34,257 nucleotides of DNA, taken from positions 1 to 34,257 of the forward strand of contig JAJTFE010000047.1 in the NCBI GenBank assembly GCA_021298375.1, in the 5' to 3' direction. This DNA comes from Blastopirellula sp. GTDB lineage: Bacteria; Planctomycetota; Planctomycetia; Pirellulales; Pirellulaceae. The first letter of the stretch is position 1. Each line of letters opens with the position of its first letter. Below are positions 1 through 34,257 of this stretch, piece after piece. Made by a program: the position numbers and the translations under genes. The notes beneath the pieces are model-generated. The model did no database searches and was not told the DNA's origin. It worked only from the letters and a program-made list of their open reading frames with translations.

Positions 1-1
1 C

Positions 2-145
2 CTTCCCGGCTGGGTGCAGCACACGGCTGAATGCCTCGCCGAATGCCGCAGTTGTTCTTTTGAGGAGATTGCGAACCTGACCACCCGCAACGCTTGCCAG
101 CTCTTTGGCGTCACACTCCCGCAAACTGCCGGGATTGATGGATGA
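2..145 (+). CDS. TatD-family metal-dependent hydrolase, C-terminal fragment
   Basis: The first 145 bases are open in the frame starting at base 2 and end at a TGA at 143-145. The 47 visible residues include HTAECLAE, SFEEIAN and TTRNACQLFG. This matches the C-terminal helix pattern of TatD-type deoxyribonucleases and hydrolases, where an EEIA..T..NA.RLFG motif closes the TIM barrel. The metal-binding His and Asp residues lie outside the window and cannot be checked. The gene runs towards the aminotransferase gene on the other strand and overlaps its 3' end by 35 bases. The assignment rests on a short tail only. Confidence 0.65.
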   Translation, partial: LPGWVQHTAECLAECRSCSFEEIANLTTRNACQLFGVTLPQTAGIDG

Positions 146-1046
146 GGTCGACTCCGGTCCGTTCCCCGAGTTCGACGATCGTCTGCCAGTAAATCTCCCC
201 ACCGACCTCGCCATTGCCGATGGGGACCCCATCCACTGCGCAAACCGGGGCGATGATTCCCGGGGTACTCAAGCTGAGAACTTCGCTGGCGGACTGCAGG
301 TCGGTAACATGCAACGGCTTTCGAGTTACCTCCAACCCGTAACGACTCACCAAGTCCAAAAACCATCCGAGGCAAGTCCCTGGCAGAATCGCCTCGGGCG
401 CGGGCAGCAAACATCGTCGTATCCGCCCATCAATCGCGACGATCGTCGCGGCTGGGCTTTCCGCCACACACCCCGCGGTATCCAACAACAGCGCTTGGGC
501 TCCCGGGGCGGCAAACTCCGCTTCATGCTGGGCAATCCAGTAGTGCATGCGACTGCGCGACTTGAGCCTGCGGTCGAGACTCGCTGCGGGGATTTCGCGG
601 GTGGGAACTGTGATCAGGCGCACGCCCTCGCGATGCCGCCGAGCCAACTCGGCATGCGGCAAGCGGAAAGTATGGCCGACCAGGCGAGAGCCACTCAGCG
701 GAGTCGCCGATGCCGGACGAAACCGGCCGTGATCGCCTCCCGTCACCACGACACAGCAGCCGAGATCGTCGCCGGGATCGAGCTGCGTCGAGCTGCTCGC
801 AACCAATTGATGCAAAAGTCTTGCCAACTCCTGCCGCGGGTTGGCGCCGAGTACTTCCGGCCATTCCAGCCAAGCGATCCGCAACCCCTGCTCGAGGCGA
901 TCGAGATGGGAGTCGAGCAACCACAGTTCCTGACCGAGCGTCCGCAACTGTTCGGTGACCGCGACTCCCTGGGCAAATCCCAGGTCCCAGAGAGGAATGT
1001 TGGCGGAGCTCAGCGGCACGATCGCTCCCTCGATTAGCCCATACAT
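111..1046 (-). CDS. Class IV PLP aminotransferase (branched-chain aminotransferase / aminodeoxychorismate lyase family)
   Basis: A 311-residue fold-type IV PLP enzyme, a family that includes BCAT, D-amino-acid transaminase and PabC. The ATG at 1046 is preferred over an upstream in-frame start because GGAGG lies 6-7 bases before it and the family N-terminus begins there (MYGLIEGAIV). The PLP lysine is K162 in the segment LDRRLKSRSRMHYW, equivalent to the family LKS.N.L motif. E196 in CVAESPAA is the expected pyridine-nitrogen Glu. The usual following Asn is not conserved, so substrate class cannot be read. It is the last of six same-strand genes, 46 bases after the radical SAM gene, and may supply or consume an amine in that pathway. 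PabC in folate synthesis is the main alternative. Confidence 0.85.
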   Translation of the reverse strand: MYGLIEGAIVPLSSANIPLWDLGFAQGVAVTEQLRTLGQELWLLDSHLDRLEQGLRIAWLEWPEVLGANPRQELARLLHQLVASSSTQLDPGDDLGCCVVVTGGDHGRFRPASATPLSGSRLVGHTFRLPHAELARRHREGVRLITVPTREIPAASLDRRLKSRSRMHYWIAQHEAEFAAPGAQALLLDTAGCVAESPAATIVAIDGRIRRCLLPAPEAILPGTCLGWFLDLVSRYGLEVTRKPLHVTDLQSASEVLSLSTPGIIAPVCAVDGVPIGNGEVGGEIYWQTIVELGERTGVDLIHQSRQFAGV

Positions 1047-1092
1047 GGCATCCTCCAGAGGGCACCCTTCGCGAGCTCGCCCCCTCATGTTC

Positions 1093-2403
1093 TCAAGTGT
1101 ATCGGACGCCCCGAATGGCAGGCTCGAAAAAGTCCGGCAGCAGCCCGTCGACTTGCAGCAACCCTTTTCGGGTCAACTCGACTCTCTGGCTGTCAAACTG
1201 CAACATCCCGGCCGTCCGGTCAGCCTCCCAGACCGAGCGCCAGTGCTCGATGATATCGACTCCAAACTTGCGGCGGAAATAATCGACCTCAAGATAACCC
1301 CGTTTGAGCAGCAGGATCGTCTCGCGAATCAACAACTGCTCGGCAGTCGGCCGGAGCGCGCGGCCGACGGGCAACTCACCCCGCTCCAGCAAGTCGCCGA
1401 GGTACTGCTGCATCTCCGGCTTGTTCTGGTAATGCACTCCCGACAAATGGCCAAAACTGGCAATTCCGGTCGCAATCAGATCCGAGCCCTGAAACAGGTT
1501 GTCGCGGTAGCTGAAGTTGACCTTGTCCGGATTCTTGAACACGGTGTATCCGCTGGAGATCGTGTAGCCCGCCTCGAGAAACCGATCAAACGCATAGTTG
1601 ACCCAGTCCCGCTTCAGGGGCCAATCGGCCACCGGCGTCTCGATTTTGTTGCCGAGAATGTCCTGGGAGAACACCGTGTTGAACGGCAACTCCATCTGAT
1701 AAATGGTGACGCTGTCGGGCGAAAGCCGAATCGTTTCGTCGATGTTATATTTCCAGTTATCCCAAGTCTCACCCACCATCCCCGAGATCAAGTCGATGTT
1801 GACATTGGGAAAACCGATTTTCTGAATCCACTCCCAAGCCCGGTAAATCTCCTTGGAGAGATGCGCCCGGCCATTCTCCTCGAGAATCCGATCGGTGAAA
1901 TTCTCCACGCCGAGACTCAGCCGAGTCACGCCCAGTTCCTTCAGGGTCTCGAGTTTGTTCTCCTGAAGCGTTCCCGGCTCGCATTCAAACGTGACCTCTT
2001 CGGCCTGATCCCAATTGATGTTCGCCCGCAGGCGATCGACCAGGCTGCGAAGTTGCTTGCTGCTGAGAAATGAAGGGGTGCCTCCGCCAAAATAAACAAA
2101 GCGGAATGGACGGCCACCCATGACAGGCAGACGGCTGACCAGTTCAATCTCGCGACAAAGCGCTGAGACGTAGGTTTCAATCTCGGCCGCGTTTTTGTCG
2201 GTGAACACCTTGAAGTAGCAGAACTTGCAGCGTTTGCGACAAAAGGGAATGTGGAGATAGAGTCCCAGCGGCACATCCGGACGGGGTGGCTGATTCATCG
2301 CCCCGAGAATTTCCGGGACCAACTCTTTTTTCCATTGGCTGTAAGGCGGGTAGTTCGAAATGAAGTAGCTGCCAACTTCGGTCTTGGTCGCTTCTGTGGT
2401 CAT
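1093..2403 (-). CDS. HemW/HemN-like radical SAM protein
   Basis: A 436-residue radical SAM enzyme. The [4Fe-4S] cysteines are C55, C59 and C62 in HIPFCRKRCKFCYF, followed by the SAM-binding FGGGTPS at about 105-111 and TFECEPGT near 138. The layout is that of the coproporphyrinogen-oxidase-like group (HemN, HemW, HutW/ChuW). As in HemW, the fourth Cys of true HemN (CxxCxC) is missing, since CYF follows C59. Bona fide anaerobic coproporphyrinogen oxidase activity is therefore unlikely. The C-terminal 80 residues resemble the HemN/HemW C-terminal domain. It lies 22 bases after the PQQ-propeller gene and 46 before the aminotransferase. No haem genes are nearby, so a role as a radical methylase or haem-dependent enzyme in the same pathway is an inference. 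No clear Shine-Dalgarno precedes the ATG. Confidence 0.85.
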   Translation of the reverse strand: MTTEATKTEVGSYFISNYPPYSQWKKELVPEILGAMNQPPRPDVPLGLYLHIPFCRKRCKFCYFKVFTDKNAAEIETYVSALCREIELVSRLPVMGGRPFRFVYFGGGTPSFLSSKQLRSLVDRLRANINWDQAEEVTFECEPGTLQENKLETLKELGVTRLSLGVENFTDRILEENGRAHLSKEIYRAWEWIQKIGFPNVNIDLISGMVGETWDNWKYNIDETIRLSPDSVTIYQMELPFNTVFSQDILGNKIETPVADWPLKRDWVNYAFDRFLEAGYTISSGYTVFKNPDKVNFSYRDNLFQGSDLIATGIASFGHLSGVHYQNKPEMQQYLGDLLERGELPVGRALRPTAEQLLIRETILLLKRGYLEVDYFRRKFGVDIIEHWRSVWEADRTAGMLQFDSQRVELTRKGLLQVDGLLPDFFEPAIRGVRYT

Positions 2404-2425
2404 TGGAATTTTTGGTTGCTGAGCT

Positions 2426-3541
2426 TCACTTGGCCCCGAGACAATAAACGAACCCCCGGTCGGTTGCGATTACCAGTCGGTCGAAGCCGACGGCGGGCTG
2501 GCCCGATTTCCAATTGTACTCATAAAGGACACCGTTGTTCGCACCAATAAACACGCGCTCGCCAACAACCACCGCCGACGACTCGATGTTTGCCTTGACC
2601 CGGGCGGTCCACTGCACCGCCCCATCCGCCGGATTGAGTGAAATCAGTTGCCTCTGGGTGGTGCCAATCAGGATGTGCCCCTCCACTACCGCTGCATTGC
2701 CACGCACCGAAATTGGCGAATCCTCGCGGTTGTAATTCCAGAGCAGCTTTGGCTCGCGCCAATTGACGGCGAAGAAACCGGACTGCTCCGTGCCGAAAAA
2801 AATCGCATCGCCGAGCACCGCGGGGGTGCAACCGGTGGGCGAGGTGATTTCGACATTGCCGACTTCACTTCCATCCTTGAGATTGATCACATGCAACAGC
2901 CCATCGCAGCCCGCGACAAACGCGCGCTCACCAGCTACCGTCGGCGTCGATCGCAGCTGGTCCCCCGCGGCGATTTTCCAGACGACCTCTCCGTTGTCGG
3001 CCCGCAAACAGTAGAACCAGGAATCCTGCGAGGTGACGAGGACTTTGTCCTCGAAAAAGTTGGGACTGGAATCGATCGAGGCCTCGGCTGCGAACTTCCA
3101 GAGCTCCTTGCCCGCTCCATCGAGGCAATACAATTTGCCCTCGACATCGCCCACATAAAAGCGACCGTTCCGATGGCTGACCGACCCAATAAAACCGACC
3201 GGGCCTTCATACTTCCAGAGCTCATCGCCAGTCAGCAAATCAAACGCCAGAACGGGACCATTGCCGCTGGACAGAACCGCCACCTTGCGACCGCCGAGTT
3301 CGACCAGACAGGCAGTGGAGGCAAAACTGTTTTTAGGGATCTGACGTTCCCAGAGGATCTCCAGCCGCTCGGGCAGCTTGCTGCGGGCGACCCCTGTGCT
3401 CGCCACATCGCCACGAAAAACGGGCCAGTCGTTTTCGACCTGCTTCGCCGGCTCCGGTTCCTGTGCCGCTGCGCTCCAGCCGCACACGCTGAGGCCGAAC
3501 AACCACCAACACGCCCATGCTTTCCAGCCGATTGGTCTCAT
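2426..3541 (-). CDS. Secreted PQQ-like beta-propeller protein
   Basis: A 371-residue protein with an N-terminal signal peptide (hydrophobic AWACWWLFGLSVCGW, probable cleavage after SAA) and then the planctomycete-type opening DWPVFRGD. The rest is repeated PQQ-like/BamB-type blades: LLTGDELWKYEG, GAGKELWKFAAE, ADNGEVVWKIAAG and PADGAVQWTARV. There is no dehydrogenase catalytic motif, so it is probably a periplasmic propeller and not a quinoprotein enzyme. Its ATG overlaps the stop of the alcohol dehydrogenase gene by 4 bases (ATGA), which argues for co-translation with that enzyme. Its function is unknown. It may act as an electron-transfer, binding or scaffold partner of the dehydrogenases, but the export signal puts it in a different compartment from them. 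Confidence 0.85.
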   Translation of the reverse strand: MRPIGWKAWACWWLFGLSVCGWSAAAQEPEPAKQVENDWPVFRGDVASTGVARSKLPERLEILWERQIPKNSFASTACLVELGGRKVAVLSSGNGPVLAFDLLTGDELWKYEGPVGFIGSVSHRNGRFYVGDVEGKLYCLDGAGKELWKFAAEASIDSSPNFFEDKVLVTSQDSWFYCLRADNGEVVWKIAAGDQLRSTPTVAGERAFVAGCDGLLHVINLKDGSEVGNVEITSPTGCTPAVLGDAIFFGTEQSGFFAVNWREPKLLWNYNREDSPISVRGNAAVVEGHILIGTTQRQLISLNPADGAVQWTARVKANIESSAVVVGERVFIGANNGVLYEYNWKSGQPAVGFDRLVIATDRGFVYCLGAK

Positions 3542-4689
3542 AATGCCTGCTCGTACAATCGTTCCAAGTCACTGGCCTGCACTTCCCGCGGATTGAATTG
3601 AGCGGTCCATTGAGCGGCCGCTTGCCGGGCCAATTCCGGCAACTCTTCCGCCCCGACACCACACTCCCGGTAGCTCGTTGCCAAGCCGGCAACGCGGAGC
3701 ATCCTGCCGAGAAACTCGGCCACTCCCTCCGCACCGCTCTCGGGCGGCGGGGTCAGGCCGTCCAATTGACTGCTCGCCAAAAGCTCCACATACCACTCAT
3801 TATGGACGGCGCCGTTGAAGCGGACGACATGTGGAAGAGCAATTCCCACGGCTTGTCCATGAATCGTCCCGCGACTTGCCGTCACTGGATTGGCCAGCGA
3901 ATGAGCTGCTCCGAGCATCGAATTCTCGATTGCCAGTCCGGCAAACGCGGCGCCCAGTTGCATGGCTGCCCGGGCCTCCAGATCGTCGGGCGCCTCGAGC
4001 ACGCGGGCGTAGCTGCGGGACAGCAAACGCCAGGCCTCGCGGGAGTAATGCAGCGACACCGGATTTCGCTTCCGCGTGACGTACGTCTCGACCGCGTGGG
4101 AGATGGCATCGATCCCCGTCACCGCCGTCACCCTGCGGGGCTGGGTCAGCGTCAACTCCGGGTCGAGCAGAGCGACTGCGCAACTCGCCTTGCGGTCGCC
4201 ACAGGCCATTTTCATGTGAGTCTGGGCGTCGGAAATCAGGGCAAACGACTGCAGCTCGCTACCCGTTCCGCCGGTCGTCGGCACGGCAATCATCGGCAAC
4301 ATGGGCTGGGTCGCTTTGCCAACGCCCCAGTAATCTTTCATCTCACCGCCGTTGGTGTAAATGAAGTTGATCCCCTTGGCGCAGTCGAGGCTGCTTCCTC
4401 CGCCCAGCCCAACCAGGAGTTCGGGGCTTACCTGACGGGCCACTGAGACACCGGCCGCGACGTGTTCCGTCGTCGGGTTCTCACCCGTTTCGGCAAAGAC
4501 CGTGACCGAGACACCCTGGTCGCCGAGCGACTTTACCGCCCGGTCGACGTGCCCCGCCCCAATGAGTCCACGGTCGGTAACCAGCAACGCCCGCCGCGCT
4601 CCCAGTCCAACTGCCAATTCACCCAGACGATTCAAACTGCCGGCGCCAAAGACAATCCGCGTCCGGAGCTGAAAATCAAACGGCGTCAT
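3538..4689 (-). CDS. Iron-type (group III) alcohol dehydrogenase
   Basis: A 383-residue member of the Fe-ADH family (FucO/AdhB/butanol dehydrogenase group), which interconverts aldehyde and alcohol with NAD(P)H. The dinucleotide-binding motif GGGSSLDCAK spans 96-105. The metal ligands are D194 and H198 in GIDAISHAVE, H263 in AAHSLANP and H277 in TIHGQAVG, all at the usual spacing. The ATG at 4689 is chosen because it overlaps the stop of the upstream reductase gene (ATGA) and matches the family start (FQLRTRIVFGAGS). Its stop overlaps the propeller gene in the same way. In context it would reduce the aldehyde made by the preceding enzyme. Substrate chain length or aromaticity cannot be read. 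Confidence 0.9.
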   Translation of the reverse strand: MTPFDFQLRTRIVFGAGSLNRLGELAVGLGARRALLVTDRGLIGAGHVDRAVKSLGDQGVSVTVFAETGENPTTEHVAAGVSVARQVSPELLVGLGGGSSLDCAKGINFIYTNGGEMKDYWGVGKATQPMLPMIAVPTTGGTGSELQSFALISDAQTHMKMACGDRKASCAVALLDPELTLTQPRRVTAVTGIDAISHAVETYVTRKRNPVSLHYSREAWRLLSRSYARVLEAPDDLEARAAMQLGAAFAGLAIENSMLGAAHSLANPVTASRGTIHGQAVGIALPHVVRFNGAVHNEWYVELLASSQLDGLTPPPESGAEGVAEFLGRMLRVAGLATSYRECGVGAEELPELARQAAAQWTAQFNPREVQASDLERLYEQAL

Positions 4690-6155
4690 GTCCCACTCAC
4701 CGCCAACGCCGCGACCCGCTCCGGCGAACCGAGTTGCACCGCGCGGCTGCGGAACAGAAAGTCGATCAAATTCCCCTCGTGGGGCTGCAGCCAATTCAAA
4801 CGGTTGGTGGCAATCGCTCCAATGTTCAGCCGATCAATGTTGTGAGCATCGACCAATTGGTCGATCCAGTTTTGGTCGTTCGTGATGGCTGTTCCGACCA
4901 GCGTCGGCCCCGCAGCGGAAATCATTTTTTGCTGCGGGCAATCGACCACGGTAGCCAGGGGAAACATGAATTCCTTGGAGGCGATGGCTCGCTCGGGGCT
5001 GTCGGCATGACAAATCACGGGACGGAGGTAGGAGCAACGCTCTCGTTCCACCAGTCGTGGACCGTAGTTCGCGGTGCAGTTCGTCACACCGGGCTCGCGC
5101 AAATCCTGCTCCAGCATCTTCCAGATGTTGGCTCCCAAGCCCGGCGTGGTGAACGCGGCCAAGCGGGCGTTGGGGTCCGTCGAAGGGAGCGCATCGATCG
5201 GCCCCAGTTCCCGAGCGAGCGCCTCTGCGATCTCCCGGCCGTGACGCGGCGTGAAGATGGCGCTGGTGTTGATGCAGCTCCGACCACCATTGCTGGCGAT
5301 ACTCTCGACCATCAAGTCGAGATACTTCGGCCACTCATCCACACAGTCTTCACCGAGGAAAATCTTGGAGAAACCGGGGCCGTGGACCTGAACTTGAGGA
5401 TTCCCCGAATACTGGGCCACAGTTTGGGCGCTGCCAAAAATCATGCTCCGGCGACAACCGCCGAGAATCGCCTGGCCGACATCGTGCCCGCCCGGATAAA
5501 GCGAAATCGCCTCGGCCGGGATCCCCGCCTTGATGAAAGCCGAGTTGAAGCGATAGGCCGTCCAGGGCTCCTGCGATCCGGGCTTGAGCACCAAACCCAC
5601 CTGCAGCGGAATGACTGGCATCCAGAGGGTGTGCACGCCGGGCGCGATATTGGGCAGAACGGCCCCCAGCACCGGGGTCTGCACCTGGTAGCTGACGACG
5701 ACTCCCCGCTGCTCGATGCCATAACCGCGGGTCATGATGTCCAAGTCCAGCCCGCGGGTCAGGGCGTCGAGGATTTGCCGCATGTTGCGGAGGACAAAAC
5801 AATTCTTCTGCATGTTGGAGCGACAAAGGTGCTCCGGCAAACCGGTCGAGGCCGACTGCTGGTGCACAAAGTCGGCCGGAGTCTGCAGACCGTTACCCAA
5901 AGGCAATGAGTCGTTTTCGAAGTAATCGGCAGCTTGCCCGACCCGCTCAATCAGTTCGTCGCAGGAAAACTGCCGCAGGACCTCTCGAGCCTTGTGAGCG
6001 ACGCGCAAGTCGCGACTGACGATTCCCCCACCGGCTTGGCCGATTCGGGCAATCGGTTCACCGGTCTCAAAGTGAATGACTTCACTGGTCTCAAGCGATT
6101 CGTAGGGCTTGCCCCAGCGGATAACGGGAATGTCTAACACGTCGCAGTTCTCCAA
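4686..6155 (-). CDS. Aldehyde-dehydrogenase-fold reductase, probably acyl-thioester type
   Basis: A 489-residue ALDH-superfamily protein. The catalytic Cys is C294 in NGGRSCINTS. N169 in VLPNIAPG matches the oxyanion Asn of the PWN motif, and KPGSQEP (191-197) matches the KPSEQTP cofactor-binding motif. The general-base Glu of hydrolytic ALDHs (ELGGKS) is replaced by HGPGFS, with H258 in its place. Loss of that Glu is typical of CoA-acylating dehydrogenases and LuxC-like acyl reductases, which transfer the acyl group to a thiol or run in reverse. With an acyl-activating ligase before it and an alcohol dehydrogenase after it, reduction of an activated acid to aldehyde is the best inference. 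The start is uncertain. TTG at 6155 has GGAGAG 10 bases upstream, and GTG at 6140 has GGAG 9 bases upstream. Confidence 0.85.
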   Translation of the reverse strand: MENCDVLDIPVIRWGKPYESLETSEVIHFETGEPIARIGQAGGGIVSRDLRVAHKAREVLRQFSCDELIERVGQAADYFENDSLPLGNGLQTPADFVHQQSASTGLPEHLCRSNMQKNCFVLRNMRQILDALTRGLDLDIMTRGYGIEQRGVVVSYQVQTPVLGAVLPNIAPGVHTLWMPVIPLQVGLVLKPGSQEPWTAYRFNSAFIKAGIPAEAISLYPGGHDVGQAILGGCRRSMIFGSAQTVAQYSGNPQVQVHGPGFSKIFLGEDCVDEWPKYLDLMVESIASNGGRSCINTSAIFTPRHGREIAEALARELGPIDALPSTDPNARLAAFTTPGLGANIWKMLEQDLREPGVTNCTANYGPRLVERERCSYLRPVICHADSPERAIASKEFMFPLATVVDCPQQKMISAAGPTLVGTAITNDQNWIDQLVDAHNIDRLNIGAIATNRLNWLQPHEGNLIDFLFRSRAVQLGSPERVAALAVSGT

Positions 6156-6169
6156 AATTAAGAGACTCT

Positions 6170-6207
6170 CCGGCGGTCGGTTCAGGTCTGCACCTGACCG
6201 CCGCCGG
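6170..6207 (-). promoter_or_regulatory. Strong hairpin in the leader of the reductase gene
   Basis: This is a near-perfect inverted repeat. The 7-, 3- and 6-base arms CCGGCGG, CGG and TCAGGT (6170-6187, with two single unpaired T at 6177 and 6181) pair with ACCTGA, CCG and CCGCCGG (6192-6207) around the loop CTGC, giving 16 bp. In the minus-strand transcript it ends 14 bases before the TTG start, and its last two G form part of the GGAGAG Shine-Dalgarno candidate. It is not followed by a U-tract, so a simple terminator is unlikely. Translation control, RNA processing or a protein-binding site are possible. The rest of the 291-base gap 6156-6446 shows no gene. Confidence 0.6.
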
Positions 6208-6446
6208 GCATCTTACCACGAAGGGCCTGGCAATTATCAAGCAATCAGGGCCAAAGAGGTCTCCCCCCTGACGCTCAGCTTGTTTGTTTTGATGTGGATC
6301 CGCTGACAGTCGTTGCCGGGCATTTTGCAGCGGCTCTTGGTCAGTGTTTGAGGTGGCTTGCCCTGCTTGCGGACTGGCGGTCACTGTTTGTCAGTCAACT
6401 TGCCCTCGTTCCGCAGTGCCCACCCAGCTTGCACTTCAACCGGTTC

Positions 6447-7568
6447 TCAATACACGCCGACGGTTGTGGCCGCGGCCAGTTCATGAAATGGCCGCACGCC
6501 GCTGACGCCGTCCCAGGGGTATTTCTCAAAGGGCATCTCGCGCTCGCCTTCATCCCGCTCCATGAAGCCCGGGACGAAGAACTCCTTGGTCAGCGTGGTC
6601 AACTTGACCCGCCCCGTTTCGCCATAGCCGACCACTCGGGAGTAGTCCTGGAAGTCCACGACTTGTGCCACCGCACGGGGCTGTGGTGCGTAATAAGAAA
6701 TCTTGTACTTCTCTGCGGCGGACACCGGTTTGCTGCAAGCCAACCCCATCAACGTGTTCCCGTAAGTTGGGGTCATATAGATGCCGCTGACCTCCGGTGG
6801 ACCACCCAGTAACTCCTCGACGCAATATCGCGTCCATTGCGGAGTGAACTCCGTTCCACCTGAAAAGATCCCCGTGACCCCGAGCTCCCGCAGACTGGTT
6901 CCGCGATTTTCCAACTCCAGACAGAGCGAGTCGAGCAACTTGGGGGTGGCAAACATGCACTTGATGCTGTGACCTGCGGTCAAAATCGTGATTGCCTGGT
7001 CAATGCAGTGAGCCTTGTAGGCCTCGAGATGTTCCATCCAACCCTTTTTGATCAGTTTGATCACCCACCGCGGGTCAAGGTCGATGCAGAAACAGATCCC
7101 TCCGCGGTGCTGACAGAGGTGTTCCACCGCCAACCGCAATCGCCGCGGTCCGCTCGGGCCGAGCATCAACCAGTTTGCGTTGCGGGGAAAATACTGGTCA
7201 GGAAGCGTGTCGCTGAAGAGTTCGTAATCAATCCAGTGGTCCTCGACCACAACCCGGCTTTTGGGGATGCCCGTTGTCCCGCCGGTCTCAAAGACATAAG
7301 TCGGCTTGCCCTCATAAGCCTTGGGACGCCAGCGCTCCACCGGACCACCCCGCAGCCACTCGTCTTCGAAGGCCGGAAACTTGTCGAGGTCGGCAAACGA
7401 ATTGACTTCCTTGAGCGGGTCAAATTTCAGTTCCCGCTTTTTCTCCAGCCAAAACGGACAGCCGGTCGACGGGTGGAAGTGCCACTGCACCATTTCGTAG
7501 GTGTGTTGATCCAACTGGTCCTGAGCCGCCTTGACGAGGCTGGTCAAATCCACGGTCGTTGCCGTCAT
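6447..7568 (-). CDS. Adenylate-forming ligase of the PaaK/LuxE type
   Basis: A 373-residue member of the ANL superfamily, closest in layout to phenylacetate-CoA ligase (PaaK) and the LuxE acyl-protein synthetase. The nucleotide-binding loop is ETGGTTGIPKS at 94-104. A second core motif is TPTYGNT (the aromatic-Gly-x-T/E motif), and GYGETGRVKLTTL corresponds to the GETGE..T.L region. It should activate a carboxylic acid as an acyl-adenylate for transfer to a thiol. The chosen ATG at 7568 is the first that fits the family; the Shine-Dalgarno is weak. It is the first gene of the six-gene minus-strand run, separated from the reductase by 291 bases containing a hairpin. The acid substrate is unknown. 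Confidence 0.8.
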   Translation of the reverse strand: MTATTVDLTSLVKAAQDQLDQHTYEMVQWHFHPSTGCPFWLEKKRELKFDPLKEVNSFADLDKFPAFEDEWLRGGPVERWRPKAYEGKPTYVFETGGTTGIPKSRVVVEDHWIDYELFSDTLPDQYFPRNANWLMLGPSGPRRLRLAVEHLCQHRGGICFCIDLDPRWVIKLIKKGWMEHLEAYKAHCIDQAITILTAGHSIKCMFATPKLLDSLCLELENRGTSLRELGVTGIFSGGTEFTPQWTRYCVEELLGGPPEVSGIYMTPTYGNTLMGLACSKPVSAAEKYKISYYAPQPRAVAQVVDFQDYSRVVGYGETGRVKLTTLTKEFFVPGFMERDEGEREMPFEKYPWDGVSGVRPFHELAAATTVGVY

Positions 7569-8042
7569 AAGGGAGTGCCCCAGTAAAACAAGACTCGAAA
7601 AAAATGTCCCCGAGGGAAACGCGAGCGGGCTTTGGTTCCGCTCTGGCAGCACGATCACAGCCCTTAAATGGGCCCTGTCGAGGGAGTTGCGCACGGCAAA
7701 CGTCCCGAGTCAGCCTGGTGCCCGGCCGCAAAGGCACGGGTCCGCTGTTTTGCCTTTGGCGAAACCGCAAACAGCCGGGAAAGTACACCGGAAATTATCC
7801 CCGATTGGCTCGAGGTTGTCGACAACGCCCCGCTGGGGCAAGACCGCCTCCCCATGCAAGGGGCGGATCAAGCTCGAACCGCCGGCCGCCCGCTCCGCCT
7901 TCGGAAAAGCGACGACTCAGGCCTGGAGGCTGATTCGCAAAATCACCGAGCAAGGCACACGCTCGGCGGTCAACTCCTCAGTCGCCGCCGCAGGGATAAC
8001 CCAAAATCGGCGGAGCCTTGTCCGCCGAAGAGCAGGCTGCGA
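7569..8042. other. Intergenic region upstream of the ligase gene
   Basis: This region has 474 bases without a convincing gene. Near 8003-8028 it holds the RNase gene terminator, listed separately. Two further inverted repeats are visible: CCGAGC/GCTCGG at 7946-7951 and 7961-7966, followed on the minus strand by a short T-rich stretch, and CAAAGGCA/TGCCTTTG at 7729-7736 and 7751-7758. The promoter of the ligase operon should lie in the lower-coordinate part, but no -10/-35 pair is convincing. Confidence 0.5.
8003..8028 (-). terminator. Intrinsic terminator of the RNase E/G gene
   Basis: In the minus-strand transcript an 8-bp perfect stem TCGGCGGA/TCCGCCGA with a 6-base loop starts 14 bases after the RNase stop codon and is followed by TTTT. 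This is a typical short Rho-independent terminator and separates the RNase gene from the ligase operon. Confidence 0.65.
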
Positions 8043-9638
8043 TCAGGTTGACTTGGGCAATCGAATTTCGTTGCCGAATTCATCCCGGCATTCCAGTTCG
8101 AGGTGTTCCGGAAAGACGTTTTCGCTTCCCCGGATCTCGATTCGGATCTTGCCGTCACTCTCGAGCAGGCCAATTTCGCGACGCTTCTGGTTATTCAGGT
8201 AAGAAGCGACCTTCTCATGCACCCGCAGCGTCGCGACCTTGCAGCGCGGCTGTTGCGTGGCGAGCATCAGCATCCGAATCACATCGAGGGCCATCGTCTC
8301 TTCGGTCTTCACGACTCCGCGACCACCGCAGCAGGGACAATCGCTGTACGTGCTCTTTTTCAGACTCGGCCGAATCCGCTGCCGAGTCATCTCGATCAGT
8401 CCGAAGGGGCTGGTCCGCAAAATCTTGGTGCGGGCCCGATCCCGTTTCATCGCGTCCCGGAGAGCGTGTTCCACACCGCGGCGAGGGCGCTCTTTTCGCA
8501 TGTCGATGAAGTCATTGACAATCACGCCACCAAGGTCGCGCAACCGCAACTGCCGCGAGATCTCGCGGGCCGCGGCCATGTTCAACCGATAGGCGTTCTC
8601 TTCGGCCGAGTCATCGACCCGGAAATTGCCGCTGTTGACGTCAATCGCGACCAGAGCCTCCGTCTGGTCGATCACGATCGAACCGCCCTCGGGGAGCGGG
8701 ACTTCGCGCCGATTGATCTTGGCAATCTCTTCTTCCAGCCGATACTTGTGAAACAGCGGGTCTTTGCCCTGATAGAGCTGCAGGCAATTGACCTGCCGGG
8801 GCATCACCAACTTGAGGAATTCCTTGGCCCGGTTGTAGGCTTCCTCACCATCGACGATGATCGAGTCGATGTCGGAGGTCACGATGTCGCGAATTGTGCG
8901 GATGATGATGTCGCTCTCTTCGTAGACATCACAGGGGCCGGGAGTTCCTTTGGCCCGTTTGGCGATCGCCTTCCAGAGCCGCAAAAGATAAGCCAGATCG
9001 CGGGAGAGTTCGCGGCGACTGCGGCCTGCGCCGGCCGTTCGCACAATGAAACCGAGTCCCTTGGGGGGCTTGAGTTCGAACAGGTACTCCTTCAGTTTTC
9101 GCCGCTCGACTTCGTCTTCAATTTTTCGCGAGACACCGACGCGTCCCAAGGCCGGCATCAGCACGACATATCGGCCCGGGATGCTGATGTAGGTCGAGAG
9201 AGTCGGCCCCTTGTTGCCGATCCCTTCCTTGATCACCTGCACGAGGACTTCGTCACCGCGTTGGAAGACGTCCTGAATGGGTGGTTTGACTCGCGGGCGG
9301 AAGCCGCCAAAATCTGGGCCGCGGCGCCGATTTCGGGGCTGGGACCGACGGGCAGCCTCTTCCTGTTCGGCCAATTCCTCGGGGTCGATCCCCGCCTGTC
9401 GGTAGTACTGGGGCTCGACGTCACTGATGTGGAGAAAGCCGTTGCGCCCCACGCCGAAATCGACAAAGGCAGCCTGAATTGCCGGCTCGAGATTGACAAT
9501 CTTGCCTTTGTAGATGTTACCGGCGTAGTTGTCCTGACTGGCCCGCTCCATGTAGAGCTCTTCCAGCCGTCCATCTTCGACGATTGCAATGCGGACTTCT
9601 TCCGATTGCGCCGCATTGATCAACATTTCACGTTTCAT
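8043..9638 (-). CDS. Ribonuclease E/G
   Basis: A 531-residue endoribonuclease of the RNase E/G family, involved in rRNA processing and mRNA turnover. An N-terminal S1 RNA-binding domain begins at about 36 (NYAGNIYKGKI, AAFVDFGVGRNGFLHISDV). It is interrupted by a charged, Arg/Gln/Glu-rich insert at about 88-118, then resumes. The catalytic DNase I-like domain has the two metal-binding Asp residues D333 (VAIDVNSG) and D376 (VNDFIDM). The Zn-link cysteines are C434 and C437 in CPCCGGRG. There is no long C-terminal degradosome scaffold, so it is RNase G-sized. ATG at 9638 is chosen because MKREMLINAA is the family start. No Shine-Dalgarno is evident. Confidence 0.95.
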   Translation of the reverse strand: MKREMLINAAQSEEVRIAIVEDGRLEELYMERASQDNYAGNIYKGKIVNLEPAIQAAFVDFGVGRNGFLHISDVEPQYYRQAGIDPEELAEQEEAARRSQPRNRRRGPDFGGFRPRVKPPIQDVFQRGDEVLVQVIKEGIGNKGPTLSTYISIPGRYVVLMPALGRVGVSRKIEDEVERRKLKEYLFELKPPKGLGFIVRTAGAGRSRRELSRDLAYLLRLWKAIAKRAKGTPGPCDVYEESDIIIRTIRDIVTSDIDSIIVDGEEAYNRAKEFLKLVMPRQVNCLQLYQGKDPLFHKYRLEEEIAKINRREVPLPEGGSIVIDQTEALVAIDVNSGNFRVDDSAEENAYRLNMAAAREISRQLRLRDLGGVIVNDFIDMRKERPRRGVEHALRDAMKRDRARTKILRTSPFGLIEMTRQRIRPSLKKSTYSDCPCCGGRGVVKTEETMALDVIRMLMLATQQPRCKVATLRVHEKVASYLNNQKRREIGLLESDGKIRIEIRGSENVFPEHLELECRDEFGNEIRLPKST

Positions 9639-10170
9639 TTTGGTCTGTTCGTTTGTAGCGGATGCCGATGGCCTCCGCGGAGGGATTCCTTGATCCGAAA
9701 GAACAGACTGGATGGCTGAGTTGCTGCTTCGATTCGTGATCTGGCCCGGGCCAGGAGCCCAACCGGCCGGACGTGGTACCCAACCGGCGGGGCCAGCGGC
9801 GGACCAGTTCGCGGCTCGCTCTGTGCGACCTCGCGTGGCCAGCAAACAGGCCCCTCAATCCGGCCTTGCTCGCACCGTTTCCGCTGATGTCAGCACGGGC
9901 AGTAGCGGCAGGTCGCCGGCAGGCCGATACTTCCCGGCCGGGAAGTGCATCGCCAAGCCCAAGCGTTGTTCGCCCAAGCGTTGTTCGCCCAAGCGTTGTT
10001 CGCCCGAGCAGCATTGGCTGGTGAGGCGAGCACTTTCGCCCGTCGCCGGCCAAACCTGGCATTCGCTTCCCTCGATCGCAACTCATTTTACGTCTCACAC
10101 GGGCCACCCAGCCCGAACGGGTAGTGACGCGGGTTGCCTGGACTGGGCGTTCGATTGGCAGAGACAGCGA
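9639..10170. other. Intergenic region between HPr and RNase E/G genes
   Basis: This region has 532 bases with no supportable gene. It contains a 15-bp tandem repeat (9961-10005, listed separately) and a GC-rich stretch near 9741-9800 where CCCAACCGG occurs twice. Translations here are low-complexity (repeated WANNA or CSPKR). The RNase gene promoter or leader should lie in this stretch. A long leader would fit RNase E autoregulation known from enterobacteria, but nothing in the sequence proves it. Confidence 0.5.
9961..10005. repeat. 15-bp tandem repeat, three perfect copies
   Basis: AAGCGTTGTTCGCCC occurs three times head to tail without a mismatch, at 9961, 9976 and 9991. It lies about 325 bases upstream of the RNase E/G start codon and outside any supportable gene. 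Confidence 0.9.
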
Positions 10171-10482
10171 TTAGAAATGCGATGCTTCCGCTTCGGTTTT
10201 TCCCGATTCATCCGGGAAACCGGAAGTGACGAGCTGCACCAGCTCCGCCACCGCAGCCTCGGCGTCAGGGCCTGTTGCCTCCACGGCAACCTGGCTTCCC
10301 TGTGTCGCGCCCAAGGTCAGAATCGAGAGAACACTCTTCCCATCGATTCGCATGTCATCCTTGACCACTTCAATCCGGCTGGAAAACCTGGAAGCCATCT
10401 CGGCAAACAGGTAGGCGGGGCGCATGTGCAGCCCCTGGGGATTGATGATGGTGATCGTAGCCGACTGTTTTTCTTCTGTCAT
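10171..10482 (-). CDS. ptsH: Phosphocarrier protein HPr
   Basis: A 103-residue HPr-like phosphocarrier. The phosphorylated His is H19 in NPQGLHMRPAY, where Met replaces the usual Ala. The regulatory Ser site is S50 in DGKSVLSIL, matching the HPr-kinase site of Gram-positive and some Gram-negative HPr proteins. It carries a Lys/Glu tail after residue 88. The ATG at 10482 is preferred over TTG at 10500. It lies 29 bases after the EIIA gene on the same strand. No sugar permease (EIIB/EIIC) or enzyme I is in the window, which suggests a regulatory phosphorelay. Confidence 0.9.
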   Translation of the reverse strand: MTEEKQSATITIINPQGLHMRPAYLFAEMASRFSSRIEVVKDDMRIDGKSVLSILTLGATQGSQVAVEATGPDAEAAVAELVQLVTSGFPDESGKTEAEASHF

Positions 10483-10511
10483 CGAACTCGCAGGAGGCAA
10501 TCCGCTGATTT

Positions 10512-10988
10512 TCAGGAAACAAACTGGTTGTTGTCAGCTTCTTCCAGAATCTGACGAACATCATTTGCCGTCTTGGATTGCTTCAAGAAACGGCAGAACG
10601 TGTCGTCCTGGAGCTGCTTGGAAATGTTCTCCAACGCTCGCAGATGGTCGCCGGGTCGATCCGGCGGTGAAATCAGCAGAAAAAACAGCTGGACTTTTTC
10701 GCCGTCGAGGCTCTGAAAATCGACGCCCTGACGGCTCACGCCGACAGTGCCCACGGGCTGGCCGACACTCGAGTGCTTGGTGTGGGGAACCGCAATTCCT
10801 CGCCCAATCCCGGTGCTTCCCAACTCCTCCCGTTTCATAATCGCCTGGACAATCGGCTCTTCCTGTTCAGCCGTCAGTGAGCCCGATGCAATCAAGGAAT
10901 GAATCAACTCCCGAATGACGCCCTCTTTCGTGGTGGCATCGAGGTCAACCTTGATCGCCTCAGACTTGACAAAGTTACAAAATTTCAT
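10512..10988 (-). CDS. ptsN: PTS EIIA component, nitrogen-regulatory/fructose type
   Basis: A 158-residue EIIA domain of the fructose/mannitol-Ntr family. The phosphoacceptor is H69 in GIGRGIAVPHTKH, and the C-terminal half has the usual PDRPGDHLRALENISKQL helix. It stands alone without EIIB or EIIC, as in PtsN, which regulates potassium and nitrogen metabolism in proteobacteria. The ATG has GGGGA 6 bases upstream. It is followed by the HPr gene, so the two form a short operon with donor and acceptor. The symbol is by domain similarity; a role in nitrogen control is not shown. Confidence 0.85.
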   Translation of the reverse strand: MKFCNFVKSEAIKVDLDATTKEGVIRELIHSLIASGSLTAEQEEPIVQAIMKREELGSTGIGRGIAVPHTKHSSVGQPVGTVGVSRQGVDFQSLDGEKVQLFFLLISPPDRPGDHLRALENISKQLQDDTFCRFLKQSKTANDVRQILEEADNNQFVS

Positions 10989-11660
10989 GGATGTTCCCCA
11001 ACTGGTTATGCAACACCGGCCCTTTGATTTTCAGACGCTCCAGTTCTGCGGATAGCTCCCTGGTGTTATTTCAGGAGCAGTCTCCCCATAAAGCGTCAGC
11101 CCAAGGGCTGGTCATGGTTTGTATTGGTCGATTGTCTTCGCGCCGCTTTCGCGTGGTTTCATCGCTTTCGCCGGACCATCGCTTTGGCAGTCTTATCGAG
11201 TTAGCCAGTCAACGGACCCAAAGCAGTTGGGTTCCGGTCGCCCCCCTCCTGATAAGCCCTCCGAGGCCGACTGTCGCAAGCTCCCGCAACGATTCTTCGG
11301 GGAAGCTCATCTGGCAAATTCGTTCCAGCGTCAGCTAAGTCGTTTCTGAGGGGAAGTTCCTTCCCCCGCGGAGCTTTCATCCCATGGGCGGACAGTCCCC
11401 CAGCAGCCGGTCCCCCAGCTGCCAGTCCCCCAGCAGCCGGTCCTCGCACCGCAATCGGTCCCTAGGCAGCCGGTGGCTGCGGAGATCGACGCGAAGATGG
11501 TCGAAATTGTAACCCTTGGGACGAATCGGGACAAATCCCTATTTGAGCGGAAGCTGGGAAAGTTGGCCAAATTTCCGTCAAACAGTCGGCTCTGGGAGGT
11601 TGGCAAACTGTGCCGCTGCAAAGAGTTTGCCTCGGGCCACGAACCCCACATCCGGCGATG
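10989..11660. other. Intergenic region between propeller and EIIA genes
   Basis: This region has 672 bases with no convincing coding sequence. It contains a small perfect hairpin CAGCCC-AA-GGGCTG at 11097-11110, and at 11393-11452 a degenerate 15-bp tandem repeat (listed separately). The EIIA promoter should lie near 11000-11100 on the minus strand, but no clear box pair stands out. Confidence 0.5.
11393..11452. repeat. Degenerate 15-bp tandem repeat
   Basis: There are four adjacent 15-base units. CAGTCCCCCAGCAGC occurs at 11393 and again at 11423, CGGTCCCCCAGCTGC at 11408, and a more divergent copy starts at 11438. Copies 1 and 3 are identical, and copy 2 differs at two positions. The array lies in the intergenic region downstream of the Asp-box propeller gene on its strand. 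Confidence 0.8.
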
Positions 11661-14600
11661 CTACTTCCCTCCGGCAAAGATTGCGGGGACTTCCAGCTCC
11701 CGGGCCCGCTGATTCAATTCCGCCAAGCGGGGGCCGAGCAAAACCTCCAGTTGCTTCAGTTGGCCATCAATCAGCGCCGTCACTTCGTCCCGAACAGCGG
11801 TCGCCTGACTGGTCGGACGATTGTCGCCATCGCTGACGACACTCACCAGTCCCGAAAGTCGATTGTTGAGCTTAATCGGATAATTCAACGGGTCCTGACC
11901 GCTGCGGTTCTGCACCTGATAAAGCTCCTGCTCGATTCCCGTCAGTTCTCCGACCAGCTGGTCGATCGCTTCGCCCAGAGTCCGGAACTTTTCGTCAGCA
12001 CCGATTCTCTGCTTCAGCCCCTGCAATTGACTGCGGACATCGCGGAGCCTCTTGATCGACCGATGGGTCTCACTGAGCTTGTCGCGAACGGCGATCAGAA
12101 AATCGAATTGGGCGCGAATATCTTCGACTCCGGCGGCAGAGCGCGGGTCCTTGAGAATCTCGAATTCGCCGGTCTGAACCTGCTCCCCAACGGTCAGCTG
12201 AACCTTGTAAACACCGGGCGCTGCCAGTGGTCCTTGAGTCCCGCCACCCCAGAGGATCAAACCGTCAAAAGTCTCGGCCGCGTCATAACGCAAGTTCCAA
12301 GCGAGGACGTTCAGGCCGGGTTTGACTCCCAGCTGCTTCTCGCCTGCGGCTGGTTGGGTGCTGTAGGTGTTGACTGGGCGACCGGCGTAATCGGTGATTG
12401 CAAGTGTCACTCGCGGTGCCTTGGCCGGAGCGAATTCTCCCAGCACAAATCGCAGCGGAATTTCGGCGCGGAGATTGGCTCCGGCGGTCGCGCTGGCGCG
12501 ACCGGCTCCGCCATCCATGCGGTACACCGGGCGCGAGCCGAGCAAATGCGGCTGGCCGTCAAACCAGGCCGGGTCCCAGGTCCGAAGCAGAGTCAGGTCA
12601 TCGAGCGCCCAGAAAGACCGCCCTTGGGTGGCAACGATCAAATCACCATCCTTGATGGTCAAATCGGTAACCGGCACCAGCGGCAGATTGTTCTGGAACC
12701 GACGCCAGCTGTTGCCGTCATCGTAAGACAGGTACATCCCGTTTTCAGTGCCCGCGAAAAGCAGCCCCCGGCGGACCGGATCTGCCCGGACCACTCGGGT
12801 AAAGTCTTCGCGGCCAATTCCCGTGACAAGCTTGGTCCAGGTTTTGCCAAAGTCGGTCGTGCGGAACAGATAGGGCCGGAAGTCATCGGACTTGTAACAG
12901 GTCGCGGCGACATACAGACCGCCCGGCTCAAACGGATGCGCTTCGATGCTGTTAATCTGGGCCCAGTTCGGCAAATCGGGAGGCGTGACGTTGGTCCAGG
13001 TCTGCCCGGCATCCCGCGTCACATGCAACAGGCCGTCGTCGCTGCCAGTCCAGATGACTCCTTGTTCCAGCGCGGATTCGGCCACGGCAAAGATTGTGCA
13101 GTAGTATTCAACCCCAGTATTATCTTTGGTGATCGGCCCGCCGGACGGTCCCATCTTGGACGGATCATTCCGCGTCAGGTCGCCGCTGATTTGCGTCCAG
13201 CTTTGCCCCTCGTCGGTGGTTTTGAAGAGCGCGTTGCCCGCAGCGTAAAGCGTTTGCGGGTCGTGACGCGAGAAGAGTATCGGGAAGTTCCATTGAAAGC
13301 GGAACTTGATGTCCCGCGCGCCGTAGCCCATCGGGTTGTCCGGCCAGACGTTGACCGTGCGGCTTTCGCCGGTCTGGTGATTGATGCGGGTCAGATAACC
13401 GCCGTAGGAACCGCCGTAAACAATTTCGGGATTCTTCGGGTCGGGAGCGATGTGTCCACTCTCGCCACCGGCGGTCTGCTCCCAACTTCGCTCATCCAGA
13501 AACCCGCCACTCGATCGATGCGAAAGACGCACGGTCGAATTGTCCTGCTGGGCTCCGTAAATCCGGTAGGGAAAATGATTGTCCGCAACGACCCGGTAGA
13601 ACTGGGCAGTCGGCTGGTTCTCATAAGTCGAAAACGTCGCCCCGCGATTGAACGAGACCTGGGCTCCGCCATCATCGCCAACAATCATCCGATCGGGATC
13701 GGCCGGGTCAATCCAGAGGTCATGGTGATCGCCGTGGGGCGTACTGATCGAGTTGAACTTCTTTCCGCCGTCTTCCGACCGCCAGAACTCGACGTTCACG
13801 ACGTACACTTCCTCGCGATCTTTCGGTCCGGCATAGACGCGCGAGTAATACCAGGCTCGTTGCCGCAGATTGCGATCGTCATTGATCCGCTGCCAGGTCG
13901 CGCCCGCGTCATCGCTGCGAAATAGCCCGCCGTCGTCGGCTTCGATGATCGCCCAAACCCGGTTGGAGTCGACTGGGGAAACTGCGACGCCGATAATTCC
14001 CAACGTACCACCCGGTAGTCCCGGACGGCGCGAAATTTCCTCCCACGTATCTCCACCATCGGAACTCTTCCAGAGGCCGGAGCCGGGGCCGCCGCTCTCC
14101 AGGCTGTAGGGCGTCCGCAGGACCCGCCAGGTGGAAGCGTACAGCACCCGGGGATTGCTGGGATCAATGATCAGGTCGCAAGCGCCAACTTCGTCATTGA
14201 CATACAGAACCTTTTCCCAAGTTGCGCCGCCATCGCGGGAGCGAAACACGCCGCGCTCGCGGTTGGGACCGTACAGGTGCCCCAGCGCGGCGACGTAGAC
14301 GAGATTGGGATCCTTGGGGTGAACGCGGATCCGAGGAATGTGTCGGGAGTCCTCCAGCCCGATCGCTTTCCAGGTCTTGCCGCCATCGATCGATTTCCAC
14401 ATCCCTTGTCCGCTGGAGACATTTCCGCGGACGGTCACCTCGCCACCGCCGACGTAGAGGATATTGGGGTCTGAAGGGGCGGCAGCAACCGCTCCGATCG
14501 AGCCACCAAAGTAACCATCGCTAATGTTCCGCCAGGTCGTGCCGCCATCGTCCGTCCGCCAAACGCCGCCACCCGTTGTTCCCATGTAATACGTCTGCGG

Positions 14601-14687
14601 CTGGCCGATTACCCAGAGAGCAGCAACTGCCACGCTCGAAACGGCCAAACTGACTGCCAACCAAAACTTCAAAAACGGGTGCAACAT
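11661..14687 (-). CDS. Large secreted Asp-box (BNR/VPS10-like) beta-propeller protein
   Basis: A 1008-residue protein. Residues about 5-27 are hydrophobic (signal peptide or anchor). At least ten Asp-box motifs of the form S/D-x-D-G-G-x-T-W follow (DDGGTTW, DGGKTW, DGGATW, DGGDTW, DAGATW, DEGQSW, DAGQTW, DFGKTW and others). This is typical of sortilin/VPS10-type and sialidase-like propellers annotated as BNR glycosyl hydrolases. After the propellers come a beta-sandwich-like stretch and a helical C-terminus (about 870-1008) rich in Gln, Leu and Arg. The opening looks short for the family: the signal sequence runs almost directly into TYYMGTTGGGVW, without the usual W..IGP..GGR segment. Substrate and enzymatic activity are unknown. 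The ATG at 14687 is the best start. Confidence 0.85.
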   Translation of the reverse strand: MLHPFLKFWLAVSLAVSSVAVAALWVIGQPQTYYMGTTGGGVWRTDDGGTTWRNISDGYFGGSIGAVAAAPSDPNILYVGGGEVTVRGNVSSGQGMWKSIDGGKTWKAIGLEDSRHIPRIRVHPKDPNLVYVAALGHLYGPNRERGVFRSRDGGATWEKVLYVNDEVGACDLIIDPSNPRVLYASTWRVLRTPYSLESGGPGSGLWKSSDGGDTWEEISRRPGLPGGTLGIIGVAVSPVDSNRVWAIIEADDGGLFRSDDAGATWQRINDDRNLRQRAWYYSRVYAGPKDREEVYVVNVEFWRSEDGGKKFNSISTPHGDHHDLWIDPADPDRMIVGDDGGAQVSFNRGATFSTYENQPTAQFYRVVADNHFPYRIYGAQQDNSTVRLSHRSSGGFLDERSWEQTAGGESGHIAPDPKNPEIVYGGSYGGYLTRINHQTGESRTVNVWPDNPMGYGARDIKFRFQWNFPILFSRHDPQTLYAAGNALFKTTDEGQSWTQISGDLTRNDPSKMGPSGGPITKDNTGVEYYCTIFAVAESALEQGVIWTGSDDGLLHVTRDAGQTWTNVTPPDLPNWAQINSIEAHPFEPGGLYVAATCYKSDDFRPYLFRTTDFGKTWTKLVTGIGREDFTRVVRADPVRRGLLFAGTENGMYLSYDDGNSWRRFQNNLPLVPVTDLTIKDGDLIVATQGRSFWALDDLTLLRTWDPAWFDGQPHLLGSRPVYRMDGGAGRASATAGANLRAEIPLRFVLGEFAPAKAPRVTLAITDYAGRPVNTYSTQPAAGEKQLGVKPGLNVLAWNLRYDAAETFDGLILWGGGTQGPLAAPGVYKVQLTVGEQVQTGEFEILKDPRSAAGVEDIRAQFDFLIAVRDKLSETHRSIKRLRDVRSQLQGLKQRIGADEKFRTLGEAIDQLVGELTGIEQELYQVQNRSGQDPLNYPIKLNNRLSGLVSVVSDGDNRPTSQATAVRDEVTALIDGQLKQLEVLLGPRLAELNQRARELEVPAIFAGGK

Positions 14688-15154
14688 CGGGCAACTCCCA
14701 ATCAAGTGGTGTCCATCTGCACCCATCTTAATTCAAGCTGGCGAGGAATGCTCGAAGCGGAAAGAGCCGCGACCAAGAGTGCCGCGGACTGCCACCGAGA
14801 GCTGGCTGAACCGAAAGAAACGCTGGTTTTGATGCGCTCAACCCGCGGCGCTAAGCGTCTGGCAGTGGCCGGTTAAGGAGTCTGGCTCGAACGACAGCCT
14901 TTGGCAGTCAGCTCGAGAGCCGACTCCGACCTCCCGAACCGGGCAAGCTGGGCAAGCTGGGAAAACGCCAAGCCAATTCGGTCTCAAAGGTCGAAATTTT
15001 CTTCACATTTCTTCACATTTCACCACCGACAAGACCGCTCTGAAAGCTCTTTGAATGTCGATAGGAGACTGGCGAATACACAAGCTTTTTGGTCTGGGCA
15101 AACATTGCCGCTAGCATCCCGCCCCCCCCCTTTCAGCAGACAATTGAACCACCC
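14688..15154. other. Divergent intergenic region between Asp-box and porin genes
   Basis: This is 467 bases between two divergent genes, so it should carry both promoters. Two tiny direct repeats are visible: GGGCAAGCT twice at about 14941-14958, and TTCTTCACAT twice near 14999-15018. A run of nine C lies at 15121-15129. No supportable gene and no clear promoter boxes were found. Confidence 0.45.
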
Positions 15155-16747
15155 ATGCGTTTTCGAAAGATGGAACGAGCCTGCATCTACCTGAGCCTGT
15201 TGCTTGGCTGGCTGGCCGTCCCCAGTGGGTCGGTTGCCCAAAGCCCGGAGCAGGGCGGCTTGATCATTCCGGCCCCTGGCAGCGTGGCCGGCCCACTTTC
15301 GCCCCGGCCAGCGACGCCGCTGCGTTCTTTCCCCCCGCGCTCGGAAGAGAGCGAGCGTCTCCCTTGGCAGCGCGCGAGCTTTCCGCAATCGGGTGAATCC
15401 CAAGACCCGACGCTGCCGGTACTGGAGAGCCCTCCTGCCCCAGTAGCTCAAGAGCAGGCAGACGCTGCAGCTTTGGACAAAGACTCAAAAGAGGCTCAGC
15501 CGTCCGAGAAAAAGGAAGACGAGGAGAAAGAGAAGAAGGAAGACAAGAAAGAAGAAAAGAAAAAAGACGAGGAAAAGAAGTGGTACGAGAAGTACCGCTT
15601 TCGGGGTTACGCCCAATTGCGGATGAATGAAGTCCTCGAAGAAGAGGGGGCCGATGCCCAACTGGTGGGCGATAGTGGAGTGGGTGATGGCCAAAGTTTC
15701 TCGCTGCGGCGAGCTCGGTTGATTTTTCAAGGTGATATCACGGACCGGATCGGCGTCTACCTGCAGCCCGATTTCGCAGCCACCCCCAACGGAGCAGTCG
15801 ATTCAATTCAGTTCGTTCAAATACGTGACTGGTACAGCGACATCCACCTGGACGACGACAAAGTCTACCGTTTCCGGGTTGGTCAATCGAAGATTCCTTA
15901 CGGCTGGGAGAACATGCAGTCCAGCCAAAACCGTTTGCCTCTCGATCGTAACGACGCCCTGAACAGCGCCGCCCGCAACGAACGCGATTTGGGTGTCTTC
16001 TATTACTACACCCCGAAATCCGCTCAAGAGCTGTTCAAGTATGTGCTCGACGAAAACCTCAAGGGCTCAGGCAACTACGGCTTGTTCGGCATGGGCTTTT
16101 ACAACGGCCAAGGCGGCTCCTTCCGTGAACAAAACGACAACCTCCACTTCATCACCCGCCTCGCGGTACCGAAAGTGCTCTCCAACGGACAGATCGTCGA
16201 GTGGGGCCTGATGGGCTACACCGGCATGTACTCCGTCCTCGGCTCGCCCATCAGTCCACTGGGCGCAGGCCCGGCCGTCACGCCGCTGGGAACCAGCAAT
16301 ACGAATAACCCGGACGGGATTGTCGACAAGCGAGCCGCCGCCACGTTCGTCTACTATCCCCAGCCCTTGGGCTTTCAAGCCGAATGGACCGTGGGCCGCG
16401 GGCCGGGACTGAATGACGCGCAAACAGAGGTGATCGACCGGTCGCTCTACGGAGGCTATGCCATGTTGATGTACCGATATGTCACCTGTGACCACGGCGA
16501 GTTCTGGCCATTCGCGAGGTACAACTACTACCAGGGTGGTTACAAATCCGAACGCAATGCGCCCTACTCCCACATTGAAGAATGGGAACTCGGCTTGGAA
16601 TGGCAATTCAACAAGAGCCTCGAATTGGTCACGATGTATACCTTCACCGATCGGACCAACACCCGCGCGATTGGCTCGGCCAACACCGAGTCTTACGAGC
16701 AATTCGTCGGCGACCTGCTCCGCTTCCAACTGCAGTGGAATTATTAG
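15155..16747 (+). CDS. Phosphate-selective porin O/P-like outer-membrane protein
   Basis: A 530-residue predicted outer-membrane beta-barrel of the OprO/OprP family. A signal peptide covers residues 1-28 or so (LSLLLGWLAVPSGSVAQ). A Pro-rich stretch follows, then an almost purely Lys/Glu/Asp segment at 111-142. The barrel starts at YRFRGYAQLRMN (147 onward) with family features FSLRRARLIFQGDI, RVGQSKIPYGWEN and ENLKGSGNYG. It ends in alternating residues and a terminal aromatic (FQLQWNY), as expected for BAM-dependent barrels. The ATG at 15155 is preferred over a TTG further upstream; ATG at 15170 is also possible. Phosphate or pyrophosphate selectivity is a family inference, not visible here. 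Confidence 0.85.
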   Translation: MRFRKMERACIYLSLLLGWLAVPSGSVAQSPEQGGLIIPAPGSVAGPLSPRPATPLRSFPPRSEESERLPWQRASFPQSGESQDPTLPVLESPPAPVAQEQADAAALDKDSKEAQPSEKKEDEEKEKKEDKKEEKKKDEEKKWYEKYRFRGYAQLRMNEVLEEEGADAQLVGDSGVGDGQSFSLRRARLIFQGDITDRIGVYLQPDFAATPNGAVDSIQFVQIRDWYSDIHLDDDKVYRFRVGQSKIPYGWENMQSSQNRLPLDRNDALNSAARNERDLGVFYYYTPKSAQELFKYVLDENLKGSGNYGLFGMGFYNGQGGSFREQNDNLHFITRLAVPKVLSNGQIVEWGLMGYTGMYSVLGSPISPLGAGPAVTPLGTSNTNNPDGIVDKRAAATFVYYPQPLGFQAEWTVGRGPGLNDAQTEVIDRSLYGGYAMLMYRYVTCDHGEFWPFARYNYYQGGYKSERNAPYSHIEEWELGLEWQFNKSLELVTMYTFTDRTNTRAIGSANTESYEQFVGDLLRFQLQWNY

Positions 16748-16895
16748 ACGCTTCCCAGCGGGCTAGTCAGCGCTCCAACGACGTGGGGTCAGGGGGAGGC
16801 GAAGAGGGGCTCGCGGGGGCTGCGACGGTTATTCAGTCCAAGCGGCGGCGTAACCCTGGCGAGCATCGACAACCAAGCGATTGATTTGCGGATCA

Positions 16896-16928
16896 ACAAA
16901 AAACCCGCCGGACGGCTCCGACGGGTTT
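16896..16928 (-). terminator. Intrinsic terminator of the FG-GAP gene
   Basis: In minus-strand RNA the arms AACCCG and CGGA pair with TCCG and CGGGTT, giving 10 bp with one internal mismatch around a 4-base loop. A run of T follows (the A-run at 16896-16903 on the plus strand). It starts about 33 bases after the FG-GAP stop codon. A long 3' terminator specific to this gene supports the view that the part after the internal TGA is still a working transcript. Confidence 0.75.
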
Positions 16929-16960
16929 GGCGTTTCAGATCAAGGCCTGGCATACTTTCT

Positions 16961-18256
16961 CTACTTGGTCGCGGTCGGCTTGGGCTTTTGCAGATAGAGC
17001 CAGACGAAGCCGGTATTTTCTGCTTGCTGAAACTCACTCTGCCCAGCAAACAGCTTCTGGATTTCGGCTTGGGTTTCCTGCATTGCCTTGGTCACGTCTT
17101 CTGGGAGTTCCTCTCCTTTTTCACGCGCGGCCATGTATTGCTCCATGATCGGCTGCTGCTTCCGGGCCAACTCCTGCAGTGCCTCGCGATGAGCCTCGCG
17201 CTTCTGCTCAAACTCTTCCAGGCTCAAGCCTTTGGCAGGCTGGATCAAACTGGCTGAGTCCCCGACCAGCAAGTCAAGCAACCCGTCACCATTCCAATCG
17301 GTCGCCCAAACGCGCGTCGACTGCGAAGGCTGAATGCTCGTCCCCTCGCTCAAGAGCTGTTCGGACTGCTGGCTCGCCGGAATCAGCCTTTGGAACTCGC
17401 TCCACGTTGGCTCCGATCGGGTCCCGGTGTTTTCAGCATAAAGCACACCGCCATTGCCACTGCCGCTGAGCAGGTCCAAATCGCCATCGCCATCCCAGTC
17501 AACCAGGTGCGGCGCCGAGTGGTAATCGGGCGACTTGAGAGCGAGCTTCTGCGGCGTGGTCACCAAGGCCGGCTTCTCTGCCGTTCCCTTGTTTTCGTAA
17601 AAGAAAAAATCCTGTCCGAAGCAGCCGACCACCAAATCCAAATCGCCATCGCCGTCGTAATCGACCGCATGCTGCTGGACGCATATGATCGACGTCTGGT
17701 TTGATTCATCTTCCGCCAGAGCCTCATTCAGCAGCGGCTTGCCCTCACCGCTGAGCAAATCAATCGACTCGGCGAAGTCCAGTCCGCCGCGGCCGGCGAG
17801 CAGTTGAATGTGTCCTCCGTCCGCGCCTTCTGTCCAGTAGCAGCCACTGAGGATGTCGAGCTTGCCGTCGCCGGTCCAATCCACAAACTGTGGAGTTGAG
17901 CTGGTGCATCACCAGACTCCGGGCACGATTGCCCGTTCCTCGCCAGTCTTCAGCCACTGGGCCGCAGCCAATCTGGGGGTCTGCCCCGGCTCGGCGAGGT
18001 TTTTGAAGAACTGCATGTGGCCTTGATTAAACTGGCCGACGATCAGATCCAGTTTGCCGTCGCCGTCGACATCAGCGACCGTCGGGCAGGCGTAGCCAGG
18101 CGACTCGACCTTGATTGGTTGCGCATCGGCCTCCAGCCGCACGGGCGGCTCGAACTCCGATTCCTGAGCCGACAGGCGAGCGCCGCCCGGGCTGCCAGCA
18201 ACCGCCGCCGAAACTCCCAAGATTGCAGTCAGCAACAACCGCCAATTTCGCTTCAT
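16961..18256 (-). CDS. Secreted FG-GAP/VCBS propeller, candidate selenoprotein with in-frame TGA (Sec116)
   Basis: One reading frame of 432 codons from ATG 18256 to TAG 16961-16963 contains a single TGA at 17909-17911 (codon 116). Residues 1-30 are a signal peptide (LLLTAILGVSAAVA). Calcium-binding FG-GAP repeats of the form D.D.DG..DL..G occur on both sides of the TGA: DVDGDGKLDLIVG before it, then DWTGDGKLDILSG, DYDGDGDLDLVVG, DWDGDGDLDLLSG and DWNGDGLLDLLVG. A charged coiled coil and the closing GFVWLYL follow. The frame does not shift across the TGA, and the local sequence reads GVW-U-CTSSTPQFVDW. A hairpin right after the TGA fits a bacterial SECIS. GGGA precedes the ATG by about 8 bases. 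The alternatives are a recent nonsense mutation or a sequencing error. Residue 117 is Cys, giving a Sec-Cys pair. Its function is unknown. Confidence 0.75.
17876..17911 (-). promoter_or_regulatory. Candidate bacterial SECIS element following the UGA
   Basis: Counting from the base after UGA, positions 10-13 pair with 30-33 and positions 15-20 pair with 24-29. Position 14 (C) is bulged and 21-23 (GUU) form the loop, giving 10 bp with one G·U pair. In E. coli fdhF, as I recall it, the bulged U is also 14 bases after the UGA and the loop begins with GU at 20-21, so the geometry is almost the same. The bulge here is C instead of U. A second short palindrome, CUGGUG-AUG-CACCAG, spans the UGA itself and could compete. 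Checked by hand only. Confidence 0.6.
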
Positions 18257-18303
18257 AACATTTCCCTTCGCATCGCTCCTCAAAAACACCATTCCCCCGG
18301 CAA

Positions 18304-18954
18304 CTACTTATCACCCTCTTCCAAGGCCGAAAGCCGCTGGTCTTGCCGAATCAGGTCTTCGTTGAGGTGATCAACTTGCCGCTGCAGGCTGTCTACAATC
18401 TCCAGCAGATTCTCCGGACTGTCCAATAGTTGCCGATTCAATTTGGCCAATCGCACGCGGATCTCCTGTCGCTTCACTTCATCATTCTTGACCGGCAGCC
18501 CTTTCGCCTGGAATTGCTGCAGATTCGTCAAGTTGACTTCGGCGAGGCGAATTTTTTCATCGGCGTACTTCTTGCGGAGCTTTTCCACATCGCCGGTCGA
18601 GGGCATCAGCGCCTGATTCAACTGCTGGCGAGCAATCTCGACGTTCGAGCGGAGCCGCTCGAGGATGACATCGGGAACGGAGCGCATGCGAATGTAGGAA
18701 GCTCGGTCCTTTTCCGGAATATTGATCAACAACACCGCCTCGATCTCGCGGTTAAAATCCTCGGCCAACTTCAACTCGACCAAGGCCAAGTCGAGATTGG
18801 CCTGAGCCAACTCAACCCGCAGCTTGTCGGCGGAGGGAGGAGTTGACGATTTGGCCGGGTCTTGGGCGAATCCGGCACCGACCCACCAGCCCAACACAAA
18901 ACCCCAAATCGCAATCTTGCAGAACCAGTTGGATCGCCCCATCAGTCTGTTCAT
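18304..18954 (-). CDS. Secreted coiled-coil protein of unknown function
   Basis: A 216-residue protein with a signal peptide (IAIWGFVLGWWVGAGFA, cleavage before QDP). Nearly the whole mature part is predicted helix with heptad-like spacing: LRVELAQANLDLALVELKLAEDF, RLRSNVEIARQQLNQAL, EKLRKKYADEKIRLAEVNL and VDSLQRQVDHLNEDLIRQ. No enzymatic motif is visible. It lies 47 bases upstream of the candidate selenoprotein gene on the same strand and probably shares its transcript. It could be a periplasmic scaffold or partner. I do not recognise a named family. Confidence 0.75.
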   Translation of the reverse strand: MNRLMGRSNWFCKIAIWGFVLGWWVGAGFAQDPAKSSTPPSADKLRVELAQANLDLALVELKLAEDFNREIEAVLLINIPEKDRASYIRMRSVPDVILERLRSNVEIARQQLNQALMPSTGDVEKLRKKYADEKIRLAEVNLTNLQQFQAKGLPVKNDEVKRQEIRVRLAKLNRQLLDSPENLLEIVDSLQRQVDHLNEDLIRQDQRLSALEEGDK

Positions 18955-19166
18955 TTCAGCATTCCCCGCTTGAGTTTCAGGCGTTTACTGCGCCCTCGGT
19001 GCAACGTTACCTGTCGCCGTGTATCTGCCCATTCCCGAAAGGATTTTCGCAAAACGGGCAAATCAGATTCCTTATTTCAGATTAACCGGTCAGCCGCAGT
19101 CTTTCGACTGCTGATTTCCGGTTCCCAACTTTTCGCTGTTCCGCGAATGCTTGCCGCCCCTGCAGG

Positions 19167-20195
19167 CTAGCGGGCGAGATAATCGACGACGACTGCCCGC
19201 TGAATCAGCGGCAAGGCTTGCTTGACGAATTCCTGATGGGCAGGGTGCACAATGTAGGCATCTCTGTCAGCGGCCGTCTCAAAACCAAGAGTGAAGCAAT
19301 GGGTCAGTCCCTCGCTCAGCTTCTCTGGGCTGATGTCGGTGCCCGCCTCGTATGACTTGACTTCTGAAATCTTCCCCGGGAGCTGGTCGAACAAATCGCA
19401 GACTCGGTTGATTTCCGCCACGGTTGCCGTCGGCTTGAACTGAAACAGGACAACGTGCCTGACCGCCGTGGCTGAGGCGACGGCGACGATCGAGCGTTCC
19501 AGGCAGTCCTTGACCAGTTCATTGCCAGCGGGATTGAGATGCACCCCATCGGTGGTCAGCACGCCACTGGGCTTGTTCTCCGGATTGCGGATTTTCAGGT
19601 CGTGCACAAAGAGTTTGCGCAAGTCGACAAGAAACGCCCCCGTCTTGGCCGCCACTTCGCGACTGATCGCCGCGTACTCTTCCAGCATCTGGTCCAAGTC
19701 GTTCGTCCCATCATGCCGCTCGCCGATGACACTCGGAGTACAGAGAATCACTCGGGCGCCGGCGGCATTGATTTTGGTTATCAGGTCCTCAAGACCGGCC
19801 CGGTATTTGTCACTCGGCGTTCCCTTGCCGCTTTGTGAATGCCAGACGTCGTTGATTCCGATGTAAATCACGACGAGGTCGGGCTGCTTTGCAAGTACAT
19901 CCCGTTCGAGGCGAGCTTGCAGGTCGGGGACCTTGTGTCCGCTGATCCCGGCTCCGACCAGTTCGAACTTGCGACCGGTCGGATGCGCCTCGAGTGCCGT
20001 CTGCAGCTGGGTGATGTACCCCTCCGGCCCGACTGCTGCCTGGGTGATCGAATCGCCAAAGAAGACAACCCGGCAGGCTTTTGCTTCCTGCGCTTTGCCC
20101 CCTGTCGGCAAGACTGCGGCGAATCCGAACAAAGCCAACGCACTCAACAGTCCAACCGAGCCCAACTGGGCTGACCACAACTCGCGGGCAATCAT
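19167..20195 (-). CDS. Secreted SGNH/GDSL hydrolase fused to a Dabb domain
   Basis: A 342-residue two-domain protein. A signal peptide covers about 1-35. The SGNH hydrolase part has block I FFGDSITQ with nucleophile S49, block II Gly in GAGISGHK, block III N115 in YIGINDVW, and block V D216/H219 in DGVHLNP. This is the layout of acetylxylan and rhamnogalacturonan acetylesterases. From about 244 a stress-responsive A/B barrel (Dabb) domain follows: VRHVVLFQFKP, EGLTHCFTLGFE and HPAHQEFV. The ATG at 20195 has GGGAGA about 9 bases upstream; longer upstream extensions look non-native. The fusion of an extracytoplasmic esterase to a Dabb barrel is unusual; such barrels are usually single-domain. 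Carbohydrate deacetylation is a family inference. Confidence 0.85.
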   Translation of the reverse strand: MIARELWSAQLGSVGLLSALALFGFAAVLPTGGKAQEAKACRVVFFGDSITQAAVGPEGYITQLQTALEAHPTGRKFELVGAGISGHKVPDLQARLERDVLAKQPDLVVIYIGINDVWHSQSGKGTPSDKYRAGLEDLITKINAAGARVILCTPSVIGERHDGTNDLDQMLEEYAAISREVAAKTGAFLVDLRKLFVHDLKIRNPENKPSGVLTTDGVHLNPAGNELVKDCLERSIVAVASATAVRHVVLFQFKPTATVAEINRVCDLFDQLPGKISEVKSYEAGTDISPEKLSEGLTHCFTLGFETAADRDAYIVHPAHQEFVKQALPLIQRAVVVDYLAR

Positions 20196-20308
20196 CAGTA
20201 TTTCTCCCAAGCATGTTTCGGGGATCAAGCGATCCCTCCGAGCTGGGCAAATTCTAACAGCTTCGAACGGCAATGCAGCCACGCACGGGAAAGGCGAGCC
20301 GGAACTGA

Positions 20309-20326
20309 GGGAGCTGTTGAGCTCCC
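20309..20326. other. Perfect hairpin in the divergent promoter region
   Basis: GGGAGCT-GTTG-AGCTCCC is a 7-bp perfect stem in the 283-base gap between two divergent genes (starts at 20195 and 20479). It could form in the leader RNA of the SGNH gene or act as an operator-like DNA palindrome. No U-tract follows on either strand. Confidence 0.55.
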
Positions 20327-20367
20327 GAGGGAACATGCACCGGCCGGTTGGAGCCATGAACTTCGGG

Positions 20368-20397
20368 TTGACCGCGGGGAAACAGATCGGGGACAAT
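20368..20397 (+). promoter_or_regulatory. Possible sigma-70 type promoter for the coiled-coil/CutA genes
   Basis: TTGACC at 20368-20373 and GACAAT at 20392-20397 are separated by 18 bases, giving plausible -35 and -10 boxes about 80 bases upstream of the ATG at 20479. This was read by eye in a GC-rich background and is only suggestive. Confidence 0.35.
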
Positions 20398-20478
20398 CGG
20401 GCCAAATGGACCGAGCCGACCATGCGCCCACCCCGCGCCGTGTCACTTGCCCTGAGGCTCAATCAAGAGGAACTTCTT

Positions 20479-21285
20479 ATGGCCGTGATGGAAAACGTCA
20501 AAGTCGTCAACAGCCTGGTCCGCACGGTTCTGCTTCTGGGAGCCGTCGGCGGGCTCGGGTATGCCGGCTGGTATGGCTACGAGAATTACGTTGTGCCAGC
20601 CCAGCAAGCCAAAATCGCCCTGGCCGAACTGGAGTCAATGCAAACTCGCTTCACGGCGCTGGAAAAGGACTTCAAACTGCAGGAAGCGGAACTCGCCAAG
20701 GCGAAACTGGAAAACGAAAAGCTGCAGACTTCGCTCAAGCTGCTCAAAATCGATCGCCGCCTGGCCAACGTCAAGGTCCTGGAAAAAGGAACCAGCGCCG
20801 CAGGAGAACCTTTTCTCGAGGTGGAATTCACGGAAGTAAATAAGGAAGGCAAGCCGGTAGGTGAGCCGCGGCAATTCAAGCTGCGTGGCGACAAGCTGTA
20901 TGTCGACTGCTGGCTGGTCAAATTCGAAGACCAGTATATCGAGCAGGCCGACGCGCTCCGCTCGGCGTCACTTTGTGTTTTTCGCAGTATCTGGGGTGAC
21001 CTCGATGGCCCCAATGGCGGACACTCTTTGGATCGGCAGGGAGAGGGGGTGACCGCGCCGGGAATCTACGCCAGCTTCGCCGATGCCAATCCGTTTGAGG
21101 CCCAGATTTGGCAGGACTTCTGGACCGTCGCCAACGACCCGCAAAAGCAAAAGGGACTGGGTATTCGCGCCAATCACGGCCAAGTCAATTACGTCCTGGT
21201 TGAACCAGGTCAGGTGTATCAGATCGAAGCTCGAGCCAGCGACGGGGTCTCAATTCGCCCGCTGGAGAAAAGCCCGGCTGAGTAG
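20479..21285 (+). CDS. Membrane-anchored coiled-coil protein of unknown function
   Basis: A 268-residue protein. One transmembrane helix lies at about 14-32 (VRTVLLLGAVGGLGYAGWY). A coiled coil at about 41-90 (LAELESMQTRFTALEKDF, ELAKAKLENEKLQ) and then a beta-rich domain with no recognised motif follow (VEFTEVNKEGKPVGEPRQFKL, ARASDGVSIRPLE). The shape, an N-terminal helix with a coiled stalk and soluble domain, resembles periplasmic adaptor or lipid-anchored planctomycete proteins. AGAGGA lies 7-8 bases upstream of the ATG at 20479, supporting the start. CutA follows after 51 bases and is likely co-transcribed. Confidence 0.8.
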   Translation: MAVMENVKVVNSLVRTVLLLGAVGGLGYAGWYGYENYVVPAQQAKIALAELESMQTRFTALEKDFKLQEAELAKAKLENEKLQTSLKLLKIDRRLANVKVLEKGTSAAGEPFLEVEFTEVNKEGKPVGEPRQFKLRGDKLYVDCWLVKFEDQYIEQADALRSASLCVFRSIWGDLDGPNGGHSLDRQGEGVTAPGIYASFADANPFEAQIWQDFWTVANDPQKQKGLGIRANHGQVNYVLVEPGQVYQIEARASDGVSIRPLEKSPAE

Positions 21286-21336
21286 TCGTTCCGCTCGCCA
21301 TTGCGCAGCTCCAAGGATGTCCCCCCAGTTCACACG

Positions 21337-21669
21337 ATGCACGGCAAAACTTACCTGCAAATTACGACCACCTGCGATGACCGCCAGGCACTCGAGCAAC
21401 TGGCGAGGCTGTTGATTGCCGAAAAAATCGCGGCCTGTGCTCAATTGAGCGGACCTCTGCACAGCCACTACTGGTGGGAGGGAAAGTGCCAGTCCGCTGA
21501 GGAATGGCAGCTGCAAGTCAAGACGCGCGATGAGTTTCAGGCCGCAGTCTACGAGCTGGTCGCGAAGAACCACCCCTACCGAGTCCCGCAGCTTGTGACT
21601 ACGCGGCTGGAACATGTCGCGGCAGACTATGCAAGTTGGATTGACGAATCGCTGAAGCCCGCTGGGTGA
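21337..21669 (+). CDS. cutA: CutA-like divalent-ion tolerance protein
   Basis: A 110-residue protein of the CutA1 family, small ferredoxin-like trimers linked to divalent metal tolerance. Family features are the opening YLQITTTCDDRQALEQLARLL, KIAACAQLSGPLHSHYWWEGK (the AACV/AQ..P..S.Y.W.GK motif), EEWQLQVKTR, and the closing YELVAKNHPYRVPQLV. The length is normal. ATG at 21337 is chosen because the family begins a few residues before the first strand. It follows the coiled-coil gene by 51 bases. Confidence 0.9.
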   Translation: MHGKTYLQITTTCDDRQALEQLARLLIAEKIAACAQLSGPLHSHYWWEGKCQSAEEWQLQVKTRDEFQAAVYELVAKNHPYRVPQLVTTRLEHVAADYASWIDESLKPAG

Positions 21670-21873
21670 GTCGCTGTTGCTTGCCTGACGCCCTGACTTT
21701 TCGGAAAAAAGGGGAAGGTTGCCAGACGGGGAGTCTCGCGGTTTAACCTAAACGCGTCTATTGCTGCCCGCGACGGCGTTCGGCCCCGTCAGCCCCGAGG
21801 GGGGCGACAAATTGAGGCGCCAGCAAACTTGCCTTTCGCGTCCCACTCCACAGTGAAACTCCACAGCGAAACG

Positions 21874-22266
21874 ATGACTGAACTGCACCTGTTTTTGCAC
21901 TACCTCCCGCCTGAGGTTCACTCCGCAGCTGCATTGGGGGGCCAACTCGCCGGTCCGATCCCAAACTGCCCGATCCCGATCGAGTTTGACGAGGTGATGG
22001 CTCGGTTCAATCGCCTGCCGGGGGGATACTGCGAGCCGGACGGGGCGTGGGGCTGGAACACGGCTGACCAAATGACGCGAACCGGTGGAACAATGCAAGC
22101 CTTTGGCGAGCAAGTCATGTGCGTCGAAACGTGGGGGCAGATTGCCGCCCGGGATTGGCCACGGCTGCTGGAAATGTTCGGCCTGAGCAGCGATTCGGCG
22201 GTCGTCCAACTGGTGGAGCAGGGGGTCTTTCTTTCGGCCGATTCGTTTGCTGAGCAACTTTCCTGA
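21874..22266 (+). CDS. Hypothetical protein
   Basis: A 130-residue reading frame with protein-like composition (TELHLFLHYLPPEVHSAA, FNRLPGGYCEPDGAWGWN, VQLVEQGVFLSADSFAEQL) and no recognised domain. It has no signal peptide or membrane segment. The ATG at 21874 has no clear Shine-Dalgarno. It lies between cutA and the PLP enzyme gene on the same strand. The opposite strand is also open here for a long way but runs into the PLP gene and has Arg/Gln/Pro-rich composition, so it is judged the shadow. Confidence 0.55.
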   Translation: MTELHLFLHYLPPEVHSAAALGGQLAGPIPNCPIPIEFDEVMARFNRLPGGYCEPDGAWGWNTADQMTRTGGTMQAFGEQVMCVETWGQIAARDWPRLLEMFGLSSDSAVVQLVEQGVFLSADSFAEQLS

Positions 22267-22406
22267 ATGGCCGCGGGCTTTTGAAAAACGGAGTGTCTCT
22301 AGCAGAGCCAGGGGCTGGCGCAGGGCTGAGCTGCGGTAAACTTGCACTCCGTATTTGCGGCGTGCCCTTCCTCCCTTGCCCTTCGACAATCGCCATTCGC
22401 CAATCC

Positions 22407-23603
22407 ATGTCCGACACTCGCGACCTATGTCCCCGCCCCACCCACTTGCCACGCCAGCCTCAAGCCGGTTCGCGTCCGGCGATCGAGCTGGCTGTCGTTT
22501 ATCCGGCTGCTTCGCCGGCAGAGGCCGATGCGCGGCTGGGCGGGCTAGAACCGGGATACGTTTATCAGCGCGACGCGCATCCAAACGCTGACGACCTGGC
22601 ACGCCGCTGCGGCGAACTTCATCAGGCGGAGCGGACCGCGATCACTTCCTGTGGAATGTCAGCCTTGGCGCTGGCGACGCTCGCCCTGCTCCGCACGGGT
22701 GACCATGTGATCGTCAGTTCGTTGATGTATGGGAAAAACATCGCGTTGCTGACCAGCGAAGCGGAGCGCTTGGGGATTCGCTCGACCGTCGTCGACACTA
22801 CCGACTTGGCGGCCACGGCGGGGGCACTTGAACCGGGCACTCGGCTGCTGGTTTGTGAAACGATTTCCAATCCGCTGATGCGTGTCGCAAACCTTCCGGA
22901 GTTGGCGAGCCTTGCGACGAAACAAGGGGCTGCTCTCCTCGTCGACAACACTTTTGCCAGCCCAATTGTCTGTCGGCCCCTGGAGTGGGGTGCCGACCTG
23001 GTCATGGAAAGCATGACCAAGATTATGAACGGCCATAGCGATGCAATGCTCGGGATGCTCGCCGGTTCAGCAAAACACTGGGAAAGGATTCATCGGACGT
23101 TGACGACCTGGGGGCTGGCCGCAGCCCCGTTTGACTGCTGGCTGGTCGACCGCGGGCTGGGGACACTCCACCTGCGGGTCGTCACGGCGAGTCGCACAGC
23201 GGAGACATTGGCCCGGCGATTGGCGGATTGCCACTCGATTTCCGCGGTGCACTATCCTGGCCTGCCGAGCCATCCCGACCATGAGTTGGCCAATGGACTG
23301 TTTGCAAAAGAGAGCAGCCGGGCCTTGTTCGGGCACATGCTGGCGTTTGAGCTGCGGGGGGGCTTGGGGGCCGCCGAGCGATTGATTTCTCGCCTGCAGC
23401 ACATTCACTTTTGTCCCTCTCTGGGAGAATTGGCGACCACGCTCAGCCACCCAGCTTCGACCAGTCACCGGGGGTTGACCCCAGCGGCCCGCAAGGCCTT
23501 GGGGATCGGAGACGGGCTGATTCGCCTTTCGGTTGGGCTGGAAAGCCCCGAATTCCTTGAAAACGAGCTGTTTTCGGCCCTTCGGACGCTGGACGCTGAG
23601 TAG
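22407..23603 (+). CDS. Trans-sulfuration-family PLP enzyme (cystathionine/methionine lyase type)
   Basis: A 398-residue Cys/Met metabolism PLP enzyme. The Schiff-base lysine is K205 in ESMTKIMNGHSDAMLG, D180 in LLVDNTFASP binds the pyridine nitrogen, and YQR (53-55) is equivalent to the phosphate-binding Y-x-R of the neighbouring subunit. LMYGKN carries the Tyr that stacks on PLP. The C-terminal SLGELATTLSHPAST carries the expected substrate-carboxylate region. Cystathionine gamma-synthase, gamma- or beta-lyase and O-acetylhomoserine sulfhydrylase share this fold, and the sequence alone does not decide between them. No sulfur-assimilation gene is adjacent. Confidence 0.85.
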   Translation: MSDTRDLCPRPTHLPRQPQAGSRPAIELAVVYPAASPAEADARLGGLEPGYVYQRDAHPNADDLARRCGELHQAERTAITSCGMSALALATLALLRTGDHVIVSSLMYGKNIALLTSEAERLGIRSTVVDTTDLAATAGALEPGTRLLVCETISNPLMRVANLPELASLATKQGAALLVDNTFASPIVCRPLEWGADLVMESMTKIMNGHSDAMLGMLAGSAKHWERIHRTLTTWGLAAAPFDCWLVDRGLGTLHLRVVTASRTAETLARRLADCHSISAVHYPGLPSHPDHELANGLFAKESSRALFGHMLAFELRGGLGAAERLISRLQHIHFCPSLGELATTLSHPASTSHRGLTPAARKALGIGDGLIRLSVGLESPEFLENELFSALRTLDAE

Positions 23604-23661
23604 GCCCAAGCGATAAGATATTCGAACGTCGATTGGGAGTTTCGGATTCGCTGGAGGTTGC

Positions 23662-23880
23662 ATGCCAAAAGAAGAGGCGTTTGAGGTCAATGGAACGGTG
23701 GTACAGGCACTGGCCAATACTCGTTTCCGGGTCGAACTGGAGACGGGTTCGGAAGTGCTCGCCCATGTGGCGGGAAAGATGCGGAAGAATTTCATCCGGA
23801 TCGTTCCGGGTGACAAGGTCCGCGTTGAGCTGTCCCCTTACGATTTGACCAAGGGACGAATCGTCTTCCGCGAGCGTTAA
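23662..23880 (+). CDS. infA: Translation initiation factor IF-1
   Basis: The 72-residue length is normal for IF-1, a single OB-fold factor that binds the 30S A site with IF-2 and IF-3. Sequence landmarks are [49 protein letters not shown] and KGRIVFR, matching the family throughout. GGAGG lies 7 bases before the ATG, one of the best Shine-Dalgarno sites in the window. It is not next to ribosomal-protein genes here. Confidence 0.97.
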
Positions 23881-24046
23881 ACGGAATTCCCCTTTTTGGC
23901 CTCTCCGTCGAACTGCAGCGGTCCTGTTCCTGCCAAAGGAATGCCAAAGGAGTATCGAGTGGCCCTGGTGCGGCCCATTCATCAGGTCCGGCCTCGTAAC
24001 AGCGGGAGCCGGGCGGGGCTTTACTCGGCGGTGTGGATGAAAGTGA

Positions 24047-24089
24047 CGCGGTGACCGTTTTACGCGGTGACTGTTTTACGCGGTGAAGG
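24047..24089. repeat. 16-bp tandem repeat
   Basis: CGCGGTGACCGTTTTA at 24047 is followed directly by CGCGGTGACTGTTTTA at 24063 (one mismatch) and a partial third copy CGCGGTGAAGG from 24079. Confidence 0.85.
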
Positions 24090-24295
24090 GGCCGAGACCT
24101 CGCCTGCGAGTTGTGCAGAGTTTGGCTTGACCAGTAGCTGGAGTTCGGTTCGGCCGGAGCTTGCAGGCGGGCCGCTGGTTTGACTGGCCGGTTTGTGGGT
24201 TGGCCTGCACCGACAGGAGTGGGCCGCGGCTGGCGACAGTGTTCTCCAGCGTTTATCTCTGGAACGCCACCGACTCATTTGGGTTCGACCTATCC

Positions 24296-24357
24296 CCGAG
24301 GCTGTGCTACAGCGAGGCTGTGCAAAAGCCTCACCATCAGGATGGTGACCGCCTCGG
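24296..24357 (+). other. Possible structured RNA with a three-way junction
   Basis: An outer stem CCGAGGC (24296-24302) / GCCTCGG (24351-24357) encloses two adjacent hairpins. One is GAGGCT (24314-24319) / AGCCTC (24327-24332), and the other is ACCATC-AG-GATGGT (24333-24346). The 5' arms belong to a direct repeat CGAGGCTGTGC (24297 and 24313), so either copy could pair with either partner, giving an alternative fold. The element lies about 250 bases upstream of the GTG start at 24608. A leader RNA is possible, and chance is not excluded. Confidence 0.4.
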
Positions 24358-24607
24358 AGATGATAGTTACATGGAGTGATTGTGCGGCGGCATTTGCGCG
24401 AATTCCCTGCGGCTTCGCCCGCGCGGCAAACCATCGCTTTCGGTTGTGCGTGAGACCGGAGCAGGCTTGGGTTTTTCATGGAAGAAACAGGACGTGTGAC
24501 CGAGGTGGCGAAACCGTGTTCCATGCGGTTGGGTAAGTTACTTCGGAACGCGTCAATGGCTCGATATTTCTGAACTTCAATTTTCTTTAGGACTGGGAGG
24601 ATTGTTC

Positions 24608-26263
24608 GTGAAGTCTCTGTTGCAGAAAGCATGTATTTCGTTGGCATTGCTGGCGCTCGCCGCGCTTCCGCTGCCCCGTTTGGCCGCCCAAAGTGCGGCT
24701 GAACCCTCCATTGTGGTTTCGATCGCCACTTTGGAAGAACAGATGAATGACTTGACCTACTTCGCCGAAGCCGCCGGCATGAAGCCGATGATGATGATGG
24801 CGAAGGCACAAATTGACGGGTTCACCCGCGGTATCGACAAGACCAAGCCAGCCGGCGTGATGATGTATTTCAATGCCGACTCTCCGGAACCGAAGACGGT
24901 CTTTTTCCTGCCAATCGCCAAGCTTGACGACGTGCTCGACAATCTCGCTCAAATGGTGGAATTGGATGAAGACGCCAAGCCGATGCGGATGAGCGCCAAC
25001 GGACAGGATTTTTACATGCAGCAGAGCGGCAGCTATGGTTTCATCTCCGATGACGCCAGCATGCTGGAAAATCTGCCTTCGAATCCTGCGGCTTTGGTGG
25101 GCGACCTCCCGAGCAAGTACAACGTGGGAGCCCGGATTTACGCTCAGCGAATCCCCCAGGAATTGCGCGACCAGATGATCTCGATGATCGAGCAAGGCTA
25201 TCAGCAAAGCCTTGACCAAATGGGCGACGATCTGAATGCCGAACTGCAACAGCAGAACTTTGACATGCAGATGTCCCAGATGAAGAGCATGATTAACGAG
25301 ACCGAGGAACTCGTCCTCGGTTTCAGCATCGACAAGGAAAAGAAGAACCTGCATTTCGACATGCAGATGGTCGGCCAGGAAGGTTCCGTCGTCGCCAAGA
25401 CATCGGAAACCTATCGTTCCACCAAGCCGAGTCGCTTTGGCGGTTTCCTTTTGGACGGCGCGGCTTTCACCGCCAATCTGTGCAGCTCGATTGCCAAGGA
25501 AGACATCGAACGCTCCGCTGCAACCCTGGAACAACTGCACGAACAATGCATCGAGGGAATCGATGAAAATGAAGACATGAGCGACGACGAAAAGGAACTG
25601 GCCGAGAAATTGGCTGAACAGGTCTTTGACGTCGTCAAGGCAACCATTGCGGGTGGTTCGATGGACGCCGGTGCCTGCATGGTGATGGACGACTCGTCGG
25701 CCAATTTGGCTGCCGGCTTCCACTGTGTCGACGCTCCCAAGCTCGAATCAGCCCTTCGCGAAATCGCCAAGGAAGCCGAGAAGCGGGCTGCCGGGCAGTT
25801 TGAGATGGAACTGGACGCCGAGAAGAAATTCGGCGCCCAATTTCACAAGTTCGTGATTCCGGTGCCGGACGAACAAGCCCAGCAGATGTTCGGCGAAAAG
25901 GCGACCATTTACGTCGGGATCGGTTCGGATGTCGTCTACCTGGCGATGGGCAGCAACCCGATGGAATTGCTGGAAAAAGCCGTCAAGGGTGGCGAGGCAG
26001 CACAAGCTGGAACCGCCATGGACATGAACCTTTACCTCGCACCGGTCTTGCGCAAGGCAGCCCAGATGCAGGGCGAGGCGAACATGCAGGCGATGGCCGA
26101 CAAGTTGGCTGAAACCAAGCGCGACCGGGTTCGCGTCAGCAGCTCGGCAATCGACCGCGGTGTCTCCTTTACGCTCGAAATGCAGGACGGCATCCTCGAG
26201 CTGATTGGGCTGGCTGCCCAGCAGATGGGTGGCATGATGGGTGGCCCGGGCGCTGACTTCTAG
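24608..26263 (+). CDS. Large secreted Met-rich protein of unknown function
   Basis: A 551-residue protein starting at GTG 24608. GGGAGG lies 8 bases upstream, while an earlier in-frame TTG at 24602 is too close to that site. The signal peptide is LALLALAALPLPRLAAQ (cleavage near 24-26). The mature protein is acidic, with Met clusters (GMKPMMMMAKA near 60, MQMSQMKSM near 220) and a C-terminal MGGMMGGPGADF. Two segments look related in layout: a beta-rich domain with VVSIATLEEQMNDLTYFAEA and a second half with ANLAAGFHCVDAPKLESALREIA. Lys is mostly AAG and Asp mostly GAC, suggesting strong expression. The family was not recognised; it resembles planctomycete-specific secreted proteins. Confidence 0.8.
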   Translation: MKSLLQKACISLALLALAALPLPRLAAQSAAEPSIVVSIATLEEQMNDLTYFAEAAGMKPMMMMAKAQIDGFTRGIDKTKPAGVMMYFNADSPEPKTVFFLPIAKLDDVLDNLAQMVELDEDAKPMRMSANGQDFYMQQSGSYGFISDDASMLENLPSNPAALVGDLPSKYNVGARIYAQRIPQELRDQMISMIEQGYQQSLDQMGDDLNAELQQQNFDMQMSQMKSMINETEELVLGFSIDKEKKNLHFDMQMVGQEGSVVAKTSETYRSTKPSRFGGFLLDGAAFTANLCSSIAKEDIERSAATLEQLHEQCIEGIDENEDMSDDEKELAEKLAEQVFDVVKATIAGGSMDAGACMVMDDSSANLAAGFHCVDAPKLESALREIAKEAEKRAAGQFEMELDAEKKFGAQFHKFVIPVPDEQAQQMFGEKATIYVGIGSDVVYLAMGSNPMELLEKAVKGGEAAQAGTAMDMNLYLAPVLRKAAQMQGEANMQAMADKLAETKRDRVRVSSSAIDRGVSFTLEMQDGILELIGLAAQQMGGMMGGPGADF

Positions 26264-26367
26264 TCCTCGGAGCTGGCTCCGCAATGATTTCCTCGGAGCT
26301 GGCTCCGCAATGATTTCCTCGGAGCTGGCTCCGCAATGATTTCTTCGGAGCTGGCTCCCGAATGGGA
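26264..26367. repeat. 26-bp tandem repeat with palindromic core, directly after a stop codon
   Basis: There are three perfect 26-base units (starts 26264, 26290, 26316) and a fourth partial unit from 26342. The first unit begins at the base after the TAG stop of the secreted-protein gene. Each unit contains CGGAGCTGGCTCCG, an inverted repeat able to form CGGAG-CTGG-CTCCG. Confidence 0.9.
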
Positions 26368-26375
26368 GCAGCTCT
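26347..26375 (+). other. Long hairpin at the end of the repeat array
   Basis: The diverged fourth repeat unit extends into an 11-bp stem. GAGCTG (26348-26353), a bulged G, and CTCCC (26355-26359) pair with GGGAG (26364-26368) and CAGCTC (26369-26374) around GAAT. A further G·U pair can close it. It lies in the 3' untranslated region of the secreted-protein gene, upstream of the intrinsic terminator. Confidence 0.6.
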
Positions 26376-26458
26376 CGGGGGAAACAACCAACTGTCCGGC
26401 GAAATCGGCTCGGCCGAGGAAAAAATCGGCCGAACGATTATTCAGAAATTTGCCAAGG

Positions 26459-26489
26459 AGCCCGGGAGTCATCTTCCGGGCTTTTTTTT
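26459..26489 (+). terminator. Intrinsic terminator of the Met-rich secreted protein gene
   Basis: AGCCCGG (26459-26465) pairs with CCGGGCT (26476-26482) around a 10-base loop, and an eight-T run (26482-26489) follows. This is a classical Rho-independent terminator, about 196 bases after the stop codon, so the mRNA keeps the repeat array as 3' UTR. Confidence 0.85.
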
Positions 26490-26609
26490 GGGCCACTCCC
26501 GGCGACCTTGAATCCGTTTCCCCCAGAGTCCTTGCCAGTTGTTTGGAGTCCGGCCCGGGTTCAGAACCAGGCCGCATGAGGAGCAACGTTTGCGCGGGTC
26601 CCCGTAAAC

Positions 26610-26652
26610 GCATCAAGCCCGCCGAAAGCTCGAGCTTCCAGCGGGCTGATGC
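26610..26652. other. Long inverted repeat between convergent genes
   Basis: GCATC and AGCCCGC (26610-26622, one bulged A) pair with GCGGGCT and GATGC (26641-26652). The loop region can itself pair through AAGCT-CG-AGCTT. It lies 39 bases beyond the stop of the minus-strand lipoprotein gene and may act as its terminator or RNA end, although the following U-tract is weak. Confidence 0.5.
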
Positions 26653-26690
26653 AATGATTTTCGAAATTGGGCCAAGGCCCCTTGCCGGGA

Positions 26691-26921
26691 CTATTTGCCG
26701 CCCAAGGTCTGGCTGCGGGCCTCTTTCAGGGCAGCCGCTTCACGGCTGAGCTTGAATTCCGGGCCCTTGGGGAAGTATTGGATGTCGTCGTTCAGGTAGT
26801 AACCGCTCGGCAGCGTTTGGCCACCGACGTTCACTTGGCAGCCGACGGAAGCGGCCGAAGCCAGAACCAGCATGCCGGCGACAAGAGTGTGAAAAGTTCG
26901 CGATGGCGTCAATGATTTCAT
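26691..26921 (-). CDS. Small lipoprotein
   Basis: A 76-residue protein. A signal segment (FHTLVAGMLVLASAASVGC) ends in a lipobox-like ASVGC, so C28 is likely lipidated and the protein membrane-anchored. The mature part is short: a segment VNVGGQTLPSGYYLNDDIQYF followed by a helical EFKLSREAAALKEARS. This layout is common in small planctomycete secreted proteins of unknown function. ATG at 26921 is preceded by GGAG about 11 bases upstream. It is convergent with the Met-rich protein gene and divergent from the CHAT-like gene. Confidence 0.75.
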   Translation of the reverse strand: MKSLTPSRTFHTLVAGMLVLASAASVGCQVNVGGQTLPSGYYLNDDIQYFPKGPEFKLSREAAALKEARSQTLGGK

Positions 26922-27329
26922 TTCAATCCAAGCTCCGTTCGACGTTCCGGCGGCAGTGTTCCCAATGCCAGTCAGTCCTGCCTCACAATTGAGATAATCG
27001 TCACAAACTGTATCGGCGCCAGATCCGGCAGACTTTGACGATTTCCGGGAAAATACTTCCCTGTGAACTTGGGCAATTTATTCGGCTCCCGTTCGCGCCC
27101 GGACCGATAAACCGTTCGTAAGCTTGGCAAGCGCGGTAAGATTACCCCGGCAAGGCGAATCCCGTACCACCCCTTCTTCCGCGGGCCCAATCCGGCTCCA
27201 ACAGCGACACGCCACCAGCGGATCGCAAAGGAATCGTCGCTCTGAAGGAACGCAACGCCTCGAGGGTCAGCGCCCGACAGGTGCTCGCTACTCCCCGGGG
27301 AGGTCAGCTTAATTATCCAGGAATCAGCC
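26922..27329. other. Divergent intergenic region
   Basis: This is 408 bases between the divergent lipoprotein and CHAT-like genes. It should contain both promoters. The part at 26980-27020 is AT-richer than its surroundings, but no clean -10/-35 pair, repeat or gene was identified. Confidence 0.45.
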
Positions 27330-30300
27330 ATGTTGCAGTTTCAGCCTTTTGGGTTCAGGCCGTGGTGGGCATTTGCGTTGCTGCTTTGTGGTGTTGCAGC
27401 GGCAACGCCAGTCGAGGCGCAAACGGGCGTGTTGGGTTCCAACCGCATCCCCAGCGCCAGCTATTACCTGATGCTGCCTGACTTTTATGACGGCAATTAT
27501 CGCGAAGTGTCCCGCGACTTCACAAACGCCCGGGGTGCGATCCGGTTCGGCACGGATATGTACCTGGACTCGGTCTGTTACTGGACGATGGCGGGCGAGT
27601 GCAACTACCTGACAGGCAATTATCCCGCGGCGGTGGAGTTGTATGAGTCGGCGCTGAATCTCTACCTGAAATTCGCAGCCGGCGGTTGGCAACAGCGAAT
27701 CCAGCCTCTGCAACCGATGAACGCGGTCGTCAATCCCTTTCAGGCCGCGCAAATCAATTGGGGGCAGTCAACCCGTACGTTCACGATTCCCGCACTACCC
27801 GATGGCTTCCAGGTGCTCTTCGGCCGCTTGGATAACGAGCGGGTCGCTCAGCAAGGCGGCGTGATTCAGAATCCGGAATTCCGTCAGGTTGACGTCACCG
27901 AGATCATGCGTTGCACCGCGTTGTCGCTGCACCGCCGACGGATGCTCAAGGGAGTCACCTCGCGGCTCGACCCGTTCAGCACCCGCTGTCTTGAGGTCCT
28001 GGAACCTTTGGAGCATGGCGACGGCAGCTTGCTGGGGGCGTGGAACGGGATTGCCCTGGGCATTGCCTTGGCCAGCCTCGAAGACTTCGACAAAGCCCAG
28101 CAGGTCCTCGTCCGCTCGCTGCAGTTCAATGGCGGGATGGACCATCCGCTCACGCCGGTTGGTCTCCTGGAACTGGCAATCATCAAGTATCAACTGGGCG
28201 ATTTGAGCGAGGCCGCCAACTATGCTCTGGAGGCGTCTTACTCGGCCGCCATCTATCGGCAATACGATCTGGTCGACGAGGCCCTTTCGCTCGGCTCGAC
28301 GATTCACCTGGCTCAGCAGCGGACTCCCTATCCGCCGCTGGTCAATGCGATTTCCTGGCTCGGCCGGGAGCGGGCCCGATTCGCCCAGACCTCGCTGACC
28401 ATCCGCCTCGCCGAATGCTACTCCGAAGCGGGAGACTCGGTCAGTTCTGCGCGACTGCTGGCCGAAGTCAGCCGCGTGGCGGGAAGGCTGAGCAGCACGC
28501 TCGCCGGCCGACTCGGTTATCTGGTCGCGCTCAACCTGTTTCTGGAGGGAAACTTCGACGCGGGACGCTTGCAGCTGGCTGAAGCGATGACCCTCTTTCA
28601 GAGCAGTTCGCGCTGGCTCTATCAACTCGGGCTCGCGGACACGCTGACCCTGAGCAAAAAGATCTCCGACCGCCAGTCTGATTTGCTGTATGGACTTCTG
28701 CTGCGCGATCCGCTGGACAGTGAATGGCAGACCGAGCCGATCGAAGCGATGAGTTTTCTGACCTCCAATCATCTGGGGCCGATGGAGCGTTGGTTTACGA
28801 TTGCAATTACCAATCGGGATTTCGAGCATGCGATTGAGATTGCCGAACTTCTCCGCCGGCATCGGTTTTTTGCCATGCTGCCTCTGGCCGGGAGACAATT
28901 GGCCTTCCGCTGGCTGATGCACGCACCTCAAGAGTCGGTATCCGAGGCGGTGATCAACCGAAGGACCGATTTTCTCACCCGCTTCCCCGCATACAAGCAA
29001 CTCTGCGACCGGGCTGATCAATTGCAGCAGCAACTGCTGGCACTGCCGATGCTCACCGATCCAGATACCGACCAGCGCAAGGAGCAAATGGCGGCGTTTG
29101 TCGAGCTGATGAAAATCTCACAGGCCCAGGAGGCGGGACTGGGAAGCTTTGCCCTCCGCCGGGAGGCAGCTTCGATGAGTTTCCCCCCGGTCATCTCGGC
29201 GACCAGCATGCGGAGTGAGATTCAAGCCAACCAGCTGGTGATCTACACAGTTGCTGCGGGCGAAACCGTGTACTTTTTCGCAATCGACATTCAAGGCGCC
29301 AAGCTGCTTTCGTTTCAGCCCCTGAAAAAGGTTGCTGGCGAGATCAACCAGCTGATGAAGGACGCCAACCTCAGCGAGCGGGGCTTTGACCCCAAGCTGA
29401 TTGCCGAACAGAATTGGCAGGAGACTGCTTACAAGGTCGGCGCCAATTGGTTGCCGCAACTCGACCTCTCGCCGTTGGGCGAGGAGAGCGAGATCATTAT
29501 CATCCCCGATGGCATTCTCTGGTACGTTCCTTTCGAACTGCTGCGCTTTGGAGCGGCTCCCGACACTGCCCAATCGCTGTTTGACCTGGGGGCAATCCGC
29601 TACTCCCCCACGCTCGCGCTCGCCCTTCAGGCACAACGGCCTTACAAGCAGTGGAGCCGAACGGCTGTCTTTTCCGGCCCGCTGAGCAATCGTTTCGAAG
29701 CCGAATGGACGGCGGCTCAAGTGACTGACTATCAGAAGGTCTCGCCCTCGATCGTCAATATCTCCGAGCGGCTCGACATCCCCACAAATCTCTTCAATAC
29801 CGTGCTCGATCAGGTGGTGGTCTGGACGGAGTCGGCCCGAGTGGAAAAAAGCGGCCCCTTCGGCGTGGTCCCCGCGGAGAAGGACCGGGGCAAGAATGGA
29901 AGCAATCTGGCCGGCTGGATGTCGTTGCCTTACGCCGGCGCCGAGCATGTGGTGCTCCCCTGTTTTGCCGGTGCAGCAGATAACGGAGTCCGGGGTAATG
30001 CCGACGGGCATGAGTTCTTCGTCGTCGCCTGCGCGATGCTCTCTTCGGGAACCCGGACGATGCTCATCAGTCGCTGGAATGTCGGCGGGGAAAGCGTCCT
30101 GAAGGCGACGCGAAAGTACCTCGATGATGTCGCAGCAGATTACGCCCCCAGTCGCGCCTGGCACCGCGCCGCTCAGTCTCTCCAGCAGACACCGCTGGAC
30201 TGGAACCGGGAAACGCGACTGAAGCCGATGAACACTCCTCCCGAATTGACCGGCGCCCATCCAGTGTTCTGGTCCGGTTACATGTTGCTCGATGTCCCTA

Positions 30301-30659
30301 CCAAGCACACCTACCGCAACGGCCGCGAAGAGGCCGAAGCCGGACCGCTGCCTGAGAACGCTCCTCCCCCCGGTGATGCCCCAGCGGGAAAAAAACAGGA
30401 TGCACCGGGCGCTCCTGAACCGGGCGTTCCGCCGGGAGATAAACTCCCCGGAGAAGGTGATGGAGAACCCGCGGCCGACGAAGCCGAGGAGATGCTCCCA
30501 GACGCCGGCGCACCCGAAGCGCCATCAGAAAAAGGCAAACAGCAGCCTGAAGCGAACGCGCCGCCATCGCCGGTCAAGCCAAGCGAACCGCCCGCAGCGC
30601 CCCCCGGCAAAAAGGGTGGCGGCGAAAAGAGTGGTGGCAAAAAGGGTGGCGGCGGGTAA
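27330..30659 (+). CDS. Giant secreted helical-repeat protein with degenerate CHAT-like domain
   Basis: A 1109-residue protein. A signal peptide covers about 1-31 (WAFALLLCGVAAATPVEAQ). Helical TPR-like repeats (GNYPAAVELYESALNLY, EDFDKAQQVLVRSLQF, GDLSEAANYALEAS and others) follow to about 600. A C-terminal CHAT-like domain lies at about 640-1010, with IIIIPDGILWYVPFELL, AEHVVLPCFAGA (Cys at 878), FFVVACAMLSSGTRTMLISRWNV and HPVFWSGYMLLD. The strand that normally carries the catalytic His (hHfATHG) reads VVVWTESA, so the His is missing and protease activity is doubtful. The last 100 residues are Pro/Glu/Gly/Lys-rich, ending in a Gly-Lys run. The ATG has AGGA 8 bases upstream. It is probably a periplasmic scaffold or binding protein. 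CHAT proteases are usually cytoplasmic, so export is itself unusual. Confidence 0.75.
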   Translation: MLQFQPFGFRPWWAFALLLCGVAAATPVEAQTGVLGSNRIPSASYYLMLPDFYDGNYREVSRDFTNARGAIRFGTDMYLDSVCYWTMAGECNYLTGNYPAAVELYESALNLYLKFAAGGWQQRIQPLQPMNAVVNPFQAAQINWGQSTRTFTIPALPDGFQVLFGRLDNERVAQQGGVIQNPEFRQVDVTEIMRCTALSLHRRRMLKGVTSRLDPFSTRCLEVLEPLEHGDGSLLGAWNGIALGIALASLEDFDKAQQVLVRSLQFNGGMDHPLTPVGLLELAIIKYQLGDLSEAANYALEASYSAAIYRQYDLVDEALSLGSTIHLAQQRTPYPPLVNAISWLGRERARFAQTSLTIRLAECYSEAGDSVSSARLLAEVSRVAGRLSSTLAGRLGYLVALNLFLEGNFDAGRLQLAEAMTLFQSSSRWLYQLGLADTLTLSKKISDRQSDLLYGLLLRDPLDSEWQTEPIEAMSFLTSNHLGPMERWFTIAITNRDFEHAIEIAELLRRHRFFAMLPLAGRQLAFRWLMHAPQESVSEAVINRRTDFLTRFPAYKQLCDRADQLQQQLLALPMLTDPDTDQRKEQMAAFVELMKISQAQEAGLGSFALRREAASMSFPPVISATSMRSEIQANQLVIYTVAAGETVYFFAIDIQGAKLLSFQPLKKVAGEINQLMKDANLSERGFDPKLIAEQNWQETAYKVGANWLPQLDLSPLGEESEIIIIPDGILWYVPFELLRFGAAPDTAQSLFDLGAIRYSPTLALALQAQRPYKQWSRTAVFSGPLSNRFEAEWTAAQVTDYQKVSPSIVNISERLDIPTNLFNTVLDQVVVWTESARVEKSGPFGVVPAEKDRGKNGSNLAGWMSLPYAGAEHVVLPCFAGAADNGVRGNADGHEFFVVACAMLSSGTRTMLISRWNVGGESVLKATRKYLDDVAADYAPSRAWHRAAQSLQQTPLDWNRETRLKPMNTPPELTGAHPVFWSGYMLLDVPTKHTYRNGREEAEAGPLPENAPPPGDAPAGKKQDAPGAPEPGVPPGDKLPGEGDGEPAADEAEEMLPDAGAPEAPSEKGKQQPEANAPPSPVKPSEPPAAPPGKKGGGEKSGGKKGGGG

Positions 30660-30676
30660 CCGGGACCAGGCTCCGG

Positions 30677-31888
30677 CTACGGCAACGGCAACCGTCGGCT
30701 TAACTCGCCGGGGCTCGCCGTCAGGCGGATGTAGCCCTCACCGGCCGCCCCGAAACCGCTGCCGGGCGTGCAGACCACGTGACACTGCTTGAGCAGCGTA
30801 TCGAAGAACTCCCAGCTGCTCGCTCCAGCGGGCGTCCGCACCCACACGTAGGGGGCATGCACGCCGCCGTACGCAGTCAGCCCTGCAGCAGCGAGTCCAT
30901 CGCGGAGCACGCGGGCGTTCTCCATGTAGAACCGCACCAGCCCCCGGACCTGCTCGCGTCCAGCGGGGGTGTAAATTGCGGCTGCTCCGCGCTGAACTGG
31001 GTACGAAACGCCATTGAACTTCGTCGTGTGCCTTCGCAACCAAAGCGGCTGGAGCGGGCGCACCTCACCGCCGCGAGTCGTTGCCTCAAGTTCTTTCGGG
31101 ACCACGGTGAAGGCGCAGCGGACGCCAGTAAAGCCAGCCGTTTTGCTGAAGCTCCGCATCTCAATCGCGACTTTCCGCGCTCCCGGAATCTCATAGATGG
31201 AGCGGGGTAACGAGGCGTCGGAAATAAAGGCCTCGTAAGCCGCATCAAACAGAATCAGGCTGCGGTTCGCTTGCGCGTACTCTACCCACCGCGTCAACGC
31301 AGTTCGATCGAGCACTGTGCCCGTTGGATTATTGGGCGAGCAAAGGTAAATCACGTCAACCGGCTCGGCTGGCAGTGGCGGCGAGAAGCCGTTGGCGGCC
31401 GTCATCGGCAGGTAAACCAGGCCAGCGAACTGTCCATTCGAGGCAACAGTTCCGGTATTGCCGGCCATCACGTTGGTGTCGACATAGACCGGATAGACCG
31501 GGTCCGTGATCGCAATCCGGTTGTCGTTGCCCAGGATGTCGAGCAAGCTGCCACAATCGCATTTCGAACCATCGGAGACAAAGACTTCGTCGGCGGCAAC
31601 TTCGACCCCGTGATCGCGGTAGTCATGCTGGGCAATTGCAGCCCGCAAAAACTCATAGCCCTGCTCGGGTCCGTAGCCGCGAAACGTCTCACGCTTTGCC
31701 AGTTCGTCGATCGCCGCGTGCATCGCCTCGATCACTGCCGGGGGCAGAGGTTCGGTCACATCACCAATCCCCATCCGAATAATCCTGGCAGCGGGATTGC
31801 TGGCGGCAAACGCAGTCACCCGGCGGCCGATCTCCGGGAACAGATACCCCGCCTGCAATTTCAGAAAATTCTCGTTCAATCGCGCCAT
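30677..31888 (-). CDS. dapL: LL-diaminopimelate aminotransferase
   Basis: A 403-residue fold-type I PLP aminotransferase that converts tetrahydrodipicolinate directly to LL-diaminopimelate in lysine and peptidoglycan-precursor synthesis. Landmarks are the opening [66 protein letters not shown], and the PLP lysine in [16 protein letters not shown]. The route is known from plants, Chlamydiae, Planctomycetes and some others, so the gene supports the phylum call. GGAG precedes the ATG by about 7 bases. The last 15 residues after GEGYIRLTA diverge from the usual ending and look slightly shortened; the end runs into a low-complexity stretch. It is convergent with the CHAT-like gene, 17 bases away. 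Confidence 0.95.
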
Positions 31889-32003
31889 CGCGTCTCCAAC
31901 TCCATCAAAGTTAACTCGGTCAAGTCACTGCCAAACCGGATACCTGGGTCCGCTGTTCGCAACGCCCCCCGGCTCCGCACCCGATTCAGCCGTTGCCACG
32001 TTT

Positions 32004-33599
32004 TCAGGCCATGAGCAGCACGGCAAACGTAGTCACCATAAAATTGTTCAGGGCGTGCATGAAGATGGGAGCGATCAAGGAATCGCGCCACTGCCGGACC
32101 AGTGAAAATCCGATCGCCAGCGTGGTCAGGACTGGGATTCCAAACGCGCCTTGGGGGTGGATCGCGGCAAAAACCAGAGAATTGAGCAACGCTGAAATCG
32201 CCACGCTGGCAAACCGTCCAAGCCCAGCCGAACGATCGCGCAGACTGCGGAACAGCACTCCGCGAAACATGGTTTCTTCGACAATCGGTGCCGCCACACA
32301 AGTCGCAAGATAAATCAGGCCGATGACGATCCAATCACCGGATGCGATGTAACCAATAATGGGGTGGATCGGCGCCGAGCTTCCAGCCAGTTCGTGCTCG
32401 CCACGGTCCGCCATGATCAACCCAGCCACGACCAACGTCGCCAACAACGCCAGTCCCATCAGCGGCGTGCAACTGGCGTACCCGGCCAAGCCGGCAAACA
32501 CGTCGGAGATCGGGCGGGGGGTCGTCCAGCCAATATCCTCACGAACCTGGGCAAAGCTGACTCCCCGAAAAACGGGCCAGGCGAGCGCCAGCAAGGAGAC
32601 GAAGAAAATGGTTGGCAAGGCGGCCATCTGGAAATGCAATCCCAGCGGGAACTGTTGCAGCAATGCGCCCAAGGCAAATTGGGCCATGAAGAAACCGACC
32701 AGCCAGATCGCGAACGTTTCTGCGTAGATCGGTCCGCGTCCAACCCGGTCGGGCATCCAACTCTGCAGGCGGCCAAGGACGAGCATCATCAAAAAAACCA
32801 GCAGTCCAAAACAGCCCGCCAAAACAAACGCCAGGCCGACTCCCATCGCGCTGAACAGCACGACCGTCCCTTTCGCAGCTTGATTCCGAACCTCGGCCCG
32901 GCCCGCCCCCGGCAACTCTTCGGGATTCAAGGCGAGGCGCCCAAACCAACGCAACTGCTTCGTGAGATACTCTTTTTCCTCAGCGGTCAGCGCATCTTCG
33001 GCGAGCGCCCCGTTCTCAAGTCGCGCCTCGAGCAGTTTCTGCACCACTCCACGCAGCTTTTGTTGCCGCTCATTGGGCTGATAGCCTTCTCGTTCAACCA
33101 GTTCGTCGATTCGCTCCAGTTGATGCAAACCCGCTTCCGGACCATCAAATTCATTGAGCGCCAACGCCTGGCAGTAGCGCTGCTCCAGCGGCCCGGAATC
33201 AAGTTGGCCCAGCATGTCCTCCAAGTTGCCCTGTTGCTGGAACTGCGGAGCCAGTTCCTGGGAAAAGTACAGCATCTTCCCCAGGATCTCGGCATTGGTG
33301 ACTTCGGTTACAGGCTGTTCCCAATCTCGCTCCGCCAGTTCGGGCCGGAGAAACACATTCGAAATGAACAGCAAACCCGTAAGCCCAAAGATCGCCAACC
33401 ATGCCAGAAGTTCACCCGCCGAAAATGGCAACGGCAGCAACGCCCCGGCCGCTGGGGACGCCCCGGCCGCCGGGGACGACTCGGCCGCTGGGGACGACTC
33501 GGCTGGTTCTTTTGGGTAAGCAGAAGTCACGGGCAATTCAGGAGCGGGCCGGTACTGCGGTTGCTGCCAAGGTGGGGGTGAATTGGGATCGAAGCTCAC
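32004..33599 (-). CDS. CPBP-family intramembrane metalloprotease with N-terminal soluble part
   Basis: A 531-residue membrane protein of the CPBP/ABI (CAAX protease, type II) family. The active-site motifs are E441-E442-x3-R446 in IVEETMFRG, H481 in VFAAIHPQG and H515/N519 in FMHALNNF. Several hydrophobic helices cover about 65-82, 245-275, 295-310, 325-345, 380-397 and the C-terminus. Residues 85-240 form a soluble, largely helical segment between the first helix and the rest, and the N-terminus is Pro/Ser/Ala-rich with a short repeat. The start is GTG at 33599 with AGGAG 5 bases upstream. The substrate is unknown; some relatives are self-immunity or prenyl-protein proteases, others act in signalling. 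Confidence 0.85.
   Translation of the reverse strand: MSFDPNSPPPWQQPQYRPAPELPVTSAYPKEPAESSPAAESSPAAGASPAAGALLPLPFSAGELLAWLAIFGLTGLLFISNVFLRPELAERDWEQPVTEVTNAEILGKMLYFSQELAPQFQQQGNLEDMLGQLDSGPLEQRYCQALALNEFDGPEAGLHQLERIDELVEREGYQPNERQQKLRGVVQKLLEARLENGALAEDALTAEEKEYLTKQLRWFGRLALNPEELPGAGRAEVRNQAAKGTVVLFSAMGVGLAFVLAGCFGLLVFLMMLVLGRLQSWMPDRVGRGPIYAETFAIWLVGFFMAQFALGALLQQFPLGLHFQMAALPTIFFVSLLALAWPVFRGVSFAQVREDIGWTTPRPISDVFAGLAGYASCTPLMGLALLATLVVAGLIMADRGEHELAGSSAPIHPIIGYIASGDWIVIGLIYLATCVAAPIVEETMFRGVLFRSLRDRSAGLGRFASVAISALLNSLVFAAIHPQGAFGIPVLTTLAIGFSLVRQWRDSLIAPIFMHALNNFMVTTFAVLLMA
33442..33509. repeat. 18-bp tandem repeat inside the CPBP gene
   Basis: GCCCCGGCCGCTGGGGAC (33442) is followed by two near-identical 18-base copies (33460, 33478) and a partial fourth. 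In the coding frame it gives the repeated hexapeptide ESSPAA/GASPAA at residues about 34-52. Because the unit is a multiple of three, copy-number change would alter length without a frameshift. Confidence 0.85.
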
Positions 33600-33675
33600 A
33601 AAGGCTCCTGCTCTTGAATGAAAGGCAGCGAACGACCGTCCTGCCGCGTCAAATCAGCATACAAAACTCACCGCC

Positions 33676-34257
33676 TCATGACGACCGCTCAACCAGCTTC
33701 CGGGCAGTTCCAACCACATCGTCGAGCATCGATTCCGTCAATCGACCCGTGAACGTGTTTTGTTGACTGGGGTGGTAAGAGCCCAGGACCCAGCGCGGTC
33801 CGGGGAGTTCGACGCGGGCGCCATGGCCGAAAGCCGGTCGAGCCCCACTGTGCAGATTCTGTTCGACGGCAAACCGCCAGATTGCTGTCCAGGCCAACTG
33901 GCCGAGACAGAGAATTACCCGGGGATTGGCCAATTCAAGAGTCCGCAGCAGAAAGGGCCGGCAATTGCCCAACTCCTCGGGGCTTGGTCGATTGTCGGGC
34001 GGAGCACAGTGGCAGATGTTGGTGATCACGCAGTCCCGCAACACCATGCCATCGTCTCGAGTTTCCCAAGTGGCCTGGTTTGCAAAGCCTGCCCGATGCA
34101 GTGCCCGAAACAGCCACTCGCCACTCCGGTCGCCCGTGAACATCCGCCCGGTGCGATTCGCCCCATGCGCCCCCGGAGCCAAGCCGACAACCAATAACCC
34201 CCCCGTGGCGATCCCAAAATTCGGCACCGGTGCGGCCCAGTAGGTTGCCTCGCGATA
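33676..34257 (-). CDS. Uracil-DNA glycosylase, family 5 (UDGb-type), N-terminus cut by window end
   Basis: 194 residues are visible; the gene continues beyond base 34257. It removes uracil and some other damaged bases from DNA. Motif A is [16 protein letters not shown] and the following TGDRSG matches UDGb. The second motif is [16 protein letters not shown], with the catalytic-loop His in YHPS. The Cys in [10 protein letters not shown] and CRPFLL fit the Fe-S cluster region, with further Cys expected in the missing N-terminus. The open frame continues upstream of the GTG at 34227 ([10 protein letters not shown]), which matches the family, so that codon is not the start. The CPBP gene lies 76 bases downstream on the same strand. 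Confidence 0.9.

Follow-up and report, generated by a model that had tools for sequence, protein, structure and literature searches.

A widespread Planctomycetota family of FG-GAP propeller genes with an in-frame UGA very probably read as selenocysteine

Results

The window analysed here is a whole stretch of 34,257 nucleotides of Blastopirellula sp. DNA (contig JAJTFE010000047.1). On its minus strand a frame runs from an ATG at 18256 to a TAG at 16961, and its sole interruption is a TGA at 17911-17909 (codon 116), directly followed by TGC (Cys). A preliminary description of this DNA had proposed a selenoprotein gene here, with one TGA splitting an otherwise open frame, a Cys codon next to it, FG-GAP repeats on both sides and a terminator behind the gene. 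Translation of 16961-18256 confirmed the split frame and the adjacent Cys codon, Pfam confirmed the flanking repeats, and the terminator is present at 16928-16901. The features of the locus are as follows.

16961..18256, minus strand: candidate selenoprotein gene; 431 residues with the TGA at codon 116 read through as Sec; ends in TAG
18164..18256, minus strand: signal-peptide-like N-terminus MKRNWRLLLTAILGVSAAVAGSPGGARLSAQ, recognised from sequence and modelled as disordered, with pLDDT below 50 for residues 1-30; cleavage site putative
18035..18085, minus strand: FG-GAP repeat 1, residues 58-74 (Pfam FG-GAP at 59-74)
17909..17911, minus strand: TGA codon 116, predicted from the comparison of homologue codons to be read as selenocysteine; Cys codon next
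17880..17894, minus strand: putative bSECIS hairpin; 5' arm 17894-17890 UCCAC, loop 17889-17885 AGUUU, 3' arm 17884-17880 GUGGA
17843..17893, minus strand: FG-GAP-like repeat 2, residues 122-138, from alignment; directly after the Sec-Cys loop and overlapping the SECIS
17468..17662, minus strand: FG-GAP repeats 3 and 4, residues 199-263 (best stretch of Pfam FG-GAP_3, 199-263)
17039..17221, minus strand: helical hairpin inserted close to the C-terminus at residues 346-406; the AlphaFold2 model places helices at 346-379 and 386-406
16901..16928, minus strand: intrinsic-terminator-like hairpin after the gene's TAG, 12 pairs and a T-rich tail

Neighbouring genes encode a porin-like protein (15089-16747, plus strand) and a 1021-residue sortilin/BNR-repeat-like protein (11661-14726), both named from a reading of the sequence only. 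An Rfam search of the window matched no family.

For the window protein, Pfam gave PF13517 at 80.9 bits (cut-off 26.9) and PF01839 at 38.9 bits (cut-off 22.1) and reported only FG-GAP_3, FG-GAP and TcdB_toxin_midN, while NCBIfam, which includes named selenoprotein models, gave no match at E 0.001 or better. The AlphaFold2 model has a pLDDT of 89 and a pTM of 0.86, and its closest matches among solved folds are the five-bladed propellers of GH62/GH43, with Z up to 19.7 and mostly 5-12% identity. By sequence the protein is not a GH43 or GH62 member, Pfam finding only the three families just named, and the glycosidase fold match is one of shared architecture only and says nothing on function. The nearest folds suggest an FG-GAP beta-propeller of five blades. 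The preliminary description had called the protein an exported calcium-binding propeller; the propeller was borne out by Pfam and by the confident model, export is suggested by a single feature, the signal-peptide-like N-terminus, and calcium may be bound through the DxDxDG-type motifs. In the predicted model the Sec116-Cys117 pair sits in the loop that precedes the second repeat's first strand. Such loops in propellers commonly hold binding or active sites. No conserved gene neighbourhood was found across 26 loci and the family has no invariant Cys or His beyond the Sec-Cys pair, and thus no substrate is indicated.

The family was searched for in a draw of 392 Planctomycetota genomes, the search being confined to Planctomycetota. 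It is present in 100 of these, and TGA-bearing members occur in 92, about a quarter of the sample. Five planctomycete MAG contigs carry homologues of 51-54% identity over nearly the full length, each with TGA at the same codon, and among 60 relatives the top matches likewise have TGA at this position. The position of codon 116 was located in 82 loci, or 81 once a duplicate of the window had been removed. In these 81 distinct Planctomycetota loci the codon is TGA (73), TGC (6) or TGT (2), so that every one has UGA or Cys, as was to be expected from the preliminary reading of the codon as Sec; homologues without TGA never have Trp. The Cys that directly follows is found in 73/73 TGA members and in seven of the eight Cys members. 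A UGA that is conserved in homologues or aligned with Cys is a mark of bacterial selenoproteins, and with 73 TGA and 8 Cys members the family bears it. Two motif classes are common: VPGVW-U-C-TSSTPQFVD, which includes the window's protein, and a second in which G or W precedes U-C-[VI]-G, usually with PQ after it. At least three separate changes between Sec and Cys are placed on the family tree.

At least three TGA-bearing family members per genome were seen in G443, G072, G084, G178, G216, G243 and G269, and two of those in G443 lie close together (C1 3126482 and 3130869). One homologue, L118 (G062), has a long extra C-terminal region between the propeller and the stop. Second TGAs in several homologues were considered as signs of double selenoproteins and rejected; in those inspected they are terminal stops.

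The Sec machinery presupposed by the preliminary description was recovered in part from the window's own assembly: selA was detected at 573 bits and selB at 359 bits, the latter aligning with positions 2-580 of a 581-position model, but neither selD nor tRNA-Sec was found in this 78%-complete MAG. Both are present in a genome of the same genus (G001), where the tRNA-Sec anticodon appears to be UCA. In the window's genome the Rfam matches to tRNA-Sec fell below the cut-off, the eight best of them being ordinary tRNAs (Ser, Leu, Gly, Trp, Tyr, Thr), and a DNA search with the G001 tRNA-Sec was negative. The formate dehydrogenase of this genome has no in-frame TGA.

Across the sample, selA occurs in 89 of the 92 genomes with a TGA member, the remaining three being 77-82% complete, and in 153 of the 300 genomes that have none (Fisher p 1.5e-18 over the 392 genomes, uncorrected for relatedness). 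selA is absent from the genomes of the six Cys members of genus g62 and from G052, whose family match is partial and distant. One member (L113) has a Cys codon, TGT, in a genome that keeps selA (G245), having switched from Sec to Cys with the machinery still in place. In one 99%-complete relative (G006; L079, L065) a tRNA-Sec-like gene was detected at 65.8 bits along with a SelD that contains an in-frame TGA, but neither selA nor selB exceeded the cut-off; Sec decoding may have been lost recently, or the assembly may have gaps. SelD lies in long open frames of ~740-840 residues in G001, G018, G025, G030, G040, G045 and G058, suggesting a fusion to another domain.

Downstream of the TGA in the window, the arms 17894-17890 and 17884-17880 form a stem closed by the loop AGUUU. 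The GU of this loop begins at +21, and folding of the single sequence leaves the C at +14 unpaired. The preliminary description had drawn attention to both, a bulge at 14 and a loop GU at 21. Both occur in the window, but the bulge is not a family feature, as +14 and +30 form a standard pair in 32 of the 73 TGA members. The bulge at 14 and loop at 20 that it ascribed to E. coli fdhF agree with our count (bulged U at +14, loop GU at +20), and the fdhF stretch used for this count matches fdhF in 5,368 of 5,426 E. coli genomes.

In the stem, positions +15 to +19 pair with +25 to +29 in 98.3% of cells, against 22-50% for slid registers. Three of the five pairs have changed on both sides, and 0/500 shuffles reach the observed pairing. 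Because the hairpin region is coding, the expectation was obtained by redrawing synonymous codons at each gene's own usage: all five pairs are kept in 67 of 73 TGA members against 1.6 (sd 1.3) expected, and in none of the eight Cys members. CCA accounts for 55 of 68 cases at the Pro codon of the stem, although it makes up 13% of Pro codons in the rest of these genes. Furthermore, compensatory changes alter the predicted protein yet preserve the stem. Pairing is kept when CCAC/GUGG becomes CCGC/GCGG (Val to Ala), in the CUGC/GCAG stem of L140 (Pro to Leu and Val to Ala) and in a Pro to Ser change with a U-G pair. On the tree, about seven changes are needed at the commonest covarying pair; a tree-based test of independent pairs had only four well-supported contrasts, too few for significance (mean 2.9 in the same direction, 0 opposite).

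The loop is AG[UG]UN or AGUUN in 69 of the 73 TGA members, which fits the published bSECIS loop pattern, and a G falls within its first two positions in 70. Set against the published bSECIS model, the window has a 5-nt loop AGUUU, a 5-bp stem and 19 nt from UGA to loop. The MFE threshold for a bSECIS is -7.5 kcal/mol or lower (PMC13188914); the longer window hairpin passes at -8.5 kcal/mol, as do 56 of 74 TGA rows and 0/8 Cys rows. Taken alone, the window hairpin folds no better than shuffles (z -0.43), and thus it is the comparative evidence that carries the case. The SECIS-like hairpin of the preliminary description is upheld by covariation, by constraint on synonymous codons and by its loss where the codon is Cys, but not by its fold in the window, which is unremarkable. 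A SECIS-model search of the window's own genome found no second site. The next match to the model (E 0.03, L160) was rejected; it falls within a different FG-GAP gene, in which the TGA is apparently out of frame.

Together, the comparisons show that selection maintains the UGA of codon 116 as a Sec codon and that this codon is coupled to a hairpin, 15-29 nt downstream, in keeping with the published bSECIS model.

Discussion

Bacterial Sec insertion uses a UGA, a hairpin just downstream and delivery by SelB. By this established pathway, SelB would bind the hairpin and bring Sec-tRNA(Sec) to codon 116, and the ribosome would go on to complete the 431-residue protein rather than end at 115. The conserved TGA/Cys column, the selected hairpin and the presence of selA and selB support the earlier assignment of this codon, and we hold it very probable, for the decoding and not for the function, that UGA 116 is decoded as Sec.

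Three other readings of the TGA can be weighed against the same evidence. As the window comes from a fragmented MAG and a single base change turns TGG into TGA, the codon might be a pseudogene stop or an assembly error in an ordinary FG-GAP gene. The recurrence of the TGA in ~90 independent genomes excludes sequencing error, and a decayed gene is hard to reconcile with two conserved halves, an intact frame, a hairpin under selection and Cys, never Trp, in the homologues that lack TGA; we consider this explanation exceedingly improbable. We give just as little credence to a genome-wide reassignment of UGA (code 4 or 25), which would make codon 116 Trp or Gly. The frame is indeed open under such a code, but UGA serves as the normal terminal stop in 29 Sec members and in 8 of the 17 long ORFs of the window, from which we conclude that it is not reassigned; moreover the homologous residue is Cys, and reassignment leaves the downstream hairpin unexplained. 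A 3' hairpin can stimulate readthrough, and a near-cognate tRNA (Trp) might read the UGA in a programmed manner to give a 115-residue and a long form without Sec, the short form keeping the signal peptide and repeat 1. Such readthrough is very unlikely, because the residue that takes the place of the UGA in eight homologues is Cys and the hairpin vanishes with it; the tight link with selA and the fit of stem and loop to the published bSECIS model also speak against it.

Decoding of the UGA as Sec leaves the role of the Sec-Cys pair to be considered. The product would be exported and fold into an FG-GAP beta-propeller, judging from sequence and model, and the vicinal pair would cycle between selenol/thiol and a vicinal selenenylsulfide, with a Cys-Cys pair in its place in lineages without Sec machinery. 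We see an even chance that the pair is such a redox-active selenenylsulfide, in an extracytoplasmic redox enzyme or electron-transfer site. A vicinal Cys-Cys disulfide with a redox role in an exported propeller is known from PQQ methanol dehydrogenase, which has eight blades and a PQQ cofactor; its sequence is unrelated, and the comparison is an analogy only. The main alternative is that the protein is a selenoprotein whose Sec-Cys pair binds a metal (e.g. copper, zinc, mercury) or a small ligand. Many FG-GAP propellers act in binding, and no partner genes are conserved. Sec, however, is usually kept where redox reactivity pays, and a vicinal Cys-Cys replaces Sec-Cys in seven of the eight Sec-less members. 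Several catalogued selenoprotein families are metal-related (PMC13188914), and we regard metal or ligand binding as possible but the less probable role.

The family shares with the E. coli FdhF/SelB-bSECIS selenoproteins a UGA for Sec, a hairpin just downstream, an apical loop N-G-[G/U] and Sec machinery in the clade. In contrast to other bacterial bSECIS elements, the sequence and position of its hairpin (loop +20 to +24) are family-specific, the +14 bulge of the window is not conserved, and the protein fold is unrelated to that of FdhF. With FG-GAP/VCBS propeller proteins (PF13517, PF01839) it has in common the repeats, a signal-peptide-like start, DxDxDG-type loops and the propeller fold, and it differs from them in its invariant, predicted Sec-Cys pair. 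Vicinal pairs also occur in catalogued selenoproteins, as GxUC in CopZ-like proteins and as CU in SaoL, HgcA, SaoC, MbdU and KCU-star, but these belong to other domain families and none is listed with FG-GAP repeats (PMC13188914).

The preliminary description had held this protein class to be absent from the listed bacterial selenoproteins. This agrees with a 2026 inventory of 119 prokaryotic selenoprotein families, which lists no FG-GAP or propeller family (PMC13188914). Similarly, a literature text search for FG-GAP or VCBS in connection with selenoproteins or selenocysteine returned nothing relevant and no Sec-containing FG-GAP member. Selenoproteins are known in planctomycetes (PMC4807772), and the main text of that paper names none of the FG-GAP propeller type. 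As far as PMC13188914 and the text searches reach, the FG-GAP Sec-Cys family is large and uncatalogued, although priority is not certain.

Most characterised selenoproteins have thioredoxin-like folds (PMC13188914), in contrast to which the family described here is a predicted exported repeat-propeller. The finding is larger than one odd gene, as about one in four of the Planctomycetota genomes sampled has the family. Its genes are probably mis-annotated as two fragments in many genomes, because standard gene callers end the frame at this UGA. The switches between Sec and Cys, with loss of the hairpin, make the evolution from Sec to Cys directly testable, and the predicted 115-residue truncation product would be an easy reporter for UGA recoding in planctomycetes. 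The family also offers a concrete handle on why planctomycetes keep the Sec machinery. On balance we lean towards the view that these exported FG-GAP propellers with an invariant Sec-Cys pair form an uncatalogued, Planctomycetota-wide family that would constitute a new class of extracytoplasmic selenoenzymes, and may be a main reason why these lineages keep their Sec machinery.
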